Origin: Nitrospira sp. CR1.2 | GTDB lineage: Bacteria; Nitrospirota; Nitrospiria; Nitrospirales; Nitrospiraceae | Length of the DNA stretch: 64,000 nucleotides | Direction: 5' to 3' | NCBI GenBank assembly: GCA_014055495.1 | Contig: WIAG01000003.1 | Coordinates: 1 to 64,000, forward strand | In this document: one piece after another, positions 1-64,000 of the stretch | Numbering within the stretch: position 1 is the stretch's first letter | Layout of the letters: each line of letters opens with the position of its first letter | The notes under the pieces: model-generated | The model's input: the letters and a program-made list of their open reading frames with translations, nothing else | What the model was told of the DNA's origin: nothing | Database searches by the model: none | Translations under genes and position numbers: made by a program

Positions 1-13
1 CACAACTGCGAGC

Positions 14-871
14 TCACACCTGATAGGGAATCCCCATAAACCACGCCAAGAGTCGATCCTGTGCGCGGTCAGGGAGGATCCGCTTCAACAAGGCCCTGAA
101 CCGCGCGTCGTGACCGACCAGATATCGCGTCCGCGGGCGGGAGGCCGTCAACGCGTGGGCGACGGTACGAGCCACCACGTCAGCGGGGATCGCACGTGCG
201 GCTGCACCGGCGATCACCTTCTGCATGCGATCCAGCGGCTGCGCATACAGGGCGAGCGACTCCGGCGCCACCTCGCCGAGCGTGCGCGTCGCCGACATCG
301 TGGCCCGCTGCCAGATCTGAGACTGAATGGCACCGGGTTCAATGAGCGAGACCGTCATGCCCCAGGGCGCCAATTCCAACCGCAACGCATCACTCATTGC
401 CTCCAGCGCAAATTTCGATCCACAGTAGGCGCCGAGAAACGGCGTCGCCGCCAGGCCGGCGATCGAACTGATATTGATGATACGGCCGCGCGCGAGTCGC
501 AGGGACGGCAGGAGGGCCTGGGTGACGGCAAGTGCGCCGATGACGTTGACCTCGAACTGCATGCGCACGTCGGCGAGAGGCAAGAGTTCAAGGGGCCCGG
601 CGACGGAAATGCCGGCATTGTTGACCAGGGCTGCCAGACCCGATCCCGAGGTCTCTTCAGCAATGGTGCGCCCTGCCTCAGCGACGGAGATCGGATCGGT
701 CACATCCAGCATCACGACACGGAGACGCGGAGAGGCCACACGAACCAATGCGTCCCCATCCGCTTGGCGACGTACGCCCGCCCAGACAGTGAAACCCAGC
801 TGATCGAGATGCCTCGCGCAGGCCGCGCCGATTCCTGAGGACGCACCGGTGATGACGACCGCTCCTCCCAC
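14..871 (-). CDS. SDR-family oxidoreductase
   Basis: Classical short-chain dehydrogenase/reductase of 285 residues, a NAD(P)-dependent oxidoreductase of unknown substrate. The N-terminal nucleotide-binding motif TGASSGIG lies near residues 8-15, the NNAG motif near 84-87, the catalytic Ser in INISS near 135-136, and the YxxxK pair at Tyr149 and Lys153, so the enzyme should be active. The start is GTG at 871, preceded on the minus strand by a strong AAGGAGG site seven bases upstream. It is divergent from the Lon-like gene at 1179. The C-terminal part, with an Arg-rich tail and a PDRAQD segment, resembles the retinol/17-beta-hydroxysteroid-type SDRs, but the substrate cannot be read from sequence. 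Confidence 0.9.
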   Translation of the reverse strand: MGGAVVITGASSGIGAACARHLDQLGFTVWAGVRRQADGDALVRVASPRLRVVMLDVTDPISVAEAGRTIAEETSGSGLAALVNNAGISVAGPLELLPLADVRMQFEVNVIGALAVTQALLPSLRLARGRIINISSIAGLAATPFLGAYCGSKFALEAMSDALRLELAPWGMTVSLIEPGAIQSQIWQRATMSATRTLGEVAPESLALYAQPLDRMQKVIAGAAARAIPADVVARTVAHALTASRPRTRYLVGHDARFRALLKRILPDRAQDRLLAWFMGIPYQV

Positions 872-1178
872 TCACACGCCTCCTTCACATCACACACAAT
901 TCCGTCGATACGGTCTCCGGCGATGGCGCGGATGCCAGGCATCGCTCGGCCGCTCGGCGCACCAGATTAGCATGCGCGCAGGGCACGTGGCATCAGGAAC
1001 TCCGACAGCACATCCCTTCACGCAATTCAGTAGGGGAATTCCGGAGCAGAAAAAAGAATTCAATATTTTCACTTCCTTGCTCCGCTCATCGCGCGGATGA
1101 CTCCTACGCGGCCGGACTCAGCGCACGGACCGGATCGAGCAGATTTGACAATCGAGCATCCTCATCTAGACTTGATTC
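872..1178. other. Divergent intergenic region, SDR / Lon-like
   Basis: About 300 bases without a convincing gene. It carries the ribosome-binding site of the SDR gene at its left end and an AT-rich stretch at 1049-1077 flanked by a perfect 7-base inverted repeat (CGGAGCA at 1042-1048, TGCTCCG at 1078-1084). A likely sigma-70-type promoter for the rightward gene lies at the right end. Confidence 0.6.
1145..1172 (+). promoter_or_regulatory. Putative sigma-70 promoter of the Lon-like gene
   Basis: A perfect -35 hexamer TTGACA (1145-1150) is followed after 16 bases by TAGACT (1167-1172), four of six matches to the -10 consensus. The predicted transcript start falls at or next to the ATG at 1179, so the mRNA may be leaderless. 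No Shine-Dalgarno sequence precedes that ATG. Confidence 0.45.
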
Positions 1179-1862
1179 ATGCGCACGCACACCGTCTTTT
1201 CCAGAAGCGGCACAGGGTCACATGCATTGACCTTTGTACTGGTTTCGCTGGTCGGTTGCCTGTTGTTCCTCCCTTCCCCGGCTCTTGCCAATCGCACCCT
1301 CATCGTCCCTATCTCCGTCGCCGCGTACACGGACTCTCAATCGGGATTCCCGACGTTCGTCATGAAATGGGACGAAGGTCGCCAACCGGATCCGCTGGGG
1401 TTGAAATGGGGACGCAGTCAAGTTCCGGTGAGAGGCACCGGGATGAGATCCATTCAGCATGCCTTTCAGTTTGCTGTGGAGCGGCTCAGTCCTACCATCC
1501 ACCCGACCGGCACTGTGTCGCTCTACACGACATATTCAGGACCACTCAGCCCCGAGGGATCGACCGCCGAGGCGGCACTGGCCATCGGTTTCCTCGCATT
1601 GCTGAAAGGCGATCACCTGAAGCACGACATTACGATTACCGGAACGCTGGAAGATGGCGGGCGGATCGGGCAAGTCAGTCAGGTCGCGGAAAAAACGACG
1701 GCGGCGGCGCGAGCGGGATACCACGTATTGCTGGTGCCGCGAGGTCAGTTCTACGCGCCTCGCGTCAACAGAGTCAGCCTGTCGCTGGAGTCAACCGTCC
1801 TGGTGCGCGAAGTGGACACGATCGAGGAAGCCTACGAGATTATGACCGGCAGGAAGCTCTAG
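1179..1862 (+). CDS. Exported Lon-like (S16) serine peptidase domain protein
   Basis: A 227-residue protein with an N-terminal signal peptide (hydrophobic residues 17-34, cleavage likely after PALA near residue 37) followed by a stand-alone Lon-type proteolytic domain. The region 121-190 follows the Lon C-terminal fold: PEGSTAEAA carries the candidate nucleophile Ser128 in the position of the Lon GPSAG serine. TGTLEDGGRIGQV, then VAEKTTAA, carries the candidate general base Lys172, and LLVPRGQ matches the usual strand after it. The C-terminal VDTIEEAYEIM resembles the last Lon helix. No AAA+ ATPase, PDZ or substrate-binding domain is present, so it cannot be a canonical Lon. A periplasmic or secreted ATP-independent peptidase is inferred. 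It is convergent with the CHAT gene. The Ser-Lys assignment is by eye. Confidence 0.75.
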   Translation: MRTHTVFSRSGTGSHALTFVLVSLVGCLLFLPSPALANRTLIVPISVAAYTDSQSGFPTFVMKWDEGRQPDPLGLKWGRSQVPVRGTGMRSIQHAFQFAVERLSPTIHPTGTVSLYTTYSGPLSPEGSTAEAALAIGFLALLKGDHLKHDITITGTLEDGGRIGQVSQVAEKTTAAARAGYHVLLVPRGQFYAPRVNRVSLSLESTVLVREVDTIEEAYEIMTGRKL

Positions 1863-1931
1863 CACCCGCCCTGCAGCCCCGTACACCACCCTCGCCCTCG
1901 CACAGCTGAGCAAGCGAACACTCGCCGATTG

Positions 1932-4403
1932 TCACATCCAGCTATTGATCAGCAGGAATGCCGACCAGAAACTGGGATGGCTATGTCCGCGCTGAGAAAG
2001 AATTTTCTGCTGGGCCCGCTGCAGCGCGACCGCCTTGGACACGGTTGGATCCTGGAGCTGCCGATAGAACTCCGACACAAGCTCGGTGGTCGTTTCGTCA
2101 TCCGACGTCCACAAACTCGCCAATGCCGTTCGCGCCCCTGTTTTAACGGCCACACCGGTCAACCCCAGCGCCGCGCGATCATCCTCGGCCCCAATTTCGC
2201 ACGAGCTGAGCGTCAGGAGATCCAGCGGCTGCTGCCGGTACTGCTGGAGTCCCACCAACTGCGACAACCGATCCATCGTGATCTTGCCGTCATGAGCCAG
2301 CACGAAGGAATCCCTTGCCTCGGTGCCGACGACCGTGTGGGACGCCACATGGACGATCCCCAGTCCCTGGTCTTTGATCTCTTCTTCTAAGGCAGGCGAC
2401 GAGAATTGCTTGTTCATCAGCAGCTTCCCGCCATACATCGTTCTAATTGCCTGCACTTCGGTCTCTGCGTAACGCGGAGCAGACCGGCCTTCGACCGACT
2501 CGGTCAGGCCGACCGACAACAGGCCGCCTTTGCGGCGTTGGGCAGAACTCATATCGGTTAACGCCAGACTCGGCGTGACCGCCACTGCAAGTGAGTCCAC
2601 GAGAAAATGCCGACCATCATGGAGCGCCCCCATCGGAATAGTCCGGAGCGATCCCTCCGCCACCATCACGAGGGTATGGACACCGACCCCTTGTAACTCC
2701 TGCTGGATGGGCGCAATCAACCACCCATGCAGGGTCTGCGCAGAAGCCAGGTAGTTCTGCGATTGCGAGTCCTGAATCAGCCGCCTGAACGAACGAATTT
2801 CATTCGTCAATTTTTCACCCGCGACAGGAACCCTGAATTGCTTCAGTCCATTGGCTGTTTCCAGGAGCAATTCAAGCCGGTCAGGGAATGCAATGGGATA
2901 GACCACTGCCGTATCGGGTGCCAATGCACCGGCCCCTCGATGACTCGCAACAGTCGCGACACAATCGTCCTGGAAATAGTCCTGCAACTCGGCCGCCCGA
3001 GAGACTTCAATCGTCTCTTTGACCTTCACCAGCAACTGTTCGTTCTGATCCGGTGTCTTGGCTGCTGCCGCCCTCCGCAACAACGCATCCTCGTACTCCA
3101 CAAACAACGGCGCGACGGATTCATAGTACGAATGATGCCGTCCCTGATGCCCCACGGAGTATTCGTAATGAATCGGCTTCAGGAGAGTGACGGCACGCTG
3201 GTAGGCAGTCAACGCTTCCTCTTCCTTGCCCTCCGCACGCAACAATCTCGCTGTTTGCCATTGCCAACGGTACAGCGATTCCGGCGCACTCACTTTTTGA
3301 GCCGCGAAGATGGCCTTCCGCGAATACTCCAGAGCCTCCGGATGGCGATGCTCGCGCTCCCGCAGCCCCCCGAGATATCCCCAGGCATATGACTGACCGC
3401 GCGCATCGCCCACGCGCCCGGCGACCTCACCGGCCGCGGTCAAGGCCTCCGCCGATTGACGCAACAGACCGGCTGCGGGACCGGCAGCAGCCACAGCTTC
3501 CGTCACGCGACCCTTCGCGGCATCGGCTTTCCCGACCCCGCCGGCTTTTCCGGTCATGGCGGCAAACAACTCCTGATACCCGAGGCCGATATTCAACAAC
3601 CCGGCGGTTTTTGCTCGACCGTCGCCCAGCGACTGCATCTCGGACCAGGCTTGATCCAAATGACGATGCGCTTCACCCAGTTGCTGGTTCTGGAGCAACG
3701 CCATGGCGCCGTTGAGCTGCGCCGTCGCCGCTAACTCCTGCTGCTTGCTCTCAGTCGCAAGGGTCCGGCTTTCGGCATAGACGTCGATCGCTTCGGCGAA
3801 CTGCCGCCGGGCAGTCAGCGCATTACCCAGATCGTTCAAAATCCCGGCGACCAACACCGACTTGTTCTCTTCTCGCGCCAGCATCAAGGCTCTGGTCAAA
3901 TGTTCGGTCGCTGGTTCGTCTTTCCCGAGCACGTGGAAGGTATTGCCGAGTTGGGCGAGAATGGTGGCCGTGAGACCGCGCTCACCGACTTGTTCCGACA
4001 GTTTCAGCGCGGCTTGTAAGGTTCCCTGCGCCCGACGGATCTGTCCCTCCTGCTGAAGCGCATGCGCAACGTTGATCAATGCCTGACACTGCAATTTTGG
4101 GTGTCCGCTTTCTTCGTATCCACGCGCGGCATTCATCCAGTGCGCGGCCGCTTGAGCAAAGGCACCCTGTTGAAATTGCGTGGTACCCTGCCGCATTTCT
4201 GCCGCGGACGTGATCGACGAGCCGGAACCGCCCAATGATTCCAGCGTCATCCCCTGTGCAGGCCAGGCGAATCCGCATAATGCGAGCACCCCGAGGCTGA
4301 ATAGCGTCACCGAGGAGGAACGTGCGCGCGGGCCGGCGGGATCAGCGGCCCTATGGCTACGCTTCATGCCGCGCCGAGTGAGAATGGTACGCGTTGTAGG
4401 CAT
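1932..4403 (-). CDS. Exported TPR-CHAT domain protein (caspase-like fold)
   Basis: An 823-residue protein whose basic, hydrophobic N-terminus (about residues 30-52) looks like a signal peptide. Tetratricopeptide-type helical repeats span roughly 70-410, and a C-terminal CHAT domain covers about 520-823. The CHAT His-Cys dyad is visible as His689 in VASH and Cys735 in LSSCE, so peptidase activity is possible. The gene starts 18 bases after the TPS exoprotein stop and has an AAGGAG site seven bases before ATG 4403, so it is the last gene of an FhaC-exoprotein-CHAT operon. In many bacteria CHAT proteins are genetically linked to haemagglutinin-like exoproteins. A role in maturing or releasing the partner is inference. 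Confidence 0.88.
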   Translation of the reverse strand: MPTTRTILTRRGMKRSHRAADPAGPRARSSSVTLFSLGVLALCGFAWPAQGMTLESLGGSGSSITSAAEMRQGTTQFQQGAFAQAAAHWMNAARGYEESGHPKLQCQALINVAHALQQEGQIRRAQGTLQAALKLSEQVGERGLTATILAQLGNTFHVLGKDEPATEHLTRALMLAREENKSVLVAGILNDLGNALTARRQFAEAIDVYAESRTLATESKQQELAATAQLNGAMALLQNQQLGEAHRHLDQAWSEMQSLGDGRAKTAGLLNIGLGYQELFAAMTGKAGGVGKADAAKGRVTEAVAAAGPAAGLLRQSAEALTAAGEVAGRVGDARGQSYAWGYLGGLREREHRHPEALEYSRKAIFAAQKVSAPESLYRWQWQTARLLRAEGKEEEALTAYQRAVTLLKPIHYEYSVGHQGRHHSYYESVAPLFVEYEDALLRRAAAAKTPDQNEQLLVKVKETIEVSRAAELQDYFQDDCVATVASHRGAGALAPDTAVVYPIAFPDRLELLLETANGLKQFRVPVAGEKLTNEIRSFRRLIQDSQSQNYLASAQTLHGWLIAPIQQELQGVGVHTLVMVAEGSLRTIPMGALHDGRHFLVDSLAVAVTPSLALTDMSSAQRRKGGLLSVGLTESVEGRSAPRYAETEVQAIRTMYGGKLLMNKQFSSPALEEEIKDQGLGIVHVASHTVVGTEARDSFVLAHDGKITMDRLSQLVGLQQYRQQPLDLLTLSSCEIGAEDDRAALGLTGVAVKTGARTALASLWTSDDETTTELVSEFYRQLQDPTVSKAVALQRAQQKILSQRGHSHPSFWSAFLLINSWM

Positions 4404-4421
4404 GACGTTCTCCTTGGGGGA

Positions 4422-5705
4422 CTAGCACCCCTGCCATGATTCCATAAGTTCTGCGGTCGTCTGAGCGCGAAACTGCGCTGCCGGTGCGAGTGCCGTCGGA
4501 GCGCCTGGCTCGACGTCGCCGCCGATCTCTTCCAGCACGATAGGAGCTGCCAGGGATCGGCCGGGTTGCGACGGCGTCACATCGCGCGAAGCTTGCACCA
4601 GGCTACTCAATGCGCCGTCTTTTCGCGCTGCGCACCGGCTGGTCAGTAAGGGGGCCGGGGAAGCAGGAGCCTCCTGCGGAAGCACGATGGCCGCGCGATT
4701 CAGGAATGCGAGCGGTTCGACGGGATTAGCCGGACTCACGTTGGACACATTCGCAGTCGCAAGAGGCGGGAGCCCGCCAAGATTTACCCCCACGACCTGG
4801 ATTTGCGTCACACGCTGGGTAAACGGATTCGTCGTCGTGTTGATCTGCGCGCCCGTCGGCACGGTGACATTCGGGCTCACATCGACGGAGGGGGGAATCA
4901 CTCCACCTCCACCCGCGACGATCAGCGTTCCAGGTAACGCCTGGATCTGCCCGTTACCCACCGCGCCGGAGAAGGGATCACCGACAAACGGCTGCGTGGC
5001 CATTTCCCCGGCGGAGCTCGTGCTGCCTAACATGACTCGCTGTGCGCTGATTTTCGATCCGTTGATTTGGATTCCGCCTCCCATCAAACCCAGTACAGCC
5101 CCTGTCTGAAGCACCGTCGAAGGAGCCGACAGGACGATCGAACCATAGGGGCCTTGTCCCAAAAACCCGAAGGACACCGGTGAACCGACTGATAACGTCG
5201 AGTCGAAGGCCAGAAGAGCGGTATTCGCGGAGAAGATCCCGCCGTCGCTCAAGCGTAATTGCTGAGCGGTACTGAAATACGCAGATCCGGATACATTCAA
5301 CTGAGCCGAAGGGCCGAACACAATTCCGGACGGATTGACAAAGAACAAATTCGCATTGAGAGCTTGAACGGTGCCGTTAATGTTGGAGGGGGAGCCTCCG
5401 ATCACTCGACCAATGACGTTGGACACGCCGCCGGGGTTCACAAATGCCGCGACATCCCCCGCCCCGACGGAGAACTGATTGAAGCTATGAAAGAGGTTTG
5501 GGCCGCCTCCGGGTCTCGTGCCGCCCGTAATGTTGGTCGTATTGCCCGACGTGTTCAGGGTGGTTCCCAGGCCGCCGGGTCCGGGAGGAGTTGCGACGAT
5601 GTTTGTGGCCTGCCCGTAGGCGATCGACCCAGTTGAGCCCAGAATTACCAGAAAGGCAAGAAACCCATAAACCAACAGCGGCAACCCGGCCGGGCGACAA
5701 ATCAT
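4422..5705 (-). CDS. Two-partner secretion exoprotein, short filamentous-haemagglutinin type
   Basis: A 427-residue exported protein starting at ATG 5705, chosen because GAGGAG lies seven bases upstream. An upstream in-frame extension to 5804 lacks such a site. A signal peptide ends near residue 32 (SIAYG/QA). It is followed by a TPS secretion domain: a Gly/Asn-rich beta-helical segment, the block LFHSFNQFSV, and the NANLFFVNPSGIVFG block that corresponds to the NPNGI/NPNL motifs recognised by TpsB transporters. The passenger after about residue 250 is very short for this family and Pro-rich, and ends in a terminal Cys. It lies between its FhaC-like transporter and a CHAT gene. A small secreted adhesin or a signal-like exoprotein is possible. 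Confidence 0.85.
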   Translation of the reverse strand: MICRPAGLPLLVYGFLAFLVILGSTGSIAYGQATNIVATPPGPGGLGTTLNTSGNTTNITGGTRPGGGPNLFHSFNQFSVGAGDVAAFVNPGGVSNVIGRVIGGSPSNINGTVQALNANLFFVNPSGIVFGPSAQLNVSGSAYFSTAQQLRLSDGGIFSANTALLAFDSTLSVGSPVSFGFLGQGPYGSIVLSAPSTVLQTGAVLGLMGGGIQINGSKISAQRVMLGSTSSAGEMATQPFVGDPFSGAVGNGQIQALPGTLIVAGGGGVIPPSVDVSPNVTVPTGAQINTTTNPFTQRVTQIQVVGVNLGGLPPLATANVSNVSPANPVEPLAFLNRAAIVLPQEAPASPAPLLTSRCAARKDGALSSLVQASRDVTPSQPGRSLAAPIVLEEIGGDVEPGAPTALAPAAQFRAQTTAELMESWQGC

Positions 5706-5873
5706 GGTCGATCTCCTCATGTGATAGGGAGGCCCCCTCTCATACCCTAAACGCCGCGCAACTTCAACACGCCGACATCCCGCCCTCGACGGTTGCGAGG
5801 ACACAGCTCGGGCCGATCAGCCCCGGCCATTTGCCCCATTCCGAGACAAGTGAGTCCCCGACGGCCGTGCCCG

Positions 5874-7691
5874 CTAGAATGCCTCAACCACCAGCTGCAA
5901 ATGAATGCCGTGATCCTGCAGGTTGTTGCGATCCGTATCGTATCGTTTCAACTGTTTTCCGTAATAGAGTTCGAAGTGACTCCCCCGCCAGAAATTCCAA
6001 ATGACCCCGGCACCGAGACTGGCCAACGTCTTGGGAGGAGAGCCGGGCGTCTGAACCGTCGTTTGCCAGCCGTGGCCCAAATCGAAAAAGGGCGCGAGAA
6101 ACACCGAATCGACGCCGGCCTTCGTCGTATAGACCGGAACGCGGGCCTCGATCGACAACATCGCGGCGTTGTCACGAATCAGGGTGAATTCCCGATAGCC
6201 TCGGACGCTGTACCGGCCGCCGACCGCAATCTGTTCGAGAGGGAATAGGTGGTCGTTGGACAATTGCACCACGCCTCGACTCACCAACTGCGTCCGCCAC
6301 AAGGGGAGCTGGCGGATCCACTGAGCCTCGCCCAACCAGGAGAAGAACCGCGCATCCGGCAGGTTCGGGTCGCCGTTCGCGGTCGCCCCCATCGCTCCGA
6401 CACCGACGGAAAATCGTGACAACAGGGAGATGACCTGTTCGGCCGAACGCCGCGCATACTCCTGACCGAAACGGAGCGATGTCACACGGAACTTGCCGTT
6501 CGGCGACCCCACGATCAATTCCTGCGGAACGCCTCCCACGGTACTCTCATTCCGGGCATGCTCTCCGGTCAACGACAACGCGAGTTCCTCGTCGGCCCTC
6601 CGGATCACCGGATGCCTGACGGCTACGCCGAAAATTTGCGCTTTATTTTTGATATCCAGGGAATCGAAGGGCGACTCTTCGACTCCGAAATCAAACCGAC
6701 GGTATTGCAGCGCGACCGTGGTGTCTCGGGGCCCCACGGGGATTTCGTACTTGAAATTGAGCATCGGGTTGACCCCCGCCGAGCGACCATACTGCAGGCT
6801 CAGGGTATCGCCGAATCCGAGAAGATTCCGGTGCGCCAGCGTGACAAAACCTTGCTCCGCACCGACCACGGGAGACTGATAGTTATTGAATTCCAACCAA
6901 GCCTTCAGCGGGTTGGCTTCCTTCACCTTCACATTCAGGGTACTCTCTCCCAGAGTCGCACCCGGTAGGAGTTCGGCATTGATCCGATCGATCCGGGGAT
7001 TGGCCTGCATCACGCGCAACCGCTCCTGGAGTGCTTCGACATGGAGCGGAGGACCGGCCGCCAAATTGACCCGGCTCTGAAAATACGAGGGCCGGAACCA
7101 CTTGGTATCCTCGACGTTGACCTGCGTAATTTTCCCTTCGATGATCTGCATGGTCAGCGTGCCGTCGGCGACATCCTGCTCCGGGACCACCGCCCCGGAC
7201 GTCAAGTAACCATGGTTGACGTAGTAGTAGGTCAGCGCAAGCCGCAACGCTTCCAAATCTTCCGCCGTCAACTCTCGATTCGTGTAGGGAGTGGTTATTT
7301 CCGAGAGTTGTTGTGAGGTGAAGGCGGTATTCCCGACGAGTCGAATCTCCTTGACCATGATTTTCGGCCCCTTTGCCGCCTGCTCGAGGGCGCCCGGGGG
7401 AGTCGGCGACGGGAGATCGAGCGCCGGGGGCTGTGCGGGAGGGGGGACGACAGGCAACTGAGGCGGTTTCGGGGGCAACGGACCGAGTTGCGAGCCGGTT
7501 TGCGCATGAGCCGGCCTCGCCCACGAGGCAAGCAGCACAAGGGCCGCCACACCAACGAAGAGTCCACGCCATCGACGCAAAGGCTGCTCATGGTTCCCAC
7601 GAACGACTGGACTGTCATGCCCAACCGGACCGGCATCGGCCGACATGTGCATGTGCGATTCCTGCATCACTGATTTCTTTACACAAGCCAT
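5874..7691 (-). CDS. FhaC/ShlB-type two-partner secretion outer-membrane transporter
   Basis: A 605-residue TpsB protein. ATG 7691 is preferred because GGGGAGG sits five bases before it. An unusually long N-region leads to a hydrophobic signal segment ending ARPAHAQ. After a Pro-rich linker a POTRA pair follows (KEIRLVGNTAF; later EGKITQVNVEDTKWF). The C-terminal half is a ShlB-type 16-strand barrel with the conserved VGGRYSVRGY block (VRGY/F motif that inserts into the pore) and a terminal aromatic residue. It should export the exoprotein encoded 168 bases downstream on the same strand. The TpsB family assignment is strong. Substrate identity rests on adjacency. Confidence 0.92.
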   Translation of the reverse strand: MACVKKSVMQESHMHMSADAGPVGHDSPVVRGNHEQPLRRWRGLFVGVAALVLLASWARPAHAQTGSQLGPLPPKPPQLPVVPPPAQPPALDLPSPTPPGALEQAAKGPKIMVKEIRLVGNTAFTSQQLSEITTPYTNRELTAEDLEALRLALTYYYVNHGYLTSGAVVPEQDVADGTLTMQIIEGKITQVNVEDTKWFRPSYFQSRVNLAAGPPLHVEALQERLRVMQANPRIDRINAELLPGATLGESTLNVKVKEANPLKAWLEFNNYQSPVVGAEQGFVTLAHRNLLGFGDTLSLQYGRSAGVNPMLNFKYEIPVGPRDTTVALQYRRFDFGVEESPFDSLDIKNKAQIFGVAVRHPVIRRADEELALSLTGEHARNESTVGGVPQELIVGSPNGKFRVTSLRFGQEYARRSAEQVISLLSRFSVGVGAMGATANGDPNLPDARFFSWLGEAQWIRQLPLWRTQLVSRGVVQLSNDHLFPLEQIAVGGRYSVRGYREFTLIRDNAAMLSIEARVPVYTTKAGVDSVFLAPFFDLGHGWQTTVQTPGSPPKTLASLGAGVIWNFWRGSHFELYYGKQLKRYDTDRNNLQDHGIHLQLVVEAF

Positions 7692-7974
7692 CAAGGCCTC
7701 CCCTCTTTCTTGATGACAGGGCACGGACATTCGTTGATCAGTGCCCACACAATCATCTGCTCGCAAACATATCTCCTGCATGAGACAGCCGCCGCGCCGC
7801 GCATCACGCACTCTCGAGAAACAACACACAGTCGCGCGGCAGTCGTGTATCAGCCGAGGCGATACGTAGCTGTTTGGAGAATCCGTGCTGGAAGGAATTG
7901 CTTATAACATGTCTCGAAACAAAATACTTCTGGCACAGGAAGTTTTTTGGTCGGCAGGGATGACGATGAATGCT

Positions 7975-9432
7975 CTACGTACCGCCTCGCCTATCCCCGT
8001 GGCGTTGCGACGACGGCGTACGCACGAACCCTACGCCGGGCCATCGATTCCCGGCAGGAACGTCCTCTTTAAAACGGGCCGTGAAGTGCCGCAACTGAGG
8101 AGCCCCATAGGTCATGACTAGCCCCCCAATGGTGTCCCGGTGTCGGAACAGATCGACGACCGATTCCGCGACGTACGTCAGATGAGAATTGGTATACACG
8201 CGGCGTGGGATGGCCAGCCGGACGAGTTCCAGTTGTGGATACGTGGCCTGCTCTGTCAGCGGATCCCGCCCCCCGAACATGACGGATCCGATCTCCACGC
8301 CTCGAATGCCGTACTCGCGATAGAGGGCTACGGCCAGCGCCTGGGCCGGGAACTGGTATTGTTCGAGATGCGGCAGGAACTCCCTGGCATTGAGATACAC
8401 GGCATGGCCCCCGATGGGTTTGAGGATCGGCACTCCGCTACGTTCCAGCAAGTCCCCCAGATAACGCACCTGACTGATCCTGAACCGCAGATAGTCCTCA
8501 TCCAGCACTTCTTCGAGCCCCCTGGCCATGGCTTCCAAATCACGCCCGGCAAGCCCCCCGTAGGTCGGAAACCCTTCGACCAGGATCAGGAGATGGGTAA
8601 TAGCCCGGGCCCAGCGCTCATCGTTCACACTCAAGAATCCCCCGATGTTGACCAACCCATCCTTTTTCGCCGACATGAGGCAACCGTCACCCAGGCTGAA
8701 CAGGGACCGGGCAATGTCCCGCACCGGCACGTCGGCGTAACCGGGCTCGCGTTCTTTGATGAAGAAACAATTTTCCGCAAACCGGCAGGCATCAAAGAGC
8801 AGAGGGATACCATAGCGCGTCACCAACCGGCTGGTCTCGCGAATATTCGCCATCGAAACAGGTTGCCCGCCGCCGCTGTTATTGGTGATGGTGATCAATA
8901 CGAACGGAATCCGATCTGGCCCGACCCGCTCGATGGTCGTTTCCAGTCGGCCCACGTCCATGTTGCCTTTGAACGGCAGCTCACAATGCGGATCGTAGGC
9001 CTCCTTGATCACGAGATCGAGCGCCTCGGCATCTCGGTGTTCGAGGTTCGCCCGCGTGGTGTCGAAATGCATATTGTTGGGCACGCACATGCCGGGCTTG
9101 ACGACAGCCGCAAAGAGCACATGCTCCGCCGCCCGCCCCTGATGTGTCGGCACCACATAGCGATACCCGCACAGCGAACGAACAGCCGCCTCGAAGCGAT
9201 AAAAATTCTTGCTGCCGGCGTAGGATTCGTCGCCGAGCATCAGCCCGGCCCATTGAGAATCGCTCATGGCGGAGGTGCCGCTGTCTGTCAACAGGTCGAT
9301 CGCAACACTCTCCGCGGGAAGCTGGAAGAGATTGTAACCGGCGTCGTGGAGCAGCCGGCACCGCTCCTCGCGACTGGTCGGCTTGATCGGCTCGACGACC
9401 TTGATCCTATACGGCTCGGATGGGTAGTTCAC
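7975..9432 (-). CDS. tnaA: Tryptophanase (L-tryptophan indole-lyase)
   Basis: A 485-residue PLP enzyme of the tryptophanase/tyrosine phenol-lyase family that splits L-tryptophan to indole, pyruvate and ammonia. Family hallmarks include IDLLTDSGT, VPTHQGRAAE, NNSGGGQPVSMAN, the PLP-lysine motif MSAKKD and a C-terminal RHFTA. Two specificity positions favour tryptophan over tyrosine: the FDTT block has Asp where tyrosine phenol-lyase has Thr, and VEIG has Ile where it has Arg. The start is GTG, preceded by AGAGG, and overlaps the upstream HTH gene by 26 bases, indicating translational coupling. The C-terminus carries about 25 extra residues compared with E. coli TnaA. Confidence 0.93.
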   Translation of the reverse strand: MNYPSEPYRIKVVEPIKPTSREERCRLLHDAGYNLFQLPAESVAIDLLTDSGTSAMSDSQWAGLMLGDESYAGSKNFYRFEAAVRSLCGYRYVVPTHQGRAAEHVLFAAVVKPGMCVPNNMHFDTTRANLEHRDAEALDLVIKEAYDPHCELPFKGNMDVGRLETTIERVGPDRIPFVLITITNNSGGGQPVSMANIRETSRLVTRYGIPLLFDACRFAENCFFIKEREPGYADVPVRDIARSLFSLGDGCLMSAKKDGLVNIGGFLSVNDERWARAITHLLILVEGFPTYGGLAGRDLEAMARGLEEVLDEDYLRFRISQVRYLGDLLERSGVPILKPIGGHAVYLNAREFLPHLEQYQFPAQALAVALYREYGIRGVEIGSVMFGGRDPLTEQATYPQLELVRLAIPRRVYTNSHLTYVAESVVDLFRHRDTIGGLVMTYGAPQLRHFTARFKEDVPAGNRWPGVGFVRTPSSQRHGDRRGGT

Positions 9433-10387
9433 GGATCGACCTCTTGAAGTAGGCCAACTGCTCGTGAAACGGACCAGATCCCTGGTAGTCGAACACGTAG
9501 CGGGTCATGTCGAAGAGCGGCGCCGGATCGAGCTCCCTGATCATCTCCGGCTTCCAGGAAATCTGTAGGCGATTGATCATCGTAATCGGGGTGGGGGTTC
9601 CGACCACGCCCAATGGAACGGTGCCGTAGGTTTGAGAAAAGATCAACACCTCGCGATCGAACATCGCGGTGTTCATATCCTCGGCTGCGCCGTATTTCCT
9701 GAAGTCCTCCTCCAGTCGCTGAAACGTCGGGGACTGGACCAAGGCCTCGCGAAACGCATAAAAAATCTTGATGCCTGCACGCCGCTGATCGTCCATCACA
9801 TGGATGGCATCCGCGACCGTCGCCTCATCCTGCATTTGCGCCTGCGTCAGGATGAGCAGGCGTCGAATCCGCACATGCCGGCGCGCGGCCGCCTGGTTCG
9901 CCAGCAGATAATTGGGATAGAGGGCTTCGCCCTTTTTCCAGATATTCCATCGCTCCATCATCGCATCGACCGAACGCTCGGCCGTCTCCATCAGCCGCAC
10001 CGCCTCGGCGTTCGCGGCCGCGCCCTCATACGTGAGGGTTTGCGCCTCCAGCTGTTTGAGTTCCCGCCCGATGGCTTCGACCTTCTTCGGCAGATAACGC
10101 GGGTGTTTCGGAACGTGCAGCATCACGTCCACCGCCGTCAGGGCCAGGGTCCAATATTCCTTGGCCTGCTTGGGCGCCTTGTCTTTCTGCGCAATCAGCA
10201 GGAGCTCCACCGGATTTCGGTCGAGCAACTTGGCCATCTTGATGCAGAGTTCCGGCTTGGGAATTTTCAGCCCGCGCCGCATCAGGTTGGCTTCCGGTTG
10301 GGCAATGCCCAATTTTTTCGCGAGGGCATAATCGCTGCTCAGGCTATACCGTTCCTTGACCGCATCGAAATACCGGGCAATCTCCAT
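9407..10387 (-). CDS. HTH protein coupled to tryptophanase
   Basis: A 326-residue protein. The first 70 residues contain a phage-type helix-turn-helix (SDYALAKKLGIAQPE, then KIPKPELCIKMAKLLDRNP) resembling the small Cro/XRE-like or DUF3693 domains. The remainder (about 90-326) is not recognised. It has an alpha-helical linker, then RRLLILTQAQ and FDREVLIFSQ segments that could form a PLD-like sensory fold, which is only an impression. ATG 10387 is chosen because GGGAG lies upstream; an in-frame extension to 10573 has no such site and would overlap the acyl-CoA dehydrogenase gene. Its stop lies inside tnaA, so both are made from one message. It may regulate tryptophan or indole metabolism, or be an adaptor for TnaA. 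Confidence 0.75.
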   Translation of the reverse strand: MEIARYFDAVKERYSLSSDYALAKKLGIAQPEANLMRRGLKIPKPELCIKMAKLLDRNPVELLLIAQKDKAPKQAKEYWTLALTAVDVMLHVPKHPRYLPKKVEAIGRELKQLEAQTLTYEGAAANAEAVRLMETAERSVDAMMERWNIWKKGEALYPNYLLANQAAARRHVRIRRLLILTQAQMQDEATVADAIHVMDDQRRAGIKIFYAFREALVQSPTFQRLEEDFRKYGAAEDMNTAMFDREVLIFSQTYGTVPLGVVGTPTPITMINRLQISWKPEMIRELDPAPLFDMTRYVFDYQGSGPFHEQLAYFKRSIRELPIRAV

Positions 10388-10479
10388 CAGTGCTCCCTCG
10401 TCGACATCGTCATCACCGTCCGGGACGGCGGAATAGACCTCATGTGGGCCCCCCCCGGCGTGAGGGGCCGGCCCCAGGC

Positions 10480-12405
10480 TCACTCGGAAAGAGAGGCACC
10501 CACCAACCGGTCCGCCCCACTCGCCATACCAGATTCGACCGCCTGGCAGCGAATGATGCCCTCCTCCAGCCAATCCAGCCGACCGGACACAACGGCTTTG
10601 GCCAGTGCATACACATGGGTATCGTCATCCCACCACGACGTGCGCCAGGACAGTAAGGGCGCGGGATTAAACTCCCCTTTTACCTTTGAGCAGAAATACG
10701 TCACCAGACTCTGGATATGAGGCCGGTCTTGAAGCGGCTCGCGCGACTTGTACCACAGCAGCGTTTCAACGGCAAAGAGATCCATCGCGGCTTTGACCAG
10801 ACGAGCCGTCTGGAGCTGCTTCCGTGCCAAGCCCTGCCGATCGCGTATCGCGACCCACAACGTGGTCTGCGCCAGTTCCCGACTCTTCCGTGCCACGAAG
10901 GTCTCCCACACATTATCGAAGGCGCCGACCGTCCCGCCGTCCTGCTCGAACACAGGCAGCACATGGACGGACCTGGCTGCAGTCCTCACGAAAAAGGGCG
11001 CGGCGCGTAGCATCTCAGCAACCTGGTAGTCGAGGAAGGCCTGGCCATGCGTAAAAAACTCAGCAAGCCCTTCCCGTCCGATCCAGAGCGTCAAGATGCC
11101 GTTGGTTCCCTCCCAAATCACATTGATGAGCGCGTCGCGGATCATCCGTTCGACCGGCACCGGCAGATCTCCATGAAGCCGAAGCGAGTCGGGCGTCTCG
11201 AACGCGCGCCCGCCATAGATGCGAAACAGATCCAGCAACGACTCCAGCAGCCATTCCGTCGCGAGAATTTTGGCGGCCGCAGATTCCAGCCGCACATCCT
11301 GCTTCCCATCCGCCCAGATGCCTGTGATCTTCACGATGGCTTCCAGCGCCAACACACGAGAGGCCATCAAGACCAGCTTGGCACCGATGTCCGTATGTTC
11401 ACCGATCGGACGGTCGTATTGCACACGCTCCTGCGCTCGCCTTCGGGCCAACCATAAACATTGTTTCAGATTCCCCAGGCAGGCGGCAGGCAGCGTGAGC
11501 CGCCCCACGGTGAGACTCTCCAAAGCACGCCGCAAGCCGTCGCCTTCGCTACCTAGCCGATCGACCACCGGCACGAACACCTCGCGCAGGCGCACTTGCC
11601 CGTTATAGATGCCCCGCACACCCATAAAACTGAGCCGCGTACAACAGCATCCTTGCGACTGCGTATCGACGATGAACGCCCCGAACGTTCGGGCTTCTTT
11701 GGGGCGATGCACCTCGTGAGGCGCGTCTACGATTTGTGCAATGACCACGAGCAGCGAGGCCAGGAAGGCCTGGTTTCCCCGCGGCGCATTCGTCGTATAC
11801 AACTTGTCTCCGGTCAGCCGGTAACCGACCCGGACACCCCCGACATGAACCGGAATCGCATAGGTGTGCAAGTCCCAGATATCGCACCCCGCCTCCTTTT
11901 CAGTCAGCGCAAATCCTGAAATTTCCCCTCTCGCCAAACGCGGCAACACTCGTGCTTGTTGCTCATGGTTCCCGACCAGCTTGACGGGTTCGGCCGCCCC
12001 GATCGAATTGTGGGCCGAGAGAAGGACGGTGGTCGCCGCATCATGGCTGCCCAGCAGAGTTGCCACCGCGTGGTACTCCGACTGGGAAAGCCCGAGCCCT
12101 CCATAGCGGCAGGGGATTTTAATCCCGAAGGCACCGACCTCCCTCAACGCGGTAAACACGTCCTCGCCGATGGCCCCCTCCCTGTCGATCGCTTCCGGGT
12201 TCACCCGCTCGATCAGCACACGTCTCAGCCGGTCGATGAACACATTCGCAGTCTCGCTGCTCACGGGAAGCGCGGCATCGGCAAACAGATGCCGGCGAAC
12301 CTTTCCCTCGAACAGGCCTGAAATGAACCCCGAATAGGCGCGGGTATCGCGCGCAGCCTCGGCAGCCGCCAGCGAACCGTTGAAGAGCGGCCCTTTGGTC
12401 GCCAT
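10480..12405 (-). CDS. Acyl-CoA dehydrogenase, long VLCAD/ACAD9-like form
   Basis: A 641-residue flavoprotein catalysing alpha-beta dehydrogenation of acyl-CoA with electrons passed to ETF. The ACAD core runs to about residue 450 (KIPCRYGGLG, ISGFALTEKEAG, FMGVRGI, DRPIGEH, RIYGGRAF). The catalytic Glu is predicted at Glu432 in WEGTNGIL. About 190 C-terminal residues extend past the core, as in membrane-associated very-long-chain ACADs. The start has GGAGGG five bases before ATG. It lies downstream of the patatin gene with a 21-base gap in the beta-oxidation cluster. It is a paralogue of the gene at 41224. Chain-length preference is inferred. Confidence 0.9.
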   Translation of the reverse strand: MATKGPLFNGSLAAAEAARDTRAYSGFISGLFEGKVRRHLFADAALPVSSETANVFIDRLRRVLIERVNPEAIDREGAIGEDVFTALREVGAFGIKIPCRYGGLGLSQSEYHAVATLLGSHDAATTVLLSAHNSIGAAEPVKLVGNHEQQARVLPRLARGEISGFALTEKEAGCDIWDLHTYAIPVHVGGVRVGYRLTGDKLYTTNAPRGNQAFLASLLVVIAQIVDAPHEVHRPKEARTFGAFIVDTQSQGCCCTRLSFMGVRGIYNGQVRLREVFVPVVDRLGSEGDGLRRALESLTVGRLTLPAACLGNLKQCLWLARRRAQERVQYDRPIGEHTDIGAKLVLMASRVLALEAIVKITGIWADGKQDVRLESAAAKILATEWLLESLLDLFRIYGGRAFETPDSLRLHGDLPVPVERMIRDALINVIWEGTNGILTLWIGREGLAEFFTHGQAFLDYQVAEMLRAAPFFVRTAARSVHVLPVFEQDGGTVGAFDNVWETFVARKSRELAQTTLWVAIRDRQGLARKQLQTARLVKAAMDLFAVETLLWYKSREPLQDRPHIQSLVTYFCSKVKGEFNPAPLLSWRTSWWDDDTHVYALAKAVVSGRLDWLEEGIIRCQAVESGMASGADRLVGASLSE

Positions 12406-12426
12406 CGGCGCCCTCCGTCGCTCCCG

Positions 12427-13647
12427 TTACTTCGCCTTCCGCCAGGCCACCCCGACACCCCCGACACCGACCGGCGCCGCAACGGGGTGAGGCGGGCGCG
12501 GGGCGACCACCGTTCTCTCCAGGTCGAATCCGGCCAGACGTCCTCGGGCCCGTTCCTCGAATTTCACGCGTGACAGGGTCACACCGTGGCGGGCGAATTG
12601 TGCCGACACCTCTTCGAAGCGGTCCCTGGCCATCATCGTCACCGACATGTATCCGGCTCGAAGAAGATGAATGCGGTCGCGGTAACTCAGAAAACTCCGC
12701 TCGAACAGCAACGCATCTTCTTCCACCGGAGAAATGACCAGGACTTCCTTGTCCGGATAGTCATGTTGGAAACGTTCCAACGCGTGCGAAAAGCGGGCAT
12801 CGAAGTTGATCCTGGACGCCTGCTCGCCGATGGACAGAAATCCCCGCTCCCGCACTCGCTTCTCGGCTGTCCCGACAGTCACCGGTCCGGGTGACGACCG
12901 ACGCTGAGGTGCCCGTGCCATGGGGTTGATCATGACCATGAAATCCACGTGCTTTTGCACGGCGATCTCAAAGAACGCCATGCGACCGATTCCTGCATCG
13001 ATATAATCGCGACCTTGAATCCGCACGGGACAAAAATAGATGGGCACGGCGGACGAGGCGGTCACGGCACGAGAAATGGGAACCTCCCGCCAGCCCTCGT
13101 CGCCGAACATCACTCCGTCGCCGGTCTCAAGATCGATGGCCGGGATATAGAGTTCCTTTGCGAGTCCGGCAAACGTGTCGCTCAGTTTTCTCGCCCTGAA
13201 GATCCCCGAGAGATAGGCCGCGAACGGCTCCAAGGTATAGATGCCGCTGGGAAGCGCATCCTGCGCCTTATCGAGAAGGTCAATGAGCGTCATTTCGCGA
13301 TAGTGCCGCACGTAGAGCTTGAGCAGCGGAACCAACTGGCGGGTGACACGCCAAAGAGTCTTGAGCCCTTCCCCGATTGCAGGCGAGAAGACGTTGCGAT
13401 GGTCGAAATAGTAGGGTCTGGTTCCGGACAGATTCGTCTCCAGGATCTCACGCGGGGTGACCCCATTCGCGATCAGAGACGCCGCCGCAGCTCCGGCACT
13501 GACACCGACATACAGGTCGAGGTCATTCATGCCGACACCGTCCTCGAACAAGTCGTCCAGGGCGGTCAACGCGCCGATCTCGAAGAGATAGCCCGTGAAG
13601 CCTCCTCCCCCCAAGGCCAACGCCCGCTTGCCGCGCGCCGGTGCCAT
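12427..13647 (-). CDS. Patatin-like phospholipase
   Basis: A 406-residue patatin-family lipid acyl hydrolase. The oxyanion-hole motif GGGGFTG is at residues 13-19, the nucleophile elbow GVSAG places Ser50, and the DAGIG block supplies the partner Asp, giving a complete Ser-Asp dyad. There is no signal peptide, so it should act on cytoplasmic or inner-membrane lipid. It sits between enoyl-CoA hydratase and acyl-CoA dehydrogenase in a minus-strand fatty-acid operon, consistent with releasing fatty acids for activation by the ligase at 17093. The C-terminal 100 residues are Arg/Pro-rich and not informative. Confidence 0.88.
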   Translation of the reverse strand: MAPARGKRALALGGGGFTGYLFEIGALTALDDLFEDGVGMNDLDLYVGVSAGAAAASLIANGVTPREILETNLSGTRPYYFDHRNVFSPAIGEGLKTLWRVTRQLVPLLKLYVRHYREMTLIDLLDKAQDALPSGIYTLEPFAAYLSGIFRARKLSDTFAGLAKELYIPAIDLETGDGVMFGDEGWREVPISRAVTASSAVPIYFCPVRIQGRDYIDAGIGRMAFFEIAVQKHVDFMVMINPMARAPQRRSSPGPVTVGTAEKRVRERGFLSIGEQASRINFDARFSHALERFQHDYPDKEVLVISPVEEDALLFERSFLSYRDRIHLLRAGYMSVTMMARDRFEEVSAQFARHGVTLSRVKFEERARGRLAGFDLERTVVAPRPPHPVAAPVGVGGVGVAWRKAK

Positions 13648-13690
13648 GTCGTCCCTTTCATGTCATCGACTGCCTCATCCTCACCGGTGC

Positions 13691-14479
13691 TCAGCGGTCG
13701 AGGAAGTGCGGTTGACGTTTCTCCAGGAAGGCGGTCACGCCTTCCCTCTTATCCTCCGTCTCACAGAGCCCGCCGAACAGGCGCGCCTCCAACGCCAGGC
13801 CTTCCTCCATCGTCAGCGCACTGCCGCCACGCAACGCGCGCAGCGAGGCACGTAGCGCCGCCAGACTCTTGGAGGCCATGTTCCGTGCCATACCATGCGC
13901 ATGACGCAGGAGATCTTCCGGCGGGATGACCTGCGACACCAGCCCGAGCGTCTCGGCTTCCTGTGCGGAAATCGAATCACCCGTCAAGATTAACTCCATC
14001 GCCTTCGATTGACCGACGAGCCTCGGAAGCCGCTGAGTGCCCCCAAACCCGGGCATGATGCCCAAGGTGATTTCCGGCTGGCCTAACCGGCTGCCTTCCG
14101 CCGCGAGGCGAATATGGCAACACATGGCGAGTTCCAGACCTCCCCCGAGGCAGACACCGTTGATCGCCGCGATGACCGGCTTGTCCAAGGCTTCGATTCG
14201 ATTCAAGATGGCCTGTCCCTGCTGCGCCATCGCTTCGCCTTCCTGCGACGAGGCAATCGACGCCAACAGGCGAATGTCGGCCCCCGCGATAAAGAACCGG
14301 CCCGTCCCGGTCAAGACCACCGCTTTGACGGCATCATCCTCAGCACAGTGACCGATGGTCCTGTTCAGCTCGGCGAGAAGGTCGGGCGTGAGCGCGTTCG
14401 CCGGAGGACGATTGATCACCAGCGTGGCCACCGCCCCGTCCACGCTGCACGAGAGCATCGAACCGGTCGTTGTGAGCAT
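13691..14479 (-). CDS. Enoyl-CoA hydratase/isomerase
   Basis: A 262-residue crotonase-fold enzyme that hydrates trans-2-enoyl-CoA in beta-oxidation. Diagnostic blocks are NRPPANALT, FIAGADIRLL (oxyanion hole), INGVCLGGGLELAMCC and LGQPEITLGIMPGFGGTQRLPRLVG. The catalytic glutamates are expected in GGGLELA and in the QPEITLG block. Start 14479 follows a GCGAGG site. A longer in-frame version to 14560 and a shorter one at 14458 are possible. It is followed by the patatin gene after 43 bases and preceded by 3-hydroxyacyl-CoA dehydrogenase, so the two likely supply the hydratase and dehydrogenase steps as separate proteins instead of a FadB fusion. Confidence 0.9.
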   Translation of the reverse strand: MLTTTGSMLSCSVDGAVATLVINRPPANALTPDLLAELNRTIGHCAEDDAVKAVVLTGTGRFFIAGADIRLLASIASSQEGEAMAQQGQAILNRIEALDKPVIAAINGVCLGGGLELAMCCHIRLAAEGSRLGQPEITLGIMPGFGGTQRLPRLVGQSKAMELILTGDSISAQEAETLGLVSQVIPPEDLLRHAHGMARNMASKSLAALRASLRALRGGSALTMEEGLALEARLFGGLCETEDKREGVTAFLEKRQPHFLDR

Positions 14480-14581
14480 ACGAACCTCGCATGATTCAAT
14501 GTTGATTCCCCTGCTCGTGGATCGACGAGTGACATTGCATAGGTCCGTCGCGCTCGTCACCGACGAACCGGCACGGGCACA

Positions 14582-15805
14582 TCAGTATTGGAAAATGCCC
14601 CTCCCGGCTAGCTGCCCGGTAAAACCAGCGTCCACCATTCGTCGCAACATCGGCGCGGGCCAAAACCGGATTCCCAGGCTCTGCGTGAACTCGTCCAGCT
14701 GCCGAAGGACCTGATCGATTCCCAGCAGGTCGGCAAGGTGCAGCGGCCCGCCCTTGTCATTCGGATAGCCCGTTCCCGCCACGACCGCGAAATCGATATC
14801 ACGCGCCGACGCCACACCTTCCTGCAGCGCGATGACCGCCTCATTCACCATAGCCAACAGAAGCCGTGCCCTCGTCCAATCGCGCCGATGCGATCCGTTG
14901 AGCTGCCGAAACTGCTGCACGAGGTCTTCGAGGCGTTGAGTACCGGCTCGGTCGTCTTCGCTCCCATACTCGTAAAAACCATGTCCCGTTTTGACGCCCG
15001 TTCGTCCCGCCTTGACCAACGCCTCTAACAACGGCGCCGGGGCCATCCGTGGCCCATACGATCGGTGAAGAATCCTCGCCACCTCCAGCGCAATATCCAA
15101 GCCGACGCTATCCAAGAGCGCAAAGGGACCGACGGGCATGCCGAAGGACACCATGTCCTGGTCGATGTCTTTGATGGACAGACCGCTGTCTTGAAGGCAC
15201 CAGACAGCCTCATTCAAATAGGGCAAGAGCAGCCGATTGACGAGGAACCCCGCGCACTCCTTCACGATCACCGGCGTCTTCCGGAGACTCTCCGCAAAAC
15301 CGACCATATCATCCACGGTGTGCGGATCGGTCGCCATGCCGGGAATCACCTCGACCAGCGGCATCGCATAGGCCGGATTGAAAAAATGCAATCCGATCAC
15401 ATGACTGGGCCGCCCGGTTCGAGCCCCCAGCGCTGAAATGGAGAGTGCGGAGGTGTTGCTCGCCAGGATGGCGCTTCGCGGACAGATTCGATCGAGCTCG
15501 TGGAAGACCTGCTGTTTGAGCGCCAGATCCTCCGGCACAGCCTCGATCACCAAATCGACATCCTTGAGGTCTTCGAGGTTCGTCGACGCGCCGACCAGCA
15601 ACATTTTTTCTTCCAGCTGTTCGGGTGTCATCTTGCCCTTGTCCACGCGGGCTTGATAGATCCTGCGCACCGCAGCAACCCCTTGCGCGGCCAGTGCCTC
15701 CTGTCGATCCGTCACCAGCACCGGCAGACCGGCGTAGCTCACGACTTCCGCAATCTGCGCACCCATGGTGCCCGCCCCTACCACACCGACTTTATAGATG
15801 TACAT
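14582..15805 (-). CDS. 3-hydroxyacyl-CoA dehydrogenase, duplicated C-terminal domain
   Basis: A 407-residue NAD-dependent dehydrogenase oxidising (S)-3-hydroxyacyl-CoA. The Rossmann motif VGAGTMG is near residues 9-15; SNTSALSI and GLHFFNPAYAMPLVEV carry the substrate-binding and catalytic Ser/His region, and the NRLLLPYLNEA block starts the helical domain. The length exceeds the ~290 of the short form (compare the gene at 27896), and a second helical repeat fills the last 110 residues, ending in GRGIFQY. It follows the thiolase by 77 bases in the beta-oxidation operon. It is probably the medium/long-chain counterpart of the short-chain enzyme in the plus-strand operon, an inference from length. 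Confidence 0.9.
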   Translation of the reverse strand: MYIYKVGVVGAGTMGAQIAEVVSYAGLPVLVTDRQEALAAQGVAAVRRIYQARVDKGKMTPEQLEEKMLLVGASTNLEDLKDVDLVIEAVPEDLALKQQVFHELDRICPRSAILASNTSALSISALGARTGRPSHVIGLHFFNPAYAMPLVEVIPGMATDPHTVDDMVGFAESLRKTPVIVKECAGFLVNRLLLPYLNEAVWCLQDSGLSIKDIDQDMVSFGMPVGPFALLDSVGLDIALEVARILHRSYGPRMAPAPLLEALVKAGRTGVKTGHGFYEYGSEDDRAGTQRLEDLVQQFRQLNGSHRRDWTRARLLLAMVNEAVIALQEGVASARDIDFAVVAGTGYPNDKGGPLHLADLLGIDQVLRQLDEFTQSLGIRFWPAPMLRRMVDAGFTGQLAGRGIFQY

Positions 15806-15882
15806 GGCGTCACCGCACGTTTCGGATAGGGACCATCCTCGTCACTGCGGCTCATTCACAACTGATCACTCAACACTCTTCC

Positions 15883-17073
15883 TCAGACCCGCTCCAGCAC
15901 CATCGCCGCCCCCTGTCCGCCTCCCACGCACATGGTCACTGCACCGAGCGAGGCGCCGCGCCGCTGCATTTCATAGAGCAGCGTGAGCACCAGACGCGTC
16001 CCGGTCATACCGACCGGGTGTCCCAGCGCGATGGCTCCGCCGTTCACATTGACGCGGTCGCGCTTCAGCCCCAAGACCCGCTCCACCGCCAGATATTGTG
16101 CGGCAAAGGCTTCGTTCACTTCGATCAACTCCAGGTCAGTGAGACTCAAGCCGGCGCGCTTGAGGGCCAACGGCAACGCTTCCGCCGGGCCGATCCCCAT
16201 ACGGGTCGGATCTACGCCGATGAACGCGTAACTCCTGAGACGTCCGAGCGGCCGGCAGTTCAGCTCGCGCGCACGGACAGCAGACATGACCATCGCCGCC
16301 GCCGCGCCGTCGTTGAGCGGGCAACTGTTGCCCGCCGTGACGGTGCCGCCGTCTTCGAACAGAGGCGGATAGAGCGCGAGTTGCTGTTCGGTCAACCCGA
16401 CATTCGGCCCTTCATCCTGCGTCAACGCGACCGGCGACACGTCCCGTCCGCCCACTGATTTAGGGATCATGACTGGGAACAGCTCGTCTTTCAGTCGGCC
16501 CTCTCGAATGGCTTTGAACGCGCGATGATGGCTGTCCACGGCAAAACGATCCTGTTCTTCACGGCCGATGCCGAATTCTTCCGCCAGATTTTCCGCCGTA
16601 CGGCCCATCAACTGACCGCAGAACGCATCGGTCAATCCTTCCCAAATACTGTCGATGAATTCCGCATGGCGCAGTCGTTTACCCCATCGCATGTCCCGCG
16701 AGATAAACGGGGCGCGGCTCATGCTTTCGACCCCGCCGACGATCTGCACATCTGCATCCTCGCTCTGGATATTCTGGTATGCATTGACGAACGGTTGGAG
16801 ACCTGAGGAACAATTGCGCTGCACCGAATAGGCCGGCGTCCGTACAGGGATGCCGGCCAGAAGGGCAATGACACGCGCGACGTTGTAGGCATCGCTCGGA
16901 TGTCCGACAGACCCGATAATCACCTCGTCGATGAGTTGAGGATCGACCTGGGCGCGACTGATGACTTCCCGCACGGCTAACTCCCCCATCCTCTGGGGCG
17001 TGACATCCTTCAACGCTCCCCCGAAGTTGCCGATAGGAGTGCGTGCGCCGGCCGCAACCACCACCTGTTTCAC
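15883..17073 (-). CDS. Acetyl-CoA acyltransferase (thiolase)
   Basis: A 396-residue thiolase catalysing the last beta-oxidation step, or acetyl-CoA condensation. Active-site blocks are complete: QRNCSSGLQ with the nucleophilic Cys, [15 protein letters not shown] with the His, and CVGGGQG with the second Cys. The start is taken as GTG 17073 because AAGGAGG precedes it by five bases and the protein then begins directly with [14 protein letters not shown]. The longer ATG version to 17148 would overlap the ligase stop. It lies 19 bases downstream of the acyl-CoA ligase. Whether it prefers short or long chains cannot be seen. Confidence 0.92.
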
Positions 17074-17092
17074 AGAGCCTCCTTCCGGCCTG

Positions 17093-18808
17093 TCACATCG
17101 CCTTCCGTGACGCCGGCGCATCCACGACAGACGCCCAGGGCTCATCACGGAGCGCTCTTCGCAGGACCTTGCCGATTACCGTCCTAGGCAATTCGGTGCG
17201 GAACTCGATCACCGCAGGAACCTTGAACCGAGCCATCAACCTGCGACAATGCTCGAGCAGCTCCCGTTCGGTCACAGATGCTCCTTGTGCACGCACGACA
17301 AACGCCTTGACCGCTTCTCCGTAGTGGCGATCGACAATGCCCACCACTGCGGCTTCGTGCACGGCAGGATGCTGAAGCAGGATCTCTTCCACCTCCCGCG
17401 GGTAGACCGTCTCACCCCACGGCTTGATCACATCCTTTTTGCGATCCATGAAAAAGAAAAATCCCTGCTCGTCCCGTCTGACGATGTCTCCCGTGTAGAG
17501 CCACCCCTCCCGCAACACGGCCTGCGTTTCCGCCTCCTTCTTCCAATAACCCTGCATCACCTGCGGCCCGCGAACGATGAGCTCCCCCGCCTCGCCTATC
17601 GGCACATCCCTGCGCCCGTTCTCCAGATCGACAATCCGTGCGTCCGTGTCCGGAAACGGCAGTCCCATCGAGCCTGAGGGATGTGGACCCTGAATCGGGT
17701 TGCAGTGGGTCGTGGGCCCCGCTTCGGTCAACCCATACCCTTCTGAAATGGTCACCCCGCTCAACCGCTCAAACTCCTCTTGCACGTCGGCCGGGAGCGG
17801 GCTGGCCCCGCTGAGACAGACCCGAATCGAATGCAGGTCGTGCCGCCGCGCCTTGGCCACATCGATAATCATGGAAAACATGACCGGCACTCCGGACATG
17901 ATGGTGACATGATGTTTCTTGATGGCCTTCACCGCCTCGCCGGCGTCAAAACGCGGGAGCAGCACGATTTGAGACCCGGTCGCCACGGCAAGATTCTGGC
18001 AGGTGCTCAATCCATAGCAATGAAACAGCGGCACCGCGCCCAGGAACACCTCCTGGCCCTCACGAAAATTCGAACACCAGCCCCGGCCCTGCAGAGCGTT
18101 GACCAACACGTTTCGATGCGTGAGCATGACGCCTTTGGGCGAGCCGGTCGTGCCGCCGGTGTATTGAATTTGAGCCAACGCGCCGGGCTCCACGGTAGGC
18201 AAGGACGAGTCACCAGCGCCCATCCCGGGGAATGCCGGATCGAGGAATTCGAGAAAGCCGTAAACCGGCGGACTCTTCTCCACCACGATCCAGCGATTGG
18301 TCCACCAGGCTTTGATGGGATACAAGAGTCGCTTCGCGGTCGGCAGAAAATCCTGCAGGCTGGTGATAATGATGCGTCTCGGCAGGCCTGCTCGCTCGCG
18401 GACGGCACGGATGCGCGGATACAACAGATCCAATGCAATGATGGTCTCACTGCCTGAGTCCATCACCTGACTCTGGAGTTCGCGCTCGACAGAGAGGGGA
18501 TTCATCGGTGCGACCACAGCCCCGGCTTTTAACACCCCGTAGTAGGCAATGACCGCCTGCGGGATATTCGGGAGCATGAGTGCCACGCGATCACCCGCCT
18601 GCACGCCAAGCCGACGCAGACCGAGGGCACAGCGGGTCGTGAGATCGTTCAGCTCCCGGAAGGATAGGGTCGTCCCGTAGAAGAAGAGCGCAGGAGAATC
18701 GGGGAAGCGTGAGGCAGAGCGCCGGAGCAAATCCGGAACGGTCCATTCCGGATAGTCGAAAGTGGCAGGCACACCCGGATCATACCGGCTGATCCACGAC
18801 CGCGGCAT
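17093..18808 (-). CDS. Long-chain fatty-acid-CoA ligase (AMP-forming)
   Basis: A 571-residue ANL-superfamily enzyme that activates fatty acids to acyl-CoA with ATP. The AMP-binding P-loop [13 protein letters not shown], the GYGLTEAGP block, [10 protein letters not shown] and the C-terminal lysine motif TVIGKVLRR are all present, so it is predicted active. ATG 18808 is chosen for its GGAGG site; an upstream in-frame extension would run into the stop of the preceding gene. It overlaps nothing downstream and is separated from the thiolase by 19 bases. Its neighbour upstream is a diiron-type protein whose substrate may be the same fatty acid. Confidence 0.92.
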
Positions 18809-18839
18809 GGACGCCTCCATCCCTGGCCGGGCGACGGGA

Positions 18840-19598
18840 TTATCCGCGCCACTCACTCGGAAGCCGTGGCCCCGGCCTGCTCCATCGCTGCGTGGCACCA
18901 GCCGGTTCCCGTTCCAGCCCCATCCAAAATCCTTCGAGATAATCGAGCACCGCGTTCATCCCGACGCGAAAATCATGCTTCTCCAGATCCGTCATGCCAG
19001 ACTGTGAGACGGATCCTGTCCCGTCGACTGCCTCCATGGCCTGCGCCATGGCTTTTTCGTGCTCGGATTCGAGTTGTCGGTGAAACGTAAAGTAGGTCAT
19101 GTCCATCTGAGGGTATCGGGTGGTGCGCATCATCGTGAGGCCTGGAATCAGCTGATCCCACATCGTGATGGCCATGTTTTCCAGAGCAAACGATGCGCCC
19201 AGTGCCGACGCATGGTTTCGACTGGCGTACAGGCCTTCCATGCCGTCGATATACGCGCGTGTGGAGGTACGCATCGGCGTCACCATCGCTTCGTGAATGG
19301 AAACCCCGATGGAGCGTAGAAACCGCCGGTACAGCAATTCATGCCGATTCTTGACCAGTCCGTCGCCAAGTTCGGAATAGAGAACCTTGGTCAATTCATC
19401 GGCAATTGCCTCATCCTCGGTGTTGACCAACTGGGCGGCCAGGATGCGAGGAAAAAATCGCGCGAAGCTGTAGAACTGAACGGCGAAGTCACAAAACTCA
19501 TCGTCGCTCACCTCGCCGGCTCGAAAGCGCGTCAGAAATGCATTATGGATCGCACCGTGCCGAAGCACCTCAGCACGAACGTCGTCGTAAAACGGCAT
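18840..19598 (-). CDS. Haem-oxygenase-like diiron oxidase (HDO/CADD-like)
   Basis: A 252-residue all-helical protein of the TenA/PqqC-like fold, iron-containing redox-enzyme type. Candidate metal ligands are Glu76 and His86 (SELGDG...RHELL, spacing of nine), Glu140 (FALEN), then His173, Glu177 and His180 in FHRQLESEH. The pattern E-x9-H, E, H-x3-(D/E)-x2-H is that of haem-oxygenase-like diiron oxidases such as CADD, UndA and the SznF core. Those enzymes use O2 on fatty acids, amino acids or self-residues. It is the first gene of the minus-strand fatty-acid operon, directly before the acyl-CoA ligase, so an oxidised or decarboxylated fatty acid is a fair guess. The C-terminal 20 residues are disordered and Pro/Arg-rich. 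Confidence 0.75.
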   Translation of the reverse strand: MPFYDDVRAEVLRHGAIHNAFLTRFRAGEVSDDEFCDFAVQFYSFARFFPRILAAQLVNTEDEAIADELTKVLYSELGDGLVKNRHELLYRRFLRSIGVSIHEAMVTPMRTSTRAYIDGMEGLYASRNHASALGASFALENMAITMWDQLIPGLTMMRTTRYPQMDMTYFTFHRQLESEHEKAMAQAMEAVDGTGSVSQSGMTDLEKHDFRVGMNAVLDYLEGFWMGLEREPAGATQRWSRPGPRLPSEWRG

Positions 19599-19901
19599 AG
19601 CGCACCTCCCCGCCTGTCAGAGGATTGTGTTTCCGCCACCGATCCGAGTGATGCGTTCTCCATATCGCTCTGTCCTGCTATGCGTTCCCTGGATCACAAT
19701 CGTCTTTGGGGGAAATTCACCTTCGAACACATCCGACCTCGCTTTACTGCACAATGCCTGCTGCGACACATCAAAATAATACAAAATCTATATTGAATGA
19801 TGCAACTACATTGTTATATAGTCTACTCATGATCGATGCGCGACTGCGGCAGTGGGTAAGACGACGTGAGGTTCCAGGAATACCGATCAGGAGGAACCGT
19901 C
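19599..19901. promoter_or_regulatory. Divergent control region between fatty-acid and homogentisate operons
   Basis: About 300 bases without a gene, separating two long divergent operons. The segment 19770-19830 is strikingly AT-rich for this chromosome. It contains a rightward promoter candidate TTGAAT (19793-19798), 16 bases, TATATA (19815-19820). An imperfect palindrome with arms CTATAT (19788-19793) and ATATAG (19816-19821) is centred between the hexamers, a placement typical of a repressor operator. AGGAGG at about 19890-19895 serves the dioxygenase gene at 19902. No regulator gene is adjacent. The regulator is unknown. Confidence 0.5.
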
Positions 19902-20498
19902 ATGAAAGAAGCCATCGGCATTGACCACGTCACCTTGTGCGTAAAGAATCTGGCGGCCACACGGTTCCTCTTCACCCAGATTCTCGGATTTCATGTCATC
20001 TGGTCGGCGCAGGATGTAGGAAGCGACAAGTCTTCCATGGACACCGTCGTCGTCCAGAGAGGCGATGCGAAGATCGCCTTGATGCAGGGGCGAAACAAAG
20101 AGCAGAAGTCCCAGATTTGCGAGTTCATCGAGAAATATGGCGAGGGCGTCCAGCATATCGCGCTTGAGGTGGACGACATCGACGCAGTGTGCCGCGAATG
20201 GGAAGCCCAGGGCGTCAGATTCAGCGGAGATATTAAGGACGGGAGAGACGGGTTCGGGCCGCTGAGACAGCGATTCACCTACCCCCTCTTTCCTGGATGC
20301 GGCCTCTTTCTGGAATTGACTCAACGGCAGCACGGGGTGGAGGAATCCAAAACATTTGTGCGAGCCACCGTCGAAGCGCTCTATCGAGACATTGAGCGGG
20401 ATCAACACAGAGGGATCGCACGCACCATCGTCGACTACGAGACCTTGCCGCTTCCGTTTGAAACGGCTGAGGCCACATCCTTTCAGCACGCATCCTGA
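19902..20498 (+). CDS. Single-domain HPPD-like VOC dioxygenase
   Basis: A 198-residue vicinal-oxygen-chelate protein. The candidate 2-His-1-carboxylate iron site is His9 (GIDHVTL), His85 (GVQHIAL) and Glu138 (LFLELTQRQ). The blocks GEGVQHIALEVDDI and VEALYRDIERDQ are like those in the catalytic C-terminal half of 4-hydroxyphenylpyruvate dioxygenase, and the next gene is homogentisate dioxygenase, so conversion of 4-hydroxyphenylpyruvate to homogentisate is the likely role. It is about half the usual 350-380 residues, lacking the N-terminal VOC half. Start 19902 follows AGGAGG by seven bases. A glyoxalase or methylmalonyl-CoA epimerase function is the alternative. Confidence 0.75.
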   Translation: MKEAIGIDHVTLCVKNLAATRFLFTQILGFHVIWSAQDVGSDKSSMDTVVVQRGDAKIALMQGRNKEQKSQICEFIEKYGEGVQHIALEVDDIDAVCREWEAQGVRFSGDIKDGRDGFGPLRQRFTYPLFPGCGLFLELTQRQHGVEESKTFVRATVEALYRDIERDQHRGIARTIVDYETLPLPFETAEATSFQHAS

Positions 20499-20535
20499 AA
20501 CATCGCGCCACACCTGACCAGTCAGGAGGTTCCCG

Positions 20536-21651
20536 ATGTATCTGGTGAAACAAGGCGCCGCCCCCGATCAGGCCCACGTGGGCATTCCCGATGGCCTGTA
20601 CGAGGAAGAACACGGTCGGCAGGGATTCTCCGGCCCCTCCTCGCACCTCTACCACCGTCATCCCCCGACGGAATGGAGCAGGATTGAAGGCCCCTTGCGG
20701 CCGAGAGCATGCACCTGCACGGAATTACTCACCCCCGACCAACGCACTCCGGATGGGCGACCGGTCACGATTCTCCACAGCGCTGATGCGCGTGTTCGTA
20801 TCTCGCGTCGACAAAACACGATGACACATTTCGTGCGTAACGCCGGGGGCGACGAGATCGTCTTCGTCCACCATGGGCAAGGACGCTTCGAGACCGACTA
20901 TGGCCTGTTGCCCTTCGAGCCAGGCGACTATTTGGTCCTCCCCAAGGGGACCACGTATCGGGTGCATGTGGATTCGATACAGGACGAAAGTCTCTTTCTG
21001 ATCGTCGAAACCCGGGCGCCGGTCACTCTGCCGGAACGGGGTCCGCTCGGTCGGCATGCGCTGTTCGATCCGGGCGTCATCAGGGCACCGAAACTCGGTC
21101 CACCGCCCGAGGATATGAAAAGCAGGCGTGAATGGGAGGTGCGGATCATGCGCGACGGGGAAGAGACCCGCGTCGTTTACCCCTACTATCCCATGGATGT
21201 CGCCGGCTGGAAGGGAGACCTGTGGGCGGCGAAATTGAACATCCGTGACTTTCGCCCGATCACCAGCCCGCGTTATCACCTTCCCCCCAGCGTGCATGCC
21301 ACGTTTCAAGCGGGGGGATGCATGATCTCCACGTTTGCACCACGACCCCTGGAGACGGATCCCCAGGCACTGCGCGTGCCGTTCTACCACCGCAATATGG
21401 ATTATGACGAGGTCCTGTTTTACCACCGGGGAGAGTTCTTCAGTCGGGCCGGCATTCGCGCCGGCATGTTGACGCTGCATCCCCAGGGCATTCATCACGG
21501 GCCGCACCCTCAGGCCGTGACCGCCAGCAAAACGAAAGATCAGACCAGCGAAGTGGCCGTCATGATCGAATCTCGACAGCCCTTTGTGGTGACCGCGGAA
21601 TTTGAAACGATTGAACTCAAAGATTACGCGATGAGTTGGAGTCGTTCATGA
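20536..21651 (+). CDS. hmgA: Homogentisate 1,2-dioxygenase
   Basis: A 371-residue cupin-type dioxygenase opening homogentisate to maleylacetoacetate. The iron ligands appear as His285 (FYHRN), Glu292 (DEVLF) and His321 (GIHHGPHP); the His-to-His distance of 36 residues equals that in the human enzyme. It is shorter than the usual ~430 residues and belongs to the compact bacterial form. An AGGAGG site lies six bases before the ATG. The stop overlaps the ATG of the next gene (ATGA), indicating coupling with the fumarylacetoacetase-family gene. Confidence 0.92.
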   Translation: MYLVKQGAAPDQAHVGIPDGLYEEEHGRQGFSGPSSHLYHRHPPTEWSRIEGPLRPRACTCTELLTPDQRTPDGRPVTILHSADARVRISRRQNTMTHFVRNAGGDEIVFVHHGQGRFETDYGLLPFEPGDYLVLPKGTTYRVHVDSIQDESLFLIVETRAPVTLPERGPLGRHALFDPGVIRAPKLGPPPEDMKSRREWEVRIMRDGEETRVVYPYYPMDVAGWKGDLWAAKLNIRDFRPITSPRYHLPPSVHATFQAGGCMISTFAPRPLETDPQALRVPFYHRNMDYDEVLFYHRGEFFSRAGIRAGMLTLHPQGIHHGPHPQAVTASKTKDQTSEVAVMIESRQPFVVTAEFETIELKDYAMSWSRS

Positions 21652-22643
21652 AGCTCGTGAGTTTCAATGTCCGCACCCCGGTCGGCACGTTCACCAGAAT
21701 CGGCGCAGATCTGGAACAGGTCATCATCGATCTCAACATGGCCTATGCCCGTTGGCTGTCCGATCAGGGAGAACCGCAGCCCCGGCGCCTGGCCGATGCC
21801 CAGCTCCCGCCTACCATGTCGGAGTTTTTAGCGGGAGGCGCCTCCGCAATGAATGCGGCGCGACAGGCGTTGATCCATGCGGCACAGTTGGGCACATCCG
21901 CCACCGGTCCGGCCGGTGAAACGATTTCCTACGATCCGGCAACGGTATCCCTGACGGCGCCGCTCCCTACCCCGGCATCTCTGCGCGACTTCATCGCCTT
22001 CGAAGACCACATTGCCGCCACCTCCAAACGGCGGGGCCAACCGATTCCGCCGGAGTGGTACAAGGCCCCCGTCTACTACAAAGGCAACCACCGGACGATC
22101 ATCGGGCCGGACCAACGGCTACGATGGCCATTACGGACGCAGAAACTGGACTACGAGCTCGAGCTGGCCTGCATCATCGGACGTGCAGGCATGAATATCT
22201 CCGAGCGTGATGCACCCGAATACATTGCCGGCTACACGATCATGAACGACTTCAGCGCGAGGGATGTCCAATTTCAGGAGATGGCCTGCCGCCTCGGTCC
22301 CGCCAAGGGAAAAGACTTCGCGACGGCGATCGGCCCCTGCATCGTGACGCCGGATGAGATTCCGGATCTCGGTGCCCTGGAGATGATCGCCCGCATCAAC
22401 GGAGAAGTCTGGTCGCGGGGACGATTCGGTTCGATTCACTGGTCGTTCCCGCAGATGATTGAGCATGTGTCTCGGGACGAGGCGATTTACCCCGGTGATT
22501 TGCTGGGCTCCGGCACGGTCGGCGGTGGATGTGGCTTGGAGCTGGATCGCTACCTCAAACCAGGAGACGTCGTTGAATTGGAAATTCGGCCGATCGGCAT
22601 CCTCCGCACCACGATCGCGGCCCCGGACGAGAGGAGCGCGTAA
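21648..22643 (+). CDS. Fumarylacetoacetate hydrolase family protein
   Basis: A 331-residue FAH-family hydrolase. In this operon it should cleave fumarylacetoacetate (or directly maleylacetoacetate) to fumarate and acetoacetate, completing tyrosine breakdown. Recognisable blocks are YYKGNHRTIIGPD, LDYELELACIIGR (acidic metal ligands), GYTIMNDFSARDVQ and GSGTVGGGCGLE, all usual for the family. It starts within the hmgA stop codon (ATGA). No maleylacetoacetate isomerase is nearby, so either a distant gene or direct hydrolysis of the cis isomer must be assumed. Confidence 0.9.
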   Translation: MKLVSFNVRTPVGTFTRIGADLEQVIIDLNMAYARWLSDQGEPQPRRLADAQLPPTMSEFLAGGASAMNAARQALIHAAQLGTSATGPAGETISYDPATVSLTAPLPTPASLRDFIAFEDHIAATSKRRGQPIPPEWYKAPVYYKGNHRTIIGPDQRLRWPLRTQKLDYELELACIIGRAGMNISERDAPEYIAGYTIMNDFSARDVQFQEMACRLGPAKGKDFATAIGPCIVTPDEIPDLGALEMIARINGEVWSRGRFGSIHWSFPQMIEHVSRDEAIYPGDLLGSGTVGGGCGLELDRYLKPGDVVELEIRPIGILRTTIAAPDERSA

Positions 22644-22648
22644 CCATC

Positions 22649-23410
22649 ATGCTGCCATCCATCGAAAAGCCCGCGGATGCCGCCGCCATGGAGATCGTGG
22701 AACGGCAGAGAACGCTCTATGAAGGACCCGAGATCGACAGCATGCTCGAGCACCTCATTCGCGAGACCCCGCATCCCACATTGTCGCCCTGGGATATCCA
22801 GCAACTGCTGCGCAGCTCCCGGGCCCTGTACTTCGACAGCCACGTCGAGGTGGTCTCAGGTCACCACACAGGTCTGTACCTGCGCTTCGAGTCCATTGCC
22901 CGGTCTCCGGACCTGATCACGCGCATCGCCGCTAACATGGCCGAATGGATCGTAGACACGTTCGGAAACGATCCGCCGGCCGGGATCATCACCACATCGT
23001 CGGACGCTCGTCTGCTGGCTCAACGCACGAGCGACCTCCTTGCCACGCGACTGCCGATCCGCGTCGTCCTGACGCCGTTCGATCCCCAAACGGGCAAAAT
23101 CGGTACCGACATGGTCCAAGGCAGCATTGCAACCGGGGAACGTTTCCTCGCCTTGAATGATGTGACGACGCGGGGCATATGCGTCAACAAACTGGGGACC
23201 GTCGTCACCGCTCACGGCGGGCAGATAGCGGGCATGATGGTGTTTGCCAGACGTGACAGCGGCCAGTTTCCGTTGCTGGCCGAACTGACCGGCACCTACC
23301 CGTTTTATTTCAGCGTCGATCTGGAGATGCCTCAGTGGGAGCCCGCAGACTGTCATCTGTGCAAAGAAAAGAAACCGCTGGTCCTCTGGAGGGATTTGCC
23401 CGCGTGGTAA
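22649..23410 (+). CDS. Orotate-phosphoribosyltransferase-like protein
   Basis: A 253-residue protein resembling type I phosphoribosyltransferases. LRSSRALYFDSHVEVVSGHHTGLYLRF matches the substrate-side start of OPRT-like proteins, and ALNDVTTRGICV resembles the PRPP loop, with NDVTTRG in place of the usual DDvxTTG. A C-terminal CHLCKEKKPL carries a CxxC pair as in several PRT-like proteins. The changed PRPP loop makes enzymatic activity uncertain. It begins six bases after the FAH stop with a poorly placed Shine-Dalgarno site. Why a nucleotide-type fold sits in an aromatic-catabolism operon is unknown; sensing or regulation is one possibility. Confidence 0.6.
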   Translation: MLPSIEKPADAAAMEIVERQRTLYEGPEIDSMLEHLIRETPHPTLSPWDIQQLLRSSRALYFDSHVEVVSGHHTGLYLRFESIARSPDLITRIAANMAEWIVDTFGNDPPAGIITTSSDARLLAQRTSDLLATRLPIRVVLTPFDPQTGKIGTDMVQGSIATGERFLALNDVTTRGICVNKLGTVVTAHGGQIAGMMVFARRDSGQFPLLAELTGTYPFYFSVDLEMPQWEPADCHLCKEKKPLVLWRDLPAW

Positions 23411-23446
23411 CGAGGCCAGAGACACCCGGGACAGGAAGGGGGAGTT

Positions 23447-24448
23447 ATGGATCAGGCCGCCGTCTCGAACAACATCCCTCGCAGCGAGCTCCTGAACATG
23501 TACTTCTACCTCCGGCTGACGAGAAGCCTGGAGGACCGGATCACCGCCCTCTATCGACAGGGACGCATCGTCGGCGGGGTCTATACCAGCCACGGTATGG
23601 AAGCGATTGCTGTCGGGTATGCCTCGGCGTTGCATCCCGATGATGTCATTGCCCCGTTTCATCGTGACATGGGAGCCTTTTTGATTCGCGGATTCACGCC
23701 GGGTGAAATCCTCGCGCAGTACCTCGGCAAACGAACCGGCCCCACCAAAGGCAAAGACGGGAACGTCCACATGGGCGACATGAAGCGGGGGATGATCGGA
23801 TTCGTCAGCCATCTGGCCGACAATCTGCCGGTCGCGGCCGGCGCCGCCCTCGCATTCAAAATCCGAGGGGAAGCCCGCGTGGCGTTCGCCGGAACCGGCG
23901 ATGGGGGGACAAGCCGCGGGGATTTCCATGAGGCCATGAACTTCGCGGCGGTTCGGCGACTCCCGGTCGTCTATTTCTGCACGAACAATCAATATGCCTA
24001 CTCCACCCCGGTGCGTTACCAAATGGCGATCACGGACGTGGTCGAACGGGCGAAGGCCTATGGCATGCCCGGTGAAATTGTGGACGGCAACGATGTTGCG
24101 GCCGTGTACCTCTCCTGCCGCCGGGCCATCGCCAATGCCAGAGCCGGCAATGGGCCGACCTTCCTCGAATTTAAGACCATGCGCATGCACGGGCATTCCG
24201 AACACGACGCGGCCACGTATGTGCCCCGCGAGTTGTTGGAGGAATGGAAGGCCAAAGATCCGATCCTCCTCGCAGAACGATTGCTGACGACACTCGGCTA
24301 TGCGGACGAGTCGTATTTTCACGATGTGGGCGAGCGTGTCAGGAAGGAAGTCGATGCCGGCACGGAGTTCGCTGAACAGAGCCCGCTCCCGGAAGGACCC
24401 GAAACGCTCACCGGCGTATTTGCCTCACTCGATGAGGTGTCGACATGA
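23447..24448 (+). CDS. 2-oxoacid dehydrogenase E1 alpha subunit, branched-chain type
   Basis: A 333-residue thiamine-diphosphate E1 alpha. The ThDP/Mg motif GDGGTSRGDFHEAMNF ... NNQYAYST is complete, and HGHSEHDAATYVP is the phosphorylation-loop equivalent seen in branched-chain and acetoin-type E1. The start has GGGGGAG just upstream. It overlaps E1 beta at an ATGA junction. Flanking leucine- and valine-branch genes suggest branched-chain 2-oxoacids as substrate, but pyruvate or acetoin cannot be excluded from sequence. Confidence 0.88.
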   Translation: MDQAAVSNNIPRSELLNMYFYLRLTRSLEDRITALYRQGRIVGGVYTSHGMEAIAVGYASALHPDDVIAPFHRDMGAFLIRGFTPGEILAQYLGKRTGPTKGKDGNVHMGDMKRGMIGFVSHLADNLPVAAGAALAFKIRGEARVAFAGTGDGGTSRGDFHEAMNFAAVRRLPVVYFCTNNQYAYSTPVRYQMAITDVVERAKAYGMPGEIVDGNDVAAVYLSCRRAIANARAGNGPTFLEFKTMRMHGHSEHDAATYVPRELLEEWKAKDPILLAERLLTTLGYADESYFHDVGERVRKEVDAGTEFAEQSPLPEGPETLTGVFASLDEVST

Positions 24449-25437
24449 CTACCGCAACGACCACGCACGAAGTCACCTACGTCGACGCCATCTCACAGGC
24501 CCTGGATGAAGAGATGACTCGGGACGAACGCGTGTTTCTCATGGGGGAGGACATCGGTACCTACGGCGGAGCGTTCAAGGTGACGGAAGGCTTCCTGCAG
24601 AAATACGGCGAATGGCGCGTGCTCGATACCCCCCTGTCCGAATCCGGTTTCGTGGGAGCGGCGATCGGCGCGGCCATGATGGGATTACGTCCGGTCGTCG
24701 AGATGCAGTTTGCGGACTTCATTTCCTGCGCCTTCGACCAGATCACCGAAGTCGCGGCCAAGAACCACTATCGGTGGGGCGCGGCGGTGCCCCTGGTCAT
24801 CCGGGCGCCTTTTGGAGGCGGTGTCCATGGGGGGCCGTTCCATTCCGAATGTCCCGAAGGCTGGTTCTTCCATTCGCCGGGGCTCAAGATCGTGGCACCG
24901 TCCACACCGTACGACGCAAAGGGCCTCTTGAAGGCCGCGATTCGCGACCCTAACCCAGTCCTCTATTTCGAACACAAATTTCTCTATCGGCGCATCAAGG
25001 CCGTCTTGCCGCAGGAGGATTTTGTGGTGCCACTCGGCAAAGCCGAGGTCAAACGGCACGGTCGAGACCTGTCGCTCATCACGTACGGGGCGATGGTGCA
25101 TCTCGCGTTGGAGGCAGCGGAATTGTTGATCCAAGAAGGGATTGACCTCGAGGTGGTGGATCTCCGCACGTTGGTCCCGCTCGACAAGGAGACCCTGTAC
25201 GAATCGGTCCGCAAGACCAGCAAAGCCCTCCTCCTGCACGAAGACAACAAGACCGGCGGCATCGGGGCCGAAATCGCCGCACTGCTGGCGGAAGAATGTT
25301 TCGACTGTCTCGACGGGCCGATTCTCCGCATCGCCCCGCCCGACACGCCGGTGCCGTTCAGTACGCCGTTGGAAGAATTCTTTCTTCCCAAGGTGAGCGA
25401 TATCGTCTCCGGAGCCAGGAGACTTGCGGCCTATTGA
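24445..25437 (+). CDS. 2-oxoacid dehydrogenase E1 beta subunit
   Basis: A 330-residue E1 beta partner of the gene before it. Diagnostic blocks are FLMGEDIGTYGGAFKVTEG, PLSESGFVGAAIGAAM, PVVEMQFADF, RAPFGGGVHGGPFHS and DLRTLVPLDKETL, covering the pyrimidine domain and transketolase C-terminal domain. Translation is coupled to E1 alpha through an ATGA overlap, ensuring a 1:1 ratio. E1 alpha/beta heterotetramers of this type feed the E2 encoded downstream. A ~100-base gap separates it from E2. Confidence 0.92.
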   Translation: MTTATTTHEVTYVDAISQALDEEMTRDERVFLMGEDIGTYGGAFKVTEGFLQKYGEWRVLDTPLSESGFVGAAIGAAMMGLRPVVEMQFADFISCAFDQITEVAAKNHYRWGAAVPLVIRAPFGGGVHGGPFHSECPEGWFFHSPGLKIVAPSTPYDAKGLLKAAIRDPNPVLYFEHKFLYRRIKAVLPQEDFVVPLGKAEVKRHGRDLSLITYGAMVHLALEAAELLIQEGIDLEVVDLRTLVPLDKETLYESVRKTSKALLLHEDNKTGGIGAEIAALLAEECFDCLDGPILRIAPPDTPVPFSTPLEEFFLPKVSDIVSGARRLAAY

Positions 25438-25445
25438 ACGGGGGC

Positions 25446-25532
25446 TGAAAAAGCCATCAGCGTTAGTCCTCAGCAGGAACGTATGTCAAGGATCTGATGC
25501 TCACTGCTGAGCGCCGAAGGCTGAGAGCTGGA
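25446..25532. repeat. Degenerate intergenic repeat remnant
   Basis: The otherwise compact operon is interrupted between E1 beta and E2 by about 100 bases rich in GCTGA/TCAGC units (for example GCTGAAAAAGCCATCAGC, then TGCTGAGCGCCGAAGGCTGAGAG written in parts). These form weak self-complementary pairs. A related-looking stretch, CTGATCACTCAACACT, lies in the gap at about 15850-15876. They look like remnants of dispersed short intergenic repeats; copy number cannot be judged from one window. Confidence 0.3.
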
Positions 25533-25539
25533 GGTCGAC

Positions 25540-26685
25540 GTGGCCACTGATATCGTCATGCCTCAGTTGGGAGAGAGCATCGCCGAAGGGACCGTAATCA
25601 AGTGGCTGATCCCGACCGGCGGCATGGTCGAGAAAGATCAGCCCCTGCTGGAAGTCGAAACCGAAAAGGTGGCGCTCGATATCCCATCACCCGCTACCGG
25701 TGTTCTCCGCGAGGTCCTCGTCCAAGAAGGCGTGACCGTTCCCGTCGGAACCCTGCTGGCCAGGTTGGAGCATGAACCGATGGAAGCCGTAATGAGTCGA
25801 GTGGGAGGCGTAGGGGTACGCACGCGCTGCGCTGCGTCAGCCGGAGAGGCGCACTATTCGCCGGCGGTGAAGCAAGTCGCCCGTGACTATGCTGTCGACT
25901 TGTCGGACGTCACGGGTACCGGCCAAGGCGGAAGGATCACCAAAAAGGATGTCATAGACGCTGCCGCCAAACGAAGCACCTCCGGGCAGACCCAGCCCAC
26001 TTCGCCGACACCAGCTACGGAGGAAGAACGGCTGGTGCCGTTGACCCCGATGCGTACCACCATCGCGGAACGGATGCTCCTCAGCCGCCGCACCTCCGCG
26101 CACGTGGCGACGTTCTTCGAGGCCGATTGCTCCGGCATCGAGCAATTTCGTGCCGGTCGTGCATTGACGTACCTGCCGTTTGTGGTCAGTGCCGTGACCC
26201 AGGCTTTGAAAGCCGTGCCGATCGTGAATGCCTGCTGGCGCGAGCAAGGCATAGTGATCAAGAAGGCCTTGCACATCGGCATTGCCGTGGCCATCGAGGA
26301 CGGCCTGCTCGTCCCGGTGATTCGTCATGCCGATCGTAAGGGACTGACACAGATCGCAGAAGAAGTCGCCGACTTGGCGCAGCGCGCCAGAAGTAAACGC
26401 CTGGCGCCGGGCGAGGTATTGGACGGAACCTTCACCATTACCAACCACGGCGGATTCGGCAGCCTGTTCAGCACGCCGATCATCAACCAGCCGCAGACCG
26501 CCATTCTCGGCGTGGGCGCCGTGCAGAAGCGCGCCGTCGTCATCCACGATGCCATCGCGATCCGCCCCATGTGTTACCTGAGTCTTTCCTTCGACCACCG
26601 GATCATCGACGGCGCAACGGCCGACCGTTTTATGGGCATCGTGAAGCATCATCTGGAAACCAGCAATTGGGACACATGGCTATGA
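25540..26685 (+). CDS. 2-oxoacid dehydrogenase E2 (dihydrolipoamide acyltransferase)
   Basis: A 381-residue E2. A single N-terminal lipoyl domain carries the lipoylated Lys43 in ETEKVALDI; a peripheral-subunit-binding domain spans about residues 105-145 (YSPAVKQVARDYAVDLSDVTGTG); the C-terminal catalytic domain ends with DHRIIDGATADRF, containing the HxxxDG catalytic His and Asp. The start is GTG 25540. The stop overlaps the thiolase ATG (ATGA). No E3 lipoamide dehydrogenase is in the window. As with E1, branched-chain specificity is inferred from the neighbours. Confidence 0.9.
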   Translation: MATDIVMPQLGESIAEGTVIKWLIPTGGMVEKDQPLLEVETEKVALDIPSPATGVLREVLVQEGVTVPVGTLLARLEHEPMEAVMSRVGGVGVRTRCAASAGEAHYSPAVKQVARDYAVDLSDVTGTGQGGRITKKDVIDAAAKRSTSGQTQPTSPTPATEEERLVPLTPMRTTIAERMLLSRRTSAHVATFFEADCSGIEQFRAGRALTYLPFVVSAVTQALKAVPIVNACWREQGIVIKKALHIGIAVAIEDGLLVPVIRHADRKGLTQIAEEVADLAQRARSKRLAPGEVLDGTFTITNHGGFGSLFSTPIINQPQTAILGVGAVQKRAVVIHDAIAIRPMCYLSLSFDHRIIDGATADRFMGIVKHHLETSNWDTWL

Positions 26686-27866
26686 GCACCGGTCAACAGG
26701 CCGTGATCGTGAGCGCGGCTCGCACCCCCATGGGCAGCTTCAACGGGGCCTTCAGTTCGATGCCCTCCCCTACCCTAGGAAGTCGCGCGATTACCGAAGC
26801 GCTCGCGCGCATCAAACTACCCGGAGAGCAGGTCGATGAAGTGGTGATGGGCTGCGTGCTCAGCGCAGGGCTGGGCCAGGCTCCGGCCAGACAGGCGGCC
26901 ATCGGTGCCGGACTCCCTCATAAGGTCGAGGCCGTCACCGTCAACAAGGTCTGCGGCAGCAGTCTCCAGAGCGTCATCATGGCAACCAGGGCCATCGCCT
27001 TGGGAGACGCCCGCGTCATCGTGGCAGGCGGAATGGAAAACATGACCCGTGCTCCGTTTCTGTTGGAGAAGGCTCGGCAGGGCTATCGGCTGGGCCATGG
27101 AGAATTGATCGACAGTCTCGTCAAGGACGGGCTGTGGGACGTGTACAATCAGTTTCACATGGGCACCGCCGGAGAACGGTGTGCAGCCGCCTACCGCTTT
27201 TCCCGGCAAGAGGTGGACGACTTCGCCCTCGAAAGTTATCGCCGCGCACGTGCCGCCATCACGGCCGACGCATTCACAAGAGAGATCGTCCCGGTCGAAG
27301 TGCCGCAGAAGAAGGGGTCGGCAATCGTCGTGACGGACGATGAGGAGCCCAACCGGGTTGATCTCTCAAGGCTTCGGCAACTGGCCCCCGTCTTCCAGGA
27401 CGACGGGGTCCTGACGGTGGGCAACTCCCCGTCCTGCAACGACGGCGCGGCGGCGCTCGTGATCATGGCAGAGGACGAGGCCCGGCGATTGGGACTGAGG
27501 CCGATGGCCAGGGTTGCGGGGTATGCGGGGGCCGCACTCGCCCCCGAATGGTTCACCATCGCACCGATCGAGGCCATTCGCCGCCTTCTGTTGCAGACCG
27601 GATTGGCCATCGGAGACATCGACCTGTTCGAGATCAACGAGGCCTTTTCCGCCGTCTCGCTCGCCATCAATCGAGAACTGGGGTTGGACGCAAAGAAGGT
27701 CAACGTGAACGGCGGCGCCGTCGCGTTAGGACATCCCATCGGCGCGACGGGAGCCAGAATTCTGACGACGCTGCTGTACGCAATGGACGCGCGGGATGCC
27801 CGCCGCGGGCTCGCGGCACTCTGTATCGGAGGCGGCGAGGCCCTCGCGCTCCTCGTAGAACGATGA
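26682..27866 (+). CDS. Acetyl-CoA C-acetyltransferase/acyltransferase (thiolase)
   Basis: A 394-residue thiolase with complete catalytic blocks: VNKVCGSSLQ (nucleophilic Cys), NEAFSAVS, GHPIGATGA (His) and CIGGGEA (second Cys). The start is placed at the ATG in the ATGA junction with E2; ATG 26676 two codons upstream is equally possible. With the 3-hydroxybutyryl-CoA dehydrogenase that follows, it should turn acetoacetyl-CoA into acetyl-CoA, collecting the products of leucine, tyrosine and butyryl-CoA breakdown. Confidence 0.92.
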   Translation: MSTGQQAVIVSAARTPMGSFNGAFSSMPSPTLGSRAITEALARIKLPGEQVDEVVMGCVLSAGLGQAPARQAAIGAGLPHKVEAVTVNKVCGSSLQSVIMATRAIALGDARVIVAGGMENMTRAPFLLEKARQGYRLGHGELIDSLVKDGLWDVYNQFHMGTAGERCAAAYRFSRQEVDDFALESYRRARAAITADAFTREIVPVEVPQKKGSAIVVTDDEEPNRVDLSRLRQLAPVFQDDGVLTVGNSPSCNDGAAALVIMAEDEARRLGLRPMARVAGYAGAALAPEWFTIAPIEAIRRLLLQTGLAIGDIDLFEINEAFSAVSLAINRELGLDAKKVNVNGGAVALGHPIGATGARILTTLLYAMDARDARRGLAALCIGGGEALALLVER

Positions 27867-27895
27867 GTAAGGATCGCGATGATCAGGGAGCCTGA

Positions 27896-28780
27896 ATGAC
27901 CATCGACGATATCAAGACCATCAGTGTCGTGGGAGCAGGCCAGATGGGACGCGGCATCACGCAGGTCCTGGCGACATGCGGGTGGAACGTCCTGCTCGTG
28001 GACGTGGCGGAAGAGGTGCTGGACGAAGCCACAAAGAAACTCTGGCAGGGCGTGACAAAGGCGGTCGAAAAGGGGACCCTGCGCGGCGATCAAGCGGGCG
28101 CGGCCATGGCCATCATTCACCCTATACGACACCTGCAGCGATTGCGAGAGGCTCAGGTGGTGATCGAAGCCATACCGGAAGATGCGGTCATGAAGCGGGC
28201 GTTGTTCGCCCAACTGGGCCAAGTCTGCGAGCCGTCGACGCTGCTGGCCAGCAACACCTCTTCGATTTCCATTGCGAGTCTGGGTATGGCCTCAGGCAGA
28301 CCGGACCGCGTCGTCGGCCTCCATTTCATGAATCCTGTCCCTGTCATGCGCCTGGTGGAAGTCGTACGTGCCATCGGCACCTCGGAACAGACCATGCACC
28401 TCGCCCTGGACCTAGTCCGACGTGCAGGAAAGACACCGGTCGTCTGTAAAGATTTTCCCGGATTCATCGTCAATCGCATGCTCATTCCCATGATCAACGA
28501 AGCCATCTTCGCGCTGGAGGACGGCGTGGCGACGGCGGAAGAAATCGACCTGGCCATGGTGGAAGGCACGCACCACCCCGTGGGTCCCCTGGCATTGGCG
28601 GACCGGATCGGTCTGGATACGGTGCTCGCCATCTGCGAGGTCCTCCATCAAGACCTCGGCGATCCGAAGTTTCGTCCCTGTCCCCTGTTGCGGAAATACG
28701 TAGAAGCCGGCTGGCTGGGCAGGAAAAGCGGGCATGGATTCTATCACTATGGAGAACAGCCCGCGATGCAGATGCCCTGA
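27896..28780 (+). CDS. 3-hydroxybutyryl-CoA dehydrogenase
   Basis: A 294-residue short-form 3-hydroxyacyl-CoA dehydrogenase. It has the Rossmann motif [35 protein letters not shown] with the catalytic His, and [26 protein letters not shown] closes the family signature. Its length matches the butyryl-type enzyme. GGGAG lies five bases upstream of ATG 27896. It stands between thiolase and the coenzyme-B12 mutase; if the mutase makes butyryl-CoA, this enzyme oxidises the resulting 3-hydroxybutyryl-CoA to acetoacetyl-CoA. Confidence 0.92.
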
Positions 28781-28811
28781 CGTTCCAGCCGATACGCTGG
28801 AGGGCCTCGTC

Positions 28812-30407
28812 ATGAGCGAGCGGACATCTCGATTCACCTCCCTCTCCGGTCTTGCGATCGAACCGGTCTACACGCCCGACCACCTCAAAGACTGGCATGC
28901 CGACCGGGACCTCGGCCTCCCGGGGGCATTTCCCTACACCCGCGGCATCCATTCGACCATGTACCGTGGCCGTCTCTGGACGATGCGGCAATTCGCCGGC
29001 TTCGGCTCTGCAGAGGACACCAACCGGCGCTTCCACTACTTACTTCACCAGGGCCAAACCGGACTGAGTGTGGCCTTCGACTTGCCGACGTTGATGGGAC
29101 TCGACTCGGATGATCCACGAGCACAGGGCGAAGTGGGTCATTGCGGCGTGGCGGTCTCTTCGCTTGCCGACATGGAGCGCCTCTTCGACGGGATCCCCCT
29201 CGATCAGGTCACGACCTCGATGACGATCAACGGGCCGGCTGCCGTACTCTTCGCCATGTACCTTGCCGTTGCCCGGAAACGCGGCATTCCGTTTTCCCGG
29301 CTCGGCGGAACTCTCCAAAACGACATCCTGAAGGAATACATCGCGCAAAAGGAGTGGCTTTTCCCCCCGGAGCCCCATATGGCGTTGACCGTCGACACCA
29401 TCGCCTACTGCGCCGCGCATGTGCCGAAATGGCATCCGATCAGTATCAGCGGCTATCACATCCGGGAAGCCGGTTCGACAGCTGTCCAGGAACTCGCCTT
29501 CACCCTGTACGACGGGTTGACCTACGTGGACGCGGCAGTGAACGCCGGGCTCCATGTCGACACCTTCGCCCCGCGATTGTCGTTCTTCTTCAACGTCCAC
29601 AACGACTTCTTTGAGGAGATCGCCAAGTTCCGTGCGGCTCGACGGCTGTGGGCGCGTGAAATGGAACGGCGCTATCATCCGAAGAACCCGCGTTCACTCC
29701 AGCTCCGCTGCCATGCACAGACCGCTGGATGCTCCCTCACCGCTCAGCAACCGATGAACAACGTCGTGCGGACCAGTCTCCAGGCATTGGCAGCGGTGTT
29801 GGGCGGCACCCAGTCGCTCCACACAAACTCCATGGATGAAACCCTCGCGCTACCCACGGAAGAGGCGGTGACACTCGCCCTGAGAACCCAGCAGATCATT
29901 GCCGCCGAGAGCGAAACCGTCAACACCGTCGATCCCCTGGGCGGATCGTATTTTGTCGAGTCGTTGACGAATCGCCTGGAAGAAGGGGCGCAGGATTATT
30001 TCCGCCGGTTGGACGGAATGGGGGGCATGATTCGCGCCATCGAAGGTGGGTTTCCGCAGCGCGAGATCCTTGAAGCGTCGCAACGGTATCAGCGGGAGCT
30101 CGAGCGTGGCGAGCGGAGTCTGGTCGGCGTCACCGACCATGTGGAGAACAGGCAGCGGCCGATTCCTATTTTACGGATCGGTCCTGAGGTGGAACAGGAG
30201 CAGGTGGCGCGGCTGTCCGACCTGCGCAAATCGCGCGATCCCTTCCGCATGGCCGGCGCGTTGGAGGAAGTGCAGGAGACGGCGGCTTGCCATCAGAATC
30301 TCATGCCCGCGCTCATTGAGGCCGTTCTGGCGAAGGCGACAGTGGGCGAGATCTGCAGCGCATTACGCGAGGTCTATGGAACCTACCGAGAACCGGTGGT
30401 GTTATAA
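28812..30407 (+). CDS. icmA: Coenzyme-B12 acyl-CoA mutase, large subunit, isobutyryl-CoA mutase type
   Basis: A 531-residue substrate-binding TIM-barrel subunit of the methylmalonyl/isobutyryl-CoA mutase family; it lacks the B12 domain, which is encoded at 31391. Two specificity residues differ from methylmalonyl-CoA mutase: Phe61 in RQFAGFG replaces the Tyr89 position, and Gln179 in EYIAQKEW replaces the Arg207 that binds the extra carboxylate. Phe plus Gln is the isobutyryl-CoA mutase pair. [14 protein letters not shown] and the conserved LQND Gln169 are present. Start ATG 28812 leaves a 31-base gap; an upstream frame extension overlaps the previous gene. Predicted reaction: isobutyryl-CoA to n-butyryl-CoA. 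Confidence 0.85.
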
Positions 30408-30551
30408 GGCGGCGGCAACCGAGGGCCTGCCGGACTCGCGCAACACGGCGCTCACAAGCCCTCGCCGGACGCACGCAGTCGGAAAGCCCCTGGGCGTCGA
30501 CGCTGAGGGACAGGTGAATGTGAGAAGCGGGATCCCACAAGGAACTCTGAC

Positions 30552-31400
30552 ATGAAACTCGGAGCTTTTGAGATCTATCCCGTGACGGACGGACGATTTC
30601 GGTTGGACGGCGGGGCCATGTTCGGCGTCGTCCCGAAAACGCTTTGGGAGCGATGTTGCCCCGCGGACGACCTCAACCGCGTTCCGCTGAGCCTGACCTG
30701 TCTCTTGATCAAGGCGCACGGCAAACATGTCCTGGTGGATACAGGGCTCGGCGACAAGGAAGACGCCAAATTCCAGTCGATCTTTGCGGTCGAGCGCAGA
30801 CCGACGCTGCGCGAATCCCTCGCACAACGTGGCCTCAGCCATGACGACATCCATCTGGTGGTGAATACGCACCTGCACTTCGACCATGCGGGAGGCAACA
30901 CCGTCGCGACAGAAGCACAGACTCTGAAACCGGCGTTTCCGAAAGCGACCTATTGCGTCCAACTGGGCGAATACGAAGACGCGGTACAAGCCAATGAACG
31001 GACAAAGGCCAGCTATCGCCAGGAAAACGTGACGCCCATCTCGCACGCCCGACAATGGGAATTCATCCGGGGAGACACGGAACTCCTTGCCGGCGTCACC
31101 GCCGTCGTCACCCCCGGGCATACCCGTTGCCACCAAAGCGTGAAAGTGGAGTCAGATGGAAAGACTGCATTTTTTCTGGGTGATCTCATCCCCACCGTCT
31201 CGCATCTGCCTCTTCCATACATCATGGGGTACGACCTTAACCCGGTCCGCACCCTGGACACGAAACGCCGGGTCCTGGAGCAAGCTGTAGCAGAACATTG
31301 GCTGTTGATCTTTGAACATGATCCTTTGGTGCAAGCCGGCCATATCAGAAAATCCGCCGAAGGACGGTATGTGCTGGAGGAGGTGCGGCTATGGCAGTAG
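30552..31400 (+). CDS. Metallo-beta-lactamase-fold hydrolase
   Basis: A 282-residue MBL-fold protein with the zinc motif THLHFDHAGG (HxHxDH), a further His in TPGHTRCHQS and the Asp in FLGDLI. The overall layout resembles the AttM/AiiA lactonase-like and thioesterase-like hydrolases. It lies between the two subunits of the B12 mutase: a 144-base gap precedes it, and its stop lies inside the start of the small-subunit gene, a 10-base overlap. That position suggests co-expression with the mutase; a CoA-thioester or lactone housekeeping role is a guess. No signal peptide. Confidence 0.85.
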   Translation: MKLGAFEIYPVTDGRFRLDGGAMFGVVPKTLWERCCPADDLNRVPLSLTCLLIKAHGKHVLVDTGLGDKEDAKFQSIFAVERRPTLRESLAQRGLSHDDIHLVVNTHLHFDHAGGNTVATEAQTLKPAFPKATYCVQLGEYEDAVQANERTKASYRQENVTPISHARQWEFIRGDTELLAGVTAVVTPGHTRCHQSVKVESDGKTAFFLGDLIPTVSHLPLPYIMGYDLNPVRTLDTKRRVLEQAVAEHWLLIFEHDPLVQAGHIRKSAEGRYVLEEVRLWQ

Positions 31401-31798
31401 CGGCGGCCCCCCTGCGGATTCTGATAGGAAAAGTCGGACTGGACGGACATGACCGAGGCGTCAAACTCGTGGCACGCGCCCTCCGGGATGCCGGTGTCGA
31501 GATCATTTACACCGGACTTCACCAGACTCCGGAACAGGTGGTGGCCACCGCCATCCAGGAGGACGTCCATGCCATCGGCCTCAGCATCCATTCCGGCGCG
31601 CACAACTCGCTGTTGCCTCGGGTGCTCCACCTGCTGCGTGAACAGGGCGCCGGAGACATCGCCCTGTTCGGCGGAGGGATCATTCCCGATGAGGATGTGC
31701 CTCGACTGAAGGCGGCCGGTGTGCAGATGTTGTTCGGCCCTGCGACGCCGATGCAGAGTATCGTGAATTTTGTGAAGGCGCTCCACGTCGAACACTGA
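31391..31798 (+). CDS. icmB: Coenzyme-B12 mutase small subunit (B12-binding)
   Basis: A 135-residue cobalamin-binding domain. The base-off motif DxHxxG is complete as Asp18, His20, Gly23 in GLDGHDRGVK, with His20 the predicted lower cobalt ligand; later blocks IGLSIHSGAH and GGGIIPDEDVP are usual for the family. It pairs with the large subunit at 28812 and is followed by a methylcrotonyl-CoA carboxylase beta gene. Two-gene mutases of this size are typical of isobutyryl-CoA mutase. It overlaps the preceding MBL gene by 10 bases. Confidence 0.92.
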   Translation: MAVAAAPLRILIGKVGLDGHDRGVKLVARALRDAGVEIIYTGLHQTPEQVVATAIQEDVHAIGLSIHSGAHNSLLPRVLHLLREQGAGDIALFGGGIIPDEDVPRLKAAGVQMLFGPATPMQSIVNFVKALHVEH

Positions 31799-31810
31799 GG
31801 AGCATCAGCC

Positions 31811-33415
31811 ATGCGTGTGCTGAAGACCGCCGTAAATCGTGACGCGGAAGAGTTCCTCCGCAACCGATCGTATTACGAGCAGCTGTCGGCTGACTTGCAG
31901 AAACATCTCGCGCAGTCGCAGGCCGGCGGCCCGGCCGATGCGGTGGCGCTGCAGAAGCAGCGCGGCAAGCTGACGGCGCGCGAACGGATCGCCTCCCTGC
32001 TCGATCCGGGTTCGCCCTGGCTTGAATTGACTCCCCTTGCTGCCTTCGGCCTCTATGACAATCACGTGCCCTCTGCCGGAATCATCACCGGCATCGGTTC
32101 CGTGTCCGGACGGTTCTGCGTCATTACAGCCAACGACGCCACCGTCAAAGGTGGCACCTATTTCCCCCTCACCATCAAAAAGCACCTGCGGGCACAAGAG
32201 ATCGCGCTCGAGAACCGTCTCCCGGCGATTTACCTCGTCGACTCCGGCGGCGTGTTCCTGCCCTTGCAGGCCGAGGTCTTCGCCGACAAGGAGCATTTCG
32301 GGCGGATCTTCTTCAACCAAGCCCGCATGTCCGCGGCCGGCATCCCGCAGATTGCCGTCGTAATGGGCATGTGCACGGCCGGCGGCGCCTATGTCCCGGC
32401 GATGTGCGATGAGAACATCATCGTCAAAGGGACCGGGACCATTTACCTGGCCGGACCGCCGCTCGTGAAGGCCGCGACCGGCGAGGAGGTCACCAGCGAG
32501 GAACTCGGCGGGGCCGATCTTCACACGCGTCTGTCCGGAGTCAGCGACCACTTGGCGGAGAACGACCTCGATGCGCTGGACCTCTGTCGCGCCTCCATCG
32601 CCACCTTAGGGCGCCGACCGCCCAAGGTTCGTCGGGAGCACATCGATGAGCCGCACTATCCGGCCGACGACCTCTACGGCATCATTCCCCGTAATCCACG
32701 TCAGGCCTGGGACGTTCGCGAAGTCATTGCACGTCTCGTGGACGGGAGCCGCTGGCATGAATTCAAGGCGCGGTATGGACCGACGCTGGTCTGCGGCTTC
32801 GCCCATTGGATGGGCCATCTGATCGGCATCGTCGCCAACAACGGCGTGCTGCTTCCGGAGTCTTCGCTGAAAGGCGCGCATTTCGTCCAACTCTGTTCGC
32901 AGCGCCGGGTTCCACTGCTGTTTCTCCAAAACATCACCGGGTTCATGGTCGGCAGGGAGTACGAAGGCAGAGGAATCATCAAGGACGGAGCCAAAATGGT
33001 GCAGGCGGTGGCGACCGCGGACGTGCCCAAATTCACCCTCGTCGTCGGTGCCTCCCACGGGGCCGGCAATTACGCCATGTGTGGCCGAGCATACGGCCCG
33101 CGATTCCTCTTTACCTGGCCTAACGCCAGGATCTCGGTCATGGGCGCACAACAGGCAGCCCAAGTCCTGGTCACGGTGAAACAGCAGCAACGGGATCGGG
33201 ATCGCACTCCCTTATCCGACGACGAACGGCGGCGGATCACCGATACCACCGTCCGGCAATTTGAACAGGAAGGTAGTCCCTATTTCAGCAGCGGCCACCT
33301 GTGGGATGACGGCATCCTTGATCCCAAGGAGACGCGCAGGGTGATAGGGCTCTGTCTCGACATTGCGACAGCGGTACCGAGCAAGGACAGTCGGGCGCCG
33401 GTGTTCCGTATGTAG
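31811..33415 (+). CDS. liuB: 3-methylcrotonyl-CoA carboxylase beta (carboxyltransferase) subunit
   Basis: A 534-residue acyl-CoA carboxylase carboxyltransferase. The MCC-type signatures are clear: [44 protein letters not shown] and [16 protein letters not shown]. It carboxylates 3-methylcrotonyl-CoA using biotinyl-CO2 from an alpha subunit. That biotin-carboxylase/BCCP alpha subunit, usually next door, is absent from the window. The following genes encode the next two leucine steps. Its start lies 12 bases after the B12-binding gene. Confidence 0.9.
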
Positions 33416-33441
33416 ACCGGCCCGCAATTGGAGAAGGCGAG

Positions 33442-34290
33442 ATGCGTCGATTCGCAACCCTCATGGTTGACTCACACGGCGCCATGGCAAAGATTACGCT
33501 CAACCGTCCGCAGCGGCGCAATGCCTTCGACAGTCTGATGGTGGCCGAACTCGGGCAGGCCTTTGAGACGCTGGAGCAGGAACCGACGGTGAGAGTTGTC
33601 GTATTGGCGGCGGCCGGTCCCGTCTTCTGCGCCGGGGCCGACATTCACTGGATGCAGGCAGAATCGCCCGTCTCGGAAGCCCGCGCCAGGGATGATGCGC
33701 AACAGCTCACACGCACGATTCGAACAGTCGATGAATGTCCGTGCCCGGTCATTGCAAGGGTCCAGGGGCCGGCTTTCGGAGGCGGGCTCGGTCTGCTGGC
33801 AGCCTGCGATATGGTCGTGGCGACGGAAGATGCGACGTTTGCGCTGAGCGAAACCAAACTCGGATTGGTCCCGGCGATCATAGCTCCCTTTCTGCTGCGT
33901 AAGGCCGGAGAATCCTTTCTCCGTCGGTATGGGCTGAGCGGCGAGACGCTCGACGCAGCAACGGCCAGACGGTTCCTGTTGGTGCATGACATTGTTCCAC
34001 CGCATGCGCTTGACGATCGCATCGCCGAACTGTCGGAAGCCATCATGAGGCTGGCTCCTCATGCGGTCAGGACCAGCAAATCTCTCTTTCGCCGGATGTC
34101 GTCCCTGTCCGATCACGACTGCCGGTCGCTCGGCGCAGAGGTGAACGCGAGCGCACGCAGGGAACCGGAAGCCGCGGAGGGACTCTCGGCATTCACGGAT
34201 AAGCGGTTGCCGTCCTGGGCCCAGACATCCAGGCGACAACCGGAAGAGGAGGCAGGCACGTCGGATCATGGCTCTCTCCGGCACAGATGA
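33442..34290 (+). CDS. liuC: Enoyl-CoA hydratase, methylglutaconyl-CoA hydratase-like
   Basis: A 282-residue crotonase-fold protein. The block FCAGADIHWMQ, with Trp-Met after the oxyanion loop, is usual in 3-methylglutaconyl-CoA hydratases, and ALSETKLGLVPAIIAPFLLRK fits them as well. It should hydrate methylglutaconyl-CoA to HMG-CoA for the lyase encoded next, whose start overlaps the end of this gene by 23 bases. The last ~25 residues are Arg/Glu-rich and may be disordered. A general enoyl-CoA hydratase is the fallback call. Confidence 0.85.
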   Translation: MRRFATLMVDSHGAMAKITLNRPQRRNAFDSLMVAELGQAFETLEQEPTVRVVVLAAAGPVFCAGADIHWMQAESPVSEARARDDAQQLTRTIRTVDECPCPVIARVQGPAFGGGLGLLAACDMVVATEDATFALSETKLGLVPAIIAPFLLRKAGESFLRRYGLSGETLDAATARRFLLVHDIVPPHALDDRIAELSEAIMRLAPHAVRTSKSLFRRMSSLSDHDCRSLGAEVNASARREPEAAEGLSAFTDKRLPSWAQTSRRQPEEEAGTSDHGSLRHR

Positions 34291-35215
34291 CCTGCGTCGG
34301 TCGTCCGTCCGCATCATCGAGGTATCTCCTCGCGACGGATTGCAGCATGAAGCCACCTTCATGCCCACGGCGCGGAAGATTGCCCTGATTAACGCCCTGT
34401 CGCAAACCGGCGTGGCCGAGATCGAGGCCGGCTCATTCGTCTCCCCCACGGCTATTCCCCAGTTAGCGGATGCAGACGAAGTCTTCCGGGGCATCGAACG
34501 CATCTCCGGTGTCACCTATTCGGCCCTGGTGCCGAACGCGCGCGGCTTCGAGCGAGCCCGAGCCGCGGCCGTCACCAAGATCGCCCTGTTCACAGCCGCC
34601 TCGGAGACGTTCACACGCCACAACATCAAGGCCACGGTTCATGAATCGCTGATGCGTTTTGGGCCGATCATCAGAGCGGCAGAACGGGACGGCATACTGG
34701 TGCGCGCCTACATCTCTACGATCGTGTTCTGTCCCTATGAAGGACGAATCGCGCCGACGCGCGTGCTGGATGTCATGACACAACTGCTCGATCTCGGCGT
34801 GGATGAGCTGTCATTGGGCGAAACCGTGGGCAAGGCCGCACCATCCGACCTCCGCATGTTGCTGGATACCGTGATCCCCCATATCGGCCCGGCCAGGTTG
34901 TCGCTGCATTGCCACGACACCTATGGCATGGGCATCGCGAATATCCTGACGGCCTGGGACGAATATGGACTGACGGCCTTCGACTGTTCGGCAGGAGGCC
35001 TGGGTGGTTGCCCCTATGCACCGGGGGCTTCCGGCAACGTGGCGACCGAAGATGTGGTGTTTGCCCTGAAAGCGTCCGGCGCGAGGGTGCCGGTCGATGA
35101 GCGGCTGGTGGCGGCTTGCGCGCAACAGCTTGCCGAGGCGCTACAGCGTCCGCTCAGTTCCCGACTCTCTCACGTGCCGCGGCAGTACGAACCACCGGCC
35201 ACACTGAAGGTGTGA
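34268..35215 (+). CDS. Hydroxymethylglutaryl-CoA lyase
   Basis: A 315-residue DRE-TIM metallolyase that splits HMG-CoA to acetyl-CoA and acetoacetate, the end of leucine catabolism. The signatures EVSPRDGLQHE, SLHCHDTYGMGIANI (metal-binding His pair) and the catalytic-loop GGLGGCPYAPGASGN with its Cys are complete. Translation overlaps the hydratase gene. MeaB starts after a one-codon gap. The identification is very secure. Confidence 0.94.
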   Translation: MALSGTDDLRRSSVRIIEVSPRDGLQHEATFMPTARKIALINALSQTGVAEIEAGSFVSPTAIPQLADADEVFRGIERISGVTYSALVPNARGFERARAAAVTKIALFTAASETFTRHNIKATVHESLMRFGPIIRAAERDGILVRAYISTIVFCPYEGRIAPTRVLDVMTQLLDLGVDELSLGETVGKAAPSDLRMLLDTVIPHIGPARLSLHCHDTYGMGIANILTAWDEYGLTAFDCSAGGLGGCPYAPGASGNVATEDVVFALKASGARVPVDERLVAACAQQLAEALQRPLSSRLSHVPRQYEPPATLKV

Positions 35216-35216
35216 C

Positions 35217-36038
35217 GTGAAGCAGGACTGTCTCGATCGATCGTCCATGCGGCTCGACGCCGCGACCCTGGCGGAACAGGTCGCAAAGGTTGACGTTCGG
35301 GCCATCGCGCGCGTCATGTCACTCATCGAAAACCGGGACCCAGTCGGAACGGCGGTCCTGGCACAACTTACGCCGTCGCGCGCTCAGGCGTCGGTGATCG
35401 GCATCACCGGGTATCCTGGAACGGGGAAGAGCACGTTGATCGATCAACTCATCACCGCCTACCGGCGTCTCGGACAGAAGGTCGGCGTGTTGGCGGTCGA
35501 CATCAGCAGTCCTATCACGGGTGGTGCGGTACTGGGAGACCGCATCCGGATGCAACAGCATGCGGATGATCCCAAGGTCTTCATCCGGAGCATGGCGACA
35601 CGCGGGCACCAGGGTGGGCTGGCGCACGCCACCGGGGAGGCGCTCCGGGTACTGGAGGCCGCAGCCTACGACATGATCCTCATCGAGACCGTCGGCGTCG
35701 GGCAGAACGAACTGGACATCGTACAGATCGCCCCCATTGTGGTCGCGGTGGTGGCACCGGGACTCGGCGACGAGATCCAGGCCATGAAGGCAGGTCTACT
35801 GGAGGTCGCGGACATTGTCGTCATGAACAAAGGCGATCATGAGGGGGCCGACCGCACCATGCGAGATCTGCAGGCACAGTGCCGGATGGTGCTTCGCACC
35901 GTCGCCCACAGAGACGAAGGGATCTTGGAACTGATTGCCGTCATCGCCGAATACCGGCGAATCCAGGATCTGAACGGGTCGAGATGCGGCAAGACGACAG
36001 AACGCCTCGTGCAGCGTGGAGCAACAAGCGGAAGCTAG
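35217..36038 (+). CDS. meaB: MeaB/ArgK-type G3E GTPase, chaperone of B12 mutase
   Basis: A 273-residue P-loop GTPase. GYPGTGKS (residues 65-72) is Walker A, and IIETVGVGQNELD is the switch/Walker B block; NKGD gives guanine specificity. MeaB proteins load and protect coenzyme-B12 mutases, so it belongs functionally with the mutase at 28812/31391. It begins with GTG one base after the HMG-CoA lyase stop. It is shorter than the ~330-residue norm, and the C-terminal dimerisation arm looks reduced. Confidence 0.9.
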   Translation: MKQDCLDRSSMRLDAATLAEQVAKVDVRAIARVMSLIENRDPVGTAVLAQLTPSRAQASVIGITGYPGTGKSTLIDQLITAYRRLGQKVGVLAVDISSPITGGAVLGDRIRMQQHADDPKVFIRSMATRGHQGGLAHATGEALRVLEAAAYDMILIETVGVGQNELDIVQIAPIVVAVVAPGLGDEIQAMKAGLLEVADIVVMNKGDHEGADRTMRDLQAQCRMVLRTVAHRDEGILELIAVIAEYRRIQDLNGSRCGKTTERLVQRGATSGS

Positions 36039-36050
36039 GAGATCGAGCGT

Positions 36051-37445
36051 ATGTTAGCTGATCACCTCGCACAATACACACGTTCACTCTGTTACGACGA
36101 TCTTCCGGATCCCGTCGTGCATGAGGTGAAGCGACGCCTCTTGGACAGTCTCGGCTGCGCATTCGGCGCCTGGAACGCCCCACCCTGCTCCATCGCACGA
36201 GAGATGGCACAGTCGGTGAAGGTGCCGAACGGCGCCACCTTGTGGGGCACAGGGCACAGAACCCTGCCGGATCTCGCGACCTTTGCCAATGGCGCTATGG
36301 TCCGGTATTTGGACTTTAACGACACCTACCTGGCGAAGGAACCGGCCCATCCGTCCGACAATATCTCAACCGTCCTCGCGGCGGGAGAAACGGTCCATGC
36401 GTCGGGCGCCCGTGTCATTCAAGCCACCGCGCTGGCCTATGAGATCCAGTGTCGACTCTGCGATGCAGCGGCGTTGCGGCCTCGAGGGTGGGACCATGTC
36501 ACGTACGGATCGATCTCCTCTGCGCTCGGCGCAGCCAAGGTGATGAAACTGTCGGAAACGCAGACGCGTCAGGCGATCAACTTGGCCGCGGTGGCAAACA
36601 TCGCCCTGCGGCAAACCAGGGTCGGCGACCTCTCCATGTGGAAAGCTTGCGCGTTTTCCAACGCCGCGCGCAACGGCCTGTTTGCGGCCCAGTTGGCGAG
36701 ACTGGGCATGACGGGACCAGCGCCGATTTTTGAAGGCGACAAGGGATTCATGAAGCTGGTGTCCGGGCCCTTCGAACTGCCGAAGCTCGGTGGTCAGCCG
36801 GCCACGAACGGCGTTTCGGTTCCCTTCAAAATTCTCAACACCTACATCAAGCATGTTCCGGTCGAGTACCATGCCCAGACCGCGGTTGAGGCCGCGTTGA
36901 AGCTGCGAGAAGAATTGATCAAGGAAGAAGGACCTGACGCGATCCACAACCTGGCCGATGTGGAGATCGGTAGTTATGAGGTGGCGCGAGAAATTATCGG
37001 GCACGATCCGGAGAAATGGCGCCCTGCAACGAGAGAAACGGCCGACCATAGTTTTCCCTACTGCGTCGCCGCAGCCCTGTTGGACGGCCGTCTTACGCTC
37101 CAATCCTTCAGCGCCAAGCGACTGTCAGATCCGATGCTACGCACACTGATGAGTCGCATCCGCGTGGTTCGATTAGCGGAATTCGACGGGGCCTACCCCG
37201 ATCGGATGCCGACCCGTCTCACAGCCACCACCACCAAGGGCGCCACTCACCGCACGCAAGTCGACCTGCCCTTGGGCCACCCGAGCCGTCCCCTGTCGGA
37301 TCAGGAAGTGGAGGACAAGTTCCGACGCCTGGCATCGAGGCGGCTCAGCGGGACACGACTCGCCCGTCTCATCGAGGCTGTCTGGAACCTGGAGCAGGTG
37401 GAGGACATCGGCACCGTGATGCCGCTCCTCAAGGTCACAACATGA
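36051..37445 (+). CDS. prpD: MmgE/PrpD family 2-methylcitrate dehydratase
   Basis: A 464-residue MmgE/PrpD protein dehydrating 2-methylcitrate to 2-methylaconitate in propionyl-CoA oxidation. Family blocks include RRLLDSLGCAFGAW, VRYLDFNDTY, HPSDNISTVLA, RGWDHVTYGSISSALGAAKVM, and HTS-like residues near ETADHSFPYCVAAALLDG. The order prpD-prpB-citrate synthase defines a methylcitrate module. It overlaps prpB by ATGA. No AcnD or PrpF is present, as expected for the PrpD pathway variant. Confidence 0.9.
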   Translation: MLADHLAQYTRSLCYDDLPDPVVHEVKRRLLDSLGCAFGAWNAPPCSIAREMAQSVKVPNGATLWGTGHRTLPDLATFANGAMVRYLDFNDTYLAKEPAHPSDNISTVLAAGETVHASGARVIQATALAYEIQCRLCDAAALRPRGWDHVTYGSISSALGAAKVMKLSETQTRQAINLAAVANIALRQTRVGDLSMWKACAFSNAARNGLFAAQLARLGMTGPAPIFEGDKGFMKLVSGPFELPKLGGQPATNGVSVPFKILNTYIKHVPVEYHAQTAVEAALKLREELIKEEGPDAIHNLADVEIGSYEVAREIIGHDPEKWRPATRETADHSFPYCVAAALLDGRLTLQSFSAKRLSDPMLRTLMSRIRVVRLAEFDGAYPDRMPTRLTATTTKGATHRTQVDLPLGHPSRPLSDQEVEDKFRRLASRRLSGTRLARLIEAVWNLEQVEDIGTVMPLLKVTT

Positions 37446-38362
37446 CGACTGAGCGGTCGACCATCAGCAAAGGACAGCGCCTGCGGGAATTGTTGGCAAC
37501 CGGCACGATCGCCATGCCCGGCGCCTTCAACGCATTGACGGCCTTACAGATTGAGCGGGCCGGGTTCGGTGCTCTGTATGTGTCGGGAGCGGCCATTTCT
37601 GCCGCACGGGGCCTGCCGGATATCGGGTTGATCTCGCTGGCGGAGATGGCGGCCGATGCAGCCGTGATCGCGAACGCCGTGGCAATCCCGGCCATTGTCG
37701 ATGCAGACACCGGATACGGACCGCCGTCGATGGTCAGAGAAGCCGTCCGGCAATTCGAACGGGCTGGATTGGCCGGCATGCAACTCGAAGATCAGGAAGC
37801 GGCCAAGAAGTGCGGGCATCTTCCGGGAAAGCGCGTGGTCCCCATCGAAGTCATGGTTGCCAAGCTCACCGCGGCCGTCCAGGCACGAAGCCATCCAGAT
37901 TTTCTCATTGTGGCACGTACCGACGCGCGCGCCGTCGAAGGCATGGAGGCAGCCATTCGCCGCGCCAAGGCCTACGCCGGCGCGGGGGCGGATCTCCTCT
38001 TCCCGGAGGCCCTGTTGACCGCGGAGGAGTTCGGAGCGTTCGCCCGCGAGATGACGCAATCAGGCGTGCACGTGCCGCTCATGGCCAACATGACGGAGTT
38101 CGGTAAGACGCCCTATTTGCGTGTGAGCGAATTTGACGCCCTGGGCTACCGCGCGGTGCTGTTTCCCGTCAGTGCGCTGCGTGTCGCCGCGCGGGCGGTC
38201 GAAACACTCCTGGCAGAACTCACGTGCGTCGGGACTCAGCGAGAATGGCTTGATCGCATGATGCCCAGACAGGATTTGTACGACCTGCTGCGCTACGACG
38301 ATCACGACGCATCCACAGGGAGGACCTATGAACGAGGTCATACAGGAACAACCGGCCGCTAA
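37442..38362 (+). CDS. prpB: 2-methylisocitrate lyase
   Basis: A 306-residue isocitrate-lyase-superfamily enzyme cleaving 2-methylisocitrate to pyruvate and succinate. Diagnostic features are YVSGAAISAARGLPD, VDADTGYG (Mg site), the catalytic motif KKCGH with Cys124, and VARTDAR. The end of the gene overlaps the start of the citrate-synthase gene by 35 bases. The pathway turns propionyl-CoA from Ile or odd-chain acids into pyruvate without methylmalonyl-CoA, consistent with the mutase being of the isobutyryl type. Confidence 0.93.
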   Translation: MTTERSTISKGQRLRELLATGTIAMPGAFNALTALQIERAGFGALYVSGAAISAARGLPDIGLISLAEMAADAAVIANAVAIPAIVDADTGYGPPSMVREAVRQFERAGLAGMQLEDQEAAKKCGHLPGKRVVPIEVMVAKLTAAVQARSHPDFLIVARTDARAVEGMEAAIRRAKAYAGAGADLLFPEALLTAEEFGAFAREMTQSGVHVPLMANMTEFGKTPYLRVSEFDALGYRAVLFPVSALRVAARAVETLLAELTCVGTQREWLDRMMPRQDLYDLLRYDDHDASTGRTYERGHTGTTGR

Positions 38363-39506
38363 GGTCGCAGATCACGCCGGCTACAGCCCAGGACTGGAGG
38401 GCGTGATCGCCGGTGAATCGGAGATTTGCCAGGTGGATGAGGGAGACTCCGACCTCCGGTATCGAGGGTATGGCATCGGTGATCTCGCAGACTGGAGCAG
38501 TTTTGAAGAAGTCGCCCACCTGCTGCTGGTCGGGCGGTTACCGACGTGTATAGAGTTGGACACATTCTCCGACCTGGTCGTGCGCAATCGACAGCTGCCG
38601 GATTCGGTCGTGCGCTTCCTCGAAACCCTGCGTCCCGGGCTGCACCAGATGGACGTGTTGCGGACCGGGATGTCGCTGCTGGGGCTGACGGACCCCGACG
38701 CGCAGGATGGGTCACCGGACGGGAACCTTCGCAAGTCGATACGGTTGTTAGGCCAAGTTCCCTCTCTCGTCGCCGAGTGCCACCGGATACTGGCAGGCAG
38801 GCAATCTGAGACGCGTGACCACTCCGGCGGATGTGCAGAGTATCTGTTGCGTCTCATCGTCGGACAGAAGCGGGGCGAGGTCGGCACCGCCATGACGCAA
38901 GCCCTGAACGTGTCGCTGATCCTCTATGCGGAGCATGAGTTCAATGCCTCCACGTTTTCAGCCAGGGTCACAGCATCCACTCTGACGGATCTGCACGGCG
39001 CCCTGACGGCTGCGGTGGCCACCCTGAAAGGTCCGCTTCACGGCGGCGCCAATGAAGCCGTGGCCTCGATGCTGCTCGAGATCGGCACACCGGCACGAGC
39101 GGAATCCTGGGTGCGCAACGCCCTCGCCCGGAAACAACGCGTGATGGGGTTCGGCCATCGCGTCCTCAAACAGGGCGACGCCCGTTCCGCGATCATTCAG
39201 CGCCATGCAGAACGATTGAGCCAACTGTGTCACGATGGTCGTTGGTATGACATTGCCTTGACCATCGACCGCATCATGCTGGAGGAAAAGGGACTCCGCC
39301 CGAATCTCGATTTCTACACCGCCGTCGCCTACTTGGTGATGGGTATTCCAGCTGAACTGTCCACCCCGCTGTTTGTCTGCTCCCGAATCACCGGGTGGTG
39401 TGCCCATGTCATGGAGCAACAACAGCACAATCGTCTCATCCGACCGCGAGCCCGGTATACCGGCCCGTCGCCGAGGACCTATGAGCCACTACACCGGCGC
39501 ATCTAA
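38328..39506 (+). CDS. prpC: 2-methylcitrate/citrate synthase
   Basis: A 392-residue citrate synthase-fold enzyme. The catalytic triad is visible: His238 in LHGGAN, His277 in GFGHRVLK, and Asp328 in LRPNLDFY. Its position after prpD and prpB makes 2-methylcitrate synthase (propionyl-CoA plus oxaloacetate) the likely role, though citrate synthases of this type are often bifunctional. The overlap of 35 bases with prpB and of 26 bases with the downstream ligase shows coupled expression. Confidence 0.85.
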   Translation: MNEVIQEQPAAKVADHAGYSPGLEGVIAGESEICQVDEGDSDLRYRGYGIGDLADWSSFEEVAHLLLVGRLPTCIELDTFSDLVVRNRQLPDSVVRFLETLRPGLHQMDVLRTGMSLLGLTDPDAQDGSPDGNLRKSIRLLGQVPSLVAECHRILAGRQSETRDHSGGCAEYLLRLIVGQKRGEVGTAMTQALNVSLILYAEHEFNASTFSARVTASTLTDLHGALTAAVATLKGPLHGGANEAVASMLLEIGTPARAESWVRNALARKQRVMGFGHRVLKQGDARSAIIQRHAERLSQLCHDGRWYDIALTIDRIMLEEKGLRPNLDFYTAVAYLVMGIPAELSTPLFVCSRITGWCAHVMEQQQHNRLIRPRARYTGPSPRTYEPLHRRI

Positions 39507-41202
39507 CAGCATCGTGCAGGCCCGCGCCGAAAGTGGATCGGCTGCGGAGCTTCCCTGGGTGTCGTTTGCCGAGTTCTTTCGCTCGCGCGTCTACGACCCG
39601 CAGCTCGCCACCAGAAATTTCCTTACGTATTGCGACGACGAGCGGCACGTGCGCCGCACTTACACCTATGCCGAGTTGGGAACCACCGTCGATCGCTTGG
39701 CGGAGGTGCTTCATACGACGCTCGGCCTCACGCGCGGCGACCGGATCGCCACGCTGCTTTTCAATGATGATTTGACGGTCCTCACCTACTTTGCGGCCTG
39801 GATGTTGGGCATCGCGGTGGTCCCGATCAACATCGAGGAATCAACCGAGAGGAAGCGGTATATCCTTGAACAGGCCGACGTCTCGGCCGCGTTCTGCTGG
39901 CAGGATGTCTACCCAGAGATCAAGGACCTTCAAGCACACCTCCCGGCCCTGCGCGAAGTCCTGTCCGTGGGAGACGGCGGCCTCCATGACATGACGAGAC
40001 CGGCGGTAGGCGGCAGCAAGCACAGCCCGCTTGGTTCACCCCGACTCTGCCCCTCGACGTCGCAACTCGATGACCCGGCACTCATTGTGTACACCTCCGG
40101 CACCACCGGCCAGCCGAAAGGTGTGGTCCTCACGGGAACGAATTTGCTGATCGATGCGGATGCCATCACGGCCTGGCACGGCTTCGGTCTTCACGACCGT
40201 TTGATGTGCGTGTTGCCCGTGCACCATGTCAACGGGATTGTGGTCACGCTGGTCACACCGCTGTATTGCAAGGGCAGCGTGGTGCTGAACCGCAAGTTCA
40301 AGACCGGCAGTTTTTGGCGGAGGATCCACGAAGAAGCCGTCACCTCCGTGAGCGTCGTCCCCACGTTGCTGGAGTTCCTCCTCGACGCCGATGAGGATCT
40401 CGCCTCCTACCGACTCGGCCGCTTCCGCGGAACCATCTGCGGGGCCGGCCCCTTGCTGAAAGAGACGGCCCTCCGGTTCGAGGACCGATTCGGCTTCCCG
40501 ATTCACCATGGGTACGGTTTGTCGGAGACGACCTGTTATTCCTCGTTCTTGCCCACCGACCTCACCCCAAACCAGCACCGCCATTGGCTCGCGGACTATG
40601 AATTCCCCTCGGTGGGATTGGCGCTACGGCACAACGTCATGATGATTCTGAATGACCGGGGACAACCGCTGCCCGAAGGCGATCGCGGAGAAATCTGCAT
40701 CCGTGGACGCACCCTCTGCGCCGGGTATTTCCGGCGCGATGACGCCAATGAGGCGGCGTTCCAATGGGGCTGGTTCCGCTCAGGCGATGAAGGTTTCTAC
40801 CGAGCAGATGAACGGGGGCGGCCGTTCTTTTTCATTGCCGGACGATTGAAGGAGCTCATCATTCGTGGAGGGGTCAACATCTCACCGTTGGAAATCGACG
40901 ATGTCCTGAAGGGGCACCAGGGCGTGAAGTTCGCCATGGCGATCCCCTTTGAGAACCGCTACTACGGTGAAGAAATCGCGGCCTACATCGTCCCACACCA
41001 TCCAACGACGCCTCCCACCGAGGCGGAGGTGCTGGCCCATTGCCGCTGCCGGTTGCCCTTCGCCAAGCAGCCCAAGATCGTTCTCTTCGGGGAGGAAGTC
41101 CCGTATACCGCGACCGGAAAACCCAAACGACTGGAGTTACAAGCCAGGCTGGCATCCACCCTGGCGCAGTACCGAGACAGACAATTCAGAGAGCAGGCAT
41201 GA
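39481..41202 (+). CDS. Acyl-CoA ligase (AMP-dependent synthetase family)
   Basis: A 573-residue ANL-family adenylating enzyme. YTSGTTGQPKG (P-loop), GYGLSETTCYS and the C-terminal motif YTATGKPKRLE with the catalytic Lys are intact. The start is placed at ATG 39481, within the citrate synthase gene and after a GAGG site; a longer frame to 39373 lacks a site. Substrate is unknown; in this operon a branched or short-chain acid entering as the free acid (isovalerate, isobutyrate, propionate) is plausible. It differs from the ligase at 17093 in the substrate-binding region. Confidence 0.87.
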   Translation: MSHYTGASNSIVQARAESGSAAELPWVSFAEFFRSRVYDPQLATRNFLTYCDDERHVRRTYTYAELGTTVDRLAEVLHTTLGLTRGDRIATLLFNDDLTVLTYFAAWMLGIAVVPINIEESTERKRYILEQADVSAAFCWQDVYPEIKDLQAHLPALREVLSVGDGGLHDMTRPAVGGSKHSPLGSPRLCPSTSQLDDPALIVYTSGTTGQPKGVVLTGTNLLIDADAITAWHGFGLHDRLMCVLPVHHVNGIVVTLVTPLYCKGSVVLNRKFKTGSFWRRIHEEAVTSVSVVPTLLEFLLDADEDLASYRLGRFRGTICGAGPLLKETALRFEDRFGFPIHHGYGLSETTCYSSFLPTDLTPNQHRHWLADYEFPSVGLALRHNVMMILNDRGQPLPEGDRGEICIRGRTLCAGYFRRDDANEAAFQWGWFRSGDEGFYRADERGRPFFFIAGRLKELIIRGGVNISPLEIDDVLKGHQGVKFAMAIPFENRYYGEEIAAYIVPHHPTTPPTEAEVLAHCRCRLPFAKQPKIVLFGEEVPYTATGKPKRLELQARLASTLAQYRDRQFREQA

Positions 41203-41223
41203 CCACCATGGGTGAGGCACCAC

Positions 41224-43134
41224 ATGAGCACCCTCTTCAAAGGATTCGAACGGATCGAAGCAGCCCGCGAACGGTGGACAGGCACGAGTTTTCTGGCCGG
41301 ACTCTATGACGGGAAACCCGACTTCACACTGCTGCTCACTCCACCGCAACCACCGGAGGAAAGGGCGGCCGGTGACGCCTTCTGCCAGCAGATCGAAACG
41401 TTTTTGCGGCATGAGGTCGATCCTGAGGCCATCGAACGCCAGGCCACAATTCCCGGCCCGGTGATTCAAGGATTGTTCAAGCTCGGGGCGTTCGGGATGA
41501 AAATTCCCAAGGAGTACGGCGGCCTGGGCTTCTCCTACACGAACTACGGTCGCGTCCTGACGTTGATCGCCGGCTGGAGCAACATCCTCGCGCTGACCGT
41601 GGCGGTGCCGCAATCCATCGGCATCGCCATGCCGATTCTCCTCTTCGGCAACGAGGATCAGAAGCGCAAGTATCTCCCGCTCGTGGCGAGGGAAGCGATC
41701 TCGGCCTTCGCTCTTACGGAACCGCTCACCGGCTCCGACGCCGCACACGTGCGAACGGAGGCGGTGCTCGACCGGACCGGCAGCCACTTTCTGGTCAACG
41801 GGGAAAAACTCTGGTGTACGAACGGGCCGATCGCCCGCTACCTGACGCTCATCGCCCGCGTGCCGGCCAAGCGGGTGTCGCGGGACGGCGGCATCGAATG
41901 GGTACCGGTCCACGGGGGGCAGGGGGCGGATGACCGCGTCCACACGGCGTTTATCCTGGACATGTCGGCCCCGGGCCTGCTCGTGCGGCAACGGTGTCAG
42001 TTTGAAGGCTGTCGCGGCATCGAGAACGCCCACATCACGTTGAAAAATGTCCGGATCCCGGTTGAAAACGTGATCGGCGCAGTGGGCAAGGGATTAAAGT
42101 ATGCCCTCACCATTCTGAATGTGGGACGCGGAGTCAGCATTCCGGCCATTTGCCTTGGGATGGCAAAACAGGCCTGGCAACCAACCCTGGATCGCGCGAA
42201 TGCGCGAATCACCTTCCAGAAACCGCTGGCCGAACGCCAAACGCAGCAGATTCGTCTCGGAGACATGGCGGGACATCTCTTTGCCATGGAAGCACTGGCC
42301 ATGCTGGTGTGGCGACTCGCCGATCAACACCGGCACGATATTCGGATCGAAGCCGCCGTGGCCAAAGTCTTTTGCTCCGAGCATACGATTCGCTTTCTGC
42401 GGGATGCCCAGATTTTGTTCGGCGGCATGGGCTACGAAACGGCGGAGTCCAAGAGCCTGCGAGGCGAACCGGCCTTCGGTATCGAACAACTGGTGCGCGA
42501 TGCCGAGATGTACCGGATCGGCGAAGGCGCGACGGACATCCTCCGGCCGTTCATCGTGCGCGAGGGGCTGAGCCATCACCTGGATCGCGCCAAGGCTCTG
42601 TATGCCGGCGATCTGTCCGTCCTGGACCAGTCACGACAAGTCCTGAAGTTGGCCGCTTTCTACATGCCCTGGTACCTGGGGCAATGGCTGAAACGGCCGT
42701 TGCCGGCCTGCCCTGAGTTCACCCATCCTCAGGTAGGGACGATGGCCCGTGATGTCGAACGCACCAGCCGACGATTGGCCCGCGACATCTTCCGGGCCAT
42801 GGTGCGATTCCAAACCTCGTTTCAGGATGAACAGCGGCTCCACAACCTGTTCGAGTCGGTCGCTGAAGATCTGCTCGCGATGATGGCGACCGTCCTCTAC
42901 GCGGAAGAACAGACCAGACTGGAGGGACGGACGACCGTCTGGGAATTGGCGGAGGCCTTCTGTGCCTGCGCCAAGCGGCGTGTGGTCCAACGCCTTGCAG
43001 CATGCCGCGATCAGGTGGATCACCTGACCGCGGCAACTGGCATTCAGGCCCTGAAGGGATACTACCCCAGCTTGTCGTCAGGGATCGTGCACCGTCGGTT
43101 GGAGGACTATCGCGCGAAACCGCGTGCCGGGTGA
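41224..43134 (+). CDS. Acyl-CoA dehydrogenase, long form, last gene of the plus operon
   Basis: A 636-residue ACAD with the core KIPKEYGGLGFS, ISAFALTEPLTGSDAA, FEGCRGIENAH and FGGMGYE, and a catalytic Glu predicted at Glu434 in GEGATDIL, plus a C-terminal extension of about 180 residues. ATG 41224 is chosen for the GAGG site before it; a GTG at 41212 is the alternative. It is a paralogue of the gene at 10480. In this operon isovaleryl-CoA, 2-methylbutyryl-CoA or butyryl-CoA are candidate substrates. It ends two bases from the convergent MscS gene. Confidence 0.9.
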   Translation: MSTLFKGFERIEAARERWTGTSFLAGLYDGKPDFTLLLTPPQPPEERAAGDAFCQQIETFLRHEVDPEAIERQATIPGPVIQGLFKLGAFGMKIPKEYGGLGFSYTNYGRVLTLIAGWSNILALTVAVPQSIGIAMPILLFGNEDQKRKYLPLVAREAISAFALTEPLTGSDAAHVRTEAVLDRTGSHFLVNGEKLWCTNGPIARYLTLIARVPAKRVSRDGGIEWVPVHGGQGADDRVHTAFILDMSAPGLLVRQRCQFEGCRGIENAHITLKNVRIPVENVIGAVGKGLKYALTILNVGRGVSIPAICLGMAKQAWQPTLDRANARITFQKPLAERQTQQIRLGDMAGHLFAMEALAMLVWRLADQHRHDIRIEAAVAKVFCSEHTIRFLRDAQILFGGMGYETAESKSLRGEPAFGIEQLVRDAEMYRIGEGATDILRPFIVREGLSHHLDRAKALYAGDLSVLDQSRQVLKLAAFYMPWYLGQWLKRPLPACPEFTHPQVGTMARDVERTSRRLARDIFRAMVRFQTSFQDEQRLHNLFESVAEDLLAMMATVLYAEEQTRLEGRTTVWELAEAFCACAKRRVVQRLAACRDQVDHLTAATGIQALKGYYPSLSSGIVHRRLEDYRAKPRAG

Positions 43135-43136
43135 GG

Positions 43137-44066
43137 TTACGACCCGGCTTGCTTCGTGCCGCTCACCAATTCGACTTTAAACGGATGCCCGGCTTCAAGA
43201 AGTGAGAGGGCACGTTGCGGGAAGGGAATCTCGATGCCTTCGGCGTCGAAGGCTTTCTTGAGCCGACGGCGATACTCGCGCCCCACTTTCCATTGTTCGA
43301 GCGGCCTTGTCTTGATGCGCGCTCGTATGGTCACGGCGCTGTCGCCAAAGTTCTCCACGCCCACGATCTCCATCGGTTCCAGCATCAACGGACCCAACTC
43401 CGGGTCTTGACGCAGGGCATCCCCGACCGCCCGCATCACCGCCACCACCCGATCCGTATCCTCCTTGTAGGCAACCCCCATATCCAACACAAACGCCGAC
43501 CAATCCTTGGTCATGTTCGACAAGGTGTTGATGCCGCCATTAGGGAACACGTGGACCACGCCGGAAAAATCGCGCAACGCAATGGTTCGAAACGTAATGG
43601 TCTCGACGAGACCGCCGGTCCCGTTGATCACGGCCACGTCTCCCAACCGGATGTGGTCTTCGAGGATGATGAAGAATCCGCTGATGAGATCCCGGACCAG
43701 ATTCTGAGCGCCGAAGCCCACAGCCAGCCCGATAATGCCGGCGCCGGCCAGGATCGGCGCCACGTCCAGTCCGACGACCTGCAGCGCTTCAATGATGACG
43801 ATCGCCCAAATCGCCGTGAGCGCAATGGTCCTGAGGATGCCGGTCAACGTGGCGGCCCGTTTCTGCGCCGTTCCGGCCTGCTGATCCGTCGCATCGCTCG
43901 CGGCCACCATAACCCGCTCCAATTGCAGCAGCCCCAGGCGGGAAAAACGCAACGCAAGATAGCCGACCACAAAGACCACGCCCACACGCAAGAGGGCCAG
44001 GCCCACGGTCGTGGCCATGGTGATCAGCCAGGGCCAGGCGGTCTCCATCGAGAATCCGGTCATCAT
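43137..44066 (-). CDS. Small-conductance mechanosensitive channel (MscS family)
   Basis: A 309-residue inner-membrane channel with three N-terminal transmembrane segments (about 15-40, 75-95, 100-125). TM3 contains the Gly/Ala-rich pore helix LAGAGIIGLAVGFGAQNLVRDLISG, and the beta domain FIILEDHIRLGDVAVI follows. It opens under hypo-osmotic stress. AAGGAG lies seven bases before ATG 44066, and translation overlaps the LapA-like gene by four bases. With NhaA and LapA it forms a small ion and osmotic homeostasis operon. Confidence 0.92.
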   Translation of the reverse strand: MMTGFSMETAWPWLITMATTVGLALLRVGVVFVVGYLALRFSRLGLLQLERVMVAASDATDQQAGTAQKRAATLTGILRTIALTAIWAIVIIEALQVVGLDVAPILAGAGIIGLAVGFGAQNLVRDLISGFFIILEDHIRLGDVAVINGTGGLVETITFRTIALRDFSGVVHVFPNGGINTLSNMTKDWSAFVLDMGVAYKEDTDRVVAVMRAVGDALRQDPELGPLMLEPMEIVGVENFGDSAVTIRARIKTRPLEQWKVGREYRRRLKKAFDAEGIEIPFPQRALSLLEAGHPFKVELVSGTKQAGS

Positions 44067-44404
44067 GCATGTTCTCCTTTCACATTGTCGGTTCCACGAG
44101 CAGGCAGTTGAGACGCGACCTGTTCCGATGATTCTCGATCGTGGGTTTCCAATCGTCGGATACGTTCGGCCTGGGCATGGACGGTCCCGGCCAACTGATC
44201 GACCTCACGAGCCCGCCGCAATCGCGCCCCCACCGAGGCGATCGCAACGAGACAGGCTCCCAGCGCGGCCGACCCGACAATGATCAGGACCAGGGTGGTG
44301 TCATACCTCCACAGCAGGAAGCGCACACTGACCGCCTCCATGTTCTGGAGCGCGAACAATGCCAACCCGAACACCCCCACCAACGCGATCCCTCTGCCGA
44401 CCAT
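44063..44404 (-). CDS. LapA-domain (DUF1049) membrane protein
   Basis: A 113-residue protein with two transmembrane helices (about 7-25 and 37-58) separated by ALQNMEAVSVRFLLW, the LapA/DUF1049 signature, and a C-terminal Arg/Glu-rich coiled coil. LapA-like proteins are linked to envelope assembly in other bacteria, but here the function is unknown. GGGAGGGG lies close to ATG 44404. It sits between nhaA and mscS and overlaps the latter by ATGA. Confidence 0.88.
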   Translation of the reverse strand: MVGRGIALVGVFGLALFALQNMEAVSVRFLLWRYDTTLVLIIVGSAALGACLVAIASVGARLRRAREVDQLAGTVHAQAERIRRLETHDRESSEQVASQLPARGTDNVKGEHA

Positions 44405-44431
44405 ACATCCCCTCCCGACATTCCAGCTCGA

Positions 44432-45784
44432 TCATCCGGCCGTCCGACTGCCGCCCCGTAGCCATACATACCCGACCATCCCGGCGACTGTCGAGGCACA
44501 GAGAATTCCGACCTTGGCCGACAACTGCAGCGGACCGGGCGGAAAGGCCAATCCGGCAATGAACAACGACATGGTGAACCCGATGCCCGCCAGCACACCG
44601 ATGCCGGCCAACTGTCGCCACGTGACCCCTTCAGGCATTGAGACGAGTCCCACCCGCAATGCAAGCCACGTAGCGAGGAGGATGCCGACCGGTTTCCCCA
44701 CAAACAATCCCGCCATGATACCCAAGGAAACCGGATGCGTCAGGTGAGTCCATCCATTCGCATCGAGCGTGATCCCGGCGTTGGCCAGGGCGAAGAGGGG
44801 CATCACGACGACGGTCACCCAGGGATGCAGTGCGTGCTCCAATCGTTGCAAGGGCGTCTCCGCGTCCTTGACCTCCATCTCCAGCCGCTGCGTCACATGA
44901 TGACGCTCTGCATTGGCCAACGGCGGGCGATCGGCGGAGGTGACCTCTTCAAAGCGTTTCAACAACGCCTGTCCCCTCGCCAGAAACTCGCTGCCGCTCA
45001 CGCGTGTGCGAGCCGGAATCGTCATGGCCGCCAGGACCCCCGCGATGGTGGCATGCACACCGGAAAGGAGAAACGCCAGCCACAGTCCCCCGATTCCCAA
45101 CAGCGCATACACGAGTGGATGCCGGATACCCACGACGTTCGCTGCCACGAGCAGGATGAGGAACAGGGCGCCGACACCTAGGTTCAACCAGGAAATGGTC
45201 GAGGTGTAAAAGAGCGCGATGACCAATACGGCCATCAAATCGTCGCCGATCGCCAGGGCGGTGAGAAATATCTTGAGGGAGAGAGGCACCCGTGGCCCCA
45301 GCAGCGCCAAGACGCCAAGGGCAAAGGCAATGTCCGTAGCCATGGGAATGCCCCACCCAGCAGCGCCTGGAGCGGTACCGTTGACGAGCAGATACAGCGA
45401 TGCGGGGACGATGGTGCCGCCGAGCGCCGCCACCAACGGAAGAGCCGCGCGCCGCCACGAAGCCAATTCTCCGACGAGCACTTCACGTTTGATCTCCAGC
45501 CCGATGACGAAAAAAAACATCGCCATCAGGCCGTCGTTGATCCACTCCAACAACGTTTCCGTCAAGGCATGCGAACCGACCACCAAGCCGATGGGCGTGC
45601 TCCACAGGCCTGCATACGAGGCGGCCCAGGGCGAATTGGCCCAGACCATGGCCACCGCCGTCGCCCCCAACAGCAACAGTCCACCACTGGACTCGGCATG
45701 GATGAAGCGGTCAAACGGTTCCACCACCGGTCGGATCAATGCTGTCTCACGGCGCTCATTGGGGTACTGTTCACCCAGTCCCAT
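44432..45784 (-). CDS. nhaA: Na+/H+ antiporter NhaA
   Basis: A 450-residue multi-helix antiporter. ATDIAFALGVLALLG and ALAIGDDLMAVLVIALFYT contain the adjacent-Asp ion-binding pair of NhaA, and INDGLMAMFFFVIGLEIKREVLVGEL is a family hallmark. It is longer than E. coli NhaA (388) because of an inserted cytoplasmic segment around residues 270-325. It is the first gene of the NhaA-LapA-MscS operon, with a weak ribosome-binding site. Confidence 0.94.
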   Translation of the reverse strand: MGLGEQYPNERRETALIRPVVEPFDRFIHAESSGGLLLLGATAVAMVWANSPWAASYAGLWSTPIGLVVGSHALTETLLEWINDGLMAMFFFVIGLEIKREVLVGELASWRRAALPLVAALGGTIVPASLYLLVNGTAPGAAGWGIPMATDIAFALGVLALLGPRVPLSLKIFLTALAIGDDLMAVLVIALFYTSTISWLNLGVGALFLILLVAANVVGIRHPLVYALLGIGGLWLAFLLSGVHATIAGVLAAMTIPARTRVSGSEFLARGQALLKRFEEVTSADRPPLANAERHHVTQRLEMEVKDAETPLQRLEHALHPWVTVVVMPLFALANAGITLDANGWTHLTHPVSLGIMAGLFVGKPVGILLATWLALRVGLVSMPEGVTWRQLAGIGVLAGIGFTMSLFIAGLAFPPGPLQLSAKVGILCASTVAGMVGYVWLRGGSRTAG

Positions 45785-45959
45785 GTTCTATCCACTCTCT
45801 GCACTGGCCGTTGTTGCGTATCGAAGGATCGAGAGTTAGGTCGGCCGCCCGTCCGTCAGGATCGTTGTCGTCGTTTCGCCGATGAGAGATCAGATGATTA
45901 CCGCGGAGGTCCGTTCCACAACATTCTCTCTTCTCATGTCTTGCCTACTGCCGAACCCA

Positions 45960-46967
45960 CTAGAACTCTCGAATCAATCGAAAGCCGATCTCTGCCAAGA
46001 TCACATCATCGATTATACGGGCGCCAACTCCCGCCTGAACCATCCAATGAGAGTCGACTTCATAGTGCACTTGCGGCATGACCAGCAGCGACCCGCTGCC
46101 GTCAAGAACCTGCCCTAGATTCAATTCTACTCCGCCGACCAACCTGTCTGTGATATCAGCAAACAGGGTCACATTACCCAGGATCTCTGTATGGCGTCCA
46201 CCAATCGGACTCCCGTGCTCGAAGCGAGGGCCGACCATGCCGAAAAGACTCCATCGATTGTCCAAACGAGCCCCGGCCAAATACAACCACGTCGTGGTCC
46301 AGGTTCCGGGCTGCCGATCATATTGAGCGATCACTTGCGCGCCGTGAATAAACCGATGGTCCCACAAGGTTCCAAACGTGGCTTGAGCGGCCACCTTGTA
46401 GGCTTCGATGGAACCATTCTCCAGCGGCAATTCCAACTCGAACGCGAGTCCGTCCGTCAGCACGAATTCCATCTCCGGCGCCCATTCGACACCTTGGGTA
46501 TCCGGACTTCGCCGCACCAAGCCCAGCGGATCGGTCACGTCGTCCACTTTCCTTGTTTTGCGCGTGAGCGGCACAAGCCCCAATGTATTAAATTCCGCCT
46601 CCCCACGCCTGGCGCCGAGAGGGCGCACGAGATCGAAGACCATCGGCTCAGGTATCCGAGGACCCTTCTCTTCTCCGGAAGCCCGGTCGATCGTCGGCGC
46701 ATCCCCCTCGACCGCCAGACCCCTGTGCGTCTGTAGCCTGAATTCGACAGCCTCTCCGAGGATATCCGCAGGAGGCACACGGAGAGACGGCCCAAACCGA
46801 TCCGACTGCCAGGACTCAGGAGGAACGATGGATCGGAACGGAACCGGAGGTCCGATCATCTCCGCCTGCGTGCTTGGCCTCGCAACGAGTCCGGCAAGAA
46901 CCATCAGGTACACCCACCATCTCGTGCTGGGACTCGGCAACCGACCATACGACAATACTCGCACCAT
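45960..46967 (-). CDS. Exported outer-membrane beta-barrel-like protein
   Basis: A 335-residue protein starting at ATG 46967, which puts a signal-like segment (VYLMVLAGLVARPSTQA) within the first 35 residues; the frame is open further upstream to 47153 but without support. From about residue 150 on there are alternating hydrophobic strands (FVLTDGLAFELELPLE, AQVIAQYDRQPGTWTTTWLYLAG, LFGMVGPRFEHG, VGGVELNLG), and the last residue is Phe, as in outer-membrane barrels. It may be a porin or a copper/efflux-linked channel. It lies 217 bases downstream of the cbb3 anchor gene and could be co-transcribed. Confidence 0.65.
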   Translation of the reverse strand: MVRVLSYGRLPSPSTRWWVYLMVLAGLVARPSTQAEMIGPPVPFRSIVPPESWQSDRFGPSLRVPPADILGEAVEFRLQTHRGLAVEGDAPTIDRASGEEKGPRIPEPMVFDLVRPLGARRGEAEFNTLGLVPLTRKTRKVDDVTDPLGLVRRSPDTQGVEWAPEMEFVLTDGLAFELELPLENGSIEAYKVAAQATFGTLWDHRFIHGAQVIAQYDRQPGTWTTTWLYLAGARLDNRWSLFGMVGPRFEHGSPIGGRHTEILGNVTLFADITDRLVGGVELNLGQVLDGSGSLLVMPQVHYEVDSHWMVQAGVGARIIDDVILAEIGFRLIREF

Positions 46968-47184
46968 CGTCCATCGCACCCAATGTTCACCTGTGCACAG
47001 CTGAAGTGCGAATATGCACCGGGGGTACTCTGATGAATGCGAGCCTGTCTCCAGTCGAGCCGTGAGCATTCCAACCGTGCCCGCGAACCTTCGCCCGTAC
47101 CAAGCGGTATGTGCGTGTGCAGGGAACGTACGGGGAGAACTGCAGAGGAGCAAGGTCCTGTCTTACAACACCGGCACGCCTCCC

Positions 47185-47397
47185 TTACGATGCGTTCCAA
47201 TAGCGGATGGTGTAATAGGCGCTCCACACGAGCAACCCTACCACCACCAGCTTCAACCACACAGGAATGCGTCCGTCCCGCTCTTCAATCCCTGCATGCC
47301 GGTACACATACGGTGGCTCGGCCTCGGAGTCGTCCCGCGGTTTCGACTGGTGCTCGACACGCAAATCTTCTTTCCTCTCATTCTTTCGTTCCCTCAT
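47185..47397 (-). CDS. Small membrane anchor resembling the CcoP N-terminus
   Basis: A 70-residue protein: a charged N-terminal half, then YVYRHAGIEERDGRIPVWLK followed by one transmembrane helix (VVVGLLVWSAYYTIRYW). The H..GI.E.d..lP.WW-like block before a single helix is what the membrane anchor of CcoP looks like. Its ATG overlaps the stop of the giant oxidase gene (ATGA), so they are co-translated. The dihaem part of CcoP is fused to the upstream protein, so this looks like the detached anchor. A CcoQ-like subunit is the alternative. Confidence 0.75.
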   Translation of the reverse strand: MRERKNERKEDLRVEHQSKPRDDSEAEPPYVYRHAGIEERDGRIPVWLKLVVVGLLVWSAYYTIRYWNAS

Positions 47398-50288
47398 GGT
47401 CGCCGCCTTCCGTTGGCGTTCCCGTCGGTCAACCGAGCCGTGCGGTGCGAATCGGATGGAGTCTGAATGATGGTCTTCTCCAAATCACCCCGCCTGGCGG
47501 CCGGCGAAAGCGCTGCCCACATGCGGGACCTTGCCTGCTCCAGATCTCCCTCTTTCAGACCCACCGCCACAAGCTCCTGCTCGTGAGCCGCCACGCGCAA
47601 CGATTGAACATAGTGGACGATGTCCCAGATCTCCTCCGGTTTCAGCTGTTCTCCGAACACAGGCATGGGAGTTCCTCCGATGCCTGTCGTCACCACTCTG
47701 AACAGATGTGCTCCATCATGACCAAGTTTCACGCCCCCCGAGAGACCGGCCGCCAGTGTGAAATTGGCCGGCTTGAGCTGCTGTCCCCAAATATCCTTGA
47801 TCACCGGAGCCATCGGGCCATTTCCCTCGCCCCCGGCTCCGTGACAGAGCATGCAGTTTGCCATGAATAGAGTCTTACCTTGCGCCAGAGACATGTCCGT
47901 GACCGCCGGTTCAGGCGCAATCGTGATCGACGGCGGGACAGTCTCCGTGACCCATCGATCGGAAAAGGTCTTGATATACTGCACCACCGCCCGCCGTTCA
48001 TGCTCAGAGATTTCCTGCCAGGCCGGCATCGCGGTGCCCCAGAGCCCGTGCGTCACCGTGCTATAGAGATCGACGTCGGTCGGCAGCGAATCCTTCCCCT
48101 GCGTCGATCTGAATTTGAAGACCCCCTTCGTAAAATCGCGCGGCCGCGGTTCCATAAACTGAGCAGCGGGCCCACCCCCGTCTCCGTTGACTCCATGGCA
48201 ACCGACGCAACGACGCTCGTACACGGTTTGACCCAGCACGAGCAAATCCTCCTGCGATTGCGGACTTGCATTGAGTACCTGGCCGCCTGTGACCTGAGTC
48301 GCGGCGAACCCTTCCCGCCAATCCCCGATCCCGGTCCCCAGTTTCTGCAGATAGGCAATCAGAGCCGTGCCGTCTTCGTTCAATTGCGGTGTGTTACCGT
48401 CTTTCGCAAGTTCGTACAGCCAAGGAAAGGCCGGCATGATGGAATCGGGCACGACCTCCCTCGGATTCCAATAGTGGGCGGCGTGCCAATCGTCGCCGTA
48501 CTTTCGTCCGACTCTGGTCAGGTCCGGGCCGATGCGACGGGTACTAAACAGATGCGGCCGATCATGCGCATATTCACCGGCCTGGGATACAGGTCCCCAG
48601 CGAAACGATTCGCCGGTGACGGGACGCACGTATTGCGAGTGGCAGTACCAACATCCTTCGCGGATATACACGTGCCTGCCCTTCAGCTCTTGCGGTGTAT
48701 AGTCCGTCACCTGAATCGCCATCTGCGTGACCGTGTCCTGAACTGTGGCCGTTCGAGTTTCGGCCATCAACCAGGGAGTCACCCCCTGTACCCCAACGGC
48801 AAGAAAGAAAAAGCCGAAGCCGGCGATCAGTAGAACTGTGGAAGGACTTTCGATCCAGCTTCCCGCTGCGACGACTTGGACCGGCGTATCGATCGGCCGA
48901 GTGGCCGCGTCGCCTTCTTGCGCCAACAGTTCGCCCTCCTGCGCCGTTTTGTAGAAATTGATCACCATCAGCAGCAACGCGACGTCCATGGCCACGCCGC
49001 CTAATGTGCGTGCCACCCACCAAGGTTTCATCTCTTTGACCGTGTCCACGAAGTTCGCGCCAAATTCCAGCATCGATCCTTGGACGAATCCTTGCGCCGA
49101 CAAGCCGACAGCCATGACGGTAAATCCGGCGACGGTCAACCACAGATGCCAACTCGCCAGTCTGTCGCTCCACAAGCGTCGGCCGGTGACCCTGGGCCAG
49201 ACATAATAGGCGGAGCCGACCGCCCAGACCACGAAGGTGCCGAACACCGTGAGATGAGAATGGGCGATCACAAAATCATTGAAGTGGGTGAGTTCCTGAA
49301 CTCGACGCAGCGCCTCGACCGAGCCTTGAAAACACCCGATCAAGTAATAGACCGCGCCCATCATCAGAAACTTGGCGGCATAATTGTCGCCGCCGCCCCC
49401 GCCCGCGACGGCGCCCCAGCGCCCGAACATCGTACCGAAGAAATTCACCACGACCGTCCAGACCGGAATGATGAGCAGCATACTGGTCACGATCGAGACC
49501 GTCTGGGTCCAGTGGGGAATCGGGCTGTATAGATAATGATGCGTGCCGACGAACGGATAAAAGAACGCCAGCCCCCAGAATCCCAACAGCGAAAGCTTGT
49601 GGCTATACAGCGGGCTCCTGGCGCTCAGCGGAAGAAAATAATAAATCAGGGCCAGCCCGGCTGGAGTGATCCAGAGACCGACAATATAGTGAATATACAG
49701 GCCATGCATCGCCGCGCTGTTCACGCCCGCAATGTCGTCCGCATAGGTCAACAGTACATTGCCAAGGATCAGGTTCATGATCGTCCAGATGAGCGCGGCG
49801 GTCGTGTACCACATGGCGACGTAGAAGCGCCGCTCCGTCCGCCGGAAGACGGTTCCCAGGACCTGCACGGCAATCAGGCCGAGGATCAGAAACCGCAGAA
49901 GATTGAACGGCCACTCGAACTCCCCTGCCTCCAATCCCATGTTGAGACCAAACAGAAACGATGCGCTGCCGAGCACGAGAAATGCGTTCCACGCCCAGAG
50001 CAGCCACCATCCCCACGCCTCTTTATACATGCGCACGCCGCACAGACGGGGAACGATGTAGTACAGCAGTCCTAAGAAAACGGTCGAGAAGGATCCGAAG
50101 ATGACGCCGTTGACATGCATCGGCCGCAAGCGGCCGAACGTCAGCCAGGATACGCCGTCGAGAAATTCCGGATTATGAAACTTGATCGAGACCACCACCC
50201 CGACGATGGGGAAAAAAGTCAGCCAGATCAGCGCCCACCACAACCAGGCCTTGATTAAGGGACGGTTGATCAGGTCTTGGTCGTTCAT
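47394..50288 (-). CDS. ccoNOP: Fused cbb3-type oxidase CcoN-CcoO-CcoP(dihaem)
   Basis: A 964-residue haem-copper oxidase. Residues 1-480 are CcoN, with 12 or so helices and haem/copper His such as His58 (MHVNG), His200 (YIHYIV), His250-251 (GTHHYLY) and His343/345 (AHSHLT). A Gly-rich insertion lies near 294-300. Residues about 485-660 are CcoO, with a TM helix, haem c at CWYCH (546-550) and Met618 (SIMPAF). Residues 680-900 are two CcoP-like cytochrome c domains, CVGCH (694-698)/Met754 and CMLCH (812-816)/Met875. GGAGG precedes ATG 50288. It reduces O2 to water at high affinity. Confidence 0.92.
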   Translation of the reverse strand: MNDQDLINRPLIKAWLWWALIWLTFFPIVGVVVSIKFHNPEFLDGVSWLTFGRLRPMHVNGVIFGSFSTVFLGLLYYIVPRLCGVRMYKEAWGWWLLWAWNAFLVLGSASFLFGLNMGLEAGEFEWPFNLLRFLILGLIAVQVLGTVFRRTERRFYVAMWYTTAALIWTIMNLILGNVLLTYADDIAGVNSAAMHGLYIHYIVGLWITPAGLALIYYFLPLSARSPLYSHKLSLLGFWGLAFFYPFVGTHHYLYSPIPHWTQTVSIVTSMLLIIPVWTVVVNFFGTMFGRWGAVAGGGGGDNYAAKFLMMGAVYYLIGCFQGSVEALRRVQELTHFNDFVIAHSHLTVFGTFVVWAVGSAYYVWPRVTGRRLWSDRLASWHLWLTVAGFTVMAVGLSAQGFVQGSMLEFGANFVDTVKEMKPWWVARTLGGVAMDVALLLMVINFYKTAQEGELLAQEGDAATRPIDTPVQVVAAGSWIESPSTVLLIAGFGFFFLAVGVQGVTPWLMAETRTATVQDTVTQMAIQVTDYTPQELKGRHVYIREGCWYCHSQYVRPVTGESFRWGPVSQAGEYAHDRPHLFSTRRIGPDLTRVGRKYGDDWHAAHYWNPREVVPDSIMPAFPWLYELAKDGNTPQLNEDGTALIAYLQKLGTGIGDWREGFAATQVTGGQVLNASPQSQEDLLVLGQTVYERRCVGCHGVNGDGGGPAAQFMEPRPRDFTKGVFKFRSTQGKDSLPTDVDLYSTVTHGLWGTAMPAWQEISEHERRAVVQYIKTFSDRWVTETVPPSITIAPEPAVTDMSLAQGKTLFMANCMLCHGAGGEGNGPMAPVIKDIWGQQLKPANFTLAAGLSGGVKLGHDGAHLFRVVTTGIGGTPMPVFGEQLKPEEIWDIVHYVQSLRVAAHEQELVAVGLKEGDLEQARSRMWAALSPAARRGDLEKTIIQTPSDSHRTARLTDGNANGRRRP

Positions 50289-50510
50289 CGTGATCCTCCT
50301 TCCAGAAGGTAGGCCTCTGCAACCAAGCCCGGGTGGCTCGACGGTTGCACACCTCGTCTTGCGAACGGTAGGCCCTTATCGCCTCCCTTCCGCTGGCTAT
50401 CGGGCATCACGCTTGCCTTGGCCACGGGCTCCACTGGCACGGATATGCCCCTCAATCGCCCGTCAGTTAGAGTTCAGCTGCGGTAGACTCTTTTAGCCGG
50501 TCCGGTTCCG

Positions 50511-51209
50511 TCAGGAATCGTGGAGATCCCCTGTCTCCACACTCTCCACCGATTCGTCGTCCGCGGTCGATTCGTCGCGTGGGCGCAACAGGGCTCGCGC
50601 AGGAGCGCCGTCACCTTGCAGGATGTTGAGCGGAAGGCAAATCAGATCGTAGAATCCCGGGATCGCGGCGGAGAGATCCAAACCCTCAATGATCCAGATC
50701 TGTGCCTCCAGCAGCACATGGTGGACTTCAGGCCCATTTCTCTTGTACCCGCCGACCGACAGGTAATCGATACCTACCGTCCGCACGCGCTGCTGTACGA
50801 GCCAGCGAGCGGCCTCTGTGGTCAGGTAGACAAAGTCCTCCATGAAATCCTGCTCTCCCCATCGACACAGGGAATTTCTTGTTTTGAACAACACACGTGC
50901 TCCCGGCCGGATGACATGCCGACGTAGTTCGTCCAGTGTGATGGCGCGCGGATCATGAATCTGGATGACCTGCGCGGGGCCGATCGTGGCGGTCAACGAC
51001 ATCTCATGAATCGCCCGTCCGCCCTTGACGAAATGCAATGGCGCATCCATGTGAGTACCGGTGTGAGATCCCATGAAAAGGGTCGAGACCGTGGCCTCAT
51101 CTCCGCAGTTGAGATCCATGGTCCGATTGATCCGCAACGGAGGGTTGTCCGGCCAGTGTGGCATCCCGTTACGCAAGGGGACTGAGATGTCGATCCAGGG
51201 ATGTGTCAT
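50511..51209 (-). CDS. Cyclase-family (kynurenine-formamidase-like) hydrolase
   Basis: A 232-residue metal-dependent hydrolase of the PF04199 type. The metal-binding motif is GSHTGTHMDAPLHF, with His49, His53, Asp55 and His59; VGIDYLSVGG and LLEAQIWIIEGLDL follow as in formamidases. The closest known role is N-formylkynurenine hydrolysis, but many members act on other amides or lactones, and no other kynurenine gene is seen. It lies 222 bases upstream of the oxidase on the same strand. Its C-terminal tail is acidic and disordered. Confidence 0.87.
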   Translation of the reverse strand: MTHPWIDISVPLRNGMPHWPDNPPLRINRTMDLNCGDEATVSTLFMGSHTGTHMDAPLHFVKGGRAIHEMSLTATIGPAQVIQIHDPRAITLDELRRHVIRPGARVLFKTRNSLCRWGEQDFMEDFVYLTTEAARWLVQQRVRTVGIDYLSVGGYKRNGPEVHHVLLEAQIWIIEGLDLSAAIPGFYDLICLPLNILQGDGAPARALLRPRDESTADDESVESVETGDLHDS

Positions 51210-51439
51210 GGCGTCAGACCTTCTTGTCGGTGTAAGGGTCCATGTAGGCGACTACCGAGTCTACTTGCTACCAAAGCCGTCGATGAGCAACCCGACCCAG
51301 TTGACGGCGTAGAGCGTATGGAGACTCCGCCATCAGATTGGCGCAAAGATTCACGGACGCTGCAGCGAACCAGGACCACCCTGTCGCCGAGCGATGGCCG
51401 GAGCCTATAACGAAGTTGGTCCCGCATCACGATCACCGT

Positions 51440-53269
51440 CTAACACGTTCGGCCGGCTTTCTCGAACAGGCGTGCCAGATTCACCCCGCTCGAAATCACC
51501 CCGATATGGCTGAATGCTTGAGGATAGTTGCCAAGAAAGGCGCCGGTTGGGGGGTCGATTTCCTCCGGTAGGAGTCCGAGCGGGCCCGCTCTCGCACAGA
51601 GAGAAGTATACAACTCCATGGCCTCATCCAGCCGACCTTGCTCTGCCAGGTTATCCACGAGCCAGAAGCTGCATAGAAGAAATGCGCCCTCATGGCCAGC
51701 GATTCCATCAGGCGATTCTTCCGGCAGGTAGCGATACAACAGCCCCTGCCCTGCTCCCAGTCGCTCGAGGATCGCACGGCATGTGGCCACCATCTTCGGA
51801 TGATTCGCCGACACCACTCGACGCAGCGGCAACGTCAGAAGACTTGCGTCCAATCCCCCGTCGCCCAGGTGTTCCGTCAATGACTGCATCTTCGGATCCC
51901 ACGCTTCCTCCAAAATGGCGTTCTGAATCTCCTTGGCAGTCCGTTTCCAGGCCTCAACTGGTCCGGGCGATCTAACCCGCTCGGCCATCCTGGCCGCACG
52001 GTCCAACGCCACCTGGCACATGGCCGCCGAATAAGTAAAAGGCCGCCCGCAGGTACGAACTTCCCAGATGCCGTGATCGGACTTGCGCCATGCCCCTGCC
52101 GCGGCGTCAACCAGCTTCAGGAGTCGACTCCATACTCGTTCAGATGTCGTGCCGTGATGCGCCGGCCATTGATAGGCACAGTCCAGGATCTCGCCGTAGA
52201 CGTCGTGCTGATGTTGCTCCGCCGCCGCATTGCCCCAGCGCACAGGTTTCGAACGACGGTAGCCTTCCAAGCCGGAGTCAAATCGCTCCTCCGGAGGCAT
52301 CCGTCCGTCGAGGTCATACATGACACGAGGTTCTCCATCACGCTCCACAGCATCCAATACCCAGGCAAGAAAGCCGGCGGCCTCGTGCGAGAGCCCGATG
52401 CGATGCAGGGCATAGACGGAAAACGCTGCATCCCGCACCCACGCATAACGGTAATCCCAGTTGCGCTCCCCACCGATGAGCTCCGGGAGCGACGAGGTCG
52501 GCGCCGCGACGATCGCGCCGTTCTCAAAGTGATCCAGCAGTTTGATGGTGATAGCGGAACGCCGAACCAACGCTTCCTGGGGGCCGTGGTAGTCCAGGCA
52601 CTGCAGCCACCGCCGCCAGACGGCCACCGTATCCCTGCGAAGCGCGGCCTCATCGAAGCCTGGAGCATGCCCAGAACCTTGCCTCCAACAGAGAAGCAGG
52701 TGGACCGATTGCCCGGCCTTGATCGTCAGCGACGTGCGCAACCCGATCAATGGAGACGTGGAGTAGAGGTGAAGGTTCAGGTCAGGCTGCGCACGACAAC
52801 GAATGCGAAGCCCACCATCACGCGGTTCCGCCTCAGCTCCGCCACGGGGCTCGACGTGAACCGTCAGGTCTATGCTTCCCTCGACGACAGTGGCCGTCCG
52901 CAGGAGTTCTCGTCGCGTCGCCGACACATCCTCCGAGAGATCGGCTCCCGCCACTAAGGGACACAGATCCGTGACCCGCAACAAACCGGTGGACGTTCGC
53001 ATTTCTGTCACCAACAGAGCGGTGTCGTATTCATAGAATTGACGGGACTCCAGTACGCCGGCTGGCGCGACGGTGAAGTGCCCCCCGTGCGTGCTATCCA
53101 GCAGGCTGCAGAACAAGGGGGGTGAATCGAAGCGAGGCAGGCACAACCATGCCAGGCTGCCGTCCCGTCCGATGAGCGCCGCTGTGGCGCCGTCTCCAAC
53201 GAGGCCGTAATCTTCGATCGGCAAATATCCGTCGACCCGCCGCAGTTCCTTCAATACCGGTAGCGTCAT
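51440..53269 (-). CDS. GH15 glucoamylase/trehalase-like glycosidase
   Basis: A 609-residue glycoside hydrolase family 15 protein. The N-terminal beta domain begins IEDYGLVGDGATAALIGRDGSLAWLC; the (alpha/alpha)6 barrel contains ERNWDYRYAWVRDAAFS, and DCAYQW, EIDPPTGAFLGNYPQAFSH near the C-terminus. Bacterial cytoplasmic members hydrolyse alpha-1,4 glucans or trehalose. GAGAGG lies upstream of ATG 53269. It sits 219 bases downstream of zwf, suggesting a storage-glucan to pentose-phosphate route. There is no signal peptide. Confidence 0.92.
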   Translation of the reverse strand: MTLPVLKELRRVDGYLPIEDYGLVGDGATAALIGRDGSLAWLCLPRFDSPPLFCSLLDSTHGGHFTVAPAGVLESRQFYEYDTALLVTEMRTSTGLLRVTDLCPLVAGADLSEDVSATRRELLRTATVVEGSIDLTVHVEPRGGAEAEPRDGGLRIRCRAQPDLNLHLYSTSPLIGLRTSLTIKAGQSVHLLLCWRQGSGHAPGFDEAALRRDTVAVWRRWLQCLDYHGPQEALVRRSAITIKLLDHFENGAIVAAPTSSLPELIGGERNWDYRYAWVRDAAFSVYALHRIGLSHEAAGFLAWVLDAVERDGEPRVMYDLDGRMPPEERFDSGLEGYRRSKPVRWGNAAAEQHQHDVYGEILDCAYQWPAHHGTTSERVWSRLLKLVDAAAGAWRKSDHGIWEVRTCGRPFTYSAAMCQVALDRAARMAERVRSPGPVEAWKRTAKEIQNAILEEAWDPKMQSLTEHLGDGGLDASLLTLPLRRVVSANHPKMVATCRAILERLGAGQGLLYRYLPEESPDGIAGHEGAFLLCSFWLVDNLAEQGRLDEAMELYTSLCARAGPLGLLPEEIDPPTGAFLGNYPQAFSHIGVISSGVNLARLFEKAGRTC

Positions 53270-53488
53270 GGCTTTCCTCTCGACCTCCCGATGTGAATTT
53301 CAGGTCGTCTCGCGTCCCCTGCGCACCCTTATCGACGCACTGACGATTCCACTGCCCACCGGCGGGCCATGCCGATCGTGTCCGAGGGGATTCCGGTCCA
53401 CGCGACGTCGTTGGCGTTCGGCCGCCAGGACTGCCGAGTCCCCGCTTCAATATCTCGAATGGTGATCAATTCCAGGGATTGCCGGATC

Positions 53489-54892
53489 CTACGCAGGCGC
53501 TGTAAAATCTCCTCGTGAGGGCGACAGCGGTGGTCCCTCCGTACCGGCGGCATATTCCAGCAGCGGCACACCTCCTTCCGCCCATCGCGCGAGAATCGGT
53601 TCCACGATCCGCCAGGACTCTTCCGCTTCATCGTCACGAATTGACAACATCGGGTCGCCATTCAGAACATCGAGTAACAACCGCGCATAGGCCGGAAGCC
53701 CTTCCGGACCGAATGATCGGTCCAACGCGACTTGTTCCATCTCGAATAGGTCGCCCGGCTTGTTGACATTCACCGAGAGCGCGATGCGGTCTGGCGCCAG
53801 TTCGATCGTCAACACATTGGACGGGGCTTGCGTCTCCTGTCCGAACGCCACGTGAGGGACGGGTTTGAAATGAACGACCACTTCACGGCGATTACAACCC
53901 AGAGCTTTCCCCGTCCGCAGTACAAACGGCACGCCGGTCCAGCGCCAGTTATCGATCGACAACACCGCCTGAGCAAAGGTTTCCGTCTTCCGCCCTGGAT
54001 CCACGCCTGCTTCGTCGACATACGGCGATACTTCACGGCCGTCCGCAGCCCCGTGCCCGTACCGGCCACGCACCGTGTGCCGATCAATCTCACCAGGCGC
54101 GAGCCGACGGACCGCGCGAAATACATCCACCTTTCGATCGCGAAGCGTGCGTTCATCCAGGCTGTGCAGCGGTTCCATCGCGACCAATGCCAGCAACTGG
54201 AGCAAGTGATTCTGAATCATGTCTCGAAGCGCGCCGGTCCCGTCGTAAAATGATGCCCGGCCGGCCGCCGTCAGGGTTTCGTCCCATACAATCTCGACTC
54301 GTTCGATATGTTGGGCGTTCCACAGGGGTTCGAAGACCCGGTTGGCGAACCGCAAGCCGAGAATATTTTGCACCGTCTGTTTCCCTAGAAAATGGTCCAA
54401 CCGGAAGACGTCCTGTTCAGGAAACGATTCGTGAAGCAGACGATTGAGATCACATGCGGAGGCGAGATCGGTTCCGAACGGCTTTTCCACCACCAGCTTA
54501 CTGCCCCTGGGTAACCTGCACGTCGCCAGTGTCTCAATAGTCGGCTTAAAGAGAGACGGAGGCAGAGCCAGATACGCCACGACAGGTTGTGTCTCTTTCC
54601 CCAACACCTCCGCGAGTTGATCGGAATCTGTCACGTCTACAGGGTGATATTCCGTACTCGCAAGGACCGCCTGTCGCGCGGATGCAGAGGGGATGGGGGA
54701 TCGCGCGGATGACGAAAGCTTCCCTTCAAGATGGCGTCGAAACATCGCGGTATCCCAGTCGTCCCGCGCGAGCCCGACGACCCGGAATCCCGCAGGCAGC
54801 CGCCCTGCCTCGTAGAGCCGCATGAGGGCGGGCATCAGGAAGCGCGACGTCAAATCTCCGGAGGCGCCAAGAATAACGAGAGTCGCAATCAT
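53489..54892 (-). CDS. zwf: Glucose-6-phosphate dehydrogenase
   Basis: A 467-residue enzyme oxidising glucose-6-phosphate with NADP. The Rossmann motif is GASGDLT (residues 9-15), EKPFGTDL follows, and the active-site motif RLDHFLGKQTVQN is at about 164-176 with the catalytic His downstream. It is somewhat short but complete. No 6-phosphogluconolactonase or gnd gene is near. Two stem-loops in the leader (54927-54999) may affect expression. Confidence 0.94.
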   Translation of the reverse strand: MIATLVILGASGDLTSRFLMPALMRLYEAGRLPAGFRVVGLARDDWDTAMFRRHLEGKLSSSARSPIPSASARQAVLASTEYHPVDVTDSDQLAEVLGKETQPVVAYLALPPSLFKPTIETLATCRLPRGSKLVVEKPFGTDLASACDLNRLLHESFPEQDVFRLDHFLGKQTVQNILGLRFANRVFEPLWNAQHIERVEIVWDETLTAAGRASFYDGTGALRDMIQNHLLQLLALVAMEPLHSLDERTLRDRKVDVFRAVRRLAPGEIDRHTVRGRYGHGAADGREVSPYVDEAGVDPGRKTETFAQAVLSIDNWRWTGVPFVLRTGKALGCNRREVVVHFKPVPHVAFGQETQAPSNVLTIELAPDRIALSVNVNKPGDLFEMEQVALDRSFGPEGLPAYARLLLDVLNGDPMLSIRDDEAEESWRIVEPILARWAEGGVPLLEYAAGTEGPPLSPSRGDFTAPA

Positions 54893-54926
54893 CCGACGGG
54901 TCCATTCTGATCACCCCTCCGTCAGG

Positions 54927-54999
54927 GCCTATCCGGCTGATCTGCCGGATAGATAGGCCGTCGTCGTGGACGATCTTGATCAAATGATCGTACGTCCAC
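54927..54999 (-). repeat. Two stem-loops in the zwf leader
   Basis: The 155 bases between zwf and the cytochrome gene hold two strong inverted repeats. One pairs ATCCGGC (54931-54937) with GCCGGAT (54944-54950), extendable to GGCCTAT/ATAGGCC with a small bulge. The other pairs GTGGACGATC (54966-54975) with GATCGTACGTCCAC (54986-54999), with a four-base bulge. No T-tract follows on either strand, so they are leader structures or operator sites more than terminators. Confidence 0.5.
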
Positions 55000-55047
55000 A
55001 GGACGGTACAAAATCCCTGTTAGGGCCTGAGTACATGGAACTCCATC

Positions 55048-55506
55048 TCAGGACTTACAGAAGGTCCGCAGATACGCGATAGTCTTCCATGCTTCCTCCT
55101 CGGTCACCACCATCGGGGTTAACGCCATCATTCCGGTTCCTTGAATCCCGTTCTTCATGACCCAGAAGAGCTCGCCGTCGGTCTTCTTGGCGTGGAAATC
55201 GCAATTGGCGAAATTGCGCGGACCTGGATCCAACATCGCGCCGGCCACCCCGTCTCCCTTGCCAGCCTTGCCGTGGCAGTTGAAGCAGGTCCCCTTGCCC
55301 TCGTAGAGCGCTTTGCCCTCTTCGAGCATCTTCGCCGGGGCCTGCCTCGAATCTTTAAACAACGGGGTCGATAGCTTCTTCGCGCCCTCCATTTGATCCG
55401 CCGGCACGCGAGGTCTGAGCGGATCTTTTTCCGGCGCGGCGGAGGCCACTCCTCCGATGAGCAACACGGCGATGATCATCATTGCGGCAAATGGCGTCAG
55501 TCTCAT
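55048..55506 (-). CDS. Exported class I cytochrome c
   Basis: A 152-residue monohaem cytochrome c. Signal peptide to about residue 24 (GGVASAAPE), haem-binding CFNCH at Cys74-Cys77-His78, and a Met-rich block GTGMMAL near 125-131 for the distal ligand. ATG 55506 follows AAAGGGG; a longer frame to 55557 is less supported. It may donate electrons to the cbb3 oxidase encoded nearby; that is inferred from proximity. Confidence 0.9.
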   Translation of the reverse strand: MRLTPFAAMMIIAVLLIGGVASAAPEKDPLRPRVPADQMEGAKKLSTPLFKDSRQAPAKMLEEGKALYEGKGTCFNCHGKAGKGDGVAGAMLDPGPRNFANCDFHAKKTDGELFWVMKNGIQGTGMMALTPMVVTEEEAWKTIAYLRTFCKS

Positions 55507-55566
55507 ACGCGCCCCTTTCATTTCGCTGCCATGAACATCATGGAAGCTATCCCACATGCACGGTCG

Positions 55567-55680
55567 TTACCATTGGGAATGTCCTTGTCCTCCTGATGCC
55601 GGCCAGTCGATCGGCTGGTATTCTCTGAGCCGGTTCACCCAGCCGATGAACTCGCGCTGTCCACGAAGAACGACCACCAT
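55567..55680 (-). pseudogene. Small ORF, possible gene remnant
   Basis: An open frame of 37 codons in the long gap between the cytochrome and protease genes. It reads like genuine protein (MVVVLRGQREFIGWVNRLREY, then QPIDWPAS) and stays open for 16 more codons upstream without a start or Shine-Dalgarno site. It may be the tail of a decayed gene or a very small protein. No family is recognised. Confidence 0.25.
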
Positions 55681-55956
55681 CACGTTGGGACAATCAGCCC
55701 TAAAGGACGAGCCCCCTGGTTGAGGGCTTCACATCAACGCAGGCTGACCCTGGCTTCGAGCTTCGCTGTGTTCAGCTCATCTGTCGGCCCATGAACCAGG
55801 CAACCACGAACCGGGTGATCACCGGACGACTTTCCACGAAATCACTCTCTACGAGGGTGATCCCCTGCGACCACAAACAGGCCTGCAACGATCCCGACCA
55901 ATCCAACCAGCTAGACCTCTTCGTTCGCCCGGCCTCTGTCCCGACAAGCTCCATCA
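55681..55956. other. Intergenic stretch before the site-2 protease stop
   Basis: The rest of the 450-base gap 55507-55956. It contains a modest hairpin, AGCCC at about 55707 and GGGCT at about 55724, without a T-tract, and no convincing gene on either strand. Confidence 0.5.
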
Positions 55957-57138
55957 TCATGAGGCAACCTTGCTGCGTGGTGGCAGGTCTCCCGATTCCT
56001 GAATCAGGCCTGGTCCCGCGGGAAGTTCGAGTTCGACCTTCGCGGCGAGTACGCGCAACAAATGATCGCGCGTGATCATGCCCACCAACCGATCACCCGC
56101 GACGACCGGAACCTGATTGATATCCTCTCTCTCCATGACCTGCAGCACCTCTAGAATCGGTGTGCCGGGCGCGACCCTGCGCAACTGCGACGGCGGCGTC
56201 ATTGCCTCACTCACCGATATCCTGCTCCATTGGTCCTGAGGCACCGCCTTGACCTGATGGAGGGTGACCAGCCCTTCCAACCGGCTGCCATCGGTCACGA
56301 CGAAACACCGCTGCCCTGTCTTGAGAATCTGTTCCTGCACCAGCTCAACGAGACTCATCCGTCCGGACACGGCCGGACAGTCCCGGGCCATCACGTCTTC
56401 GGTCGTCAACCCGGTCAGCGCGGACCGCACACTGACCTGCACGACGCTTTCCTGCGCCGCATTGAGAAGGAACCAGCCGATAAATGCGAGCCACAATCCG
56501 CTGAACCATGCGATGGTAAAGCTGGTCCAGATGCCGAAGATGATGAACGTATAACCCACCGTTTGCCCTGCTCGCGCGGCGATGCGCGTGGCTCTGGTCA
56601 AATTGCCGGTCACGTGCCAGAGGAGAGCCCTGAAGATACGCCCTCCATCAAGCGGGAACCCCGGCACGAGATTGAAGAGTGCCAGAACAAGGTTGATCGA
56701 GGAGAGCCAGCCGGCGAGCGCAGCCAGGTATTCGAACCGATCGCCCGCCAGATAGGCCACCGATCCGAATCCCAGCGCCAACAGCGCGCTCGCGATCGGC
56801 CCGGCGATTGCGATCTGAAACTCCGTGATCGGCCGGTCCGGTTCTCGTCCGATCTGGGCCACGCCGCCGAACACAAACAGCGTAATCGCGCGGACCGGAA
56901 GCCCCTTGGCCAGGGCGACAAAACTATGCGCCAATTCGTGCAGCAGGATCGAGGCAAAGAACAGCAGGCTCGTGGCGATCCCGACGGCGTAATGCTCCGC
57001 CATCGTCCAGTGGGAATGTTCCGATGCGAATCGAGCGGTCAAAGAAAACGTAAGCAGAAAAAAGATTATGAACCAGGAATAATGAATCCCGACTTCGATG
57101 CCTCGGATCGTCGTCAATTTCAGCGATTGTCCGATCAT
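55957..57138 (-). CDS. Site-2 protease family metallopeptidase with CBS pair
   Basis: A 393-residue intramembrane peptidase. HELAH (residues 67-71) and the FPLDGG block around 155 supply the zinc ligands, and six or so transmembrane helices occupy residues 15-220. The C-terminal half (about 235-370) is a pair of CBS domains (VMARDCPAV..., VSEAMTPPSQ..., VMEREDINQVPVV). CBS-S2P proteins are thought to sense adenine nucleotides, but the substrate is not predictable. Start 57138 has GGAG seven bases upstream; an in-frame extension to 57195 is less likely. Confidence 0.9.
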   Translation of the reverse strand: MIGQSLKLTTIRGIEVGIHYSWFIIFFLLTFSLTARFASEHSHWTMAEHYAVGIATSLLFFASILLHELAHSFVALAKGLPVRAITLFVFGGVAQIGREPDRPITEFQIAIAGPIASALLALGFGSVAYLAGDRFEYLAALAGWLSSINLVLALFNLVPGFPLDGGRIFRALLWHVTGNLTRATRIAARAGQTVGYTFIIFGIWTSFTIAWFSGLWLAFIGWFLLNAAQESVVQVSVRSALTGLTTEDVMARDCPAVSGRMSLVELVQEQILKTGQRCFVVTDGSRLEGLVTLHQVKAVPQDQWSRISVSEAMTPPSQLRRVAPGTPILEVLQVMEREDINQVPVVAGDRLVGMITRDHLLRVLAAKVELELPAGPGLIQESGDLPPRSKVAS

Positions 57139-57277
57139 GCCTGATCTCCAGACAGGCGCTTCGATGTGCGCCTCGGCCAGTTGTTGCTGGCACAAACAGA
57201 GTCACTACGGTCATCCGACCGGCAGGTCGAGCAGGTGCGCGTGACACACAACCGGGCTACCGACCCGAGTCGCCTGT

Positions 57278-57373
57278 TCAACGGACGTTCTTCTTCCTGC
57301 CTTTTAGAAGCACGATAACGCCGACGATGCCAATGATGATCGCCAGGATACCGAGCAACGTGATTGATTCCAT
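57278..57373 (-). CDS. 31-residue single-span membrane microprotein
   Basis: A short frame with an excellent ribosome-binding site (AAAGGAGGGG directly before ATG 57373). The product starts MESITLLGILAIIIGIVGV, forms one transmembrane helix of about 20 residues and ends KGRKKNVR, a positively charged cytoplasmic tail, so it should insert N-out. It lies 139 bases upstream of the site-2 protease on the same strand. Small single-span proteins near intramembrane proteases can be substrates or regulators, which is speculation here. Confidence 0.6.
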   Translation of the reverse strand: MESITLLGILAIIIGIVGVIVLLKGRKKNVR

Positions 57374-57883
57374 CCCCCCTCCTTTCCCTCTCTTCTCTCG
57401 CCACCCAAAACCCTAATTGCCGCCCCGCACCCCGCAAACCACCCTTCGTCCAGTCATACTCCACCATCCTGCAGTTCCGCTGCAGACCCGTGCACCACAA
57501 TTCACGAGAGGAACCGAGACCAGCTGTACTATTCACCAGGGCTTTCCGCATCACTTCCCCGCCGTCCCGGGCCATCGGACCCGGGTGAAGAATCGCACAA
57601 CCGTAGTTGGTCCAAGGACCGCGCCGTAGGGAACTGACCGTTGCTGACGATATAGACAAGCGCGTACCAGGCAGCCCTCATCATGGTTGCTCAAAGTATC
57701 CTCTTCTCTAGTAACATCGGGGAGCGGAAGCAACCAGCGGGGAAACCCCTACAGATTGGCGGTGTTGTCAGGAAAACCCTGACACATGACTGTGAGAGAC
57801 AGGAGCGGCCGACGGAAAGGTGAGATCCGAGGCCGGCATATCGACAAGAGCAACCGGCCCTGATTAGGCGTGAGCCCCGACGA
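57374..57883. other. Long intergenic region with structured segment
   Basis: 510 bases without a clear gene. The segment 57683-57784 is rich in pairing: TGGTTGCT (57683-57690) with AGCAACCA (57728-57735), then GGGG AAA CCCC at about 57740-57749, then TGTCAGG (57766-57772) with CCTGACA (57778-57784). A minus-strand frame starting at ATG 57684 or 57681 could encode about 50 residues (AWYALVYIVSNGQFP...), but lacks a good ribosome-binding site. A structured RNA, regulatory leader or decayed gene are all possible. Confidence 0.4.
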
Positions 57884-59140
57884 CTATTTTGCGATGGTGA
57901 TGGCGGGGGTGGGCGTCTTAGAGATGTCCGTGACGGTCATCTGGTAGAGCTGCGCCAGCACGCGAAACGTGCCCAGATTCCACGGGTCCAACTTGCCGTC
58001 CTCGTTGGAGGCCTTGGCGATCGAGTACCAGCGATTTTCGAATTTCACCGAGAAGGCGGCATTGTCCGGTCGGGAGTCGGCTTCCACGATGTCGAGCGTG
58101 CTCACCGGATTGAGCACAACCTCGCCCGTACGCTCGTCGGGCCCGACCTGAAATTCAGGGTCGGCGGCGATGCCGTTCGCGAGAAACCGCATAATCTTAT
58201 TGAAGCTGCGGATGACCAGAAATCCATGCAGGGGATAGTCTCCGCCAGGCCCGTCCGGCCGGATATCGATGAGGATATAGTTGCGGGGGTATCGTTGCGC
58301 TTCCTCGTGCAGCAGGCGACGCTCCTCATTCGGCAATTGCATGGGATCGTAGTTCGTGATGACCGTCCGCCCTGTGACCCGGCGCCGGATCGTGAGGGCC
58401 GGCTCCTCATTCACGCCGCCAATGGCATACCCACGGTCCAAGGCGTCGATGATCTTATCAAGCCCGCGTACCATATCACCGGAACCCGAACGAGTGGAAA
58501 GCGGCAGCGCCACGGTCTCCTCGAAGATCAACGGCGTGACTTGAAGCTCGCGCAACAAATTCAATGACGACAGGTGCATGACACGCCGGCGAAACTCCCG
58601 GTACTCCTCCTCGAAATACGGCATGTTGCGGTAGAAGGCCGACTCGCCGTACCCGCTGGCTTGGATGCCGCTCGCCATCAAGCGGAGGATGATCGCGGGT
58701 TCGACACCCTGTTGAAACATGAAGGTCACGCGGCTTTCATCGAATGGGGTGAGAATGCGGCTGGTAAACTCTTCGCCCTGAATCGGGACGATCGTCATCG
58801 TCGGGCGCTCGGCCATGCTGCCGCCGAACGACAGGCCAAGGGAGTCCGGCCCCGGCGAGACGAAGGTATGGGTCAGGCCGGCGTTCGCCTGGAATTCGAA
58901 TGTCGCCGCCACGCTGGACACGCCGGTAAAATGTTGGGGGAGAAAATGTCTCGACCGAGCGATGTTGAGCAACAACATTTCGGCTTCGACCTGCCCCACT
59001 GCTCGATCGTATTCGAGCACGGCCTGATGAAGTGCGATCGGCGAGAGACAGCCCGTGGAAAGAAGGGACAGGAGCCCCAGCACGAGGGCGCTCAGCACCG
59101 ACCAAAGACGAGTTACCTGCGTCTCGCAAACGTGTATCAC
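57884..59140 (-). CDS. Outer-membrane-type lipoprotein of unknown function
   Basis: A 418-residue lipoprotein. The start is placed at GTG 59140, four bases after the TPR gene stop, giving a hydrophobic signal segment and the lipobox LSTGC with the acylated Cys at residue 31. The frame stays open to 59257 without a supported start. The mature protein begins with a conserved-looking segment QAVLEYDRAVGQVEAEMLLLNIARSRHF, and has a mixed beta-rich C-terminal region. No known enzyme family is recognised. It probably works with the TPR protein in an envelope process. Confidence 0.75.
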   Translation of the reverse strand: MIHVCETQVTRLWSVLSALVLGLLSLLSTGCLSPIALHQAVLEYDRAVGQVEAEMLLLNIARSRHFLPQHFTGVSSVAATFEFQANAGLTHTFVSPGPDSLGLSFGGSMAERPTMTIVPIQGEEFTSRILTPFDESRVTFMFQQGVEPAIILRLMASGIQASGYGESAFYRNMPYFEEEYREFRRRVMHLSSLNLLRELQVTPLIFEETVALPLSTRSGSGDMVRGLDKIIDALDRGYAIGGVNEEPALTIRRRVTGRTVITNYDPMQLPNEERRLLHEEAQRYPRNYILIDIRPDGPGGDYPLHGFLVIRSFNKIMRFLANGIAADPEFQVGPDERTGEVVLNPVSTLDIVEADSRPDNAAFSVKFENRWYSIAKASNEDGKLDPWNLGTFRVLAQLYQMTVTDISKTPTPAITIAK

Positions 59141-59144
59141 TCGC

Positions 59145-60581
59145 CTAACGCTCCAACGCCGCGAGTTGCTTCCGCACCGCGTCCACCTTGTCGCGATGGT
59201 CCGGCTGGGCCTCGGCCAGTTTGACATAACTGCGGTAGGACTCAATGGCGTCCACACGCTGGTTTTGAGCGACGAAGGCCTCGCCGAGGTTGAAATAGGC
59301 CACGGGGTCGTTGGGCTGTAGTGAGGCCGCCGCGCGAAATGCCGTCAACGCCTCATCCACCTGACCTTTGTTCAACAAGGCTACCCCAAGGTTGTTCTGG
59401 GCGACCACGCTCTTCGGTGAGGCCTGCAAGACCACTCGATACGCGGCAATGGCTCCATCGAGATCCCCTTTTTTCTGCAACAAAACCGCCAGGGCTTCCT
59501 GCGAGGACAGGTGGGCCGGGCGGGAGGCCAACATGGCGCGATACTCTCCGATAGCTCCATCGGTGTCCCCGGCCCGGTCCAGCAACTGGGCGACGTCGTA
59601 ATGGGCCGCTCCCTGTTCGGGATCCAACTTCAACACCTCGCGGAACGCAGCCAACGCTCCGTCAAACTCACCTTTGGCCTTGAGCGCCAACCCGAGGTTG
59701 TAATGGGCATCCGCATTCTGGGGCTGCAAGCGAACGGCCGTGCGTCCGGACCCGACGGCCCCGTCCAATTCCCCCTTCGCCAACAGGGCGGCACTGAGGT
59801 TTAAACTGTACAGAGCGGCCGCCGGCCCGGCTTGGAGTCGTAACGCTGCGCGATACTCGCCGATGGCCTCGTCGAGCTGTCCCTTGCGTTGCAATACCAG
59901 CCCCAGGTTGTTATGGGCGGTCGCGTTATCCGGCTGCAGCCGCAAGGTCTCGCGGTATTCCTCGACCGCCCCGTCAACATCATCCTTTGCTTCGAGCGCC
60001 AGAGCGAGATTGTGATGGGGAGCGGCATTGCCGGGTTGGAGTCGAATCGCGTACCGATAGGCCTCGATCGCCTCGTCGACCTTCCCTTTCTCGCTCAACG
60101 CCACGCCGAGGTTATTGTGAATGGCGGCGAATTCTGGCTGCACACTGAGCGCGGCTCGATACTCGTGAATGGCCTCATCGAGAGCGCCCTGCGCCGCCAA
60201 CGACAGTCCCATGGCATGGCGAGCCTCCGGAAACTCGGTCCGCTTTTGCAGCGCGGCTTTGAATTTTTCCACCGCCTCTGCGTAGTTGCCCTTCGCGTGG
60301 AGCGCCACACCGGCATAATACAGACTTTCGGCTTCACCGGCCTGCACGCCGGACCGAGGCTTTTGGGGAATGATTTGAGGACTGGACGCCCGATGGCGGT
60401 GCGAGGGACGCTTCTTCGAAGCAGCCTGGCTGTCATGAGCAGGCGCCAGAATCAGTAGACCTGCCAGGAGGACCCATGACACTGCGAACGAGCGAAACAC
60501 TCGAGACAGTTCAACGCCGCCGCCCAGGAGCTCAGGGCTACCGCGGTGGTTACACCCATGATCGGCAGCTAGCTTCTGCAT
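59145..60581 (-). CDS. Exported tetratricopeptide-repeat protein
   Basis: A 478-residue protein with a signal-like segment (VSWVLLAGLLILAPAHDSQA, about residues 35-54), a basic linker, and about twelve 34-residue TPR units from residue 85 to the end. The repeats carry the recurring pattern GDLDGAIAAYR and NNLGVAL. The repeats are very similar to each other. AGGGGG lies four bases before ATG 60581, although a GTG inside could serve. It is likely an assembly scaffold for the adjacent lipoprotein; the neighbours suggest co-transcription. Confidence 0.85.
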   Translation of the reverse strand: MQKLAADHGCNHRGSPELLGGGVELSRVFRSFAVSWVLLAGLLILAPAHDSQAASKKRPSHRHRASSPQIIPQKPRSGVQAGEAESLYYAGVALHAKGNYAEAVEKFKAALQKRTEFPEARHAMGLSLAAQGALDEAIHEYRAALSVQPEFAAIHNNLGVALSEKGKVDEAIEAYRYAIRLQPGNAAPHHNLALALEAKDDVDGAVEEYRETLRLQPDNATAHNNLGLVLQRKGQLDEAIGEYRAALRLQAGPAAALYSLNLSAALLAKGELDGAVGSGRTAVRLQPQNADAHYNLGLALKAKGEFDGALAAFREVLKLDPEQGAAHYDVAQLLDRAGDTDGAIGEYRAMLASRPAHLSSQEALAVLLQKKGDLDGAIAAYRVVLQASPKSVVAQNNLGVALLNKGQVDEALTAFRAAASLQPNDPVAYFNLGEAFVAQNQRVDAIESYRSYVKLAEAQPDHRDKVDAVRKQLAALER

Positions 60582-60784
60582 TGTGCCCCCTGTTCCCAGA
60601 TTTGGAGAGGGCGTATATTGCCGATCAACAGATCACAAATCAAGCTCTCGTTGGAGCGAACCCAGCCGAGGCAGCCGTCGCGCGCAGAGAACAATTGATG
60701 ATTCGAGAGCGCCCGATGTGAAACAGAAACCGTGCCGCATCGGAGACCTTCCCGGACACGTGACCTTCCACGTTCAAAGAAACA

Positions 60785-61468
60785 TTACTCGAGCGAGGGG
60801 GGAGCATCTTGGGTCAACAGCCCGGCTCCCACGGCGAATCGGACCAGCTCCGCCCTGGTACGCAACCCGAGCTTGTCCAACACTCTCGCGCGATAGGTTT
60901 CTACCGATTTGACGCTCAGACTCAGCTCTTCCGCGACCTGCAGATTGGTAAACCCCTGTGCGATGCGCCTCAACACCTCGCGTTCCCTGCGACTGAGGGC
61001 CCGAGGAGGCACACGGGGCTGCGCTGCCATGCCGACCGGATACGGGCCGACGGTCCGCCCCCCCTCAGCAGCATCCTCCAAGGGCAAATCCAGGAACATG
61101 CGTCCTCGCGCTACAGCTTGAACGGCGGTCAACAATTCCGTGTCGGCCGCGCTCTTCGCGACGTAGCCGCTCGCGCCGGCCGCCAGTGCGGTTCGGACAT
61201 AGGACACATCCGTGTGCATGCTCAGCACCAACACGTAGGTGTTGGGATAGGTGCTGCGTATCTTCGAAATCGCTTCGAGGCCGGAGTGAGGGCCCATCGA
61301 CAGGTCCATGACGACCACATCCGGCTTGGTCGCCTGCACCTGTGACAACGCATCCAGGCCGTTCCCTGCCTCTCCTACCACTTCGAGATGTGGGTGAGCA
61401 TTCATCAACATCGATAAACCGGCCCTCAACACCTGATGATCGTCCACCAGCAACACACGGATGGTCAT
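60785..61468 (-). CDS. NarL/FixJ-type response regulator
   Basis: A 227-residue DNA-binding response regulator. The receiver domain has VDDHQVLRAGL, the phospho-acceptor Asp55 (VVMDLSMGP), Lys in AKSA near 105, and a LuxR-type HTH near the C-terminus (LSRREREVLRRIAQGFTNLQVAEELSLSVKSVETYRARV). Its start overlaps the kinase stop by ATGA, so the two form a phosphorelay pair. Targets are unknown; the downstream TPR and lipoprotein genes are plausible ones. Confidence 0.94.
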   Translation of the reverse strand: MTIRVLLVDDHQVLRAGLSMLMNAHPHLEVVGEAGNGLDALSQVQATKPDVVVMDLSMGPHSGLEAISKIRSTYPNTYVLVLSMHTDVSYVRTALAAGASGYVAKSAADTELLTAVQAVARGRMFLDLPLEDAAEGGRTVGPYPVGMAAQPRVPPRALSRREREVLRRIAQGFTNLQVAEELSLSVKSVETYRARVLDKLGLRTRAELVRFAVGAGLLTQDAPPSLE

Positions 61469-63387
61469 TGGGACGCCTCTTTCAACGGTAGATGAACATA
61501 GACTGCGGTGCCTCTGCCCAAGGACGTTTCAATGTCTACCCTGCCGCCAAGCAATTTCGCCCGTTCATACATCCCCTGGATGCCGAGTCCTGCCGAACCA
61601 TCGAGCTGTTCATTCTGTGTCTGGAATCCACGTCCGTCATCTTCAACCACCGCATCAACCATCGAGGCTCCGTGATCCAACACCACACTGATATGTCGTG
61701 CACCGGAATGTTTGGCGGTATTGGTCATGGCTTCCTGGATGATCCGGTAGAGCACGGTCTCGACCATACCCGGCAATCGCACAGTCGTCGGGCGTCCCAC
61801 CTGCAGATCGGCTGCGATTCCATACGATACTGTGTAGTCGCGCAGATATTGACGCAACGCTTCTTCCAGTCCCAGATCATCGAGGACGCTCGGTCTGAGC
61901 CCGCGCGCGATCCGCCGTGTTTCATCCACCGCATTCGCGGCAACTTCGCGCAGTCTCCGTATCTGAACCAACATCCCCGCCGCGCTATCCATATCCTCCA
62001 CCGAGCGCAACCCTACGGCAAGGGCCGTGAGCGTTTGCCCGATCCCGTCATGCAATTCGTGCGCGATGCGCTGTCGTTCATCTTCTTGGGCCGTCATGAT
62101 CCCATTGAGCAGTCGGCCCCGCATCTCTTCGACCCGCTTCCGTTCCGATATGTCTTTGATCATCCCCAGCAAATGGAGAGGCTTCCCCTCACCCTCTCGC
62201 AGAATTGTGACCGTCAGATGCCCCCATATCATCCCGCCCCCTTTGGTGAGATACCGTTTTTCGAGCTGATAGGATCGACGTTTGCCGGCAAACACTTCGT
62301 CGACCAAGCGTACATCCTTATCGAGATCGTCGGGGTGGGTGATCTCTCGGAATGTTTGCTCACTCAGCTCTTCACGGCTGAATCCGATCAGTCCACAGAG
62401 AGCCTCGTTGACTTGCACAAAGCGTCCATCCGCTCCAACGATGCCCATCCCGATCGGCGCGTCGTCGAATACCTTGCGAAATCGTGCCTCGCTTTCCTTT
62501 ACCCGCTCCATCGCCCGCTGCGAGTCGGTAATGTCGTTGATGATAGCCAGCCGCGCCTTTCGCCCGGCATAGTCGAACGAATAGACCCCGATTTCGACGT
62601 CGATCACCGATCCATCTTTCTTGCGGTGCCGCCAAGGTCCTTCGATCCGCGAACTGTCGACCAGGGACGGCAGTGCCTGTAACAGCCGGGGCACGTCCTC
62701 ACGCGGGCGAATATCCTTGATGGTCATCGCCAACAATTCATCCCGTGAATATCCGTAGTGCCGAACAGTGGCCTGATTGACATCCAGAAATCCCAGAGTC
62801 TCGAGATCCACGATGAACATCGGATAGGGAGCATGATCGAACAGGTGCCGATATTGCTCTCGGCTTTCGTCCAACTGTCGTTCCACCTCGGTCCGGCACA
62901 CCAATTCAGATTGCAGCGAATCAATGGCACGAGACAGTTCATGCGTACGGCGTTGCACCTGCAACTCCAAGCCAGCGAGAGACTCCTCCAGCGCTTCACG
63001 CGCTTCCCTCCTGGCCCACCCCAATTCCAGCGTGATCCACAACAACACTGCTCCAATAAAGCGATTCGCCAGATCGATCCAGATCGGGGAGCCGGGAGGT
63101 GAAAGCGCGCTGCCCAGGAAAATGAGTCCCGTGCAAGAGAAAGTCATCATTATCGCGAAGCGTCGCCGAAGAGACCACAGTGAAAAGTACACAATGGCCG
63201 GGTAGAGGAATTCCGGGGCCACACCGAGAGGCAGATCCACATCCAGGATGAAAATACCAAGCATCAACGCAACAAGGCCGGCCTCCAACCATCCGCCTGC
63301 GCGCGCGCACTTGACCCCATTTGCAAACAAGGCAGCCGACCATCTGTTCGAAGGCGGCTTAAGCGGGGCGGCAAGATGAGGGGTCAC
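61465..63387 (-). CDS. PAS-domain sensor histidine kinase (NarX/DegS-type)
   Basis: About 640 residues from GTG 63387, chosen because GGAGG lies upstream; a TTG frame to 63528 is the alternative. The N-terminus holds several transmembrane helices (ALMLGIFILD, LYPAIVYFSLW, LIFLGSALS, IGAVLLWITLELGW), then a coiled coil, two PAS domains (PYPMFIVDLETLGFLDV; DDAPIGMGIVGADGRFVQV with a PAC region), a HisKA_3 dimerisation block with the phospho-His in IAHELHDGIGQ, and a HATPase domain ending in GRGTAVYVHLPL. Input stimulus is unknown. Confidence 0.9.
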   Translation of the reverse strand: MTPHLAAPLKPPSNRWSAALFANGVKCARAGGWLEAGLVALMLGIFILDVDLPLGVAPEFLYPAIVYFSLWSLRRRFAIMMTFSCTGLIFLGSALSPPGSPIWIDLANRFIGAVLLWITLELGWARREAREALEESLAGLELQVQRRTHELSRAIDSLQSELVCRTEVERQLDESREQYRHLFDHAPYPMFIVDLETLGFLDVNQATVRHYGYSRDELLAMTIKDIRPREDVPRLLQALPSLVDSSRIEGPWRHRKKDGSVIDVEIGVYSFDYAGRKARLAIINDITDSQRAMERVKESEARFRKVFDDAPIGMGIVGADGRFVQVNEALCGLIGFSREELSEQTFREITHPDDLDKDVRLVDEVFAGKRRSYQLEKRYLTKGGGMIWGHLTVTILREGEGKPLHLLGMIKDISERKRVEEMRGRLLNGIMTAQEDERQRIAHELHDGIGQTLTALAVGLRSVEDMDSAAGMLVQIRRLREVAANAVDETRRIARGLRPSVLDDLGLEEALRQYLRDYTVSYGIAADLQVGRPTTVRLPGMVETVLYRIIQEAMTNTAKHSGARHISVVLDHGASMVDAVVEDDGRGFQTQNEQLDGSAGLGIQGMYERAKLLGGRVDIETSLGRGTAVYVHLPLKEASQ

Positions 63388-64000
63388 CTCAACGGATCCT
63401 CCGTAAACCCTCGAGCGAGAGTGCACTGCAGACGAGCCAGACGGGGTGGTTCGAGCCCCGGTCTCTGGAACTTCTCCAGCCCTGCAGTCCAGAATATCCA
63501 GTGTAGTGGGCACGAACCGACAGTTCAACCGCCGGGGAACAGGGTCGGCCCACGCTATCTACAGTGAATAGTCGTCAGGAATCGATCGGCGTCACCCGCG
63601 CGGTCGCGCGACGGAGGGGAAGGAGATCGACGCAAAAAGTATCCCGGCTGCTACGCGTCTTCCTGGGAATGCTGGTGTTTTTACAATACCTGCGGATCTC
63701 AGAGGGACGCTGCGCACCACCCTTGTCTTTGAACGCCGCTTCGGCAAGGTCCGGCAGCACACGGGCCGACGGTCTGTATTGTACGCGTGTAGAGTGTGGA
63801 GCGGATCCTCTTTCCAACTGGAGCTGGTTCAAGCTCGACTGGCGCCGGCACACCTTTGCCGATGCTCACACACCGAACCGACTTCTCTCACCACGACCTG
63901 TCAATCCGCGACACAGTTTTCCTCGCGCCCTCGGTAGACACCTCGTGGGTTCTTCGGCTATGATGGCGATTCATTTCAGCCAGCCTTCGATTCTGCCGTG
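63388..64000. other. Right-edge region without an assignable gene
   Basis: Upstream of the kinase gene. A plus-strand frame from ATG 63670 stays open for about 110 codons to the window end, but its start context is poor and the protein is Arg/Ser/Pro-rich with no recognised motif, so a gene crossing the edge is only possible. A minus-strand frame at 63575-63853 looks no better. Nothing else was identified. Confidence 0.35.

Follow-up and report, generated by a model that had tools for sequence, protein, structure and literature searches.

The window (64,000 nucleotides of contig WIAG01000003.1 from Nitrospira sp. CR1.2) contains two overlapping genes for a cbb3-type oxidase. The larger gene is a single, intact open reading frame, in which the Pfam domains COX1 (residues 12-432) and FixO (479-631) and cytochrome c domains (residues ~680-900) lie in the same frame; the single N-O-dihaem polypeptide of 964 residues described in the initial annotation was thus recovered at its coordinates. 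The smaller gene starts inside the stop codon of the fusion, which would fit translational coupling. The following features were located, all on the reverse strand:

47394..50288 (-): CcoN-CcoO-dihaem cytochrome c fusion, 964 aa, cbb3-type oxidase (ORF, Pfam, homologues)
48924..50288 (-): CcoN domain, residues 1-455, 12 TM helices (Pfam COX1, 3mk7_A alignment, model helices, invariant columns)
49686..49706 (-): HGLYIHY motif, residues 195-201, corresponding to H202/G203/Y205/Y208 in P. stutzeri numbering (3mk7_A alignment)
49389..49403 (-): Gly-rich loop, residues 296-300, cytoplasmic, between helices 8 and 9 (alignments, model)
48369..48866 (-): CcoO domain, residues 475-640, with one TM helix (482-507) and one haem c, invariant Met618 (Pfam, conservation, model)
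48639..48653 (-): CcoO haem c motif CWYCH, residues 546-550 (motif scan)
47556..48269 (-): C-terminal dihaem cytochrome c module, assigned to the Kustc0457 type and not to CcoP (6h5l_B sequence and fold match)
48195..48209 (-): haem c motif 2, CVGCH, residues 694-698, with invariant Met754 (motif, conservation)
47841..47855 (-): haem c motif 3, CMLCH, residues 812-816, with invariant Met875 (motif, conservation)
47394..47397 (-): ATGA, 4-bp overlap of the fusion stop and the small-ORF start, ccATGAgg (sequence)
47185..47397 (-): 70-aa single-TM FixP_N-type anchor, a stand-alone CcoP N-terminal domain (Pfam, genome search, profile comparison)
47200..47292 (-): FixP_N-like block GIEERDGRIPVW...YYTIRY, residues 36-66, with Glu39 six residues before the conserved Pro (profile alignment, position counts)

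The FixO/CcoO monohaem subunit was recognized by PF02433 with 159.7 bits (cut-off 29.6), and the NCBIfam models for bifunctional CcoN/CcoO (NF011053, PRK14485) and bifunctional CcoO/cytochrome c (NF011054, PRK14486) gave 427.6 and 200.2 bits, which are under their cut-offs of 1080 and 447, respectively. Three CxxCH motifs start at residues 546, 694, and 812, each followed by a Met (618, 754, and 875) that is invariant in the homologue alignment. A full-length AlphaFold model based on 16 homologues was poor (pLDDT 58) and usable for the helix count and domain matches only. It contains 12 TM helices in CcoN and one in CcoO; with these 13 helices, the C-terminus of CcoN and the N-terminus of CcoO would both be cytoplasmic, so that their joining appears compatible with the topology. 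The Gly-rich insertion near residue 296 is real, taking the form of a short, variable GGxxxD insertion in the cytoplasmic loop that is absent from unfused rhizobial relatives, but it is modest and common to the aligned fused homologues. Scans for promoters and terminators at the locus gave matches at chance level.

Identity of the dihaem module

The dihaem domain had originally been likened to the periplasmic part of CcoP, a comparison that did not withstand closer analysis. In sequence searches, the best relative of solved structure was 6h5l_B (E 5e-43), which belongs to the Kustc0457/Kustc0458 reducing HAO-like complex of Kuenenia, versus E 4e-6 for the CcoP chain 3mk7_C. The module is 36-44% identical to free, NxrC-linked, and Kuenenia dihaem proteins versus ~24% to CcoP, with mean identities of ~39% to free Nitrospira dihaem cytochromes and 36-38% to dihaem-EB_dh proteins and 6h5l_B. 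A model of the module (pLDDT 93), built from an alignment that left out the rhizobial rows, could be superposed on both domains of 6h5l_B (1.5 A rmsd over 215 residues, TM 0.84, Z 28.2), whereas on CcoP chains one cytochrome domain only was matched (89 residues for 3mk7_C, Z 11.8). Against TIGR00782 the fusion scored 61.6 bits, under the cut-off of 180. Judged by sequence and modelled fold, the dihaem tail is a Kustc0457-type module and not the periplasmic part of CcoP.

In CcoP, a FixP_N anchor is joined to haem domains in one protein; here the anchor is the separate 70-aa protein, and the fused enzyme is without CcoP in the strict sense. The earlier view of a rearranged cbb3 oxidase with an N-O-P order and a split piece holds for the cbb3 character, the N-O-dihaem order, and the separate anchor, but not for the 'P', as the dihaem part is not that of CcoP. 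In the dihaem tree, CcoP was set apart with 100/100 support; a joint clade of this dihaem module and CcoP was not rejected (AU p 0.415), and the two may thus share remote common descent. When the single c domain of type A CcoO was compared by Blast with CcoP on the one hand and dihaem domains on the other, neither came out clearly ahead.

Two known systems offer the closest parallels. Kustc0457, which is 36-37% identical, has the same fold and domain arrangement, but it is a separate dihaem protein that pairs with a reducing HAO-like protein in a different enzyme complex. The EB_dh-linked dihaem proteins fit the description of the alternative NxrC type alt_NxrC_2 (PMC6606698); their homologous module (~36-37% identical) is joined to an ethylbenzene-dehydrogenase-type haem b domain, whereas here it is joined to an oxidase.

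The small anchor protein and its relatives

Residues 36-66 of the small protein align without gaps to FixP_N (PF14715; E 3.5e-5), with a score of 23.8 bits that is just under the cut-off of 24.9. FixP_N was matched in 13 of 14 small homologues (best E 7.6e-7), and fused-type small proteins from genomes G277, G261, and G030 exceeded the cut-off (28.9, 25.9, and 25.2 bits). In a profile comparison, the small protein matched the CcoP N-terminus with a probability of 84% (gapless, E 7.5e-6), whereas CcoQ reached 12% and two other TM segments 0.2%. According to the gapless profile alignment and position counts, a GI.E....(I/V/L)P motif precedes the one helix with the same spacing as in CcoP. Of 24 small proteins, 18 have the Glu that stands six residues ahead of the conserved Pro, as do all eight CcoP proteins compared; it is absent from three rhizobial, two unfused Nitrospirota, and one fused-type sequence. 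The small ORF is the only FixP_N match in its own genome, and FixQ (PF05545) matched neither the small protein, nor its homologues, nor anything else in that genome.

On this sequence evidence, the 70-aa product belongs with FixP_N, the anchor of CcoP; a CcoQ identity was considered and rejected. The initial annotation, which had taken the co-encoded protein for a CcoP-anchor homologue and named CcoQ or an unrelated family as competing identities, was right in this respect. A CcoQ-, CcoM-, or CcoH-like stabilizer, resembling FixP_N merely through a single helix and an amphipathic start, would account for a short single-helix protein that lies 3' of an oxidase as CcoQ does and whose own Pfam score falls just under the cut-off; it is nevertheless an improbable identity, given the absence of a FixQ match, the profile values, the shared motif spacing, and the many stand-alone relatives over the FixP_N cut-off.

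Locus counts were based on an even sample of 395 Nitrospirota genomes, which contains 12 uninterrupted fused loci and one broken copy. The small gene adjoins the fusion in all 13, directly on its 3' side in every locus with sequence there, and the 13 small-protein matches with E <1e-15 in this sample all lie beside fused loci. CcoN identity falls in steps, from 60-100% in the fused type to 52-55% in the unfused type and 37% and below in canonical-like CcoN. At locus L087 (G210:C9:89500-102500), the fused oxidase is broken into four frames, possibly as a pseudogene or through sequencing errors, and the small anchor gene is intact.

Stand-alone anchors also occur without the fusion. On rhizobial megaplasmids of S. 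meliloti, Phyllobacterium, and R. gallicum (L044-L046), unfused relatives with ~50% identity are arranged as CcoN, a CcoO-dihaem protein, and a small anchor annotated as hypothetical, and two Nitrospirota loci (L090, L091) have the same layout. The pSymA-type operon of S. meliloti (CP140933.1, L044) resembles the present locus over N, O, and dihaem and in its downstream anchor; it differs in that CcoN is a separate gene and in its additional TauE/SafE and P-type ATPase genes. The rhizobial operon contains another conserved single-helix protein of ~40 aa (L044:8525-8647, L045:7612-7734) with no Pfam match. In other Nitrospirota loci (L093-L100), a canonical-like CcoN and a CcoO with one extra haem c are usually accompanied by a stand-alone FixP_N protein (61-83 aa), and several of these small proteins are over the Pfam cut-off. 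In Nitrospirota, 53 of 83 FixP_N matches fall in frames of at most 104 aa, and the stand-alone anchor is the commoner form in the phylum.

Contrary to what had been proposed, the anchor was not detached by the fusion, because it is also separate where CcoN is a gene of its own, both in rhizobia and in Nitrospirota; comparison of cbb3 operons across the phylum confirmed the split anchor but not its release by the fusion. An origin by rearrangement, in which an ancestral CcoP was split so that its dihaem part ended up on CcoO and its anchor became free, is likewise unlikely. The FixP_N likeness of the anchor and the unrejected joint clade (AU p 0.415) would agree with such an event, but the dihaem module is closer to free, NxrC-linked, and Kuenenia proteins than to CcoP, its two-domain arrangement fits 6h5l_B, whereas CcoP chains match over one domain only, and a separate anchor is already seen in relatives whose CcoN is unfused and in most matches of the phylum.

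The CcoN+CcoO tree divides canonical and one-haem types from fused and unfused dihaem types with 100/100 support, its root being placed by midpoint only. Free anchors are found on both sides, so an ancestral free anchor is a live alternative that depends on this uncertain root. Tentatively, the FixP_N anchor could be an ancient, independent, and indispensable cbb3 subunit, from which CcoP arose later when haem domains were joined to it; the various lineages would have attached zero, one, or two haem c domains, or transferred unrelated ones to CcoO or CcoNO, and would always have kept the anchor as the completion of the CcoN core. A literature search found no article on a stand-alone FixP_N subunit and none on a role of the anchor in the proton channel. 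In work on the Vibrio cholerae enzyme, the CcoP helices are said to be enough for assembly, and an acidic residue of CcoP reportedly lies near the entrance of the single proton channel, a picture with which the GIxE motif of the small anchor would agree.

Oxidase core, occurrence, and proposed mechanism

The His ligands of haem b, haem b3, and CuB (H58, H200, H250, H251, H343, and H345, of which H200/H250/H251 are those of CuB) align to 3mk7_A and are invariant in the homologues. Position Y244 aligns in sequence with the cross-link tyrosine Tyr251 of P. stutzeri and is also invariant, and Glu323 of 3mk7_A is replaced by Gln (Q321) in the alignment. The H/G/Y/Y pattern near CuB was called unprecedented, for Nitrospina gracilis and some Sinorhizobium, in PMC3578206. 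In its core characters, the fused enzyme is a cbb3 (C-family) haem-copper oxidase, for which O2 reduction and proton pumping are predicted. Profile searches of its own genome gave no match for CcoQ or CcoS and none over the curated cut-off for FixH or CcoG, so copper insertion probably proceeds via other factors. These absences (CcoS, CcoG, and CcoQ), together with the unusual CuB-side residues H195, G196, and Y201 and with Q321, might suggest that the enzyme serves mainly in nitric oxide reduction or in O2/NO detoxification and not as a respiratory O2 reductase. Such a function is very unlikely, as the enzyme retains the six His ligands and the cross-link tyrosine and, according to PMC8115632, the cbb3 oxidase of Nitrospira marina, which is highly similar to that of N. 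gracilis, rose 3.6-fold in abundance at low O2. Elsewhere in the same genome, FixO was partially matched a second time (L116, G000:C98:15974-16132; 37 bits, over the cut-off), in a 465-aa frame near another dihaem match.

Approximately 20 of the genomes examined carry the fused gene, and its full-length homologues (59-96% identical) come from Nitrospira, other Nitrospirales, Nitrospinaceae/Nitrospina in the Nitrospinota, and one Gallionellaceae MAG. Although the source genome is a draft of 167 contigs, an error of assembly or sequencing, including the frameshift that had been raised as a possible explanation, can be practically discounted and was rejected, because the same uninterrupted frame recurs in many independent genomes, single-contig ones included, and the fusion has already been published. 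The MAG (L035, CAINCU010000016.1) is betaproteobacterial and encodes both the fused oxidase (59% identical) and the small anchor, pointing to lateral transfer or misbinning. Two loci (L085 and L086, in G143 and G308) have fused frames of ~1073-1094 aa, with ~130 extra, possibly translated residues upstream of CcoN in open frame.

In N. gracilis, three fused cbb3 subunits were described as a 954-aa protein (Lucker et al. 2013, PMC3578206), a description restated in PMC10839748, where other Nitrospinia with a cbb3 oxidase are also listed, and fused cbb3 genes were reported for Ca. Nitrospira alkalitolerans in 2020 (PMC7784846). These enzymes share with the present one the N-O-dihaem order in a single gene, ~13 TM helices, and the H202/G203/Y205/Y208 motif; a Nitrospina relative (L036) is 65% identical. 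The published accounts label the C-terminus as subunit III (CcoP) (PMC3578206; PMC7784846), whereas a Kustc0457-like dihaem module and a conserved anchor are found here; in their available portions, neither the small anchor gene nor the dihaem origin is mentioned (PMC3578206; PMC10839748; PMC7784846; PMC8115632). The fusion itself is thus already known; what is new is the small anchor, together with the assignment of the dihaem module.

Based on the observed domain make-up, ligands, conservation, linkage, anchor homology, and dihaem fold, the locus most likely encodes a divergent C-family (cbb3-type) oxygen reductase with electron input in cis and an obligate small subunit. The first of its two overlapping genes encodes CcoN (12 helices, haem b, and haem b3-CuB), CcoO (one helix and one haem c), and, where CcoP would contribute its haem domain, a Kustc0457-type dihaem module; the second encodes the CcoP membrane anchor, which would be a small subunit in its own right. 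Electrons, derived from nitrite oxidation by analogy with published models, would enter at the tethered dihaem and pass through the CcoO haem c and haem b to haem b3-CuB, where O2 would be reduced. The small anchor may insert N-in beside CcoN at the usual place of the CcoP helix, stabilize the complex, and hold its acidic cytoplasmic GIxE motif in position, possibly for the proton path. Canonical CcoNOQP cbb3 (PDB 3mk7) shares with the present enzyme the fold and ligands of CcoN, a CcoO, three haems c, and a FixP_N anchor; here, in contrast, CcoN (~27-30% identical) is fused to CcoO, CcoP is represented by a free anchor with its haem part replaced, and there is no CcoQ.

cbb3 oxidases are thought to allow nitrite oxidizers to respire at very low O2. 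The published N+O+P reading of the fused enzyme needs correction, since its electron-input module comes from another dihaem family. Members of this family are also used in NXR-linked and anammox proteins, and this suggests a route by which electrons derived from nitrite could arrive at oxygen. The small subunit, which had been overlooked, is apparently the part of CcoP that the oxidase cannot lose; as it isolates the anchor, a structural or proton-entry role could be tested apart from the haems, for example in the tractable rhizobial version.

In addition, a monohaem cytochrome c of 169 aa, whose N-terminus resembles a signal sequence, is encoded a few kb from the oxidase (55048-55557, reverse strand) and is a possible electron donor. 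Elsewhere in the window, positions 10480-39506 contain successive catabolic genes of a kind unusual in autotrophic nitrite oxidizers, whose translations, judged by eye, include acyl-CoA dehydrogenases, branched-chain/2-oxo acid dehydrogenase subunits, methylmalonyl-CoA mutase, and tyrosine-degradation-like and methylcitrate-cycle-like proteins.
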